From positions 248,001-312,000 of the forward strand of contig JBAMJV010001330.1 of assembly GCA_037951105.1 (NCBI GenBank): a DNA stretch of 64,000 bases, read 5' to 3'. Positions 1 through 64,000 of the stretch are shown here, piece by piece; position 1 is the stretch's first letter, and each line of letters begins with the position of its first letter. Origin of the DNA: Echinarachnius parma. Taxonomy: Eukaryota > Echinodermata > Echinoidea > Clypeasteroida > Echinarachniidae. The position numbers and the translations under genes are program-made. Below the pieces are notes generated by a model that had not been told where the DNA came from, made no database searches, and was given only the letters and a program-made list of their open reading frames with translations.

Positions 1-200
1 AGCAAGCAGTAATGCACCTTCTAATAGTTGAAAGGACCATAGACTTAGAGGTACTAAATGTATACACACCTCTGTATTGTGGAAAAACTTTTCACCTCAC
101 TAGCAGGGTCAATGGTTTACAGTTGCCTGGTTTGTACCCGTTTAGTCTGCATCTTATTTGTTCTATGACATGATACCCAAATTTTCTGAAACTTCAACTT

Positions 201-325
201 CATCCTCTGCCAACCCTAAATCTAACCCCGACACTAACCCTCATCCAACCCCAACCCTAACCCTAACCCCAACCCATATCCAAAACTCAACACTAATCCT
301 AATTCCTAATCCTAATCCTAAAATT
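201..325 (+). repeat. Degenerate telomere-like CCCTAA repeats
   Basis: A run of imperfect units (CCCTAA, CCCCAA, CCTAAT) includes two or three exact CCCTAA in a row near 256-270. It is too short and degenerate for an active telomere; it looks like an interstitial telomere-like microsatellite. Confidence 0.7.
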
Positions 326-532
326 ATGATTTTGCTAGTAAACAAAGTGGCAGTACAAACTAGACTGAGTCAGTGTAGACCAAACGGGTGTAGATCCAGC
401 AGCAAGTTCTGGTCCCAAATAGAGTGAATGTGAATGACCGGAATATGGGCTCTACCATACCTCACTGACGCCAACTCACACTCACAATGCACAGCCAGTT
501 TGCATTTAGGATCAACCCTCTACAAGTTTCTC

Positions 533-700
533 GTAAAAAAAGAAAAAAATGTCCCTAAAAAAAGGAAAGAAAGAAGAAAAAAAAGCCCTCTCCACCCTCT
601 CTATTCAACCTCCAACAGAGCTCACTGGTAATAAATAGTGAGTAAGATTACACAGAGCGAGAACTAGAGAGAGAGAGAGGGAGAGGGAGACATTATAAAC
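533..700 (+). repeat. Purine-rich low-complexity tract
   Basis: A-rich runs with AAAGAAAGAAG, followed near 664-690 by a short GA repeat. Simple sequence, no coding support. Confidence 0.7.
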
Positions 701-1014
701 TGGAATAAAGAGGGAAAAAAGGTTGGTGCTTGAATAGAACAGGGTGGAGAGATTTTAGAATTGGGTCCCAAGTGCCTGCCATTTTGCCAAAAGAAAAAAG
801 AAAAAAACGTGAGTGAAAGATTTTTGTTTAAAGTTTTGCGGTTTTGGGGGCACAATAGGCTGGCCAGCAATTACGGAATGGTGTACAATACATTCCCCTT
901 TGATATGCGTACATTGCACACAATGTAAATCAGAGTGGTAGGAAGAAAGTATAGTAGGTAGGGATTCTATGCAAATATAGATTTGGAAAAGAGAGGGTCA
1001 CACAATATATAATA

Positions 1015-1128
1015 CAAGAGAAAGTCCTGTTGGAACGTGTTTGAATGTTTGAAGTGAAAGGACATTGAAAAGGATGGCAGTATACAGAGGAGAAAGTCCT
1101 ATTGAAGTGTGTTTGAATGTGTGAAAAC
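1015..1128 (+). repeat. Two-copy tandem duplication, period about 71
   Basis: GAGAAAGTCCTGTTGGAACG and GAGAAAGTCCTATTGAAGTG begin two diverged copies, each continuing into GTGTTTGAATGT. Confidence 0.7.
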
Positions 1129-1266
1129 AAAAAAGTTAGTATTTACATGTATATGTGTATGGTCTGGGAGCAGCACACAACACCTAGTTACTATAAATGT
1201 ACATTTGTCATGGTTTAAGTTTAACCCTTTCAATACCAATGAGTGAAAACACCATAGGGTTACTTT

Positions 1267-1378
1267 GTACGTTAGCACCCATGGTGTATATACTTTATTG
1301 TACTACAAGGATTTGTAGAGGTGTACGTTAGCACCCATGGTGTATATACTTTATTGTACTACAAGGATTTGTAGAGGT
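1267..1378 (+). repeat. Perfect 56-base tandem duplication
   Basis: The unit starting GTACGTTAGCACCCATGG occurs twice head to tail with no visible difference, so it is recent or an assembly effect. Confidence 0.9.
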
Positions 1379-2981
1379 CTATATCAATATATGTGATTCC
1401 TCGTTTAAACATGTTCAGGACTAGTCCAAAAAAATCGGGGGAATGCATGATATACCAAGATAAAAACATCTCAAGAAAATCAATAAAACAAACTTGGATA
1501 GGTGAATTAAATCTACATGTGATCTGCAACTTATATATTTTTACAAAGTCATCCAGATATTTTAAACCATCTGCTTAGCTGGTTATCCATACAGGTTTAG
1601 GGGTGGGGTGGGGGTGTGATTCGGGAAAGAAAGAAAAGAAAAGAAACTGTTTTTGTTGGGAACTATACCAGAACAAATTCATTATGGGAGTTATTAGTAA
1701 ACTGATAGGTGAACGATGTGAAAGGAAAAATAAATAATAAGCTTTAGATTGATTGGACCCCTACCATAGAAGAATCAAGGGGCTGGGGGCATAATTTATT
1801 TATGAAAAACACATATTATAATACTGTAGGCATAATTTGTTAGTTGAAGGACACCATACTATAACATCGTCGACCGCAAGGTACCTGTGGGGTAGGAACG
1901 CTACATTTGCAAAGTCCCCAAACAAGTCTGATCCAGAAAACCGCTTTATAGACGACTGAAAAGATACTGGGTTTGAGGTTGGGGTCAATAACGTGTCAGT
2001 GAATAGAATCTTGTGAAATGGGGGGAAAAAATCTTGTGAATTTGAAATAAATAAACTCTTGCGGTTCCCTGGATAATGTAAACTAGATGGGATAAAGAGG
2101 AAAATGATGATGAATTTATATTTTAAAGGAGGGGATCCCCAATGGGAAGGAAGCATGCCCCATCAGGTTTGAATGAGATTCTCATTGTCCGAGCAAAAAA
2201 GACCACCACTCGCCCAATTTGATCTCGCAGCAACTTCAGTATATTTGCAATTACTTTTCCTCTGAAGATTGTATGAAAAGTTTCCACTTTTTAAGCTTTA
2301 AAAACAAGAACACAATGGGAATATCAGCTAAGGGGTGATGATGGGATTAATAAAGCTTTATAAATTATAACCTCTCTTTCCTCAAGTGAAAAAAATACGG
2401 CTGAAAACCGAAAATTGGTTGAAATGGTGACATCAATAGGTGTCTTATCCCAATATTTGATTGATCACTGTCAACGAGAATTGTGATAGTGTTGTGTTTT
2501 CTATACCTGCCCGTGATGAATGGGAGGGAATTGTGGGATATTGAAGAGGGACGGGGGTGGCTAATGAATAGCGAGGAATTCACCTGTCTGTTCCTGTGTC
2601 TAGAGATAAGGTCCGTTTCATTTGTGAATTGGAAGCGCTCGGAATAAGACTTTGGTGTACATGCTCTCGTATCAGTGTGGATAATAATGTTGGATATCCG
2701 CAAGTAGTGTGTTGAGTTTCAAAGTGGAATTTTAATTTGATTAAATTCATGCTTGTGATTACAGTGGTAAGTGATAAGTTAGTTAATGATACAATGATTA
2801 TATTAGTGAAGATGTTTATTGAGAACAAACTCAACTGATCTTTGATAGTGATGGATTGATATTGAAAAGAATTAAGGTCACTACGGAAAATTCTTCTTTG
2901 TGCTAAAATTAAATTGATATCTTATGTTTACATTATTGCATTAATGGTGAAATTACTGGCTACATACTGGCTTACAATAGA

Positions 2982-3330
2982 TTAAATAGAGACCCAATGC
3001 TTTGTGGCTTGTGGAATGACAACAGTATTCATGAATGTCGGCACTTTAGCATTTATCCATTTTGAAAATGTACCGTACACCAAAATCAGCATATTATGGT
3101 TTGCAGCAGACAGAGCTTGCATAATGGAATTAGACACCTGCGATCCGCCCGCAACCCTGGCATTGCCGGTGTAATCAGCTAATACGCCAAAAACCGAATA
3201 ATACCGTGAGGGAACACATGATCTCAACATGAATTTGATTTGCCAGAGGCGTGGGGGTTTTGCTTTCATCTACGTTCGTTCGATAAAAGCAGCAAAACGT
3301 TGGGCAAACGCCATCGACGTATAATAGTAT
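2982..3330. other. CpG-richer patch with an unassigned 95-residue minus-strand frame
   Basis: GC and CpG are higher than around it. A minus-strand frame of 95 codons (3269 down to 2982) starts MKAKPPRLWQIKF. I do not recognise the product, and frames of this length occur by chance here. It may be a regulatory patch or a fragment of a repeat or neighbouring gene. Confidence 0.2.
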
Positions 3331-3538
3331 AATTCAATGTTGTTGGTTGTGTCAATCAGAATTCCCAAGTTCTACAACATACACATGTACATGTGGATAA
3401 TGTGCATAGTTATAGAACGAGGCTGCTATTTTTGTACGTGTTGTGCAGTATTTGTATATTTACAGATTTTCTTTCTTAAGGGGATAATATATTTCATGTT
3501 GTAAGTATTTGTCAAGCGCAATTGGAGCGTGAAAGCAA

Positions 3539-3565
3539 GGAGGTATTACAAATTCTAATACCTCC
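3539..3565. repeat. Perfect hairpin of the AAGGAGGTA type
   Basis: Ten-base perfect arms GGAGGTATTA / TAATACCTCC with a 7-base loop. Two other hairpins in the window share the core (24299-24341 and 46128-46164). Confidence 0.75.
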
Positions 3566-3794
3566 GTGGTAATACTTTGAACAACCAGTCCTTTCAGATT
3601 GACCTATTGTACAAAGAGCCAAACAAATACTGTAGTTTAATTTTTTTCTTCTCATTCTTATTTTTAGGGACAAGGATCTTTCACTGTTGTATTATTCACT
3701 CTTTAGCAAGGAGTGCAAGACCTTTTTTCTCTTGACATTTTCACAGGGAGGTGGCCCATGTAGACAAATATGCAGATGTGTGCAAAAAATGATA

Positions 3795-4037
3795 TGTGAC
3801 CGGCTATAGCAAAACCGGTCACTTGTCGGTAAAAATCAAAATGTAGATTTTTCATACCATTACAAAGGCCTCATCACAAGCTTTAATTTGATGCTTTGTT
3901 CTAACTAATTGGCGAAGATATGATTGTTTCAATTTTCCAATCATAGGTCTTTTACACACATTATGTGAACTTAGAATGCCCATTTCTTCAAAACATGAAT
4001 TACCAACAAGTGCCGGGTTTTGCTATGGCCGGTCACA
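3795..4037. mobile_element. MITE with about 31-bp terminal inverted repeats and TA target duplication
   Basis: The ends read TGTGACCGGCTATAGCAAAA and, on the other strand, TGTGACCGGCCATAGCAAAA, with the inverted repeat continuing about ten bases further. Each end is flanked by TA (3793-3794 and 4038-4039). The 243-base element has no open frame. TA duplication suggests the Tc1/mariner group, but the superfamily is inferred. Confidence 0.82.
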
Positions 4038-4075
4038 TATGGTAATATTCTCTCTCTCTCTAAATGTCTTTTTAT

Positions 4076-4180
4076 AAAGTACTTCTGCAGACTACCCTGG
4101 GCTGGCCTGGGTTTACAGGAAGCAACAGACTTGGGTTGTGTCTACTGGTGACCCTGTCCTTGCCCTTGAAGCACATAATG
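4076..4180 (+). repeat. Direct repeat, copy 1 (partner at 4457-4562)
   Basis: It begins AAGTACTTCTGCAGACTACC and ends near CTTGCCCTTGAAG. The partner copy lies 381 bases downstream. It is a dispersed-repeat fragment with no coding support. Confidence 0.8.
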
Positions 4181-4259
4181 TACAGTACAACCAGATACAG
4201 AGAGGGAGAACATTGTATGAGAAAGTTCTCTCTCAGCAGTGTAAACAATACACAGGGGC

Positions 4260-4390
4260 TCCAAAAATAGCCCTCGAAAGTCGTTAAATAACCCACAAAA
4301 AATTGCATAGTGTTCAATGCAAAGCAAATTTCAGAGTTATATTTTCATGCAAGCAACCTTAAAAAGTAGCCCCCAAAAAATAAATATTAA
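4260..4390. repeat. Dispersed repeat, copy 1 (partner at 20084-20190)
   Basis: The shared core is TTGCATAG.GTT.AATGCAAA followed by CAAATTTCAGAGTT and an AAAGTAG.CCCC.AAAAATAAAT end. The partner lies in intron 2. Confidence 0.75.
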
Positions 4391-4456
4391 TTTTTTTTCC
4401 CTTTCTCTCAGTATAATCATTTGTGTGTTGCACCTTTTATATATTTGCTGATAAAT

Positions 4457-4562
4457 AAAGTACTTCTGCAGACTACCCTGGTCTTGGTTTGCAGGAAGCA
4501 ATAGACTTGGGCTGTGTCTACTGTTGACCTTGCTCTTGCCCTTGAAGGTCATACAACAGACC
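4457..4562 (+). repeat. Direct repeat, copy 2 (partner at 4076-4180)
   Basis: Same start AAGTACTTCTGCAGACTACC and end CTTGCCCTTGAAG, with small indels relative to copy 1. Confidence 0.8.
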
Positions 4563-4917
4563 TCAGACAGGAAGAACAAACTTCCTGGTTACATAATGCT
4601 GACCAATTCAAATGTTGAATCAAGACTGTTTGCTTGCACTCTCTCTTGTATTTGTAGAAGACCACTTGATTAATCATATAGAGCACTAAAGTAATGATAT
4701 CACACTATTTCATTATAAAATGGTAGTTAACCAATTTTGACGACCTGTCTTTTGTTTCGATTTGAGCTCTTGATGGTAGAATGGAGCAGGATGAATTTCT
4801 ACATGTACATGTAGTTAACCTGTTTCCCGCTAGGTTTTGCAATCCCCATAGGGTTAATACAGGGACTACCACATTTTGTTAGGCAATGGGTTACCAACCG
4901 CTAGCTGATACATTTTA

Positions 4918-4990
4918 GGCTTGCCTGCCATAATTTAGGACCATTACCTATGACATAGGTGTGACATCACACTTTTGTACTCGGTTAGCA
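4918..4990. repeat. Dispersed repeat, copy 1 (partner at 19910-19985)
   Basis: The shared frame GCTTGCCTG.CATA, GTGAC.TCACACTTT and a TTCTCGGTT-like end is seen in both copies. Both this family and the one at 4260 have partners near 20 kb, so they may be parts of one older element. Confidence 0.6.
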
Positions 4991-5972
4991 GACAGAGCTG
5001 TCTATCTGACCTAGTTCCAGTGGTATAATTAGGTTTAATAGCTATTTGGATTAGATATATCAGTTTGATATGTCTGAAGGTTATTTCATAATATCCCCCA
5101 TTTAATAGAATCAATCCAGTTTTATTGCATTTAATTTCTTTGTATATTTGCATGCCCTGGATTTATCAAAATAGTTGGTCTAATTCTGAAATGTTTTATG
5201 CCAATGGACATTGGATTGTTCCATTGATCGTTCCATTCTAATGGAAATAACCTTCCATATCAGTATGAGCCAATGAAATAAATGTAACAAAATGTGTCAA
5301 ACTAGCGCATATATGGTGCTTTATGTAAGGTCTGTTTTTTATTGAAAAGAAGAATAGTGAAGTCTGGATTCCAGTTTACCATGATCAATAGATCAGTGGT
5401 TACATCTGACTTGTTTTTGCTGATGTAATGGGACTTTGTGGTGCAGTATGTGGTTGGTTTGGTTGGTTTGTGTAATTATCTTTTGATATAAAATACCAAA
5501 GATGAATGCTATCAAAATAGTAAGTAGATACCCCACCAACTTCCTCTCTTGTGGAATTTTAGAATTTAGAGGTTATGTACATCAGTGGTGGGTTTAATTA
5601 ATGATCATGTTGTTGACATGGATCCCTTTTGATTGACAACCTATTGTTAATTATCTGCAATCATCTTCAGGTACAGTCTTCAGTATGTTCTGTTAATGTT
5701 GACGTTAATCTATTTGTTATTACTATGACCGTGGGTTATATAGGAGAATGGACATTCACATGTCCATAATTACATGTTATCATATGTTCTGCCTCTTCTG
5801 AGCCATACAGCTACATGATATACATGTATATTTCAAGAATTTAAAAGAATTTTTTATCAGCCATTTCTAGACCAAGGAAATCAAAGGAATGTTAAGGTTA
5901 TCCCACATTTGTACGCAGTCCCTCGAATAACCATCAATACCACATCACCTTCATGGTGTTTGCAAAGTACAT

Positions 5973-6222
5973 TGTATTATTTGGCTTTCAAGCAGCAATA
6001 CAATGATTCGAAACAAAAACCTCTTTCCGTTTTATAGCACATGCATTATTTGGCTTTGGAAACAAAAAATTCTTTCAAGTTCAAGAGATGCTCTATTTAT
6101 CTTTCTCGCAATGTTGAAATGTTTGGAAACCAAAAACTTTTTCAGTTCGACAATCGCTTTATTTATCTTTCTCACAACGATGAAATAGTTTGAAACAAAA
6201 GCAGCATTTTTCCGTTCGGTAG
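5973..6222 (+). repeat. Minisatellite, about four degenerate units of 50-70 bases
   Basis: GAAACAAAAA-type motifs recur at 6009, 6058, 6127 and 6191, each followed by TTTC.GTT and CTTTATTTATCTTTCTC-like text. It lies upstream of the first coding exon. Confidence 0.7.
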
Positions 6223-6229
6223 TCTGCCA

Positions 6230-6560
6230 ATTATCTCGACCAAACAGGTGACCGCAATTAGCTAGGTGAAGTGGAGCGTCAGATTTTTGAGGGCCGGGGT
6301 ATAATTGCGGTAGGTAGTCTGCGGACACGTTCAACAAGAATGGGAAGTCCTAATGAGTTGTGGAGTAGTGAAGTAGCACGGGCGGACCGACGACGCAGAC
6401 CAGGAGAGGAAATCGGCTCGACATGGTTGTAATTATTTGCTGAATGAAACACCCCTCCAGGGGAATTTACGTTAGGAAGTGGGATTACCTGAACACGTTT
6501 TACTTTTAAAACCAAACCCAGTCTTGTTTCCTGGATTCCACGAGTTGGATTGTCTTCTAG
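6230..6560 (+). promoter_or_regulatory. CpG-richer stretch upstream of the first coding exon, possible promoter or 5' UTR exon
   Basis: This stretch has clearly more CpG and GC than its flanks (for example GCGGACCGACGACGCAG near 6384) and lies 300-640 bases before the coding exon. It could hold the non-coding first exon implied by the acceptor at 6800. No TATA box, initiator or convincing donor could be fixed, so this is positional inference. Confidence 0.22.
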
Positions 6561-6800
6561 ATTTTGCAGCAAACTAAACTTGTTGACTTTTCCATTAACG
6601 GAAGTGAAAACATTTTAAAGAAGGTTCTTCCTATCATCTCTTCAAAGTTATATTCTTAATGATTGGATAGAAATGGTGGCAAATATGTGCTTGCGTTTTC
6701 TTTGGTTTCAATTCTTGTTCTTTAATAACTTACAAACATCATTCCCTATCTCATTGATGTGTAATACATTTATGTTTTCTGTTTTCTTTTTGTCAAACAG

Positions 6801-6870
6801 AAGTGATGTGCTCTTTGGCTTTTTGATGCTGAACACACTGGATTAATACCTTGCAGGGAAACATTACACA
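6801..6870 (+). other. 5' UTR part of the first coding exon
   Basis: A pyrimidine-rich tract ends in CAAACAG at 6800, a good splice acceptor, so the start-codon exon probably begins at 6801 and is preceded by one or more non-coding exons. An in-frame TAA at 6844-6846 closes the frame upstream of the ATG at 6871, so the coding region does not extend further 5'. The upstream exon itself could not be placed. If transcription instead starts within this segment, the acceptor would be fortuitous. Confidence 0.45.
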
Positions 6871-8112
6871 ATGGATGATATGGATCACCTACAGACAATG
6901 AAAGCGTTGATGCAAGGACAAGTTGCCACTGGAGTTGCCAATATGAGGCATATATGCAGGAACTGTTGCCCGTCCAGGAGATGGACCATCTTAGCCATGC
7001 TCCTCCTTCACATTTTGTCTTCGACACTGACGTCAGCGTCGGCGTATCCACAATTCACAGAGCAGAGTCCAGGATCTTCCTTTCAGACAATAGCAATGGA
7101 CGCTCAGACGGGAACCGTCTACATAGGTTCCGTCAACAGCGTGTACAAACTTGACAGTAATCTCACCCAGAGTGCGCAGGCCGTCACGGGACCGAAGTGG
7201 GACAGTCCAGATTGTGTGCCTCCAAGGAAGGAAAACTGTTCGCAGAACACTTTGATGGATAATGTCAACAAGGTGCTGCTGGTTGATGGCGATCGCCTGA
7301 TCGTCTGTGGAACAGTGTATCAGGGTGTGTGTGACATCCTGTCTGGAAGTTCACTGCAGGTCCTGTGGGATCAGTCGATGACGGAGATCTCAGTGAATAC
7401 AGAGTATGGCGCTACAGTGGCCTTTCTTAGTGACGGCCCAAACAACATGAGGACTATGTATGTGGCATCGTCTTCATCCGAATGGTTTCGGTCGAACTTA
7501 TGGACGCTATCAAGCAGACAGGTTCCCACCGACTACCAAAGCAGTTCCCTCTTCAAGGTTTATAGCGATGGTGGGCAGTCAACATCTCCAACGTCTATCC
7601 AAATCCCTGTGGAAACCATCGGCAAGGCACCTCCATCGCAACCTTTCAACATCAGCTACGTGTCGGGCTTCGCAGCCAATGGTTTTAGCTACTTTGTCGC
7701 AGTTCAGCCCGAATATTATGACACGCCCGGCCCGCACTTCACCAAGCTTGCGCGCGTTTGCCAGCAAGACGATCATTTCTACTCGTACGTTGAGCTACCG
7801 CTCCGATGCTACGTCTATGACAGCACTGGGAGGACTCTGTACAACCTTGCGCAGTCTGCTTACGTCGGCACCGTGGGGGCTAATGTTGGATCCTCAAATC
7901 TGAGTCCTGATACGAAAGTTCTCTACGTTGTGTTCTCTCGGTCGGATGGGTTAACCATCAACCCTACTGCGGAGTCAGCAGTTTGCATGTACCCGCTCTC
8001 TCTGATAGACCAGGTTTTCTGGGAAAGGAGGCTTGGGTGTGCCATGGGTGTGACAGACAGGACAGATATCGACTGGCTGGGGTCTGCGGGGTGTGGGACA
8101 TCACCCAGCATG
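6871..8112 (+). CDS. PLXNB: Plexin coding exon 1: signal peptide and most of the Sema domain
   Basis: It encodes residues 1-414. ATG 6871 has A at -3 and G at +4 and follows an in-frame stop. A hydrophobic stretch at residues 39-58 ending in ASA is the likely signal peptide, with the mature protein starting near Tyr59. The Sema beta-propeller starts near residue 68 (AMDAQTGTVYIGSVN). Plexin-typical cysteines are seen at 115/123 (DCVPP...C), 146/154 (CGTVYQGVC), 297, 313 and 372, with the motif FYSYVELPLRC at 303-313. N-glycosylation sequons lie at 97, 122 and 260. The open frame runs four codons past the donor ATG|GTGAGT at 8112/8113 and then stops, so splicing is required. The 38-residue stretch before the hydrophobic core is long for a signal peptide; Met25 (6943) would give a more typical one. 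Confidence 0.95.
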
Positions 8113-8596
8113 GTGAGTTGGACATGATCAGGATCATATTAATTGGATTTAGTAATAATTTATTATATGAAAATGTCTTGTTTAGATTCATTCCTACAAG
8201 CCTAAGATACTGTCGTTGTCATAGTGAGCTTACCCAAAACCTTGCTGGGACATACATGTAATCCATAATTGCAAGGGTAGCGGAGAATGTATTCATAAGA
8301 AGTATAATAATATGTATAATCCATGTAAATTTACAAATTAATAAACATTTTTGAAATTGTTTTGTTTTTTTGAATTCATCAACACAATCAATGCAACAGG
8401 CCCTAGATATTGTTACCAGGTGCCAACAAATAACCCTCCTGGTGGTTGGGTACCCATCAATGCAAGGGTGGTTTATAGCGATTCCAGCAAAACCATGATT
8501 ATGATGTTTTACCCACCTTATGAATCGTATAATATACATTAATTTATCAAATAATTATTAATTGTGACTAATTAAAATGCCTCTATATTTGAATAG
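8113..8596 (+). other. Intron 1 (484 bases)
   Basis: It runs from GTGAGT to GAATAG. It holds only the exon 2 relic at 8378-8488; the rest is AT-rich with no other recognisable feature. Confidence 0.92.
8378..8488 (+). pseudogene. Decayed tandem copy of plexin exon 2 (exon relic)
   Basis: It aligns without gaps to the first 37 codons of exon 2, which lies 219 bases downstream. About 28 of 37 residues are identical (shared INTINATGP, PTNNP and VPINAR), and DNA identity is about 77 percent by hand count. The similarity continues a few bases into the intron (TTTGAAT), but where exon 2 has AG the copy has TC, so the acceptor is gone. After the VYSDSS segment the similarity stops: the second half of the exon and the donor are missing. 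The frame is open to about 8542 although the copy cannot splice as it stands. It may be a former alternative exon or a duplication that was never used. Confidence 0.88.
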
Positions 8597-8788
8597 ATCA
8601 ACACAATCAACGCAACGGGTCCAGGATACTGTCATCGGGAGCCAACGAACAACCCTCTTGGTGGTTCGGTACCCATCAATGCGAGGGCGGTATACAATGA
8701 CCAGTCCTACCTGACGTCCATCGCAGCCACGGTCCACCTTGGGCAGACGGTCATCTTTGTTGGAGATGTGGATGGAAACCTGAAAAAG
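8597..8788 (+). CDS. PLXNB: Plexin coding exon 2: Sema domain, late blades
   Basis: It encodes residues 415-478, phase 0 at both ends, between acceptor TTTGAATAG and donor AAG|GTAATT. It contains a Sema segment with the plexin-like pattern LTSIAATVHLGQTVIFVGD (residues 454-472), corresponding to the human plexin A1 segment LTAVAAYDYRGRTVVFAG as remembered. Cys426 and Cys408 of the preceding exon are likely disulfide-bonded Sema cysteines. A decayed copy of its first half lies in the intron just upstream. The following intron is 12.7 kb. Confidence 0.94.
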
Positions 8789-9329
8789 GTAATTTATTTA
8801 TCAATTCAAGAAATACTGCTTAACACTGCCAGTGTAATGAAGATGCCAAGCGTTCGAAACAAGCAAAATCTTTGTGGTTTTTGGTTCTTTCTATTTGATT
8901 GCTTAGAACAATAGCAAGAGGACAATATTAAATGCTTTCTTCAATTTAAAAAATATAACACACTTCTTGTCTAGTTATATATGTAATGATTCCTTTTTAT
9001 ATCGTCTCTTTGTTGAAATTGATTTAAAAAGTCAGTAGGAAGAAAAATTGAAGAAAGAAAGAAAGAAAAAAAAGTCAGGAAAAATTGAAGGGACAATTTA
9101 CAGACAGGAGAAAGAATTGCGAAACAAACAAAATGCAAAATAAGATCAGTAAGATGATCAAAGATTTGCACTTTTTGAGGTCATTCTGGCCTGGACTCTG
9201 CAATCAAGTCTTTCCCACCCCCACCCTCTCTTCAAAGGGAAGGTGGCTACTGTCTGCATGTAAACCTCAAAAGTCAATGGTGTGGTTTGGACTTCCTGCA
9301 TCAATCATAAATCAGTTTTAAAAATAAGA

Positions 9330-9505
9330 TTGAACACTAGTGGTTGAAATGATGACAAAATCTAGACCAATTAGTGAACTTTATAAAATAGTACTTCAAA
9401 TTCACAATCGGATGAATCTTATCAAGGATTTATAAAATAGTGGTTGGAATTATGACAAAACCTCTGAGACAAATTAGTGAACTTGTAAAATAGTGGTTGA
9501 CATTG
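9330..9505 (+). repeat. Degenerate tandem repeat, about three units
   Basis: ATAAAATAGTGGTTG, ATGACAAAA and AATTAGTGAACTT recur with a period of roughly 75 bases. Confidence 0.6.
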
Positions 9506-10381
9506 ACTGTTGGGGATGGACAATCCATTGGTTTGAGGTAACTAATTTTATCTGTATCTAACATAATCCATCAAAATCATTGTTTTGTAATATCCTTGTT
9601 GACTTTGTCAGATTGAAAAGGAACTGTAGCAATCAAACAGAAATGTAGTATATTTTTCTTTTGAGAACTTTGAGGACCCTTGTTTAATATAGACTCTGTA
9701 AAATCGTTTATCACAATGATTTGTTTTGTAAAATCAAACCTCATTTTCAAAATTTACTGAAGTATATTTTTGCCTTAAATGTATCATTGAATTAGGTCAT
9801 TGTCTGCGACAAGTGAATATAGGGAAATCTGTCATTATAAAGACAATTTGATTTTGATTTTCTTTGTCCTCTAGAACAAAAAAAAAACGTGCCATCATTT
9901 TAATGCAATGGATGGTTGCGATTGGCAACCTCTTTGCACTGCATTTAAAGTTTAAAAAGTACAACATTGATTTAAACAATTTGTGTACTTTTAATAGAAG
10001 TATGTTATTTTTATCAAATAGTTTGTTGGTGAATCACCAAGGAACTTTTCAGAAATGTTATCCATAGATTTTAGAGATGATATTTTCTTTTCAAAGAAAG
10101 TGAGGTACAGGCACAAAGCTCAGGTCTGCTTGAAATGTTTGGATAATACAACCTCTACCAAGAAAAGGAGCTTTACTCACTGCTAGTAAAAGGAGAACGG
10201 AGGATTTACACGTTTAACTAAAGGAAAAGAAAATCTAGGGTTAGTCCCCAAACTTCTCAGCAAATTTCAGAAGAGATTCCTGTGGTATTTTATGGGGACA
10301 AAAACAGACAACATAACAATTTAAAGAACATTCATTATGAAGGAAGAATATACAAATTAATCTGCCCCCTTTCCTCACATG

Positions 10382-10398
10382 CCCCCCCCCCCCCCCCC
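10382..10398. repeat. Poly-C run
   Basis: Seventeen C in a row, then a C-rich flank. Confidence 0.9.
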
Positions 10399-10533
10399 TC
10401 CCTGGCCCCCACACATACATGTACACACATACAAATGCTCTGAAAAATCAGAGTTACGCCATTAACTGCCTTGGATTGGACGATGGTGTGAAAAAGATGG
10501 ATTTTAACTTGGATTAGGTAATTAAGGAATTAA

Positions 10534-10893
10534 AGGGATCTAGTAACTTTGTTGACATGTGCAAAAAGTGATAAATGATTGGTACAATGTATATTGTTGT
10601 TATCTGATATGTCCACTGGGTGTTGTGTGAAAATTTCAAGTTAAATGGAGTAATGTGTAAAAATGCAAAGTGATATTCACTAACTCATTGCACTCACTTT
10701 GTTCACAGTTTTCGCGGTCCAGTGGATAATTTAACATCTGAACACTTCAATCGTAAATATCTTTTTAAAGGGAAATTTTAAAAACCGAAACCTGTCCCAT
10801 GCTTTTTTTGCTAATACGAATACAATAAGGTATGGGGGAACCACTAGACTTCCATTTGGATTTTGAGGATTTGGGCAATGTTACTAAGTCCCT
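10534..10893. mobile_element. T2/Kolobok-like MITE, copy 1
   Basis: The ends AGGGATCTAGTAACTTTG and, on the other strand, AGGGACTTAGTAACATTG are flanked by TTAA on each side (10530-10533, 10894-10897). TTAAAGGRR termini with TTAA duplication are known for the T2/Kolobok group of Xenopus MITEs. The element has no coding capacity. A second copy lies at 40277-40654. Confidence 0.85.
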
Positions 10894-11068
10894 TTAAGGG
10901 AAAAAAGAGATGGGATGGGAAAAGAAGAAGTGGGATCATGTAAGGGCCTGGGGGCAGAATGAACTTGAGCAACAACCACTGAGGAAAGTCAAGGTTTGTG
11001 AGGAAAATGTGAGGAAAACCGGGATAGGAAAGACATTTTAAAAAAGGAAAGGAAAGCAAAAAAAAGTA

Positions 11069-11110
11069 CCCCCCACCCCCCCCCACCCCCCCCCCCCCCC
11101 CACCACCACC

Positions 11111-11139
<29 letters not shown>
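11069..11139. repeat. Poly-C tract followed by poly-A tract
   Basis: About 33 bases of C broken by single A, then CACCACCACC, then 29 A. Confidence 0.9.
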
Positions 11140-11141
<2 letters not shown>

Positions 11142-11974
11142 AGAGATGGTAAAAGTAGGATCATGCCAACTCTGCAGGCCCAAGTGGAACAACAACCACT
11201 AAGAGGATTTAGGAAAACTTGTAAGCACTTTTTGAAGTTCTAGAAAATATATACCGGTATTGGAAATTATGATTGACGTACATGTACATTTGACATGAAA
11301 TGTAGGAAAACATTAAATACATTTTTAAAATTTCTACTTATGGACCAAAACAAAAAAATTAACATCACTTTCTACCTGTTAGCGCGATCTGAATGTTGTG
11401 TCTGCCTGCTTTGCAAAATAAAAATTGCAAACAGAAATGTAAGAAAACAAGAAAAAGAAGGTACATGTAGCATATGGGACTGATAATGTGGTAGAGTACA
11501 GCATTCAACATAACGAAAGAGGCAAATCTTCTTACAAACAGAGAAAATTATAATATTGCAACATAGCAATTTTGATACAGAGAACTTGTTATTGGGTGCC
11601 AGCATTGTCACGTTAATGACTCTGTGAAGAAAGAACATTGCCATTGTGCTTTGAGAGTTCAAGATACTCATATGAAATAAAAATAAATGGTGAATCCAAA
11701 GAAATCCAAATTCTGATTGTGTGGCAGTCTTCAAAGGGTTGGTTAGATACAAGTGTTATTATTTAATCTGAGGGTAGGGGGTTGTGGTGGAAATGAAGAG
11801 AAAAAACGAAAGATGAAAAAGAGCAAGAAATTAATGTTTAATGTAACCTTTGCGGTGAACCACATGCTGTACAATGAATAATTGAGTTCACTAATGGGGA
11901 CTAGACATTTTCATTTAAATTGATTTAGATTCACCGTTTCAATTATGGGCCTTTTGCAAATGGTATATGTTTAA

Positions 11975-12280
11975 AGAGCCAGCACAGTTTTTGGAGACCT
12001 TACATGTTTTTTCATAATCTATGGGGTAAAAAAAGAAATTAAGTGAAATTAAATTAACTTTAAACATATGGAATTTATGACATTATCTTACACAATTATG
12101 CATACATGGGACTGCACTGGAAAAATACTTCAAAAATTTGTTTATATTGGGATATTTAGGATGTGGTTCATACTGATTTTTGAGTGAACTTATTTGTTCA
12201 TCCGTTTCACATTTCCCCCTTCTACGTTGGCAAATAGTTAATTTCTGATGCACCCAATAAACTAAGACTGAGCTGTCCCT
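11975..12280. mobile_element. T2/Kolobok-like MITE, second family
   Basis: The ends AGAGCCAGCACAGTTTT and, on the other strand, AGGGACAGCTCAGTCTT are flanked by TTAA (11971-11974, 12281-12284). The internal sequence differs from the elements at 10534 and 40277, so this is a separate family with the same terminal rule. Confidence 0.72.
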
Positions 12281-12954
12281 TTAAAAAATGTTCCATATTT
12301 CATGTCCTACCAGACAGGAAGCCCTGTATAGGCTAGCATTGTAAGGCAGCTATTATGATTCGAAGGATGCTCGGCCAAGTTAGTTGAAATAACACTCCTA
12401 CCACTCACCACCGCATTGGTCCCAGGGAAACTTCCCATTGGTAGAACTTTAATGAAAATTGAACCTCCTTTATCATATTTGCGAGACAGTGATCTTTTAA
12501 TGTAATTTGATATTTTTATTTTTTTGAAAAGTGTCACATGAATATTGTCAACTCTAACTTTTGTATTTTTTGTTTTGTTTTAGCAGTTTTGTAAAAGGAA
12601 ACTGCTTGAAAAACTGATAAATACTTTTCAACTCTAACTTTTCCTTTCATATCATATTTACAAGTATATTGAAAGTCACACGAGGATGATCTAATTCAAT
12701 TTATAAAGAAGGGAATTTTGTAATACCGTGTTGGTTTTGATTGTCGAAATATATTTAGAATACAAAAAATAATTGTAATTAAGAAGTGGTGAAAGTCATT
12801 TATATCAATATAACCTTAAATTTAATTAATTTCCTAGTAGTTGTAATTGAAACTGAAATTACATGAATTAATAAATTCTAAAGCACATGCACTTGACAGT
12901 AGCTTTCTTTTTTTATGACACTTGTAAAAAATAAATTTATATCTGGACACAAGA

Positions 12955-13155
12955 TTTTAGTTATGTTTTGCCATAAAGATGAAAGATTAAACATTTTGGG
13001 GGAAAGCTGTTTACTGCTAGACATCATAATCCTATCCAAGTCAATTTAGACACATGATTTAGTTGAAATGTTTTGCGAGAAAGATAAAAGATTACACATT
13101 TTGGTTGAAAATTGTTTACTGCTAGACATCAAAATCTTATCGGAGTCAATTTATG
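12955..13155 (+). repeat. Two-copy tandem duplication, period about 106
   Basis: Both copies contain TGTTTACTGCTAGACATCA followed by TCC...GTCAATTTA; diverged by substitutions and small indels. Confidence 0.78.
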
Positions 13156-13454
13156 ACATGCAGGTTGTTTATCATTCATTCCTGCATGTTCCACGAATCT
13201 ACCTGTTTTTATCCCCCACATTCACTGTGTTCCCACACACATGGTTGTGTGGCCATGGTAACCAATGAAACTTGAACTGAATTGGATTCCAGTAGTCCTG
13301 GTGAGCCCCAAAACAACCTCCCTTGTCGATTTCACATGCCAATCATATTTTTGGTATAATTCTTTTAGCTTCTTTATTGTGAGGCAGTGCAAACCACTAT
13401 GTACAGTTGTTGGTATTTGCTTGTAAGCTTGTTAGTTGAGATTCCACATTTATT

Positions 13455-13525
13455 GCTGTTGTTGTTGTTGTTGGTGTGTGTATATTATATGTGTGTGTGT
13501 TGGGGGTGGGGGGGGGGGGGGCGCT
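13455..13525 (+). repeat. GTT and GT microsatellites with a G run
   Basis: GTTGTTGTTGTTGTTG, then GTGTGTGTGT, then about 15 G broken once by T. The surrounding 500 bases are G/T-rich on this strand. Confidence 0.8.
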
Positions 13526-14043
13526 ATGTACATGTGCTTTTATTTGTTTGTAATTGTGTGTTGGTAATTTCGCTTGTTATTAGATATTTCACACTTGTAT
13601 TAATTATTTGTTCATGTGGGGGAATCGTTGGTATTTGCTCATTATCAGAGTTGACATATATCTTGTTTCTCAGTCTGTATGGGGTATGATGTTGGTATTC
13701 ATTTATGATTCTTGAATATATTTTCCAGTGGATTCTTATAATATATACTGCAAGTTCTTGTGGGGTAGTACTAGTATTTGTTATTTAGTGATGTAAATTC
13801 CCTAGGTATTTCTATCTGCAAGGGGTACATGTAGGAGGCCGATTTTAATTTGTTTTTCAAGATTCCATCTACTTAAATACATTTTCTTTAGTTTGTTAGT
13901 GTTTATACTCCTTAGAGTTTATCTATGTAATTAAAGAGTTTGAAAAGGTTCCCATGTTATTTACTTTTAATTTTATTAAAACATAAAGGAAACTGACTAG
14001 GAATATTGTGAATGATTGAAAATGAGCAAAGAAAAATAGGCTT

Positions 14044-14106
14044 TGCCAAGAATCGAACCAGAGACCTCCGGATTGCTAGACGTCCGGTGCTTTTTAGCTT
14101 TGGCAG
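14044..14106 (-). repeat. tRNA-like relic, probably from a tRNA-derived SINE
   Basis: On the minus strand it reads TGCCAAAGC, then an anticodon-arm-like CCGGA...TCCGG hairpin, then a B-box-like GGTTCGATTC and TTGGCA, which pairs with the first bases. The anticodon loop has extra bases and the T stem does not pair, so it is not a functional tRNA gene. Confidence 0.45.
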
Positions 14107-14173
14107 AACTCTTATGCTTTTAAAACGTACTCATTGTGATGGCACATTTCATGTCTTTATTTTTTCCTGTTTT

Positions 14174-14405
14174 GATGCCATATTATTTTCTGGCAGAATA
14201 ATCTGTTTTGGGGGGTTGAACTAGAAGTTGGCTGATAGTGAGTTAGGTTAGGGTTACTAGGTTACTCCAGTTTCACATTGTTATGAATAGTTTTCATACT
14301 ATATTTTGATATCATATTTTTGGCCAGATTAATCTGGTTTTATGGTTGAGCTAGAAGTTGGCTGATAGTGAGTGAGGTTAGGGTGAGGTGAGGGTTACTG
14401 GGTCA
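14174..14405 (+). repeat. Two-copy tandem duplication, period about 134
   Basis: Both copies share AGAAGTTGGCTGATAGTGAG followed by GGTTAGGGT. Several TTAGGGT words make the region look weakly telomere-like. Confidence 0.75.
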
Positions 14406-14682
14406 TTATGTTGCTAGTCATTCACACCCATTCACCCCTGGATGAAGGTGGTTTTTAACCCCTTTACTACAGGAACCTGGTGGGTTGTGTACTATGTCTA
14501 TGGCGATTTTAGAATCTCCAAGGGAATGGATTAATAGTCTAGAGTTCTTTTAAAAGCTCCCATTTCTCATAGATGTGGATTGTTTTCTCATACAATGCAC
14601 AGGGCAATACGGATGCATTGGCAGTGTGGTATTAGTGTGGATCATGAATACACAGCATAAAGGATATGTCTGGTACAAAGGC

Positions 14683-14895
14683 TTCCTATTTTATTCCATT
14701 TTTAAAAATTCACATTTTGAAAAGGATCCGTATTTTATTCCTATTTTGAATTCACATTGTGCAAAAGGATCCCTATTTTATTTCTTTAAAGAATTCTCAT
14801 TGTGAAAAGGCTCACTATTTTATTCCTTTTGGATTCACAAACACACTGAAAAAAGTGTCCCACAATCAAACGGCTTCCCATTTTATTCCCTTTTC
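14683..14895 (+). repeat. Minisatellite, four to five units of about 53 bases
   Basis: The recurring pattern is CTATTTTATTCC, TTCACATT, GAAAAGGATCC with substitutions in each unit. Confidence 0.75.
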
Positions 14896-15447
14896 TTTTA
14901 TCTGTTTGGCTGTGTCATTGATGAGGGGAGATTAGAGTCAAATTATGGTCAGAGTGATGAATGGTTAACCATGAATTATGAGCCTCTAATCCTTTCATAG
15001 CAATCAGAATCCAACTATATTTTATGAAATAAACCCCCTTTTTAAAACTCCACCACAATATAATACAAAAAGAAAGGAAGCACCATTTTATTTCGTGTCC
15101 ACTTGAAGTAATTGAAATAACTAAATTTGAAAATAAGTCCCTAAATCTCATCAAAGTTTATTTATCTGAAAAAATGAATTCTCCCTTTTCAACTTATTTT
15201 CTGTTACTATTTAAACATAACATTAACCCATACAAAATGGGCACATGTTGTACATGACTTATGCTATGAAAATTGCAATATCTAAGAGTTCAGGGTTTAA
15301 AGAAAAGTTATGGGAGGTTGTATTGTAATGCTCATGCAGACAATCGATATAAATAAACTTATATTGTGGGGACCACACAAACCGAGTGCTTCAGTTGGGG
15401 TGTTGGGGTGAGAAAATTGTTTCCTGAACCACTTGAGTTGTAAAATG

Positions 15448-15736
15448 CACAATTTTCTTAATGATAAATGGCTTCCTCACTTACGTATTGTCATGGTTTG
15501 ACAGATATTGAAGTACCCACAATACCAGTGCCTCATAACAGACAGCCTCTTAAAACTGATTCTTACATTTAGAACTTCAAACTGAAAACCACCCAACAAA
15601 ATATAATTCAAGTAATTGAAAAGAAAGTTTTCTTAAAAAACGTCTATTTTACACACTGGTAATATGGGTACTTAAATATGTGTCAAACCATGACAATACT
15701 TAAGTGAGGAAGCCACTTATCATTAAGAATTTTGTG
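15448..15736. mobile_element. Foldback element with about 85-base inverted arms
   Basis: The left arm starts CACAATTTTCTTAATGATAA; the complement of the right arm starts CACAAAATTCTTAATGATAA. The arms agree almost throughout, including GGCTTCCTCACTTA and GTCATGGTTTGACA, and enclose about 120 bases. No clear target duplication was found, so the transposon class is open. Confidence 0.75.
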
Positions 15737-16014
15737 TTAAAAAAAAAAATCTATTTAACTTTCATGTGATATTGTGATACAAATTAGTAGTTGAATAAAT
15801 ACTTACTCTCCATGATATCAAGTGAGAAGGAAGAATTTACAGTTATTATTACAATTAGATGATGAATTTACCATTCTCTACGTATTTTCCTCATCTTATC
15901 TTGAATAAGGGATATATTATTTAGATTGACATATTGCCCATCATTCCTCTAACACCTCTTGGGTTCAGAGACACTGAAAATATTCAAGAATAATATTTGG
16001 TGTCTGTCAAATCC

Positions 16015-16108
16015 TAATGTTTAAAGGAATATCAGACCAGACATTATAAGCTGCCAATCTCAAATGTTTAAAGGAATATTTGACATTACATCTTGTCAAT
16101 TTCAATTC
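16015..16108 (+). repeat. Two-copy tandem duplication, period about 48
   Basis: AATGTTTAAAGGAATAT occurs twice with similar following text. Confidence 0.65.
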
Positions 16109-17864
16109 TCCCTCTTTGAACACATGTGTATGTTCATCTTGTCTGTCATTTGCTTGAACTTGGTGGTATGTTGCATGGAATCACGTATATTTCATACCCA
16201 TTTCACATTTCTAGTAAAAGTATTTGCTCAATTTTAAAACAGGGGGGGAAAAAATGGCTTATCTTTTCCAGACAAAAATTGGATTGGTCTGTAGAACGGT
16301 CCTTTTGAAATGGTACAAGGCCAGTTTCAACTTAATGTTTAATGATTGAAATTAAGCCTGGTCTGACCATTACTAGTGGACCATGATATTTTAAATACAG
16401 TGCGAGTTACTGGATAAGATGGATCTTTAAAAAAAAACATTGAATAGGCCCAGTGCCTATAGAATCATACAATCTTTTACAAACATGATTATGAAGATAT
16501 TGCAAATATGAAATGACTTGCACCAGATTTATTTTATACCACTTCTAAAAACGTTCAAATTGATAACATTGATGTGAATTGGGCTCTACCCACCCTTCAC
16601 GTGTGGAACATCTGGGAGACTGTTCTCCCACGTCGTCTAATTTTGGCTAATTTTTTCTGTAATTTTCATGAATTTTATGACTTTTTTTTGCAGTCCAAAT
16701 AGAAATTCTTGAGCTAGGGGAAAGGGATGAAGATTGGTATGTAGGGGCAGGATCAATGTTAGAGCAGTCAGTGACATGTAAGTGATGCCTCCCGCTGAGA
16801 TGACTGTCATAATATTGACTTGGATGCGAAATCAACTCAGACATACACCTCTATTGAGATGTCTGAACAATTCTATCAGTATGCTAAATGATTTCATTTG
16901 ACATTTCATGTTTAACATCCCTTGCAATTTGTTAATATTTTTGTTTGCTCTCGTCACAACCTACAGTACCACCCCCATTTCTCTAATTATATAGAAAGTT
17001 TGGGAGTAAAATGATTGAAAATAAAGTTTGCAAATCTCACTTTTAGTCAAGATTTGTTTTAAAATTGCCTCAAGTTAATAAAGATTTAAACCATATACGT
17101 AGAGCCGATGCTGTTTGAAATTATGGCATTTCTAAGACCCAAGTATCCGTCAAGCATTATTGGTTGCTTTGTTAGGCAAACTTCTGTGGGCTTTGAAGGG
17201 TTTCATCATGGAGACATTTTTTAACATCATTTAAAAAAAGTCATGTTAAGGCACATGTATGTATTTTCTCATTTAGTATATCATACCTGTTTTGCATTGC
17301 GATACACTTTTTTGGGATCCAGCTAAATGATGGAAAATAAATATAGCAAATCTAATGATGATCCTCTAGCTTGGTGAAAATTAAATCAAATTTTGTATTT
17401 CTTAAAATAAAAAAGTCCTTTGTTTGCATCAAGCGTTACTCATGTTTGAGGTATTTCCCCATATATATAGCTAGCCAAACAATTTCTCATGGCAGTCTAC
17501 TTATAAAAATGTTTTCAGATCCAGTTAACTTTTGTCTACTGTAAAAATTGTATTATGAATTTATTTCTGAAATATGAAAAGAAAGAGAGGACCCCTGCTG
17601 TCCACTTTTTGTTTGAGTTCGATTGAACTTGACGTGATACCAAGAATTCTAGCCTTCAAGACCACTTTCAAACTTTCACGTACAAATTTGTACAGTTTTC
17701 ACCGAGTTAGTCATGTGTCCACCTACACACTGCTTTCTACGCAAGTCGCAATAGGCAAAGTGTTCCTTTGTAGCAAGTGTAGTGCTCACTTTCCAGCAAA
17801 AATTCCTTTGTTAGCTTACTGCATAACTACTGTAGGGTGTGGAAATTATTTTTGCCCTACGATA

Positions 17865-18045
17865 ACCTGGCCGAGAGAGTGAAATTAAGAATTTTGTGTG
17901 CGTGTTTGGAGTAGTAACACCACCATAGAACCAGTTTCCAAAGACTTCTTTTGTTAAGTTTGTGCTGAACAAAGGCCTAAATATACTTGTCCACGTCTTG
18001 TGACCTGGTTTAGAAAGTGAAATCAGACGTTTTGTCTGTTGGTGG
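17865..18045 (+). repeat. Two-copy tandem duplication, period about 140
   Basis: ACCTGGCCGAGAGAGTGAAAT and ACCTGGTTTAGAAAGTGAAAT head two diverged copies. The minus-strand frame here is a shadow of the repeat, not a gene. Confidence 0.6.
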
Positions 18046-18227
18046 CTAAAACCTAAATTGGGTGGCCCATAACAAAGAAATAAAACAGTCTGCAAAGTGT
18101 AAATTGAGCCTTTCCATATATATATTCATATTTCAAGGAATTTTATGAAACTTGTTAGGAAGTCCTAAAACTCTCACTAATTACTCCATGTACATGTATG
18201 TGTGTGTGAACAACCGTTGTAAAACCC

Positions 18228-18358
18228 ACTCAAACCCCTACTGTTCCCCTACTCGTACCCCACACGTCCCCCACTGGTGCCCCAGTGGTCCCCCACTGGT
18301 CGCGCCTCACTGCCTGCACCCCAGCGGGGCACCCAGACGTACCCACCCTGTAGTGTTG
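18228..18358. repeat. C-rich, strand-asymmetric patch
   Basis: CCCC words occur every few bases, with CCACTGGT and CCAGTGGT partial palindromes. It stands out against the AT-rich surroundings; no function is recognised. Confidence 0.5.
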
Positions 18359-18678
18359 GTTTAGTCATGACCCTGCCAGAAATGTTTCCTTATGATTTGT
18401 GCTTTTCATTAGCTGGATTTCTTTCGCCTGCCCCAGTAATATTTTTCTTTCAACCACTAATTTCTAGAAATAATTTGACAGTTTTCCCCTGTTAATTTTT
18501 CTTTTGACCATTAGTTTTGATAGACTTCAAAATTTCTTTTAGTTTTATCCTCTAGGTGCTATTTTCTCCTTTCAGACATTTATTTGATAACTTAATTTGA
18601 CAGGTGACATAATTCAGTCATGCTAGCCCAGTTCAAATTATGTTGATATTCCTGTGGCTACTATGGACAGGTTAGTAT

Positions 18679-18831
18679 ACAACTAACGAATGGGCTTCTT
18701 GTGATAGTCAAATCTATTACCGAGGTGGGCTCAAAATGATTATTACCCGAAGCGTAGCTGAGGGTAATAGTCATTTTGAGCCCACCGAGGTAATAGATTG
18801 CCTATCACAATCAAGCACATTCGTTAGTTGT
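18679..18831. repeat. Long imperfect palindrome (foldback element)
   Basis: Arms of about 70 bases run from ACAACTAACGAATG to CATTCGTTAGTTGT around a short centre near GAAGCGTAGCTGA, with GGTGGGCTCAAAATGA and TCATTTTGAGCCCACC facing each other. The following 500 bases (to about 19340) are unusually CpG-rich and may belong to the same insertion. Confidence 0.85.
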
Positions 18832-19909
18832 TTTATATCACTCATCAATATCAGTGATTGTGTTCAGCTTATAGCAAAATAAGTGAAAATCTCTTGAATA
18901 TTTCATAAAATCGCTTGTAAATTTTGATATAAAAATCAATCGACATTAATGAAGCCAGTATGAGCCTCCAGAACCACGGCGCATCTAATACGCTTAAAGT
19001 CATTGTTATTTTGCGCACACAATCACAAAGACGCAAAACTGAGTGCGCACCAACGCGCTGGCAGTTGCGCACATACGCGATGAATGCGTGCTAGCGCTCT
19101 CACGGATGTGCTTATTGGCTGTCTTGGCGTTCTTCTTCCCAGGGTGTTAGTTTTTACCAGTAATGTCAATCACGTGACTAGAACGTGTGCGCCATAGAGT
19201 ACTGCACAAATTTGATCGCGTGTGCATTTTGCTTAAACACATGATCTATGGGACGAACGCGTAACGAACTTTTAGTGTTAATTTTTTGCTAACAGCCCGG
19301 TCACATGATTGCGCGGGGATTGCGCGTGTTGTCCAAAACTATCATTTGTCAAATACAATGGTAAAACGATCTTATGAGGGATATAATTGCTATAGACAGG
19401 TGGCTGCTAGGACAGGTTTTGTCTGTATTGCTATTAGGTTCTCATCAATAAGGAAATAATAACATCAGTTAGTGTTCAGATAATGACACCTCCCTCTTAT
19501 AAGGGCTACCCCTTAATCAAACCTTAATTAAAAGTCTGGTAGCTTCAAATAAGTAGCGAAACTACATCCTAGTGCGCAGAGGTCATCACGGTTAGGTGGT
19601 AGTTGTAAGTGGTTATTGATGAGCTTTCTCCTAATTATTATTCATGATGTTAGTCAGATACATGGAAATTTAACGGTGTCCTCGCTAACACAGAGGTCAA
19701 TCAACTTTGTGAGATAATATCAATAATGGTGAAAGTGCACATACTGGCCAAAATACCCATGCACTACCAACCTGCCATGAGTACCAAAGTAGGGACATTA
19801 TATTCTTTTAGTATGAAACAGTAATGGTTCCAAACAAGTTTCCTTTTACAATTATTGGGGCTTCTAGCAGTGACCTACATGTAAGTAGCAACATTTAGGG
19901 CAAAGATGT

Positions 19910-19985
19910 CTGGCTTGCCTGACATAGTTAGAACCACTCCCCATGGCAATGAATAGCTGTGACGTCACACTTTGGTTCTCTTTTA
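19910..19985. repeat. Dispersed repeat, copy 2 (partner at 4918-4990)
   Basis: Shares GCTTGCCTG.CATA and GTGAC.TCACACTTT with its partner. Confidence 0.6.
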
Positions 19986-20083
19986 CACAAATGTTCTTTC
20001 CTTGATCATGCAATTCCTAAATAATTTTTTACTTCAGCAGTGAAAAAATACATGGGGACTGAGGGTGAATTCACCCCCAAAAT

Positions 20084-20190
20084 GCCAAAAGAGCCCCCAT
20101 AAATTTGCATAGAGTTTAATGCAAAACAAATTTCAGAGTTTTTTTTCTTCATGCAGTCAAGCTTGGAAAGTAGTCCCCGAAAAATAAATT
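20084..20190. repeat. Dispersed repeat, copy 2 (partner at 4260-4390)
   Basis: Shares TTGCATAGAGTTTAATGCAA-type core, CAAATTTCAGAGTT and the AAAGTAG.CCCC end with its partner. Confidence 0.75.
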
Positions 20191-20497
20191 GTGTTCCCCT
20201 GCACTTCAAAGGTCTCCAGAAGCAATGGATCGATACAAATAGTTAACTCAATGTTGTCATGATTTATCAACTCTCATTTCGCAACATTTCAAATATTACC
20301 TTCTGAATTGATTTTTATTGATTTCTATGAAGGAAAACATCCTTATTAAGATGTCCATACGTGTCTGCAACATCCTGCCTCTGGGCATGTTTGTGCGGTG
20401 CAATAAACCCTTCAGTACTACATGAGCGAATGAATCACAATTATCGCATGCAGTCAAGAGGCTCACTCTAAAGTTTGCTCGGGGGCAAAACTAGGAT

Positions 20498-20925
20498 GCA
20501 GAAAATTGTATTGATTTTTTTTTAAACACCATTGGCACATACTGAGTTACATTTGTGACACTATTTAAGTTTTGTTGGGGCAATACACAAAATACCTTTT
20601 AGAAATAAAATATATGATGCAGAAAATTTGTATTGATTTTTAAAAAACACCATAGGCACAGAATGAGTTACATTTGTGACACTATTCAGCTTTTATTTGG
20701 CTATTACAATTCATACAGCATGTTTTACAAATCATATGGTGCAGAAAATGTATTGATTTTTAAATGCCAATGTCAGGTTTGTCCCATACTTCGCTACATT
20801 TGGCCTATACTGTGCTAGGTCTATAATATCCTCTATAAAGTTAGCAAGTTCATAACAGATGCCATTCAAAGTCGTCATGCAGAAAATGTATTGATTTAAA
20901 ACAAACATTGTCAGCTTTGTACTGT
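20498..20925 (+). repeat. Minisatellite, four units of about 120 bases
   Basis: TGCAGAAAAT.TGTATTGATTT begins each unit near 20498, 20616, 20740 and 20878, followed by ACACCAT.GGCACA and GTTACATTTGTGACACT in the better-kept units. Confidence 0.82.
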
Positions 20926-21159
20926 GATTTAATAGTTACATTGATTTGTATGATTGTGTTGTGCTTTAATTGTGTGCATGGATTTACACAATATAATCAA
21001 TTGATTTCTTAATACCCTTGTAATCTAACAATTCATTAACCAGTCATGACTGTGAGGTCATTCAACTGTCCTTTGGTTATGGTTTATTATTGGCATAACA
21101 ATATAAGTCAATTTACAATGTACACTACATTAACCTGTAATGAGCATATAAATAATTAT

Positions 21160-21340
21160 ATCGGGTTTGATTTATATAGCGCCCAATATGATAGAATATT
21201 ATAATCTCTAAGCACTTTGCACTATTATTATTACCCCGGTCATATGATACAATGCCAGCCTGCACACATTGTGTGCACCATCTCCACTCCCAGGGGAGCA
21301 TTCGGCTGCTCATGGGCCTTTATGACTTCATTCACATTCA
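21160..21340. repeat. SINE-like dispersed repeat, copy 1
   Basis: GATTTATATAGCGCC.AATATGATA, CTCTAAGC and TTACCCCGGTCAT are shared with 44765-44870. This motif set is common in marine invertebrate genomes as far as I recall. No RNA polymerase III boxes are clear. Confidence 0.75.
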
Positions 21341-21517
21341 CATTCCTATTTACTGCGTGAAATATTTAATAATTATATTTAAAACAAATTATGTACTCAT
21401 TATTATGCCTCTTGTTTGTTAGATGCCCTTGTGTTACCTGTTTAGGTGGATTATTACATAATACGAATATTCAATATTATTATTATTATTCCCATTTTCT
21501 TCTTGTCCCATGTCCAG

Positions 21518-21649
21518 CTCCGACTGATAGATGAGACCACTGCCCAGCAGTACCAGAGGCTGACCATTGATAGCAATGGTGGGATGGTCAAGAATGGAAT
21601 GGTCCTATCACCGGACGAAGATCATGTCTATGTGATGACCGAAACAAAG
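21518..21649 (+). CDS. PLXNB: Plexin coding exon 3: end of the Sema domain
   Basis: It encodes residues 479-522, phase 0 at both ends, from acceptor CCATGTCCAG to donor AAG|GTATGT. The segment LRLIDETTAQQYQ follows directly on GNLKK of exon 2, and LSPDEDHVYVMTETK closes the last propeller blade, matching the plexin pattern LSPNHQYLYAMTEKQ. Its codon use is richer in G and C at third positions than the surrounding intron. It stands alone between a 12.7-kb and a 33.9-kb intron. Confidence 0.93.
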
Positions 21650-21664
21650 GTATGTCTAGTTTTA

Positions 21665-21915
21665 ATCAGAAATATATTTTGATGTATTTTTATATCTTTG
21701 TATGTCTGTGTACAGTACTGTATGTGTTACTAAAAGTGTGGTATGTATTGTTTGTGCAAGTGCATATGAACATGTGAGTTTGTTTGTTCGTTTGTTTGTG
21801 CATGTTTGCTTAAATTGTAACATGTATGTGAATGTATATGTGGTTGGTTGTCTGTGTCTGTATGTGTTCTTGTATGTGCATATGTGACTTTGTAAAGACA
21901 TGTGTGGGTACATGT
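21665..21915 (+). repeat. G/T-rich low-complexity tract
   Basis: Interspersed TGTATGTGT and GTTTGTTTG words directly after exon 3; no coding support. Confidence 0.7.
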
Positions 21916-22384
21916 GTACATTTCTGATGACTGATATAGTTATTGATGTGTTAGGATGATATTTCATTTCTAAAGTGGCATGGATGTTAACAAAATATTC
22001 AATACCACGAAGTTGGTAACCTGTTTCAAAAACTTGTCCCTCTTCGAGTAGTCCTTGATATTTACTTGTCTTAATATTTGCAGATGATTCACGTTGCTAG
22101 CAAAACTCTAGGCTAGGGAGGAGATGGCATTTCACAAGATGCAGTGGGCGTATCAAGGGGGATGAGGCCCATTACTGCTTCAATGCCCCTCCACAATACC
22201 CACTTTAGCCCCCCCCCCCCCCGTCTCCATGGTGCTAAAACATAAATGAATGATTACAGGACACCAAGTCCACTTTTGGTACTAGCAGCCTCCTTATATT
22301 ATAAGAAGCCTAACTCCATATTGGCAACAAGAGTCAAAATTGACTGATTGCTGCTAAACAATAACCAGTGGCCTAGCTGGGGGA

Positions 22385-22387
<3 letters not shown>

Positions 22388-22419
<32 letters not shown>

Positions 22420-22435
22420 ACGTGCCCCCCCCCCC
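22388..22435. repeat. Poly-G / poly-C hairpin
   Basis: Thirty-one G, then TACGTG, then eleven C: a hairpin and a strong quadruplex candidate. Other C runs lie at 22209-22222 and near 22700. Confidence 0.9.
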
Positions 22436-22964
22436 AAATAATTTGTCGAAACAATAAAAACAAAAGGGAAGATCTGTGAAAAATGTAAAGAAATAGATAA
22501 TGTGTGCTCCCTCGATTATTGATGTGCCTCCCCAATCAGTCAACTACACTACATCACTGACAATAGCGAGACAACCAATTTGTCCCCTCTCTGTCTGTAT
22601 TGACACTGGCTAAAATACTGATAGAATGAAGAGCTTTACTCCCAAATGAGATCCCAACTGATCATGTCTGTACATCAAGATAGACTACAGCCCCCTAGCC
22701 CCCCCCCCCCCCCAAACTCATAGTCATGCTCTTATAGACCAGTGCAGTACCCCAAGAGACCCCAACTGACGCATGCTTGTACATCACTTATAGAGTCCCC
22801 TGGTTGTTACATTTGTGAATAATTAATCCCGCTGTGGCCAAAATTAAGACCTCTTCAGAGAGACACTGAATCATACATAGATGGACTAAAAGGCTTTGAG
22901 GCATTGCTTGAATGCACCAATTATTAATCACCAACCTGCTTTTAAAAGCACCCAACGATAGTCG

Positions 22965-23600
22965 TGACACATGAGAATGATTATTTTCTCTTTACATGTT
23001 TATCTTTCTAAGATCACTCAATCTTAAAGTGTTTTGAGTAGAATGTTACATACTCCATGCCATATGAGAGCAGTAATTATGCTTTATATCTCAATTACTA
23101 CATGAGAACTTACATTTTCCCCCCTTGAAGCTCTATTTATTCAATTCACTGTTGGTATTTACCTTGAGGTAAAATGTTAGACAACTGCGCCACATGAGAA
23201 TGATAATTATGTTTTTATCTGTGTTTCAGTTCATGGGAACTTAATTTTCTTGCTATAGTTAAATTACTTCATTCTCAGTTTTCACCTTGAAGCAATTTCT
23301 TTTGAAATGCTAGATACTTTGTCACATTAGAAGGATAATTATGTTTTTATCTGTGTTTCAGTTCATGGGAACTTAATTTTCTTGCTATAGTTAATAGTTA
23401 TATTAGTTCATTCTCAGTATTCACCTTGAAGCACTTTCTTTTGAAATGTTAGATACTTTGTCACATTAGAAGGATAATTATATTTTTTATCTGTCTGTTA
23501 GAACATTAAAAAAATGCAATTTTCCCTTTTCTCCCTATAGATAGATCAGTTCGCTATTAGTAGTTTACCTTGAAGCAATTTTTCTTTCCAAAAAGATTCC
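22965..23600 (+). repeat. Minisatellite, about five units of 130 bases
   Basis: Units share GATAATTATGTTTTTATCTG, TTCATGGGAACTTA, TTCACCTTGAAGCA and GTTAGATACTTTGTCACATT. The two central units are nearly identical; the outer ones are more diverged. Confidence 0.85.
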
Positions 23601-24298
23601 AAATTGATGCCAGAGGCTATTACGGCTCCCCTTCTCATCTTTAGTTTGAACTTGATACTAATATCCCCAACAATTATACAAATTATAGATCCTAATGGAG
23701 CTTAATTGCAATTTCTCAATGTCAATGTCATGTTATACACTGGCAACTTTTTGTGTAAGATATTGAAGATGTACTGTAATTTGGAGATGATTTGAAGTTG
23801 AGTGCTTTGTGTAATGATTGGTAAGTGCAATTTTGTTGTGAAAAAATACAGAGACTAGATTAGTGACAATGTTTGTGTAGATCTTGATGGGAAGTTTGAG
23901 GAAGTACCAAGTGCCACTAAAAGAAATATATGTACAGAACAGTTTGGATAATTAATACAAAAATGTGCAAGTATTAGAATAAACAACACACACATGTACA
24001 CATGAGCATGCTTCACAGCCACATAAACAAGCAGACTTGTAGGAATGCAGATCCCAATTTACAAATGTATCAATACTGAAAGTGACTGCATTTTCAATGG
24101 CAATGATAATTAGAGGGTTAACAACACCATGAATATTAACACAACTGTGATGACCGTCCATTAGCTGGGCAGACAAGCTGTATAATTACATCTTCACAAC
24201 CTTTCATCGGTTGTTTTTCTCTCCACATCTATTGCTACATTCTTTTAGAGCACCTCTTACATGCAATTACTCTTTGCCTGCAATCTTTGGGATGAAGG

Positions 24299-24341
24299 TG
24301 TTACCAAGGCGGTATTAAGAAAGATACCTCCTTGGTGTAAC
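24299..24341. repeat. Imperfect hairpin of the AAGGAGGTA type
   Basis: ACCAAGGCGGTAT faces ATACCTCCTTGGTGTAA across an 8-base loop; one mismatch and a small bulge. Confidence 0.7.
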
Positions 24342-24439
24342 GTGTGTTTTTCCCTCCGGTCCTTCATTTTTTCATCTTCTTCTGTTTCTTCTGCTTTTTA
24401 ATCACGAAATACAATGCAGAGTGGTCTGACTCCCATTGG

Positions 24440-24720
24440 TAATACTTCACACGAGCACGAACCCGGGTCGGTCCATTTCCTTGAGTGCGTGTGCGATGCG
24501 CCAAACAATCTCACCTCTCGCCTTTCAATGGATGTACCCCCGGGCAACCTGTGCCGGGGCTGGCGAAAGCGTGATCCCTCAAATTAGCAGCGGCATTTGT
24601 TAGTGTAACACCTTGCATTGGCTCGTTGAGGGGTCCGATTGGAACATAGGCGTCTAGATGAAAGATTGTGAAACACATGGGGGTCGACATTCATGCATGC
24701 ATGTTGCGAGGGATACTATT
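24440..24720. promoter_or_regulatory. CpG-richer patch in intron 3, possible regulatory element
   Basis: CpG words are much denser than in the flanks (for example CGAACCCGGGTCGG) and no repeat or reading frame explains it. Function is inference from composition only. Confidence 0.2.
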
Positions 24721-25619
24721 TTGGACTATATTAGGTGCATCTAAAATTAGAAACCTAATTTGATAGAAGCTTACTTGATAAAACCAATAGATATCAGAGC
24801 ATTAAGATTTAGGGCATTTTGAACTGTGTACATGATGATCTCTGTTAAAAATGATAGCTGCGCAACTCTTGAAACCATGCAGAGCATTCAAATTGAGTTA
24901 GAGGATTTTGGATGTTTCTGTATTTTTCAACTAGCTGATTCTAGCCAAAAAAAAGTTATATGGTTTTGACTGTGGGCTCTATAAAGTTCAGTTCGATTTT
25001 AATCCGCTGAATATTGGTTTGTGAGTAACATAAAGTACAAAGTACATAGCAACTGCACAATTTTAGAGCAAAGAACTTTTATTGCAATTTAATCTGCTTT
25101 CACAGTGCTCTCATATTTCTTAAGTAAATAGCTGGTGGAAATGAAAGAATCATTCAACCCATTACCTCCCAGATAATGGTATTTACATAGGCTAAATACA
25201 AGGTACATCCGGTTCCTGTACACATAAGGTTAATATAGAAATGGATTCTGGTCATAACAAATGGCAATAAAGAATGAGTTTAACAACCTGCCTACCAAAT
25301 ATGGTAAATTGCACAGACTTTCAACATGTCGTTCCAGGCTCTGATAATATAGCGTTAATAAAGAAAAGGATTTTGGTAACAAATAGAGTGATGGATAAGA
25401 ATTTATACCAAGAGTGTCAAATCAACCACCCACCTACAGCAGGTACCAATATTTTTACCCTGTCCATATTTTGGACCCCCCCTTTCATATAATACATTTT
25501 GATATCCATTCTTATATCCATACAGCTTCATGGTATTTATGTAATTATCTTGTATTATTATGAGTGCATTATTTCATTTTAAAAAAAATATTATAGCTGA
25601 AAGGAGTAAAAGGCATAGG

Positions 25620-25770
25620 AAATGTTAAGATTATTTAAAGGTCATAAGAGGATGTCCAGGAAACAGAAATATGAAATGACCATGTTAAAATGTTAAATGT
25701 TAAAATTATTTAAAGGTCATAAGAGGATGTCCAGGAAACGGAAATATTATGAAATGACCATGCGGTTATG
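25620..25770 (+). repeat. Two-copy tandem duplication, period about 74
   Basis: AGGTCATAAGAGGATGTCCA with GGAAAC.GAAATAT occurs twice, nearly identical. Confidence 0.85.
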
Positions 25771-25987
25771 AAATATGCCCTCTCTTGTAATTAAAGGGAA
25801 ATATTAGAAGGTCACCATCAGTTCAGCAAGGTTGCTATAAAAATATGACCTAATTATTGGATGGTCAAAATGTGGACAAATCAGATATGGCAGAAATCAA
25901 TATTCATCTTCGAGTAATGAAGCACGAGGACAAAATAACCATGCTCATTAATTGCACGTTAATTAATGAGGTTGAATCATGCGGAAA

Positions 25988-26097
25988 GTGCAATATGTAA
26001 TATAATGTTTTGGGCCTCTCTTGGTCTTTCGGCCGTGGATATATGTAGTAATATGATGTTATGGGTCTCTCTCTTCGTCTCTCGGCTGTAGATTTAA
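25988..26097 (+). repeat. Two-copy tandem duplication, period about 58
   Basis: TAATAT.ATGTT.TGGG.CTCTC and TCGGC.GT.GAT are repeated. Confidence 0.65.
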
Positions 26098-26639
26098 TTG
26101 ATGAGGCATATTGATGTTTTTAACATATTATGCTGAAATATTAAAGTATGGGCAAATGATTTTAAATGACTTTGCAGGAATATTCATGAATTTGATGACT
26201 TGGTGGATCTAGCATCCAGGGTTTTCAGGACAAAAGCGAGTCACCTAACAAAGACATCAAAGAGATAGGTTTTCATCTCTTATACAGTAATGAAGATGTG
26301 GGCACACAGAAGGTGGGAATTCCTAGACATGGATTCCAAAATAAATTGATTGTGTGTATTTGAAAGTAAGATTACAATTAAATATTTTCACTTGGCACCA
26401 AATTATCATAAGCACAAAAAGTGGTACATATTGAAGTGAATTATTGATATTCATTTTAATTTTGGTTTGGTACAAAGCGGGGAGTTGCCAATTTGATGTT
26501 ATTACTGCCAACACATTTTGTATTACATTTGGACTGTCCACACTTGGTTTAATTGTTTGAATACTTAAACATCAACTAGAATAATTTGAACACCTAGAAC
26601 GAGACAGAGACCAAGACCAACACTGAGAACGAGATCATG

Positions 26640-27060
26640 TTGTTGTCTTTAGATGTTACACATACCAAGTGACTGTCGATGATGGGAATCCCCATCATTT
26701 CCCAATCATTTTGGAAGACGTGAAAATCATCCGAGCAAATAGGTGCCTGGACTAAGACCACGTTGTCATCTCGGGTTGTTAGGGAGCCTGAGTGATAGGC
26801 CAGCTAATCAGCAGCGAAGGCAAGAGGCGGTGAGCTCCTGCAATCTTACCAACTTATCCAGCTGCAATATCATCCTGCTGTCGACGCGCGGATTCATCAC
26901 CGAAATGTTCAAAATGAAAAAACTAGCGAATAATCACGAGACGTAATATTCGCTAGAGCTGGTGGTAATGTAATCGCCAGTCAGGCTTTGTGTTTGCACA
27001 TGTGTTAGGCCCATCACGAGCTGCGAAAAAAACGCTTCTACCACTTTGCGCGACCCGACG
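26640..27060. promoter_or_regulatory. Complex, CpG-richer patch in intron 3, possible regulatory element
   Basis: It is high-complexity sequence with no repeat structure and more CpG than its flanks (for example GTCGACGCGCGG). It contains an 8-base-arm palindrome at 26679-26698. A 67-codon frame at 26743 is not recognisable. It may be an enhancer; this is unproven. Confidence 0.2.
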
Positions 27061-27530
27061 TACCATATTTTCATCTTTCCAAGTCATTCTGCCCTTTTTT
27101 TTCTACTAGAGATGATGAATAAAAAAAACTCATAACAACTGAAAAAGAAAAACAGATATGATATTTGCATCAGAGACTCATAGTTCTAATCTCCTTGGTT
27201 CTAACTTGCCATTGGTATAAAACATGAAATGTGCATCACAGCATGTTCTGTCAAGAAAAAATTGACGCCAGTTAGGGGGATGCTATTTCTATCATGACTG
27301 GAAGCTACGAATTAAGGCGCCTGTCGTCACGTCGTAGCTTTGATATCGGTGAAATATTACTAGAATTGCCCGTCACAATACTGTAATCATAGTCACACGT
27401 GTGTTTGTTTTGAGGGTGTTGTTTTGTGTCTGTTTTTGTAATTGAGTATTGCGATGTTTTCTTTTGTCACGTGTTTGGAGCGATCTTTTCTGCTGATTCT
27501 GAGAAATCTTCTCATTTTCCTCTGCACTTT

Positions 27531-27782
27531 GTGTGATTGGATGGTATTTCTTACTACACGTACTAGTTCCAAGGAAATATGATAAATTCATGTCAACAAT
27601 GTATATAATTTCACACATTTATACATAACATACAAGTTTGTCCGAGGGGTTTGTTCTATTTGTTTGATTGAATGGTATTTTTTTTACTACACATACAAAC
27701 ATACATGTATATAGAGTTCCAAGGAAAATTTGATATGTAACTTTACTTTGGCAATGTCTATAATTTCACTCTATACGTAACA
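27531..27782 (+). repeat. Two-copy tandem duplication, period about 130
   Basis: GATTG.ATGGTATTT, GTTCCAAGGAAA and TATAATTTCAC occur in the same order in both copies. Confidence 0.72.
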
Positions 27783-28564
27783 GAGCAGATCGACAAGAGG
27801 ATTCTTCTGTTTCAGATAATCAGGGTAATGCATTTGCCCAAATGGTTGAAATCTTGTCATTTCAGGAATCAAATAAGTAAAATTGCTTAAAAAGGTGTTT
27901 TTTTATGACAAATGAACAAATAAAATATTTCTCATGCATTCCTTCCAAGTGTAAGGATGTAAACAAAAAATCATTTGGAATCTCTTTCGTTTTCAGGACA
28001 TTCCTGCTGGATAGCTTATCGTGAGAAAAATTCTTCTATGATCAGTTGATATCACAGACTCTTTTACTTAAATAGGATTTGTTTACAGATTATTTTACTC
28101 TCTCTCCATATGACTTGGTATTAGAGTGAACAATTAAACGTCTAAGATTCATGCACCGTGCCTTTATGGTAATTAAGATAAATCTGGGTCATTATAATAT
28201 TTGATGATTAGAATTGTATTCTGAATTATTGGTATTCACTGCATAATAAAAAGCTCAAAACTATTTACAGCAAGGGCTTTGTTCCGGTACATGCCATCAA
28301 AAAGATAACACATATGATACTGTCTGGTTTTAGTTGTATTATTTAGAACGGGTTGCTAGGTTACGCACAATAGATGGTATGTTACAAATGTAATGAATAG
28401 AAAATAGCAGGAATCTTCAGAGCTATCTTTCACACACGAAAGAATGGGCTAGCCTTGAAATATATTATGATGGCGGTGCCAAGCCAAGTCGCTAACGTTG
28501 TAAAATAAACTTTTTTAGAAATGTGACGAACAATAAGAGGGAGCAGACAGTGATTTTGAATAGG

Positions 28565-28757
28565 AATGATTTCTAAAGAGGGTGCACTGATTATTTTGGG
28601 TGATATCCCCCTCTCGCATAAAAAGGATTTCTAAAGAAGTGCCAGGCTTATAAATGTTGATATCCCTGTCACACAAAAAGTGATTTCTAAGCAAGTGCAA
28701 TGCTTTGAATATATTTCTTTATACCCCTCTCGCACAAAAGCGAATTGTAAAGAGGGA
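28565..28757 (+). repeat. Minisatellite, about four units of 60 bases
   Basis: GATTTCTAA.GAAGTGC and ATA.CCCCTCTCGCA recur. Confidence 0.75.
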
Positions 28758-28758
28758 T

Positions 28759-28818
28759 GGCATAACTGAGCGTTTGAATGGGCTGGCATAACTGAGCGTT
28801 TGAATGGGCTGGCATAGC
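28759..28818 (+). repeat. 26-base tandem duplication
   Basis: GGCATAACTGAGCGTTTGAA plus six bases occurs twice exactly and a third copy starts. Confidence 0.85.
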
Positions 28819-29448
28819 TTCAGTGGTACGGAACACTGCGCTCGCGGCATTCGGAAAGTCGCTTGATCCAATTGTGATGTCGCAACGGCAAGTTTAAAGT
28901 CTGAATCAGATCTCGTTATAATCAAGTTTTGCAACTGCGCATTGATACCTCCTATCTATCTATACTCATGCTTTGAGAAAATCTCTATTTGTGTTTTGAA
29001 AACAAATCCCCTCGTAAAAATATGACTCAGAGAAATTGTCCAAGTCGGCAAAAGAAATGACTGTGGTCCAATGAGGCAGAAAGATCCCAGAGTTGTGATA
29101 GAACGTGATAAGAATCAAAAGATTCATTCTGTATCATTACGGGAAATAAATATCAGATTAGAATGTAATATGTGTATTTGTTGTTTAAAAACTTGACTGT
29201 ACGCATGATTAAGAGACAAGAAAATTCATCACGATGTGAATTGTTTTGCAAAGTTTTAAAACATTTCTTGAGAATGATAATTGGACTTTCCCATGTAATT
29301 CCATATACAACAAAGATGTTGACACTTTTTGACAAATTCAAAATGAAGTTGCAGTGAACAATGAAAGGGCCCCATTGATCTTCAAACTTCCTTGAAATGT
29401 TCATAGTTATTTGGTAAATACCCTGATGGAGTTGATTACTTCAAACTA

Positions 29449-30125
29449 ATGTGACCTAGATCACATTTATTTATATGAATAGTATAATCAGGACACCATA
29501 CTTGTGACACAGTTCCCTGTGAAAATCAAATCTCGCAATAAAACAAAAATGCTTCTCGGATACATGAATTCTTGAGATATTCAGTGATAAAAGTATTATT
29601 GAATATCACCCCGCTTCAAATCTAGGTGAAATCTCTAACAAAACATTCGCTCTTGCCTAAACTGTTGAATTTGTCAGAAATAAGTTGAATGATCAAACAA
29701 AAATGTGACCTAGATAGACATGTAGTACGTTGTATAAATCATGAAACCCCTTTGCCAATAAGAACCCCTTTAAATAATGCATTCTTGTTCTTTGCAACAT
29801 AATTTCTTCTTATATATCAGGGATAAAAAGATTATTGACTGTAACTCTGCTTCAAATCAAGGTTCAATATACTGCACAATGTCCAATTTAGTTTTCTTCC
29901 ATAAACTGTTAAATGTTCAGAACATAGTTGACTTATTGAATTAATGTGACCTAGATTGACACAAACAAGTTTGGTAAATCATGCATTTCTATGAAACCAT
30001 ACATGTGACATAGTTTGTTGATGCCAAAACCACCAAAACCACCAAATAATGCTTCCTTGTGCTCTGTTACATTATTTCGTCAGACTTTCCTTTGATAACA
30101 TTCAGTATTAGTATGATTTGGGATA
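29449..30125 (+). repeat. Tandem repeat, three units of about 245 bases
   Basis: AATGTGACCTAGAT begins units at 29448, 29702 and 29943. Each continues through an AAAATGCTTC/AAATAATGC.TTC segment, GATAAAA.ATTATTGA and CTGCTTCAAATC.AGG, with later decay. Confidence 0.78.
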
Positions 30126-31789
30126 ATCTGGGACTTTCACAGCAGCATGGGAGCATGAAAATTATGTTTGTATGAACATAGACCTACTATGGTACTACTG
30201 GTACAAATGACCATAGAAACCTGATAAGAGACTGGGGTTTTAACAGGGAAACATTCAAAACAGGGTATTGTGAATGTTGTAACCAGCATCCTTAGCAATG
30301 TGAAAGAAGGGACGGGTCATTTATTCAGATTTTGCTGGTTTTCGGCTTAGCGCACAGTGGGTACTTTGTACATTTCAGAATGTATGTTAGCGGGTGGCTT
30401 TTGTATTCATTGAAATTTTGAGTTATAAATGAGCATACTTTGGAAGTTGGATGACGTAGATGAGGGAATTCAGCAACAATGCTTTTTATGATATTACACA
30501 GGCCCCATCTTCATTATATAATGAGAAATTGAAATCTTGGGCTTGTAATTTTGTGTTAGGCTGGTCAGTGATTAAAATATATTTTACTCTATCGTCTGCA
30601 TTGTAATGAATATTCACATAGAAAGCATATAATTATGTGTTTGTATATTATGTTCAGCATATACTGTGTATACTGGTACATGCAGTGATTTAAACACTGA
30701 GCTTCACTTGCGAAAGAAGCAGCTACAGTAGTTAACTCCCAATTTGTGCTCATTACGGGAGAGAGACGAGTCCGTAATTTCCCTCAAAAGAAATATATAC
30801 GGCTTCTCTTTCATGCTGCCTGTTTTTCTAATCAGCTTCAAGATCGAGCATCATTGTCTCCAGAAACTGATATTCTTAGGAACAATACAGTTGTAATCTT
30901 TCCAAGACACAAAGCACATTTTTTCATATGGTTGATTATGCGAGAGGAAAATAAAGAATGTATTATGATTTGGGGATTGCGTTCCTCAACAAAAGGTAGA
31001 CGGTTATTCTGTTAATCTTCAAACAAAAGACTCATTACCTTGCATCAATATAATAGGCAATTTTCTTTACACCTGCAATTGCATGGCAGTTTAGAAATCT
31101 CATTTCAATTAAATGTTGCTAATAATTGAGCAAAATAGCATTAGTTTTTTAATCTGGCAATTGAGTGAGAATTGTGACCTTTTAAATTTTGTAAGTAAAG
31201 GCTCAATCATTAGCATTAACGTGCACTTCTCGGCTGTATGTACAATACATTTGGTATCTTATGGGGGCCAATTATATCTGACTTTTGAATGGTTAAATCA
31301 AACAGATTGGAAATAGTAATACTTGGGTGATAAGCTATTGCTTGACAAAAATCCTCTGACTTCTTTTCTTAAACTGACAAAGTTGATAGATGATGAGGAT
31401 AATGATTTAGGCTTTCGTCTCTATTGCTATTGAGATTTTACGAGAACGTAAGGAAAGAAAAGATTTCAAAGGAAATACCTGCCCTGCTATGGTTTCTTGG
31501 TCTATGTCGGATTTCACAAAACCACCAGTCGGATTGCGGGATTCTTTGAAAAGAAAATGATAATCCTCTCGCATTTTGGATTAAAATTACCTTCTGTTCT
31601 CTTTCTGTTTTTGAAATACTTTTATTTCTAAATGCGTTCTATTTTCATCTCCATTAACTTGCTTTGTTTGTTCTCTCACAAAATGGTCAATACTTATAGC
31701 ACGCATAATGAAACCAGGGTATTTGAATGGTTAATAAGTACAGCATCCTTGGTAGTGATAATCATAGGGAGGGCTAGGGCCGATGAGCC

Positions 31790-32115
31790 TTTTCTGTCTT
31801 CTCACCTAATATTCTTCCCTTTTTGAGCTCTAAGAAACGCTGCAGGTAGAATTCCTCTTTTGTCTTCTATTATACAATTTGAAACGTGTCTTTTCTCCTA
31901 TTATCCTGCTTTTAGTTGAGTCCTAAGAAGTGGAAAGTACAAAATCAGACTGCAGTGGGTAGATTTCCTCTTCAGTCTTGTATTAAAGACAATTTGAACA
32001 TGTCTTTCTCCTGATATTCTTCCCTTTTTTGAGCTTAGAGAAATGAAAAGTAAGATAAGTAATTAAGATGCGCTTGCGATACATTTCCTCATCAATTTTG
32101 TAAAAGAGAATATGA
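31790..32115 (+). repeat. Tandem repeat, three units of about 120 bases
   Basis: Each unit has TTTCTCCT.ATATTCTTCC, TTTTGAGC.TAAGAA, GATTTCCTCTT and a CAATTTGAAC.TGTC end. Confidence 0.72.
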
Positions 32116-32341
32116 ACAATTGCAAGTGATTACAAGATTACACCTCAGAAGTCTTGTAATTTCACTACCACATGTACATGTAGGTGTATGGAATTGTAAA
32201 ACTCTTCACCGATTTACATCGAGTTAACCCATTCAGGACTGGTCTTGTAAATGCTATAGTTGGGCTCAAGTGAGAAAGCATGTTAGAACAAAATCAAACA
32301 GTCTTCATTTGGTTAAAGAATGAATAGGGTGGTATAATGAA

Positions 32342-32775
32342 CCCGGGGGGGGGGGGGGGGGGGGGGGGGTACTCAGATTATAGTCGGACGGGGGTGTGCG
32401 GCTGAGACCTCCAAACCCATACCCACATCTAAGGGTCTTTTTGCGAAAAATGGACCCATGCCTAAGGATTTTTTTTTCGCCTGCGGCGCATGTTTTGGGT
32501 GTATTTCCCGCAAATTTTGCGGTTTTAAGTTAGCGAGCGTAGCGAGCTTGAAAAATTTGGCAATTTTACATCGGCAAATCCAAAGATCCCGTATAAAAAA
32601 GGGGAAATCTGAAAAAAGGGACCCATGTCTAAGGATTTTTTTGATGAAAAGGGGACCCATGTCTAAGGATCTTTCTTGAAAAGGGGACCCATGTCTAAGG
32701 ATCTTTCTTGAAAAAGTCACCCTTCCCAGCGGCACATCCCCGTATACCCAATATACGTGAGTACCCCCCCCCGGG
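32342..32775. mobile_element. hAT-like non-autonomous element with poly-G ends and internal minisatellite
   Basis: It is flanked by a perfect 8-base target duplication ATAATGAA (32334-32341 and 32776-32783). The left end is CCCG24-25 TACTCA; the right end on the other strand is CCCGGGGGGGGGTACTCA. The inverted repeat continues imperfectly through GGGG.TGTGC.GCTG. Inside, GGGACCCATGTCTAAGGAT-type units of about 32 bases repeat three to four times. There is no transposase frame. An 8-base duplication fits hAT, but the terminal sequence is not a standard hAT end. Confidence 0.85.
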
Positions 32776-32809
32776 ATAATGAAACTATTGGTTTTGTTCA
32801 AACCAATTT

Positions 32810-33150
32810 ATTGCAACCTGTGTGGATAGTGGATACTTACACCTGCTGATCTAGTATTTGAACTTTGACCCCACTAGAAAGGTGTGGTTACTTCAATCAT
32901 GGACCATGCTTCAATTATGAGGGGAGGGAAGGTCAGACTATGACCTAGGTATGAGGACAAAGATCCTTCCTCTTACATAAAACAAATACAATAAGAGAAA
33001 GGAAAGGATGTATTAATTTTGCAATGTTTTTTTCCTGAACAATTTCTTGCAACCTGTGTGGATGCACCTGCTAATCCTACATTTGACCTGTGACCTTTGA
33101 CCCACCATGAGAGGTGTGGTTTGAGGTCAAATCATGACCCAGTTATAAGG
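32810..33150 (+). repeat. Two-copy tandem duplication, period about 230
   Basis: TTGCAACCTGTGTGGAT, CACCTGCT.AT and TTTGACC.C.....AGGTGTGG occur in both copies in the same order. It directly adjoins the 8-bp-TSD element. Confidence 0.75.
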
Positions 33151-33604
33151 ACAACTCTTCTACAGGGCTGGTAAAACAAGATAAAAGAGTGCTAGTCTCT
33201 ATTGGGCATGTCATATTGACCTACTTGTAACTTTGTTTGATTGGGTTCATTTGAACACTTGTTTTTATATTTGTTGGAAGAGTGAGGACTCAATTGTGCT
33301 CCATTATTGAAAGTTGTTGTATTTGAATCTAGAATGACTATTATCTCGTTGAACAGGGAGTAACATCTCATTAGCTGAAAACACTTTCAGTAATTAGAAG
33401 GATAAAGTAATTTGTTTACTACTTACAATGTACTGCAGTATGTTATCAATGTTAGGTAAACTAAAAGAATGACTAATGTACTCCTGAGGCGGAGCAATTA
33501 AAACATAATAAGGAAACCTGTTCACTTCAATCTCTTTCCTGGACAGGTTCATTGACTGAATGTTTCATTATTGCATTGTCACAGTGCTCATATTGGCACA
33601 GGCA

Positions 33605-33815
33605 TGCTTGCAAGCCCTGGGTCACTAAAAATTAGCTTAGGCCACCACATTTCATACATTGTAGATACTGAATTCCACTGTCCCGAATGGGCAACTGAAT
33701 AAAACAGAATCATTAATGTTTTCTTTGTTTGATGGGGCCACCAGTTTCAAATTTTGGCCCACTAGAATTTGAAAAATCTTGTTCTTAACTTGCCAGGATG
33801 GGCCACAAGGCAAAA
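33605..33815. repeat. Dispersed repeat, copy 1 (partner at 61675-61795)
   Basis: GCCCTGG.....CACTAAAAAT.AGCTT.AGGCCACCA and a later GGCCACCAG....CAAATTTT are shared with intron 5. Confidence 0.65.
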
Positions 33816-34661
33816 AGAGTTACTTTCTACATTTCTATTGTCAGCAAAACAAATCCCTTGTCTTTGCTCATTTTAATTTATTCAATATAATTCCCCTCAG
33901 TTTCCTTTATGTTTGAAAACAATTCATGTAAGGATATTTTGCAGGTACATGTAGGTTGATATTAGACTAGAGCAGGTAGGTTATTAGGGTCCGACTATGG
34001 GAGGGAAATTGCAGGATTACAAAACAGGATATGATGCGATGTCCCAAAGTTTGTTCAGAGAAAAACAAAAGCTCGTGATAGGATGGTTTTCAGTTTTTAA
34101 AATAGCCCCTCTGTCTGTGGTTTTAGGACATCCAATTAGTGTATTATTAGCATGGTGAGTGAGTCTTGTGGGAAGCCATGCAAAGTCTCGAGATGAATTC
34201 TGAAAAACGCTCAGGAATGCATGTGATACACTCCGAACAGCATGCAATACACGTACTGTACCTTTTAACCAAGCAGGCATACTTGTTTCATTTTATTAAT
34301 GAACAATTGATTGTTTTGTTTTCATCCTGGTTGATTAAATATCCGAAAAATTTAGAGACAAAACTCACCATGAATACAGACTAGTCTAAAGAAATAAACA
34401 ATCTTGAAAGAAATAGGAGAACAGATTACTAATATAGTTAACTAAGAAATTAATATGATGTCTGATCCATACAAACAAGCAACTTAGAGTTAGACTTTAT
34501 CTTATCAGTAAAATAACATCTGACGTCTGGGGAACAAGCTGTCGGTGGCTATTTTCCAATAGTGAATGAAAATTCAAAATCCTTGATGAAGACTATTGGT
34601 AGCAACATTTTCAATTGCATATTCCCAAAGGTTTCGGTATTCTGTTTTCACCTCACCTCCT

Positions 34662-34718
34662 TCCATCACAAAGGCAAGGTACACACACTCAAGCCAGAAA
34701 CACAAACAACATTCAACT
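34662..34718 (+). repeat. Direct repeat left of a MITE (partner at 35035-35094)
   Basis: TTCCATCACAAAGGCA.GGTA and AGCCAGAAACACAAACAACA are shared by both copies. Confidence 0.82.
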
Positions 34719-34779
34719 CGTTCAGGAACGATTGATTTTGCTACAACACGTTATCTCCATCAACATAAGCCAGAGTATA

Positions 34780-35004
34780 AAGCTGCGTTTCCACTAGAGC
34801 GAATTTCCGCGACGAATTTTTTTTTCGCAGCAAATCATTGAAAAAAATCGCTCTGAGGAGCTATTTAAAAAATTCGCTTGCGAATATTCATAATGTAATA
34901 TTAATTATATATTTTAATAATATATGAATAGCACTGATTTGGTCCGTGCGAATGTTCGCGGCGGAAATTCGCAGCGGAAATTCGCTCTAGTGGAAACGCA
35001 GCTT
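34780..35004. mobile_element. MITE with about 30-base perfect terminal inverted repeats and TA duplication
   Basis: The ends AAGCTGCGTTTCCACTAGAG face each other and remain identical for about 30 bases, flanked by TA (34778-34779, 35005-35006). The centre is very AT-rich, with sub-repeats of AATTCGC and TTCGC. The intact ends suggest a fairly recent insertion. Confidence 0.9.
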
Positions 35005-35034
35005 TATGCGGAGACCCGGTCCTAAACGGGTTAA

Positions 35035-35094
35035 ATTCCATCACAAAGGCATGGTACATTCACACACACACTCCAGCCAGAAACACAAACAACA
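35035..35094 (+). repeat. Direct repeat right of a MITE (partner at 34662-34718)
   Basis: Same core as the partner 373 bases upstream; the MITE lies between the two copies. Confidence 0.82.
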
Positions 35095-35234
35095 TTTGAA
35101 ATTCAGAAGTTGAGATCTCTCTCCGCTCAACTCCATCCCCACCATCCAACTACCCACCCACCCACCCACGGACCCAGAATAACAAAACATCAATCCTTGG
35201 ATCTCTTCTTGGGCAGCTTATTTTGTTATCATTT

Positions 35235-35375
35235 GCAGCTCCCATCTCAATTTCTCAGTAGATTCTTATTATTGAAACTTCAAAAACATTTCATGTTACG
35301 AACCTCTTTTTTTAGTATTCACAGTAGCGCCTGTCTCAATTTATCCGTAGATTCTTCTTATTAAAATTTCAAGAG
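35235..35375 (+). repeat. Two-copy tandem duplication, period about 100
   Basis: CATCTCAATTTCTCAGTAGA and CTGTCTCAATTTATCCGTAG, each followed by TTCTTATTATT-like text. Confidence 0.6.
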
Positions 35376-36779
35376 GGAACATTGTTGTTTTACTTTTACA
35401 ATAGAAAACAAGAATAGTTTGTACACGTGTATTAAAACTTCAAGAAGGAGACAATTTTTAGGGTTTCTTCATTATCTCTGCTTGAAGGAAGAATGCCATT
35501 TATTTTGTATCTCTTTCTCCATTATTCATCTGTAATTTCTAGAAAAGAAACATTTACATAACTTATTACGCTAAAATTTAGTTAACAGAAGATATAAGTT
35601 TTACAAGACATTATCTACACTCACCCTTCCCTCTCTTTTTATTTCTTCAAAAGGAAACTTTTTTGAAATAGATATGCTACCCATTTTCCCAATTCTCCAC
35701 TTTATAGCATCCACATTCTTGGGGGCATAATATGCATGATTTTGTCACATGCACACGTAGCATTTGTCAAATATTCATGACTTGTTAACCGCAATTGTGT
35801 GTAAGCAATAGCATCCATATGTATGTGCATGGTCCCATATATTGGTTTTCATGGCATGTAATTGGGTTCTACTTAGGGACCACACAACTTGGCGAACCGC
35901 ATGAATGTTGTGGGGAGTGCATTGACATTAATGTTATGGAATCAGGTCGCCGCCTTGATACGGAACGGAGGTGAACATTATAAGTTCCAGATTTGTTTCA
36001 AATTTGTAAATATCGATAAAACATGTTAACATTGATGATTGGTAAACATGAAAGTAACATCTTGACAGAATTAGACTTGTATACATGAGTGATACATTTA
36101 CGATAAATGGGTTCTTTTTTCTCAGTAAACAAAGGTAAAAACTCACAGAAAGCCCCACACTCCCACAAGATTGCATACACAGTACTGGAGTATATGTTGT
36201 AAGACAAAGAATTAAGCCCTAAAGCAAGGGCAATGTCTTACGATAATCAATTAGATTATGGTGGAATTTTACACAAGGGATTTCAGATATATTTTATACT
36301 GAGAGATAATTCAGTAATGACATTTTTGCAAAAAGAATTTAAGGCCCTCCTCCTGTGTCAAATATTGTCAATTTCTGCCTCCACCCTCCTCCACCCCGTC
36401 TTCCATTTTGTTGTTATTGTGCTTTCTGAGTATTCTATCAGTGATGCCTGAAACTACCAAGTTTTATTTGGGCAGCGAGTTATACATTTACTCTTTGTTT
36501 GAAGACTTTCAACATTATCAAGCTGAAATTTGATAGTGTGACAGTTTCCTTCAAATGCGGAAATAAAATCGGATTAAAATAACAGTAGATAATATTCACT
36601 TCTGATTGTTCCAGCAAAACAAAAATAATCATGATTTAAATCAATATGATGTCAAATCAGTACAGAAGGTACTGCACCATTCTAATAGGATGTAGACTTC
36701 AATATATTCCTATCATTGTGTTGATACAAAAGGCTCTACAAGTTTAAAACATATAAAAGTAAGAAAAAAATGGAACACA

Positions 36780-37000
36780 ACCCCAAATTTTCGGTGAAAC
36801 TGCCTGGAAGCTCCGGTGGTCGGGCGTGCGCCCTGACCCCCTGTCAGGAATTTGGGCTGTGCCTCTCGTTTCGACCCTGTAAACCCCGCAGCTTTTCGGT
36901 AGGGTTTCCCCCGCTAGTCAGTAGTCAGGACAGACATGGTATTGCTCGAAGGTTGATCTCGTCCAATTTGCTGGCTCGTGCCCAGAAAACAAATCTCGGA
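36780..37000. other. GC-rich isolated patch, unassigned
   Basis: About 200 bases are markedly GC-richer than the flanks, with a plus-strand frame of 79 codons (36770-37009). The translation (GGRACALTPCQEFGLCLSF and on) is not recognised, and no splice signals stand out. It may be a repeat fragment or transferred sequence. Confidence 0.3.
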
Positions 37001-37717
37001 ATTGGATAATTTCATTATCTGAGTTTATTTTCCTTCACTTTTACTTTTTGGTTTGTTTGGTTGAGGCATGAACCCAAAGGTATATGTTTAAAAAGGCTGT
37101 GGTATTGAGCTACTTTGAACTCTAATCCCTTCTTCTGAATCAAGATTGAAGAATAAAAGAATGTACCGATGATTTATATTAATCGTCTTCTGTACGGAAG
37201 ATAAAAGGGTTTTGTTAGGTTTGCATTAGTTTATGAGAATTATATAGTTTTGATGTCTGGGTGTAAAATTATAAATACGTCAAGTGGGATTATGAACACT
37301 AATTATTGATTTTTTTCCTCCAATTACTTGTAAAAACAAGATTTCAAAAATATAGTGAATTAATTAAAGGGAATCACTGTGATCCAGTTTTAATCATGTA
37401 TGATGTATGCATCCATTTATTCAACATATTTGTCTGTTTGCAAGGTCAGTCAACTTTGCTTTCCTTGCTTTCCACTCTCTCCCTCCAGACATACAAACAT
37501 TGGTAGCGTGTTTCCTCTCATTCTTAAAACCTTTTTAAAAGTTATTTCCCCACCTTTTCTGCTATTTTCTCTACCCTTTCTTTTATTATCTACTTCTTTC
37601 TTTTATTTTATACCCCCCATTTTTGTTTCATCTCTTCTTTTATCTCTGCATCTCTCTCCCTTTGCTTTCTTACATCTTTGTTTTCATCATCATGTACTCC
37701 AGTCTGTCCTTGCACAT

Positions 37718-37815
37718 TCCAAAAGTTGTCAATAGCGCATTCTAGTGCTTGTCAATTGCACTCTAGTGCTTGTTCATTGCATTCTAGTGCTTGTACATTG
37801 CATTTAGTGCTAGTC
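37718..37815 (+). repeat. Minisatellite, four to five units of about 21 bases
   Basis: The unit is TCTAGTGCTTGT..ATTGCA with minor changes, followed by a G-rich run at 37830-37843. Confidence 0.88.
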
Positions 37816-40036
37816 AGTGGCAGGGGGAAGGGGGGGGGGGGGGTGGGGCAAGAGGTATAAGTGCCCCCTATGTTTATTTGTGCATGAAAACCTGCTGCTA
37901 ACTCCCCCTCCTCTTTGAGGAGAAAAATAGTTAACTTTATATATTTATGGTTCATATTGCCCCCTCATTGATATGATCACAATTTCATTAAATGGGAGAA
38001 AATAATGACATACATAATGCAATTCTATTTACACTCAGGCTATACATATATTTTACAAATTCTTGCCCCCCACTTCCATAATAGCCTGACCCTTAGTATG
38101 CCTCTCGCATTTGTCAATTGTGCACACCTATATGCACTGGTTGTTGTGGGCAGCAAAATACTTGTCTTGCCATGCCATTGTCATCAATTGCCCCTCAGTG
38201 CGCCCTATCTCAACCCTTCAACACGTAACCCAAAACATTTTACATTCTACGGATAAATATTGACTTTCCAAGCTGAGTTTCTATTTTCTATCAAGCCCTA
38301 GCAAAGATACCACACTATATTGAAATGATTATATGTCACAACACTTTTCTTTTCGGTTAAAAACACTCACTTTGCCCTTTAAACTGTCTTTACTTTTAGG
38401 GATGCATATAACTTAAGAACCTTTTGTTTAAGCGTGAGTGTTTGTGTCTGGCTGAAAATTGATTATCTGCCAAAAAGTACAAGAACCCTTGAAGAAGACA
38501 AATCGCAGAAGGCAAGTTGTTGACTGTTGTTTGTGTGATTGGGCATTTAATTAATACCCTGCTGAATTCATGTGGCCACCTCTAGTCAGTAGGGATGACC
38601 CAAAAATATACATCACGTTCAGTCACCGCTGCTGGGAGCATCGGTTGCCAAGGATACAATATTAACCCCGTGCCTTTTTTCAAGTGAAGTATTTGTGGAA
38701 CACAGCAGACTCCTAGAAGTGATGTCTTCATTTTAGATCCCCTCTTTCCCAACCAAACCAGAATGGGCACAAAAACATTTCATATTCAGGGCTTTGTATA
38801 CGGAGGGAGATAATTTGTACTCATTTCACTTGATATGTATGCAAGTATCGACTTGCGCCCAGTTTGAAAATATGGAATCCCTCGCTAGCACATATCCATG
38901 ACATTATTTTCTCCACTCCCTTGAGGCCTTTTAATATACACGTACATGTAAGTGTAGACAAGAGCATGCATGCATTATGGATTGAATTCAAGCTCCACTA
39001 AATATTGTGATGTACGGAACTGGAGTGAAAGGCTCTTGTGTTTACCGGGCGAGCGAGGGCCGAAGCGTAAGCTTGTCAGAATTCAAGGGAGCACCGTCTG
39101 CGAATTCAAGTAGCATACTGCTTATTCTTTTGAAATTCAAAAACATGCGTTTCGTATTAATAATAAACCAGGGCCCAGTAACCTTGAAATAGAAATAAGA
39201 GAAGGTTTTGATTGTATAGTTTAATATGAAGCTAAGCAAACGGTAGGCCGCTGTTTCAATTAATCTTAGATGGAGATGTGTTTCTCATGCTGATTTGTTG
39301 ATGTCGGCAATCGGGCATGGCATGAAATTATGCACGATTCATTTGAGCCCATTGTCCCTCCATTCCAGCGTTAACTTGTGGACCATCCCCCCTATTCATT
39401 GGTGTGTTTACAAAGAGATGCTAATAGCTATAGGATTACAACTTCAATAAGGCCATGACATTGAGATTTCAGTGATTTGTTTTGCATATCGCAATTAAAA
39501 ACAATTTTCGTTTGCCGACTACCAAAGCAAAAGAGAAGCGTGTTTGTCGTCTCAAATGAACCCTAACTGTACATATACCCATATGTTCAAAACACATGTG
39601 TACACCGTGGTACGTATATACATGTATATATCTTTGGTTTAAAGGGATGACTGCAGGATTTTTCAGCCACTGTTGTGCATTTCAATGATATTTGGAGCTA
39701 AAACAAATAAGTAACCATCCCTTAATACGTACAACAGTTCACAAAATGTCCCAATAATTAGTTGTTTTTGTTCTCAATTTGATCTGGTCCCAAAATTGTG
39801 CTTGGGTATCTATGGAATATATGTGTTATACTGAGTTTTAAATGGAGTAACATGAGCATATTACAAAGTTTTGTTTTGATTTAATGTGATCAACAATATT
39901 GTGTACAACATCTTCTCTTGTTTGGCTCGCCGCCTTGCCATATATGGGCAGGTGCATGCCTATGTAGTGATCAATGAAGGAGAAGATTTGTCATTCTAAC
40001 CTGTGACTGTGGTATGAACAGAGACTGTGTCATTAT

Positions 40037-40112
40037 TAGGCTGCCTTGAATGATAGTTCATCCTTCGGTTGATTCAGTCGAACAGCCATTTTGTCGCCAA
40101 GACGGCAGACAA
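40037..40112 (+). repeat. Repeat unit, copy 1 of 3
   Basis: CCTTGAATGATAGTTCATCC through TTTTGTCGCCAAGAC; copies follow at 40164 and 40733. The downstream spacer holds ACATTTAAAGGAAC at 40141-40154, an unoccupied counterpart of the MITE target. Confidence 0.85.
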
Positions 40113-40163
40113 TTGTTTTGCTTCACTAGATTAAGAAAGGACATTTAAAGGAACATATATACT

Positions 40164-40239
40164 ATGCCTTGAATGAAAGTTCACCCTTCGGTTGATTCAA
40201 TCGAACGGCCATTTTGTCGCCAAGACAGGCAGACAATAA
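40164..40239 (+). repeat. Repeat unit, copy 2 of 3
   Basis: Same core as copy 1; its downstream spacer is interrupted by the T2-like MITE at 40277-40654. Confidence 0.85.
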
Positions 40240-40276
40240 AAAAATTAAAAAGTATTTCATGTAAAAGGACATTTAA

Positions 40277-40654
40277 AGGGATCTAGTAACTTTGTTGACA
40301 TGTGCAAAAAGTGATGAATGGTTGATGCAATGTATATTTTTGTTATCTCATATGTCCACAGGGTATTGTGTGAAAATTTCAAGTCAAATGGACATTGTAT
40401 GGCCAAGTAATGAGCGAAAATGCAAAGTGATATTCAGTAACTCACTGCACTCACTTTGTACATGGAAGAAAAACTCGCCCAGAGTTTTTCTTATCTGAAT
40501 ACTTCAATCATACATATCTTTGTAACGAAAGGGAAATTTGAAAAACCGAAACCTGTCCCATGATTTTATTGTTAATACGAATACAACAAGGTATAAGGGA
40601 ACCGCTAGAATTAAAATTTTATTTTGAGGATTTGGACAATGTTACTAAGTCCCT
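40277..40654. mobile_element. T2/Kolobok-like MITE, copy 2
   Basis: Same ends as the element at 10534 (AGGGATCTAGTAACTTTG / AGGGACTTAGTAACATTG), flanked by TTAA at 40273-40276 and 40655-40658. The sequence outside, GGACAT-TTAA-AGGAACT, equals the uninterrupted GGACATTTAAAGGAACA in the neighbouring repeat spacer. Confidence 0.87.
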
Positions 40655-40732
40655 TTAAAGGAACTATGTAATATTTAACCAGGAGATTTACAAATGAAAT
40701 AATGTGATGTGATCAGGGATTTGTGTGATTGT

Positions 40733-40810
40733 TAGGCTGCCTTGAATGAGAGTTTATCTTTCGGTTGATTCAGTCAAACAGCCATTTTGTCGCCAAGACT
40801 CATAGATGAC
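40733..40810 (+). repeat. Repeat unit, copy 3 of 3
   Basis: CTGCCTTGAATGAGAGTTTA through TTTTGTCGCCAAGAC. Confidence 0.85.
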
Positions 40811-41254
40811 ATTTTACAATTATTTTAATAGACAGGATTCAAATACGTGCAAACTTACAAGCAGGTTTGCTTGTTTGACACTCCAACACTCGTGATTTAT
40901 CACGATAAACATGTGACTTTCTTCTGCAGGTACATGTTATCATCTACAGGTAAAACACTACCTTTGTTTTGAAGCTAGAGATCTCGTAAATCTTGTCTGG
41001 TCTCACCTTTGGAGGAAGGTGTGACTATAACTTTGGAGCAAAAACAATCAAAGTCGTAAATACAGGTGCAAGTGCTGACATTGTTATGATTAGTTTTGTT
41101 AGTCAAAATACAGTTTGTTGTCTTGGCTGGAATAAACCTACTTTCTGTGCTAGAATATACCTTTTTTTATTATTTAAAAAAAAATTCACAGTTCTTCATG
41201 GTTATACGATGAAATTTTTGTGTGTGAACACGGGGACAGCTAGACAAGTAATAA

Positions 41255-41520
41255 TTTGTGATGCAATTAATATTGGTTTATCAGTAAATATTATATTTTT
41301 TTCATAAATGTGCAAACTGCCCCAAAGTATTACAAAAAAAAGGGTTGTATAAAATATTAAAATATCCTGGAAATCATGATCAAGTGTGCAGCAGTACAAA
41401 ATGTTAGTTTCATTTCAAATAGCCACAGACGAGAAGGAATGCGTGGTGCAATTGATATAAGTTTATCAGTAAATATGATATTTGTTTTTCATAGATGTGC
41501 AAACTACTCTGGTGAATATC
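41255..41520 (+). repeat. Two-copy tandem duplication, period about 187
   Basis: GATGCAATTAATATTGGTTT and GGTGCAATTGATATAAGTTT, then ATCAGTAAATAT and ATGTGCAAACT in both copies. Confidence 0.78.
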
Positions 41521-41859
41521 TCCTAAAGTAAATAAAAAAAAGTTATTAAAATGATAACATAAAGATAAACTAAGAATGCTTTACAGTATCTTCAACAGAT
41601 GTAAGTAAATTGATATATTAGTCACTGGTGTGAAATCTTTAACCTTTGTATTTTGTAAAATTTTCAGTCATACAAAAATCCCCAGGACACATTGCGACAT
41701 CTTCAGCAATTGAACCATGAACCATGTAGCGCGCCAAAGATAGCGTCCCAGACTGACTGAGTGCAGGGGCGTGGGAATTCAAGCTACCTAGGACTTGTTG
41801 GAAGAGTCGGGCCTAGCCATAAATCATAAGTTATCTTTGAAATAATAAGAATCACAATA

Positions 41860-42060
41860 AAAGTGAGAAAAAAAAATGACATTAAAAGAGAAAGAAAAGT
41901 ACGTACAAAGAGAAAAGAAAATTACATATGCAGAGAGATAAAAAATGTAAGAAAAAATAGAGAAAAGAAAATCACGTTTGCAGAGAGACACAAATAGTTT
42001 AAAAAAGTAGGAAATCATAAAAATAGCAAAAACGGCTATAAAAAGAAAAAAAATCAATTA
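41860..42060 (+). repeat. Purine-rich tract with a 58-base duplication
   Basis: AGAGAAAAGAAAAT.AC followed by GCAGAGAGA occurs twice in an A/G-rich strand. The minus-strand frame is a low-complexity artefact. Confidence 0.7.
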
Positions 42061-43051
42061 AGGGAAGGAAATGGAAAGAATAGATAATTTTTTATTAGAT
42101 TCATTCCGGAACATTGGCTAGTGCAGACAAGAAATACGCTTTCATTGTGCACAGACAATAGACAACATTTTTCATGGTTGAATACTTTTAGGTGTGTACT
42201 CAAGTCTAAGGCCACGTTATTTGTACATATTTGCAATCAGACAATGTACACTAATCATTATTGTATTTGAAGTATGTCTGGAAATACCAAAGATTGCTGC
42301 AAATCTATTTGTGAATTTAGGCGAGGTTCAAGAAAAACTAGACTTTGCAAGTAATTTCCGGTATCGTGGGAATTTATACCACATTTTGTTTGTTTCATTT
42401 GTTCCATTTGTTTGTTTGTTTACCTGTTTTTGTCAATATTGTTTGTTTTGGCAGGGAACAATTACCACCAAATATTTGTCATTGTAGCATCAAAGCGTGG
42501 GTTAGGTAATGAAATGACCCACGTCATCAGTTGAACAATTTAATACGTTGTGCTATCCAAATAATTTGTTCACATCCTATAAAGAATGAAAAAAAAATAA
42601 ATAAATAAATTAGTTTAATAAAATCTAGGCCTCCCTCTTCAAATTCATATCATAGTTCATAATTTGTTAGCGAAGACGTCTGAAATAAACATTACAGTAA
42701 GAGAACACACAATTATTTTATTTTATTGTGCCTGGACAGGAACAAGTTCTGTCAAAGTCTATTTGTCCAACATTCTTGAGCGTATTTGTTGGTAGTATAA
42801 TGTCCACTCTGTTATTTTATCTGAAGTTTGCATTGCTTTTTGAAATCCTTGTTCATTTGCTAGTGGCTTAGCCATGGAAAACCAAATCAGGGGGCAAATG
42901 GACAGGGCCAGATGAGGGGGGGGGGGGGGTTACATTGGAGGGGCCAACCAAACAAATTGCAATAGTGCTTTTTATTGATTTATTTCCTATCATCTTCTAT
43001 GATAGATCACAGGGGTTGTGGCAGTTGGTCAGCAATAAGGGCTGCAGGAAT

Positions 43052-43076
43052 GGGGGGGGGGGGGGGGGGGGGGGGG
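43052..43076. repeat. Poly-G run
   Basis: Twenty-five G; a shorter G run lies at 42916-42929. Confidence 0.9.
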
Positions 43077-44343
43077 ATGGTACAGTATGTCCATCCTTGT
43101 CTTCCTTGCAGCTCTACGTTTTTTCAAATCAAACATTCAAGTGTTTGTGGGCTGGGTCCCTCACATTCTTGCACGCACTTTCTCCCAGCTTCAAACTGCT
43201 GTGAATTGGAAATGAAACACCCCCAGGTTCTAATCTTCGTCCTACTCTCTTTCCTTTATTTCCACCTTTATTTTCTTCACCTTCTTTTTAAAAATGTTCT
43301 CGTTCTTTTCTTTATTTTCGTCTTCGTTTTTTTCTTGTTAACCTTCTTTGCAGACTGCGGCAATGTCAGCATCTGCGAAACTCTGTAATTCAAAACCGAA
43401 TGTACCACTTTTCTAGTTAATATTTTTTAAGGGACCTGTTTATTTTTCTTTACCGTGAAGTTCGTTGTGTCTTTCTGAAAGGTCTGATTGGATTACCTCC
43501 TTTAGGGGGTGTAGGGTTTGGGATAAAGCGGCTAGGGAGAGGTTTTGTTTTGGTATTGAACTTGCATTAGGAATCACCTGAAACTGATGTATGGAGACTT
43601 TGGTATTTTAATCTAACGTAGTAAAAAATATGATGCAAAAAGACTGCTGAAAACTGCTTATCTACTATAATAATGCCTGTGAAAAAAGAAATACATTAAT
43701 CAAGTTTGGGGCATAGATACAGTTTGTCAATGTTATTTTGCTTATTCTATCTCCTAGGGATATACATAAAAAGGGTCCTTATTATGGAGGAAAAGTCTGA
43801 TTAAGCATGTACATGTACTGTATTTACATCAAGTTCATGTTAGGCAGTATCATACAAGAGAGGACCTTACCTGACTAGTCTGATTTAACAAGAACCTGCA
43901 TGACTTGTCTTGTAAAACAAGGACTTGTACTGACTCATTGTCAAGAGATACTGATGAGTCTTTCCACAGACATGAAACAACCTTAAAACTGTGCCAAGGG
44001 GGAAAAATAACCTTGCGCTTCTAGAGCAGTTGCATTTTATGTGGACATGCGTACTGATGAATATAAAATCATGCGCACACACAGATGCACATTCAAGAAC
44101 ACATATGCAAACAGAGACAGATACATACAGTCACAGAGACAACCGTTTGTATTATCTTTGAATCCATGGAATGTAACATTTTAGATGCCATTGGCTGAGA
44201 GAAGCCACATAAAAATGGACACCTGACATGTAAACATATTCACACAATCTAAAACAAACATACAAACAAACAAATTAAGATGTTGTTGGAGTGACTACCA
44301 ACTTTAGTTTAGGAAAGAACATATGTATGTTCACTCACTTACT

Positions 44344-44384
44344 TACAAACAAACCAACCAACCAACCAACAAACAAACAAACTG
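44344..44384. repeat. CAAA/CCAA microsatellite
   Basis: AAACAAACCAACCAACCAAC continuing into AAACAAAC units. Confidence 0.85.
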
Positions 44385-44764
44385 ATACAAATCAGATGTT
44401 TGTCTTCTATTTTGGAAGCTGTAGCCTAATATTTAACCTCGTAGGTGTGATTGGCTATGAGTAGCCCACAGCCAACTTGTAAGTAGGAAGGAACAAATTA
44501 ATAAGGGCTTGTTCCTTCAAGCATCCCTGGAGGCCTGGTGTGGTGAGAGCTTGAATTTGAAGCTGTTGACGTTCGTTCTGTCCTCCAAGGACTTTCTTCC
44601 CCTGCATAAGTCAAGTTAGTCAACAGTCGCAGAAGTGGCGTGGTTCTAAACCCTTTCACTATCACACCGTGAAGTTGCTATCAGCCCAGATTCTCTTCCA
44701 AGGGTTAAATTCAACCATGGTTATTTTAGCCTGGGGTTTAAAAAATGATGTGATAATAATAATA

Positions 44765-44875
44765 ATAGGTCTGATTTATATAGCGCCTAATATGATACAA
44801 TATCATCTCTAAGCGTTTGACACAAGTATTACCCCGGTCATAGGATCCAATGCACACCAGCACACATATGGTGGT
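44765..44875. repeat. SINE-like dispersed repeat, copy 2
   Basis: Same motif order as 21160-21340 (GATTTATATAGCGCC, CTCTAAGCG, TTACCCCGGTCAT), preceded by an AAT microsatellite. Confidence 0.75.
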
Positions 44876-46127
44876 TGGTAGGTCTATGCTGATACAATCA
44901 AAATCCAAAGTTTTTCTAGTCCATGGGTAAATTTTTATTAACGATTTGTTACCAAATTTAGTCAGTGGATTACTTTAATGCCATCGTGAGGCGCAGTCAG
45001 GGTTAAAGTTAACATACTGTTGAGTATTTAGGTTTTTAATCACATACAGTGTACTTTGATTGTGGTACTGAAATAGTTAAATTGTCTCTTGTTCTATTTG
45101 AAACCCTCTTTTCTGCCCTTGTCCATAATGTAACTTTTCCTGTGGAGGCAGTTATGACAGTTAACATCATTAGAATTAATTTTGGGGGAAATATACATAT
45201 ATATAGGAAAGTTAGCTACAGTGTATATAGTTCCCCTAATTCAATAGTGATAACTAGTATGACTTTTCCTGTGTGGGTGTTTTTATAAAATTCAACAATA
45301 CTCAAATGTGATTATGACAGCTGTCTAAACTTAGAAAAAAATTGCCTTTTTAAGGATTCTATAATGTGATGACAACATGTAAATCGGGTTAACGAAAGTA
45401 AACATGTTTTGAGGGAAAAGGTAGCAACTGTGACAAGGAAGGACCTCAAAATTCAACTTTGATAGCTACCTATAAAAACTTGGAACAATAATATTTGTGT
45501 CTCGGAACATTTGTTCATGGACTGATGAAACAGCGAGTCTGTAAAAGGGGAGGTTTCAAAATATGAGGAATGTCTGGAATTAAATCGCTCGGTGGCCAAG
45601 GACACATGGACATACATGTAATTGGACATGAACTAGGTCCAGAATTATGCCAAACAAGCCTAATTTCTTCTCTTTTTCTGGTCCAATTTTTTGTTTGCAT
45701 TATAACTACTGTATCGTAGTGATCCCCATCAAATAACTCAAAGTGACAGTTGTATGATGTGAGAGCCCTTTTCACTACCCACGATTAACCATCAATTCAA
45801 TTTCAAGTTTGTAACTTCCTATATTACCTAATTGGTGTCTTATTTCGATGATTAGTCTGTGGTAATCCCCAAATACCAAAAGAAGTGGGTCACTGTGGTA
45901 TGAAGTTTATATACATTCAGCCTGCTTTGAAGGTGTGTAAGGTCACTGTGCTAAGAATGGTTCCCACAACAAGCATGTTAGACTAACTTATCATGGTGTT
46001 TAGACCAAGGATTAGACCAGTGCTTGTTGGATCAGGACCTACTACATGATTACAGGAAGTCCCAAATACTGATAAGCATAGATCCCAAATAATCTGTATT
46101 GGTGACTTGTGTGTCTACATCCTACCA

Positions 46128-46164
46128 GGCCCAAGGAGGTACTAGCCTAGTACCTCCTTGGGCC
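46128..46164. repeat. Perfect hairpin, 18-base arms and 1-base centre
   Basis: GGCCCAAGGAGGTACTAG, C, then its exact complement. The best-kept of three AAGGAGGTA hairpins. Confidence 0.92.
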
Positions 46165-46469
46165 TACCCTCAGCCTCGGCAGAAATAGCTTTAAAGATTG
46201 TCGTGCGTGGGGATTTTAGAAACGGTTTGAGCCTTGTAACTAGACTAGTTTGTGAGCACCACATTCACGTAACACTGAGCAAGTGTGTATTTTGGACCCT
46301 ACCCAAGGTGTTCGCAAGACACTGTGCTTCTAATCTACAAATCTGAACTACCCTTGGCCTTGCTATAGATTACTAGTACTGCATGATAACTTACTACTGG
46401 GTCTCATCCCACTAGGTCTTCTCCCGTTTGATATCTAGCAAAATCATAATTTAGGCTTAGGATAGCAAA

Positions 46470-46550
46470 TATGAATCAGGCCTAGGGTTAGGGGTTGAGC
46501 TTTGGGTTATGAGTTGAGATAGGATTAGGGCTAGGGTTGGGAAAGCTAGG
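46470..46550 (+). repeat. Degenerate TTAGGG-like patch
   Basis: AGGGTTAGGGG, GATTAGGG and CTAGGGTTGGG occur close together; weakly telomere-like. Confidence 0.45.
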
Positions 46551-47518
46551 AGTTGGGGGAAATGGTAGAGTCTTGCCAACCGAATGAGAGGTACATGCAG
46601 ACCAAATGGTCGTACAGGTGTAATCATTTTCTACCAGCTTCAGTATACAGTACAAAGTCTTCCAGCCATATTCTCAGCCATTGCCAATAGCTTAGTCAAT
46701 ATTTACTCTGGAACTGCTAAAGAATGCAGTCAGCCAACTCCATAGTAGTCCCAACCAATCAAGGGGTTCTAATTGGGTCTATTTGATCTTGACTCAAGTC
46801 TCACACTTATCAGTATGGGGGCAGTTTAAAGTTTGTTGGTGATAAAACAAGATTTCAAATGCAAATAAAGAGAAGAGAAGAAGGAAAGATTAAACCATCT
46901 TGAGTGCTAACTTCCGCTGGTTTCAGATAATGAATGATCAAAGGAACACCCACCCACTCACATGAGCACTTCTAAATCAGATTTGTCTTTTTCCGGTTAG
47001 ACTTTGTAGTTTGCATTGTACTCCATCTGTAGCCTGGCCAATCGCAATAATTTAGTCTGTATAAAACAGCAATATGTAATCGTGTAATGCTTCATTCTGC
47101 GTAGATAGATTATATTTGATAAATCTTAAATCTCTTCAATGATCTCTTAAATACACATACTAGGAATTATTGAAGTAGGAATTTGAAATCACAGTGATAA
47201 TTTAGTGTGTGCAGAGGTCATGTAGGGTTAGGTCAATATTCAGAAGCGTCAGTATGCTAGTATTTCTTCTAATATGATTAATTGTTATAATTTAAATGGT
47301 TGATTTACTTTATTGCTGTTCCTTATTTTGTATTTATTTGTTGTTGTTCAAATATCCAACCTTTAGCTTAAAGATATCCACTCAAATGTTGAATTACATG
47401 TAGGTGAAGATGAATCTACGCAGGACATTTTGGCAATATACAGACTCCCAGAGAATATTGACATTATTTCTTCTTATTTTGTTATGTTTGTATTCCTCCG
47501 TGGCAATGTAAACAAATA

Positions 47519-47985
47519 ACCCAAAATATATTGGAGAACTATGGAAATGAACTCGAGAAACAGAATGATTTCCAATTGTACAAACACGAGTACAAAATAT
47601 ATTGAAGAAAAGCAAAATGAATTTGGAAAATAGAATTATGAATGATTACTATGTGTACAAACACCCTTGCAACTGTACTGGTGATTGAGTTAGTATTGTG
47701 TCCTGTGAATATTGAATTCTGGACAGAAAGAAATCACCCAAAATTCAATGAAATAAATACACAAAATATATCCAGTAAGGTAAAATGAACTGGAGATGTC
47801 GAGTTGAGGATTACTATGTATACAAACACACTTGTACTGGTTATTTTGTCAGTTTTTTTTCTTCTCATGAATCACAACACAAATCGCATTTGAAATAACA
47901 ACACAAATCAATAGAGCAATGCAAAATATATTGGATAAAAGCAAATTGAACTTGAGGAGGAAGAACCATTCAGGATTTCCACCTT
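47519..47985 (+). repeat. Degenerate tandem repeat, four units of 70-170 bases
   Basis: CAAAATATATTG starts units at about 47522, 47593, 47761 and 47922, each followed by AAAATGAA.T.GA and GTACAAACAC-type motifs. Confidence 0.72.
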
Positions 47986-49698
47986 TTTGAAATTGCTGCT
48001 GATGTTGTTATAGTTTTCCATGAATACTAAATCCCCAATCTTCAAGTGATAAATTGATATATTATTGATAAAATACAAGATAATCATAATAAACATTAAA
48101 AATTCATGATCACTACATTCATGTACAAACATCACTGAAACAACATTAATACCACTAAGAAGCATTTTGGTATTAACACACTGAGTCACACAACTAATTG
48201 AGAGCGAAAACATGTCTTTCCAATTTTGACCTTGATGATATTCCAATATTTTATTGCCTGTTTGTATCAATTATAACAGGACTATTTAGAGGCACAGAAA
48301 TTTGCATTTTTTTGTTGAACTTCACACTTTGAAACTAGAAAATTAATAGAAAGGCTCCCATTTTTGTGTCAAACTTTCTGTCTCTGGTTTGTTTAGAGAG
48401 GCCCCAAGGATCAATGTTTTGCATTAATTCATTGTATCTCATGAATTAATTTATGGTGTCAAATCCATGATTATTTTCCTCTATTTCATAACGTTGGCTG
48501 AGGGTTCTACTTAAGCACATGCCCAGGGCAAGTGAAAGTTATATTTGGGCAAGCGAAACCTTTTATTCTAAGAATAATATATTAGGCAAGCAAAAACTGT
48601 TTTCAATGAATAACCTAGTTACTTATATCAGAGAAATGTGTATATTACTCTTTACTCTTTAGTCTTTACTTAGCAGTTTAGGTATTTGATCTTGATATAT
48701 TTTACAACATTTCCTTTTTTTGTGCAAAGAAACTGTATGTTACCTTATTACACGTGTGAGCTATTCAGAGACATTGCTTTATACTGAACAAATAGGCTAG
48801 TTTGTGAGTTACCAGGATACCGAAAAATGTGATAAGCCATTTGGGTACCTCCCTTAACCAATCAACTTTATTTGCAAGTTTATGGAGCCCAAGATAGCGA
48901 GTGAAATAAAGAATTATTTGCTGACGGAAGCTCTGCAACACTTAATATAAGTTGAGACCACTTAATGGATGCAATTAATGCTGTTTGTTTAGTACTATAT
49001 ACCAACATCCAGTTGCAACAGGATTAGCTGCTAAACACATCGCAATGATTTAATTGATGTGGGTAAAGTGATCACCAAGGAATGTCTTTTCTTTTCCTTT
49101 ATCTTGTAAAGCAACATCAAGTTACTGGATGGAAAATAAACTGGATGTGAAACCTCTGTAATAAGTGATAGATGAAGAAACACAAATTTCTTCAGATAAA
49201 GATGATTCTGTAATCCCTTAGTCACTTCCTAAACATAAGAAATATGAATTGGTTGGTGTTCAACAAAGATAAATAATTAATTATATTGCATGTTCTTCAA
49301 TGAGAATATAACCCCAGTAAAAAAAGTCAGATTAATTTGGTTAAATCCTTTATGATATATCATAATGATAACAAAATGCAACAATGAGTTTGAAAAATGT
49401 ATATTGAGGAAGTAAAAGCAACATAGAATAAATATCAAACCCATTATTTAATGTAGATATATGTGAGGTAGACAATGTTCACTTTAGGGCAATAAAACAA
49501 ATGTGTAGTTGTTACATTCTCTTAACAAAAAACAACAAAAAAGGACAACAATAAAATTGCTTCTTGTTTTTTAGCACAACACAAATTGCCTCTCCATCTT
49601 CTTTGTTCTACTTGTCATATTGCTATCTAATCATGAAAGCATTCATCTCTAACCAGCTACCTGACCGAGTGTGAACCCAATCAGGACCACCTTTATGA

Positions 49699-49795
49699 TT
49701 ACATGAACGTTGTAATTATGTTAACATGAACATTGCCTTCATGGTTACATGAAAGTTGTAATTATGTTAACATGAACGTTGTCTGTTTAATCACA
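49699..49795 (+). repeat. Short tandem repeat, period about 46
   Basis: TTACATGAACGTTGTAATTA and TTACATGAAAGTTGTAATTA with ATGTTAACATGAAC following each. Confidence 0.85.
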
Positions 49796-49948
49796 GGAAC
49801 ATGTTCGTCACTGGCTGTAGAAATCGCCAGCCTTGACACATTTTTTCCCGCTTGCCTGGCCTGGCGATTCCTATAAAAATCCTCCTCAATATGCACCCTT
49901 GTTTACACTAAATGTAACTTTGGAAGAGTGGGGGAAATTTTTAATATT

Positions 49949-49972
49949 TGTTTGTTTGTTTGTTTGTTTGTA
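49949..49972. repeat. TTTG microsatellite
   Basis: About six TTTG units. Confidence 0.85.
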
Positions 49973-51274
49973 TGTGTGTTGCTCTATCATGAATTTCTAG
50001 GAAATAAAAGTTTGATGCTGCGTTTAATATCCATATGTAATCAGTTTGAATAGTTCAATAGTTTATCTGCATAGATCTAAAATAAATGTTGTGTCTTCAT
50101 TTTTGCAATGAAGATAATGTATGTTTACAAAACATGACTTACATATATGGTTTACAAAAATAGGTGGAGTTGCAAACATAACTTCAAGCATAATGATTTC
50201 TCCAGATTGTATATTTGTTGGGAGAACCCTGACCTGCTATTTGACATTAGTCACAGTCACAGACTGTGAACACAGAGAGACAGACGTTGATTAAAAGTCT
50301 TTGTCTGTAATAATTGTTTGAGATATTGCAGAGAAAACAATAAACTAATCTTAATTTTGGTTGCCCAGTAAAGCAACTTGTGAAATTTGGCAGTAGACAA
50401 ATTACGTTAGGGTCTAGTAGGCCTGCGCTTATTTCAAGCCCCCCTGTTAAGCAATGAATTGCAATTGTAATAATAATAATAATATAGAATGCTTCTAATG
50501 TGCCAATTCCACCTTTGTCAGAGTGCTCGGGCACAGTTAGATTCATACAAAAACAACAACAACAACAACAAAAACAATCATTTGAACATAATTTTAAACA
50601 ATATGATTTTTATTGAACAAATCAGATGTGTGTGTTTTAGAATGTCCTTTTTAGTATAGAGTGGGAACACTATCCTTCTTTGGTGAATTGTAAGTATTAT
50701 CAAAATTGACAAGAAATGCTTCAAATATTTCAGGAAACATCTGTCATGACAAGGATACAATGGTGGAAAGGTTTCAATCATACCATTTCAAACACTTGAC
50801 ATGATGACATCATTATCTATACCATTGGCATCCAAACAATAAATATGCCATTTCCTGCATTGTATTTCCCTTTCCTTCAAAGTTATAATCATAACAAATC
50901 TTAGCTTTTATTTTTAATTTCAGAACATAAGCTTGGCACTGGGTATGCTTCTCTTTTTCTTCTTTAAAAAAAAATAAAAAACCGGGACACTGATTTTGCA
51001 CACTTATAACATTGGCCTTCATGCATGTTCTATACATTAATGATTAACATGCTCAGCTCTGTAAAACTTCGCAGAGAAAGCAAACACTGTTTAACATGAA
51101 TTTTGCACAATTTCATGATTTTTTTCTTCAAATTTATACAATATAATGTGATCACCATACCGCCCTGCCGATGAGCATGCCCGTCTTCAGAGTGTAACAT
51201 ATACCCAGAATGCACGCTTGAATGATGAATAGTGGGAAAGAGATATGTCCAGGCCACAGCATTTTTGGGCTTGT

Positions 51275-51757
51275 ACTGCCCTAGATCTGGCGGGATGTTC
51301 CCATGCAACCATAGCCTTCCTTCCAGCGCCAATCGATATATCTTTTTAATGACGTTGGCAAATTATATTAACTCTGGGTCTGACATTACAGTATAAAGCG
51401 ATTAATGATCACTTTGCACAAATCAATAGTTTGATTTACCGTCCCTGGCCCAGATAAAGCAGCGTTTTCCCATGCAACTCTAGCCTAACTTCCAGCCCTA
51501 ATCAATAGATTCTTTGTAATAACATTGGTAAAATTACATTTACTGTGGGTCTGACATTACAGTATTTACCAATTAATGATCACTTTGCGCAAATCAATAG
51601 TTTGATTTGCTAACCCTGCCCTAGATCTAGCTGGATGTTTCCATGCAACTTCAGCCTAAATTCCAGCCCTAATCGATAGATGACATTGGCAAATTGAATT
51701 GATTGTGGGTCTGACATTACAGTGTTGTGCGAGTAATTATCACTTTGCTTAGATTTT
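51275..51757 (+). repeat. Tandem repeat, three units of about 167 bases
   Basis: Each unit runs CCCTAGATCT/CCCAGATA, CCATGCAAC, CTTCCAGC.C.AATCGATA, GGGTCTGACATTACAGT, ATGATCACTTTGC and AATCAATAGTTTGATTT. About 80 percent alike by eye. Confidence 0.88.
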
Positions 51758-54700
51758 CTTTTGCCTGTTTCCAAGCACCCTAGCCGGAATGTTTTCAGGA
51801 CTACTCCTGAATGGGTGAAAAATGTAGATACATTCAACTGTAATGTATGTCAATCGATATTCAAAGCAAAATCACATAAATCTGGCAGTTTGGTAGAGGG
51901 GCTAGGTCAGATGTATCCCGTACGTTTCTTTACATCCCTTTAACGTGTGCGTTTCATTCATCTTCAGGGATTATGCGCATTAATTTTGTCGATGCAAATC
52001 TTCGCGCTATCATTTGTCAAATTGGTCCTCACGGTTTTTTCTTGGTAATTGCTGTTATCGTAATGTAATTTCAGTGCTGTAAAGAGAGGGGTGTAAGAAC
52101 AAAAAATAATGTCTCTATAAAGATGTAAATAGGTTGTTCCTCTTAAATTTCTAGATAAAAAGTGTGTCATTTGCCTAATGTGCCTTCCCTGCTTTATACC
52201 GTGATACATGCAGTTGTTGTAATAGTGAAATAAATTAAAGTGCTAAAAAGATTCTAAACACTGTTTTTTTTCAAGAAACAGTTTGAGAGGGGAAAAAGGG
52301 GAGGTGTGAATGTTACGTTTGATAATGTGGAATTTTCGCTGTGAAAATCTGTAGGAAAAGGAGAAAAATGAGAAAGGAAAAAGAATGTAGGTCCCTTTTG
52401 GGAAAAGTAGCAGATGAGATGACTTTTACTTATTCATTTATTCGTTTGACCAACTTCACTCGGCGGTTTTCGTGTCAATAATTTACATGGGTTTTTTTTG
52501 TGGAAACATACACTATGCACATGATGAACCCCATTTGTAGCGTGCAGAGGTGGCAGCCTCTATGTTGCCGATTGTATTACTAAAACGCATATGAAAAAAT
52601 AAGTTGGTGTGCAGCATCTGTGTGAGATTTAAAGAGAAACACTCGGTAAAAAGGTGTCATTTTGTAGATAGCAATCTTTTCATGCAAAATGAATGTGCTA
52701 CGAGACGTATCCCATCCAGCATATTTATTCAAATGTTTTAATGCTCAAATTGGGTGGAAATTAAGCCTTTCCTTAAAAATGTATATTTGGAAATAACAAA
52801 GAGGAAATCAATGAATCACATTGATTCTGCTAATTACATTTCATAAGTTAAAGCATGGAAATTGACATTTATTACATTAATTTTGGGAAAAAACAGGATT
52901 ATAAATATTGTGCCAAAGTGAGTACCTATATTTTGTTTGATGATTACATTCTAGATTTAAGTAATTTTGCCAAAACTTGTGTGAAATTTCCAGATATATG
53001 TTTTTTTAAATTTTGACTAGCCTGTCAAATGCAATCAGCAGAGAAACATTCTGTCCCATTTCCATTCATTTCACTCCCCATAAATCATTCCGATGACATG
53101 TCAAGAGATTCTAAGCGTTTGTAGGGTGACATGAAAACCACCCAGAATAAAGTAAACATTCAATAAAAGAAAACTTTCCCACATCCACCCACAAGAAAGG
53201 GTCTCCTTGAAAAAGAAAAGAAAAGAATGGCAGAACATTAACAAAAAGTATACCATTCTCTCACAAAAGGTATCTTCCCTCAGTCCCACCTCTCTGCTAC
53301 ACCTCTATAAAAAAAAGAAAAGGGAAAAGTTCCATAAAAATAAAAGGAGAAGTAGGCTGGTAGCACATGAAGTCTTTAGTATGGGACATGAAAGTTGTGA
53401 ATTGAAAATTGGCAAAAGAGACAATGATGTCCCCCTTCAATAAGCTTTAAAAGATACAGAACAAAAAGAAAAAGAAATATAAGGAGGAGAAGTTGAAAAG
53501 GGGGCTTCAGAAATGAAAGGAAATAAAGATAATATGTAGTCAAAATCTGTGAATTGAAAACAAACAACGAAGATTACTATTTGAGATGAAAAGTTTTGGA
53601 AGATGAATAAAATAAAACCATACTAATGTGGTCTTATGGTTCCTCTCTTTACAATTTAACACAAACATTTCTGATTTATCTCACTCTTCATGTTCTTTTC
53701 TATGTTGGGCTTATGATTAAATCACCAAATGTAGACCACCATCCTCTACTTTTGAATGTTGCTGAATAGAGAGCTTGGTGTTCCCCTTTATTTCCTATCT
53801 AGTAACATGTTGTGTACAGGACCCTGATGGGTTATGTACAATGTCTTTACAGGGCATACTTTACAATCTGGAAGTTTTGATGATAAGTGTATTTTCCAGC
53901 ATGTTATTAATATGTTGTTTATATCTTTTAATTTATTTTAATCTTAATTCATGTAATTGTATGAAGGTTTGACTGTGAATAATGTCATCAAAGAATTGCA
54001 ACCAAAACTTTATATAATGCGATCAACATTCCCACCCAAGGATATTTATTATCTTCAATGGACTGAATTTGAAAACAAAATGAATTAACACTGAATTAGA
54101 AGTAAATTCCACATAATATGTGTCTGCATACAGACATTAATAGGGATTAAAATTATTGACTTAAATAAAATAACACGCTGGAATGCAAGGTTGTTAGCAT
54201 ACTAAATTGCTACAAGGATGAAGAAATGTGACATATCTTTTCAAGATAGGCTCAAATTCTACTCATGAATCGGTTTTCATTTGAGAGGAACATACTCTCC
54301 TTGCACAGGGATTAAGTTTAGTGCAGGAAGTTGAAGCCTGTGTAAAGAAAGTGTCCTTCATGTGGAACATGTCTTTGCTTCTTTGGATTATCACAGAGCT
54401 TAGAAATGGCTGTACAAAATGTCAGCTACTGTACCTTACATTTACCTTGTAGTGATATCTAACGCAGTTCATGACACAGTTCATTAGTTAATCAGTCCGA
54501 CCTTTTATTTAAGTTTACACCAAAGTTGTGACATTCCTGACCTTTTTATGAATCACCTTGTAGAACTAGACCATTTTCATGTTCAAAATTTAGTCCTGTT
54601 TCTGGACCTTTGAAGAAACTGAAATGTTAGATGTGAAATGGTATAATTGAGAGTATTTGGAAGCAGCAGTCATAGGGTTTGAGATACCACCATAGTTATG

Positions 54701-54965
54701 ACACTAATATAAACAAAAATACAAAATGTAAAAGAAAAAATGTATGTCCTTATTACAGAAATAGCAGCAATACAAGTTTCACAACCCATGCTAATGTACA
54801 TTTCTCAAAAGATATTACTTACAGTATATTGCATTCAAGGACCTTCATGTCTATGTAAGGTTAGCAACAAAATTGAAGCAGCATATTTATTTGGAAGTAA
54901 GCGTACCCTATAATCTTGTAAGCATGCGTGACAAGATCTGTGCATCAACCGTCGCTAATAAATGC

Positions 54966-55045
54966 GCTGATGTGTTGGGATCTAATTCTAAATAACAAAT
55001 ACATGTATTCCTTATTTAGAATTCTTGGATCCCCAACACATCAGC
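54966..55045. repeat. Imperfect palindrome, arms about 32 bases
   Basis: GCTGATGTGTTGGG faces CCCCAACACATCAGC and TAATTCTAAATAA faces TTATTTAGAATTC, with an ATACATGTAT centre. Confidence 0.85.
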
Positions 55046-55423
55046 ACCGTGGCTGAAATGTAACACTTTGTAAATATGTAATGTGCTTATTTTTTCCCCC
55101 TAAAGTGTGTTTGATTTAGATGAGTAAAGTAAATGTGGGCGAAAATTGTGGATTTAATTTTTTTTCTTCTTTTCTTTGTGGAATTATGATCATACATGTA
55201 GCTCCAAAGCTGAAATGATGCGTGGGAGATCCGAGACGTAGTAACACTTTGTCAAGATGTATAATGTGCTTAAATATTGAGTCGAGAGATGGAATAAAAT
55301 GAGCAAAGTACACATGTATGTTCTATTATCAAACTGTTTTTTCATGGATTAATCATCATCATAACTCATCACAATAATTCAAGCTGTTATTTCCTTGTTA
55401 CTTCCCCCCTCTTTATTGTCTAG

Positions 55424-55504
55424 GTTACCAGGATACAAGTAGAAGAGTGTGAAACAAACATATTAAAGACGGTGTTTTTGAGTAGGAGTGGACATAGGTG
55501 ACAC
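55424..55504 (+). pseudogene. Decayed tandem copy of plexin exon 4 (PSI1 exon relic)
   Basis: It lies 170 bases upstream of exon 4. Its translation begins VTRIQVEECE against VTKIPVEECE in the real exon, and DNA similarity continues with a small gap to AGGTGACAC, matching AGGTGACCC in the exon. A good acceptor (TTTATTGTCTAG) is still present directly before it, as at exon 4. The frame is lost after the first dozen codons, a stop follows, and the region with the CGWC motif and the donor is absent, so it cannot supply a PSI domain. Confidence 0.82.
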
Positions 55505-55593
55505 TTGATTTTGATTTGAATGTATCTATTTGAGTTTTGTAAATGTTATTTACTCATCATTTTTCATTTTCTCTTTATTTTTCCGTTGTCCAG

Positions 55594-55706
55594 GTGACCA
55601 AGATACCAGTGGAAGAATGCGAAGCGTACAACACATTCAAAGAGTGTGTCGAAGTCGGAGGGGGCGTAGGTGACCCGTACTGCGGATGGTGTGTTCTGAA
55701 TCAAAG
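55594..55706 (+). CDS. PLXNB: Plexin coding exon 4: PSI1 domain, first part
   Basis: It encodes residues 523-559 plus two bases of the codon for Arg560 (phase 2 at the end). It contains VTKIPVEEC, the join between Sema and PSI, then Cys540 and the diagnostic DPYCGWCVL at 549-557 with Cys552 and Cys555. This is the cysteine-rich PSI domain that orients Sema relative to the stalk (family knowledge). The insert VGGGVG before DPYC is slightly glycine-rich compared with remembered vertebrate sequences. Acceptor TTGTCCAG and donor AAG|GTGAGA are both good. Confidence 0.95.
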
Positions 55707-56334
55707 GTGAGATTACGTTTTGATTTACCTATTGAAATGTAAGTTTATTATATACCCAAAATACTGAACACGTTGGGCGCATACAGAATCATTAGGTCAT
55801 AATGGTTCCGTAAGTGGTGGTAATTAATTGCATTGTTTAAAAATTACACAAACCTTTGTAAAATGTTGTGTATCTATTTGATATCACAAAAGGGTACCAA
55901 CACATATAAGTATGTGCTGTTCTTTGCCTGGTGGTCCCCTTTAACCATTTCACCTGCAGAGTTCATTCTGGTAGAGATTTTGTACAAAATGAACCCATAA
56001 AAAGTTGCTAGCAGTGATCATAAGTTCCGCGGAGAACCATTGTTATCAGAACGGGAAGAGAACCACAATAGAAGACCTTGGGCAGCTGATGACTTGTCCA
56101 ACAGAGTGAAACGTCGCGGAGAAAAAGGATAGTCGCTTCAAAATAGAAAGAAAAACGGGGGAAAAACGGGAAAGAAATGAGTCGTCTCTATCCTCTATCG
56201 GATACACATTGGTGAACCCCAAAGAACATTGGCTTCATTTGTTTAGGTTGGGTTTGAATCAGGTGGGCAATTTTTATAGGACATCATTACCGTGATTAAT
56301 TGCAAGATTTGCTCTTCATCTGCAAATTGAATAG

Positions 56335-56480
56335 AAATTGAAGTCTATAAAAGTGTGGAAAGCTTTATAATGATCAAAATTGTACAAGAGTTCATGACTT
56401 CTGGTAAATCCTCTCATTAATAAGCTCTTAACGACATCTATAAAAGTGTGGGTTATGATTAAATAGAGATCAAAATTGAC
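56335..56480 (+). repeat. Two-copy tandem duplication, period about 107
   Basis: TCTATAAAAGTGTGG and GATCAAAATTG occur in both copies. Confidence 0.6.
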
Positions 56481-57096
56481 TGCAGGCTTTCCTGTTTTTA
56501 TTATCACCTCCCTTTAAAAAGAATTTCAAGAAAAAGAAAGAATACTTGTGCCTCAATCCACCCAAAGTGGAACCTTTTGGACTTGAAGATAACCTTGGTT
56601 TACAATTGGATTTTGTTGGTCTTTTTGACTGGTAATTCACCCCTGGTCTACAATAAGATTATTTCTATCAAGTGAAGAGCATACAGTGATAATGATGAGT
56701 CATTGGTTTGATCAGAGTGTAGAGATGTACGTATACTTAGCGCCCGACCGTGAGAATTTCGCCATTTCGGCTAGTTTGATGTCAAGACGGTGTAAACGGA
56801 ACAAAAGTTCCCAATAGAACTTCTCACCATTTGACCCAATAAAGTCTGTTTGATTTGAACATTATAGTGAATTTCTTATATACTCCTGCTCGATATCACT
56901 GGCTTATTTCTCAATCTATAGGGTTATTATGTGAGGTCCTATAAGATGGAACACTACACTACTTGTATTGTATGCGCTCTTCGGTTACCATGGTGACAGC
57001 AGATTGTGGGAGGCGGGGAAGATAACTCAATAATGTAATCTAGGAGACACTTTGTTTAGGCTCAGTCAGGATTTGCAAAACTTCCCAATTGTATTA

Positions 57097-57245
57097 CTTT
57101 TCATGCCTCCGCCAACGAAGTGGCCGGAAGCATTATGTTTCGGGTTGTCCGTCCGTCCGTACGTATGTCCCATTTTCGTTCTCGTTACATATGTTTTTGC
57201 AGATAAAACAAATTTAACCTTTACAGTTAAAGTTTGAGATAAACT
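57097..57245. repeat. Dispersed repeat with CCGTCCGTCCGT core
   Basis: ATGCCTCCGCCAACGAAGTG, GGCCGGAAGCATTATG and GTCCGTCCGTCCGTACG form a hairpin followed by a tetranucleotide-like run. I recall similar repeats in other marine invertebrates. Confidence 0.6.
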
Positions 57246-57589
57246 CTGTGTGTATCATTTTGTAGCATGGTACGCTGTTGAATAATCTTTTAAGTATGTA
57301 GGTAGAGCAGCCCAAAATGTGATGTTCTGCACTTAAGGTACCATGGGAACTTTCACTGGGGTCATAATCCACAAATTGGTGGGTGTAAACACCAGATAAT
57401 GAAGCCAGACGATTTTCATGGAGTGAGACGCTTTTGTGAAATACAGCTAGTGTGCAGAGAACTGGGGGGTTAGTGTCAGGTTAGGTGATCAAGGCAAATT
57501 GAGTTAGAGATGGGAAAACATCTTTTTATAGCCAGAAAGGAGAATGGGAGGGATAACATGGTTTGGGTTGGTGAGGTTCAAGTGGGTGG

Positions 57590-58075
57590 AAGACGTGTGA
57601 GAACTTCTTTTATCAAAGTTTCAAGCAATCTTGTCTTCTCATTTAGACCTTTTAGATCTATGCGAAGAGAGGGGTGAAAACTTATTTTATCAGAGACTTG
57701 TACAAACTTGTCTATTTATGTACATGTAGGGCAGGATGCAATAAAGAGTTTGTGAGAACTTCTAGACTTTTTTTAAAAGACGTAACAATCTTTTCTTTGT
57801 GTCTGCCCTATATTAGAAGAGCTTCCTATTTTATGAATGATTCTAACAATATTGACTCTTTGTGTTGACCATATTTTATGAATCTATAAAAAAAGAAGAA
57901 TTTTTTTATGAATGATTCAAACCAACTTGTCTCTCAGTTTTGGCCCCATATCTGCATGAAGAAAAACAAATATTGAGAATAAATTCTTTTGTGAATGATT
58001 TGAACATACTCGTCTCTCAGTGTTGGCCCAATATACCATTATGGAGAGAAAAGGGTGTGAACTTTTCAACCCACC
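57590..58075 (+). repeat. Minisatellite, about six units of 80-100 bases
   Basis: TTTTATGAATGATTC.AAC, CTTGTCTCTCAGT.TTGGCCC and related variants recur. The first units are the most diverged. Confidence 0.72.
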
Positions 58076-58469
58076 TCCCCATGACTCTCTTCTTCTTTTG
58101 GGGGTAACTGTTTAAGGGCATGCAGAGTTTAGGAATGCCTCAGGTGTGGCATGATTCCATCTCCAACCGATTTACCTTTTCATTTTGTCTTCAAAATCTC
58201 TTTTTTTTCCATTCTGAAAGATGTACCATTCCCGCCTTAACCCATTAAGGACTGAAAAACTGTAGTGACATATTTGGGGTTTAGTCTATATAGAGAATGT
58301 ATGTTAACTTATACCCAAATCATACTTTTATATTTCCCCTGTAGGGTGAAGAAAGTATTGAAATGAAAGAGATATTTTTAATTTATGAAAGTCAATATCC
58401 CTCACCCATTTATTACCTGATTTATTGGATTATTAATGGGCTTATTCATACTTGAATGTCTTTTGAAGT

Positions 58470-61000
58470 GTGTCTGGTCTGCATGATTAAAAATTGGAAT
58501 TACATCCGACTGTATCACCTTTCTATATAAAGTGTACCATCATTTACACTCCTTTTTTTTTTTGCACATGAGAAATGCTTTTGATATATCGGTAATTCAA
58601 TGGAATAATAAATATATAGTGTCACCTTAATGACCAGTATTTTGTAAGAATGGCTCAGGAAATGTGTTAGATATATGCTATTGATATATCATAATGAAAG
58701 GAAATATACCCCAGTATATCATCTCTATATTAATGTGGCAATGTTTATGAGTTACATAAAACATGTACGGTATCAGTTAGCATGATGAGATGAAATTTAA
58801 TCACATGTGTCGCCTTTATAAAATCATAACAGAGTTTATGATATCCTCTTTTAACAATTTGCAGGGCTGCCCTTAACTTTGATTCCAATAATCACAACTG
58901 GATAACATATGTCCACGTTGTCACCCCTGTACAAGCATACCAATGTTTTATATTAATTTTTTAAGAAATTGACTTACATTCTTTTATGGATGGCAGATGA
59001 AATGCACTCGGTATGCCATCAATAATTAATTGGATAACATATCCATACATGTGTGTCACCTTTCTCAAAATGTACCAAACTAGACAAAATACCATTAAAT
59101 TTCATAATGGGTTGAAATACGTATATCCATGTGTGTGTGTGTCAGCTAACCCCCTTTTAAGAGTTACCCCCTTAAAGAATCTTGTGATAAATTGCCCTTG
59201 ACTTCATATGGGGTGAAATATATTCACGTGCCTCCCTGTCCATCAACCATTCTGAAAGTGTAGTGTTTTACCCCCTACGAAGGATTTGAGATGAAATGCC
59301 ATTGACTTTGAAGTGGCAGAAGTACTCATAATGGGTTGAATTAGGAGCTTTTTGAGTTCCCCCAGTAACAAAAATAGTATTAATATTTACTAAAGGGTGT
59401 AACACATAGTGGGTGAACCTTTTAAGCAATGTTTTATGAATCGTAATGAATCTAAGATGAATTCCCCGTGACTTTAATAACAAAAAAGGTAGGGATATTC
59501 ATTGGTTGAAAATTATCCACGTGTGTGCCGATCTTTCTGAAAGGGTACCAATGTTTTATGAATTTTGAGAGCTACCACCCCCCCCCCCCTTGAAGAATCT
59601 TGTGATGAATTCCATTGACTTTGAAAGGCAGATATACTAAGAACGAGATGAAATGTATCCATGTAGTATTAATCTTTCTTGAAGGGTTGCAATGATTTAT
59701 GAGTTATTGAAATTCCCTTTTAATGGAATATATTATATGTTATACTAGTGATGGGATGAGATATATCTGTGCCTCTCTCGACCTTTCTGCAAATATAACA
59801 ACGTTTTATAAGTCACCCCTTTAAGAATATCTATACATACTATGGCGATCCATGAAATATATTCATGTATGTCACCTCAAGTGTGTAGAAATGTTTTATG
59901 AGTTCCCCCCTCAATGAATCTGAAATGAGACACCTTTGATTTTTAAGTGGCATATATCCACCATTAATACTCATAATGAAATGCAATACATATCTACAGT
60001 TTGTCTCTCGACCTTTATGCAAATGTTGCAATGATTTATGAGTTCCCCCTTTAAGAATTAGATATACTTTCTTGATGGGTTGAAATATATCCACATGTAT
60101 GTCTCCTCTAGGGGTGTGTAGAAATGTTTTATGAGTTCCCCCCTTGAAGAATCTGAAATGAGATGCGCTTGGCTTGATTTTGAAGGGGCAGATATATACT
60201 CCATTAATACTCAAAATGAGATGAAATATATCCATGTGTGTGTGTATGTATATCAATGTTTTGATTTCCCTCTGATTACTGTTGTGATCTGATGAAATAT
60301 ATTCACGTGTGTCACCTCTCTAGAGGATCAGCAATGTTTTATGAGTCCCCCCTCAAAGAAATGGAATAGATCTACAGAATGTCTCTCGACCTTTATGTAA
60401 ATGTAGCGATGATTTATGAGTCCCCCCTTTAAGAATAGGTATACTGCCTGGTTGGGATGAAATATATACATGTGTGTCGCCCTCTTGGAGTGTGCAGAAA
60501 TGTTTTATGAATTCCCCCCTTGAAGAATCTGAAATGAGACGCCCTTAACTTTGAAGTTGCAGATATATTTGCCATTAATACTCATACAGAGATAAAATAT
60601 ATATCCATGTTCTTGTAGACCTTTCTGAAAATGCATATATCTGTCTATTATCAATATTTTATGAGTTCCCCCTTTAAAAAATAGATACACCACTGCCATG
60701 GGATGAAATATATGCATGTATATCACCTCTGAGTGTGTAGAAATGTTTTATGAGTTCCCCCCTCAAATAATCTGAAATGAGACTCTCTTGACTTAGAAGT
60801 GGCAGACATAAATACCATTATTACTTATAATGAGTTGCCCCTTTAAAAAATAGATACATGTATGCTATCATTTTGGGATGAAATATATGCACGCAGCACA
60901 TGTCTTTCAATCTTTTTCTGAAAGTGTAGCAATGTTTTATGAGTTCCCCCCTCAAAGAACCTGAAATGAGACGCCCTTGACTTTGAAGTGGCATCGGAGC
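58470..61000 (+). repeat. Large degenerate minisatellite array in intron 4
   Basis: Over fifteen recurrences of ATGTTTTATGAGTTCCCCCC or ATGATTTATGAGTTCCCCC, each with GAATCTGAAATGAGACGCC, CTTTGAAGTGGCAGATAT and GATGAAATATATCCATGTG. Two half-unit types alternate, giving a higher-order period near 235 bases at 59890-60740. Minus-strand frames here (FKGGTHK repeated) are repeat artefacts. It ends 420 bases before exon 5. Confidence 0.9.
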
Positions 61001-61420
61001 AGGTGTCCATTGATTCAACAGAGTGGGAGGCTCATCATAGGGGTGTCGGTAGAAAGGTTTCCAAATTCAAATTAGACGGGAATGCCATGATATGCCAAAC
61101 CTTCAAAAAGATTGGCAAGACGAGCAAATATCTAGGTCTTCAAAATAAATGTGTTATAATGAAAACAAACATATATGTTCATGTAGCTGCATATTTAAAA
61201 TTATTTAAAATAATAGCATGAATAAGTATGAACGGAGGATTTTGTATCTCTTGTTTCATTTAATAATATAAAAGCTATAATAAACTTGTCTTCATTGTTT
61301 CATGCACCTGGCATTGATTTACTATTATTCTACTTATAGGGGCTCAACTTGGGAATCTCGGCATTCTATTCTTATTAATGTTGCTTTACAAAATATTTTA
61401 TAATTTTATCTGTCCTTCAG

Positions 61421-61550
61421 ATGCACACGGAGGGTGGAGTGCCCAGGAGCAAACGATTCCTCTCCATTTCGCTGGCTCACAAGCTCCGACAAGAACACTC
61501 AAATTCTTGATGTCACCCCACCAAACACTGAGAGCGACAATGTAGTCAGG
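61421..61550 (+). CDS. PLXNB: Plexin coding exon 5: end of PSI1 and linker
   Basis: It encodes the last base of Arg560 and residues 561-603. RCTRRVEC (560-567) completes PSI1, as RCTRK..C does in other plexins. The next residues (GANDSSPFRWLTSS, ending ESDNVVR) form the linker to the first Ig-like/IPT-like segment. Acceptor TGTCCTTCAG; donor AGG|GTAAGT; ends in phase 0. It lies about 420 bases after the large minisatellite array at the end of intron 4. Confidence 0.94.
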
Positions 61551-61674
61551 GTAAGTTACATTTTACTCATGCCAATTAAGTTACTTCCCATGATCATCAA
61601 ATTTGATGAAATGAATATGACTTCCATGAAGTCATACATGTACATCAAGACCTACCATAAGCAAAAACATAGGC

Positions 61675-61795
61675 CCGCTGGCCCTGGAGCCACTAAAAAT
61701 AAGCTTCAGGCCACCAAGGTATCTTTGTTTATGGCCACCAGACATTCAAATTTTAAGGAAAATGTTTACTTGCCCAACTAGGACACAAGGAAAGA
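61675..61795. repeat. Dispersed repeat, copy 2 (partner at 33605-33815)
   Basis: GCTGGCCCTGGAGCCACTAA, AGGCCACCA and GGCCACCAGACATTCAAATT match the partner in order. Confidence 0.65.
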
Positions 61796-61996
61796 TTGCC
61801 TGTGGATATTTGTGGACCTTTGGGCTAAATTGCATTCCATAGTTGCCTCCAAGTAATATTAGCATTTTAGAACCCAGCTAATGTGTCTCATCCCAGAAGA
61901 TACCTACATGTATTTACCTCCAAATAATACAACAGAAATAAAATAATCTTAGAATTTGTTTCTAAAGTGTCTTTTTTGTTTTTACCCCCTTTCCAG

Positions 61997-62168
61997 CTGA
62001 CGCTTCAAGTACAGAACCTCCCAATCCTGGACACTGGTAATGCCTACCAGTGTGTCTTCACCTTCGGTGGTGTGGAGATGCCTCGTCCAGCTAGCGTGAC
62101 TAGTCCTGGTCAAAACATCTCCGTCGTTAACTGCTACACACCCCAGAATGTGCTTGCACCCACAACTG
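61997..62168 (+). CDS. PLXNB: Plexin coding exon 6: IPT-like segment between the PSI domains
   Basis: It encodes residues 604-660 plus one base of Gly661. LTLQVQNLPILDTGNAYQCV resembles the plexin B1 segment with LP.L..GE.Y.CHFG more than plexin A. Cys623 and Cys651 probably pair within an Ig-like fold. An N-glycosylation sequon is present (NIS near residue 645). Acceptor CCCTTTCCAG; donor ACTG|GTAAGT; ends in phase 1. Confidence 0.93.
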
Positions 62169-62467
62169 GTAAGTTGCAATTTATTCATGACTTCTTTCAT
62201 TATTAATTTATGTCCAAAATTTGTAATTGCAAGAACTTCTAAACCACTTCCATAAAGATTCTTTGAAAGAAGCCCTGAGACTTGTTCATTGAAATGTGAC
62301 TACCTTTTTATATGTGTCTTGATTAATTTGTCAAATTCTAATTGATGCAGTATATAAAACTGTTTGACAGATATTCACTGGACTTTCTTCCCTTATACAC
62401 TACAAAGAGTTAAGTATAAGATGGCAGTTTGCTGGTTGTTTGATGGTCATTTTGATAGCTGTGGCCA

Positions 62468-62512
62468 TTCTACAAGTGTAGCACATTTGGTTCTTGTTTA
62501 GATTGCCTGTTA
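62468..62512 (+). pseudogene. Short decayed copy of part of plexin exon 7 (PSI2 relic)
   Basis: The 45 bases translate to FYKCSTFGSCLDCL plus one residue, against FYKCSTFGTCGQCV in exon 7, which lies 274 bases downstream. The first 30 bases match at about 26 positions. The replacement SCLDCL is itself a plausible PSI sequence (compare SCLSCV in vertebrate plexin A, from memory). Stops occur on both sides in this frame, and the later CYWC half, acceptor and donor are not visible. Upstream similarity is doubtful, so the limits are minimal. Confidence 0.62.
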
Positions 62513-62670
62513 ATACATGCCATAAGTAAGTAAATATGCACTAACCTAGTATTATGTAGTGCGCACAAACTAGACTATAGTTACGATGTTCGGATAGGCA
62601 CAAACTCGTTCTGCATCCCCATGAGTTACAATCTTTAATTACTTTATATTTGTTTGTTTTTACGCAAAAG

Positions 62671-62882
62671 GTTACACCCAAGCACAACTCATGCTCCGCC
62701 CAACCCAGACGGACACTGATGTCGTCATTACAGACTTCTTCTTCTACAAGTGCAGCACGTTTGGTACGTGTGGCCAGTGCGTTGCTCAGGAGTTTGGTTG
62801 CTACTGGTGTACGTACAACAACTTGTGTACCGGAAACGCATCCAAGTGTCAACCGGAGGAAGGGATCATTCTTGGGAGAGGG
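62671..62882 (+). CDS. PLXNB: Plexin coding exon 7: PSI2 domain
   Basis: It encodes the last two bases of Gly661 and residues 662-731. After a beta-rich stretch (QLMLRPTQTDTDVVITDF) comes the second PSI domain, with Cys688, Cys694, Cys697, Cys704, Cys707 (FGCYWC), Cys713 and Cys720. The spacing FYKC-5-C-2-C-6-C-2-C fits plexin PSI2 domains. A sequon lies at Asn716. Acceptor TTTACGCAAAAG is weaker than those of neighbouring exons; the donor is GGG|GTGAGT, phase 0. Confidence 0.93.
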
Positions 62883-63087
62883 GTGAGTGTTTTTATTGTG
62901 TCCTGTTTAGATGGTTGAACAAAATTACACACAAAATAGTACAATCAAGGATAACAAATATATATATAAAAGGAGACATCAGTTATGAACTATTCTGGAG
63001 GAAATTTGTCAAGACATTCTAGATTTATTGATGAATCATTTGATTATTGATTAATTTATTAATTATTTTTTCCTGATCTTCTTTCAG

Positions 63088-63228
63088 TTGTCAACCAATT
63101 CTCCACTTGACTCTGTGGGACCCGACTACTGTCCTGCAGTGGGGCTCGGAAATGACACAGAGATCCTCATTCACGCTGGCATGGACAGGGAAATTGTACT
63201 GGATGTTGCCAATTTACCAGCTCCAATG
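63088..63228 (+). CDS. PLXNB: Plexin coding exon 8: stalk segment after PSI2
   Basis: It encodes residues 732-778, phase 0 at both ends. It contains DYCPAVG and HAGMDREIVLDVANLPAPM, matching the plexin pattern CP.......VPVGV...I.L.A.NLP that opens the second IPT-like segment. The ending DREIVLDVANL is close to EREIRLLGRNL of plexin B1 as remembered. Acceptor TCTTCTTTCAG; donor ATG|GTAAGC. The protein continues in exons beyond the window. Confidence 0.92.
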
Positions 63229-64000
63229 GTAAGCAGTTCATTTATTAAAATTTGATTTGATTTTGCTTGTTTTCATGTTTATATTATGCATGTAAACCAT
63301 AAAAAATGATGCTTTTGTAGATGGTTATTCACACAGTAAAATGACAAAGAGAAGAAACAACATACAATAATCAAGAAAACAATTTCCAAAACAATGAAAT
63401 CAGGGTACTTGGGCTTACATTTAAGTAAAGTTTGTCATTATTTTAGAATTCTTACATTGAGATACATGTAGTCAAGAAAAGAACAACATTTTGAAAATGA
63501 ATGAAGCATGAAAAGTCAAAGTTCTTTTCAGTTATTACATTAACTTGGTTTTTGAAAAGCTTCCCATAAGCATTAAAATTTTTAATTAATATGTCCCCAA
63601 GAAGATCAACTGTGATTTTCATCTCAGACTTCTCAGAATGAAGTAAGCCATCATTCCATCAACAGATAGAAAAATGGGTTTTGCTTTGGCAATAAATGTT
63701 GGTAATTCATCTAGATTTAGCAGATTGGATGTAGGGATCACAATCTGGCTACCATAGATTTGTAAGTTATTCCACAAAGTCTGCATATTCGGAATAAGAT
63801 TTCATCAGATGGATAAATTAAGGACAAAAGGGGCTACATGTACTGTCCTATCTAATAAACTGGATAAAAGAAATTGAAATATCACACAAGAATTGTGTTA
63901 ATTTTTGTTAAATCATCAAAACAGATGTAGAGATCATGTTTATAAATGAATTGCTTCCTAACAATATTACAATAACACTACCCCTACCCTTAAATGAAAT
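63229..64000 (+). other. Start of intron 8
   Basis: From donor GTAAGC to the window edge. It is AT-rich, with nothing recognisable except two TACATGTA palindromes; the next exon lies outside. Confidence 0.85.

Follow-up and report, generated by a model that had tools for sequence, protein, structure and literature searches.

According to an Exonize-related paper, exon stretches that recur in the introns of their own gene may point to exons that are unannotated or degenerate, and partial, inter-boundary and intronic duplication events affect more genes than full-exon ones. Exons that are duplicated in tandem and spliced in a mutually exclusive manner have been described in PMC9013439 and PMC9741552, of which the former cites tandem duplicated exons in about 10% of animal genes. 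Here we describe a partial exon copy in a predicted plexin-A-like gene of Echinarachnius parma. As in the intronic exon matches of the Exonize-related paper, a stretch of a coding exon recurs in one of the gene's own introns; unlike those matches, it concerns the 5' half of the exon only, the acceptor is lost, and the match of 37 of the 64 codons may miss the Exonize coverage threshold. With mutually exclusive tandem exons, as presented in PMC9013439 and PMC9741552, the locus shares the adjacent same-orientation homology and a symmetric phase of the working exon, but the copy is incomplete and possesses neither an AG nor a donor. In a literature search on plexins and mutually exclusive exons, no duplicated plexin exon appeared by title among the matches listed, and a search joining vestigial exon, exon duplication and intron gave no match. 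A truncated partial exon copy in an intron is a known kind of which the plexin exon-2 case is one more member.

The window, i.e. the whole stretch of 64,000 nucleotides that was analysed, corresponds to C1329:248001-312000 in a genome of 1.2 Gb in 14,790 contigs; coordinates without a contig name refer to the window, and all features given lie on its plus strand. The first coding exon of the plexin, a large one, is represented by an open frame of 426 codons (6847-8127). Its coding part, from the first ATG of the open frame (6871), which we infer to be the start codon, to the donor, spans 6871..8112, comprises most of the Sema domain (Pfam Sema, 31.8 bits with a cut-off of 23.7) and ends in phase 0 at ATG|GTGAGT, position 8112. 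The best solved-structure match of this frame is Plexin-A2 (E 1.4e-46), the matches to Plexin-B1 being much weaker (E 2.6e-29 at best). The working coding exon 2 (8597..8788; 192 nt, 64 codons, phase 0-0), which also belongs to the Sema domain, is bordered by AG|ATC and AAG|GTAATT, and exons 1 and 2 align in one piece to fly Plexin A (E 1e-30) and also to vertebrate plexins. The Sema domain of the host gene is closest to those of plexins, and matches to PF08337, the cytoplasmic plexin domain, are present at C1329:325183-330648 on the same strand as the Sema exons; judged from order and strand, these matches are probably part of the Sema-bearing, plexin-A-like gene. In a plexin paralogue (contigs C1659/C1223), an intron lies at the position and in the phase of host intron 1, and no exon-2 copy was found in this paralogue intron. 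Elsewhere in the genome, Sema matches on contig C1411 (642,605 bases), at least 11 in about 450 kb (106676-554120), all share one strand, and many of them have an open frame of 340-415 codons; they apparently make up a plexin-like gene cluster in tandem arrangement. A similar gene, on C9607, was compared with fly Plexin A and matched it with an E of 4e-19.

An initial annotation, made from the sequence of the window, had claimed that the first 37 codons of exon 2 are duplicated 219 bases upstream with an open frame, an acceptor AG turned into TC, the second half missing and about 12 of 21 changed codons silent, and we found each of these elements in place. The truncated copy, homologous to the start of exon 2, is located at 8378..8488, and the direct repeat 8369-8475 / 8588-8694 comprises 107 nt with 82% identity, no gaps and a spacing of 219 (self-blastn E 1.6e-23). 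A genome search with 8340-8560 as query matched exon 2 at E 8e-22. The alignment clearly exceeds chance, failing which homology was to be considered refuted: it scores 119, whereas none of 1000 dinucleotide shuffles scored above 27. At the protein level 28 of the 37 residues are identical, and the 21 differing codons consist of 12 silent and 9 non-silent ones. Codons 36-37, which hold 5 of the 26 nucleotide differences, probably lie past the true end of the homology, leaving 33-35 codons as the safe extent. The reading frame of the copy runs on to a stop at 8540-8542. The 9 nt of intron before the copy (8369..8377) equal those preceding exon 2 except for the last two, TC (8376-8377) instead of AG (8595-8596), and this holds for both haplotype contigs. 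Homology stops around codon 35-37, beyond which the sequence cannot be aligned to the rest of exon 2: no trace of the second half was detectable (p 0.69 and 0.98, the former being the shuffle p for 8476-8536 compared to 8695-8790), and the copy contains no recognisable counterpart of the working exon 2 donor. The spacer between the copy and the working acceptor (8491..8587) shows no significant homology to 8272-8368 or 8710-8806. The copy is as such a significant same-strand homologue of the adjoining exon within the neighbouring intron, covers only part of that exon, and is probably a truncated tandem duplication. All 7 CpG of working exon 2 are lost in it, 6 of them as TG/CA, and its observed/expected CpG ratio is 0.17, compared to 0.31-0.45 in introns and 0.75-0.81 in exons.

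Contig C4886 carries the same copy with the same TC and a single difference in 111 nt, at 8487; C1329 and C4886, which are 96.7% identical across the block containing the copy, appear on this ground to be two haplotypes. The presence of the copy in both contigs rules out an assembly error or a single-allele event. In the genome only four matches to the copy's stretch were retrieved, two per contig, one being the copy and the other exon 2, and the intron just 3' of exon 2 matched itself only; by this search, which skips very common words, the copy is no dispersed repeat element. The low haplotype divergence of the copy (1/111) was dropped as a sign of constraint, since the neighbouring intron is equally low (3/263 and 0/108, compared to 434/10,345 or 4.2% at noncoding sites overall). 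The residues of exon 2 are the same in both contigs, its five haplotype differences being all silent and all located at or beyond 8704. About 206 bases of intron 2 (8795-9000) are absent from C4886, and the genome search gave no other match to them.

When local direct duplications are defined as pairs of at least 60 nt with a spacing of 50-1000 and an E of 1e-10, the window contains 13 such loci, whereas 10 dinucleotide shuffles yielded none. A stretch of 189 kb from the contig has 38 loci, the exon-2 copy included, and the duplicated pairs cover 8.1% of the bases compared to 0 in 5 shuffles. Identities range from 68 to 98% and spacings from 59 to 855, and the 82% and 219 of the copy fall inside these ranges. 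As local duplications are common here, duplicates that touch an exon are to be expected. Larger, noncoding local repeat arrays are also present in the window (59774-60993, 51276-51748 and 23034-23494), with units of about 130-600 nt that are 75-79% alike.

Because short local duplications are common along this stretch of the contig, an ordinary relic is most likely and is preferred over a lost alternative exon, and we consider it probable that the copy is a local duplication of the 5' part of exon 2 only, non-functional from the start. The lack of a copy in the paralogue intron and the CpG losses of the copy also favour this reading. By a short local duplication, this 5' part, with homology over about 107-113 nt, would have come to lie in the intron preceding the exon, the 3' half and the donor being left out. 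In its simplest form this would be a tandem duplication with a 219-nt unit, composed of about 106 nt of intron end and about 113 nt of exon start, in which only the downstream unit would continue into the whole exon. The upstream copy, having no donor, would never have been a usable internal exon, and would since have lost its acceptor AG and decayed, with splicing using 8597; alternatively, an untethered copy of a piece of about 107 nt would serve as well. In this scenario, the limits of the unit, its origin in tandem by slippage or unequal exchange, and the absence of function are inferred. The 219-nt unit fits the spacing of the copy exactly. It also predicts homology between the two intron halves (8272-8368 and 8491-8587), and here the evidence goes against it, since none was detected: they align with a score of 32 (null mean 24.8, p 0.18), and a score that low would have a probability of 0.02-0.15 if they were homologous at 0.17 substitutions per site per branch; a seamless 219-nt unit according to the right-hand model (8491-8587 compared to 8710-8806) was rejected (p 0.92). 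The neutral divergence from the codon fit amounts to about 0.48 substitutions per codon per branch, or about 0.16 per site, compared to the 4.2% between haplotypes, and the duplication therefore predates the haplotype split, exceeding it several-fold in age, and should be carried by relatives as well.

A parallel case was found at the exon encoding PF08337 positions ~264-320 (start C1329:329487), which is preceded by three partial copies in its own orientation, starting at C1329 positions 328828 (c1), 328953 (c2) and 329296 (c3), the array including the working exon extending over C1329:328828-329640. Copies c2 and c3 keep the acceptor AG and the first ~110 nt of the exon, c1 is missing the initial ~20 nt and contains a stop in frame, and the 3' part of the exon is absent from all three. 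The exon-2 copy is similar in being upstream, in the same orientation and without the 3' part of the exon, but the cytoplasmic array differs from it by having three copies, two of them with AG, a number that varies between haplotypes and one copy with an inverted-repeat insert. This insert, with inverted ends gcccgttgcagaaagagatacaa ... ttgtatctctttctgcaacggggc, splits c2 at C1329:329063-329223 and is like a small inverted-repeat transposon. Including the working exon, C1329 contains 4 units and C2377, presumably the other haplotype of the array region, 3; since the number differs, such duplications are active here. By analogy with this array, the exon-2 copy may be a duplication running from the intron end into the exon. 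In three of the four copies tested (c2, c1 and the middle copy of C2377) the fitted omega of 0.97-1.15 fits neutrality. For c3 it is 0.15-0.21 (2dlnL 5.3-8.0), with acceptor and frame kept and no good donor visible, and c3 may be a relic that was refreshed or else serve as an alternative terminal exon. Exchange between copies may be one route to its low omega and use of c3 another; as c3 reaches this value without a good donor, a copy with a low fitted omega has not necessarily served as an internal exon. An N is common to c3 and the working exon of C2377, at a position where the working exon of C1329 has an S. A comparison of the paralogue with the cytoplasmic exon gave one short match only.

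The initial annotation had offered two readings of the silent excess, a once-used alternative exon or constraint on the working copy alone. On the former, the whole of exon 2 would have been duplicated and alternately spliced, after which acceptor, second half and donor were lost. Exchange of the two exons would keep the frame, exon 2 being 192 nt in phase 0-0, and the silent excess, an omega of about 0.35 and the absence of stops and gaps agree with it. The pairwise omega of copy and exon 2 is 0.30, which differs from 1 (2dlnL 6.9) and not from 0.5 (1.27), and to that extent constraint on the working copy alone would do. Against the latter stand a two-branch codon fit and a simulation. The two-branch fit gives a copy omega of 0.17-0.56 over 18 settings, with 2dlnL compared to 1 of 1.3-6.0, varying with extent and settings; around the fitted value of about 0.35 the one-sided bootstrap p is 0.053-0.057 (33 codons, 300 runs). 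In a neutral-copy simulation, which is cruder than this fit, 12 silent codons out of 21 were reached in 0.1-0.7% of the runs (p 0.001-0.007; 12 settings) when mutations were split equally, in at most 0.1% with 0 or 25% of the mutations on the working branch, and in 2-6% with 70% on that branch. The open frame says little, because 48-67% of the neutral simulations keep one. Gaps were compared with 32 control duplications (of 37 others found, 5 outside 72-92% identity were dropped), from which 3.4 gaps were expected and none seen in the copy (P 0.034); only 1 of the 29 controls with at least 10 mismatches is gapless. Transitions account for 13 of 19 changes compared to 47% in controls (p 0.054). 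Each of these tests is weak and small (33-37 codons), and the silent excess, low omega and gaplessness hint at either past constraint or exchange with the working exon. The two-branch test was rejected as proof of function, being dependent on extent and giving a still lower omega for the donorless c3.

What a former alternative exon would further need is missing: there is no second half and no donor, and nothing shows that a complete exon ever existed. A whole-exon duplication with an eroded second half was rejected, as the 3' half of the exon gives no signal. Mutually exclusive pairs have acceptor and donor in both copies, similar length and the same phase, compared to which the copy has TC in both contigs, no donor counterpart and at most 37 of 64 codons. 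The copy also carries L to P and S to W replacements inside a PLGGS stretch that, in the PDB plexins shown, mostly reads PLGG followed by S, T or E. The low omega of c3 without a good donor argues against this reading too, as do the loss of all 7 CpG and the intron-like CpG content of the copy, and local duplications are common. In its favour, 8537-8587 is weakly similar to the intron following exon 2 (8789-8860; shuffle p 0.002-0.005, with limits chosen post hoc), which a duplication of the complete exon with its flank would explain. We therefore regard a former mutually exclusive exon as unlikely, and find it equally hard to credit that the copy is the remnant of an alternatively spliced Sema exon 2, once under protein-level selection, in a gene that repeatedly duplicates exons; support for the earlier suggestion goes no further than a hint.

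It is likewise doubtful that exchange with the working exon (gene conversion) partly refreshed a dead copy, an event by which the first 107 nt of the copy would have stayed similar, ungapped and rich in silent changes. The sharp end of the similarity and the N shared by c3 and the C2377 working exon are as exchange would give, but the 107 nt hold no haplotype difference common to copy and exon, and the same copy is present in both contigs. A live element, i.e. a cryptic or poison exon or a decoy acceptor, is very improbable: the T-rich tract is kept and the first AG after it (8398..8399, context CAACAG|G, with no other AG in 8302-8399) could serve as acceptor, but its use would shift the frame and lead to a stop at 8496-8498, and nearby candidate donors (CAG|GTGCCA at 8420) are weak by eye.

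As an ordinary relic, the most likely reading, the copy matters little in itself: a duplication-rich genome seeds its introns with partial exon copies, which keep open frames for a time and may be mistaken for lost exons. Were the weak hints of constraint borne out in relatives, an alternative ligand-domain exon would have been gained and lost in a guidance receptor.
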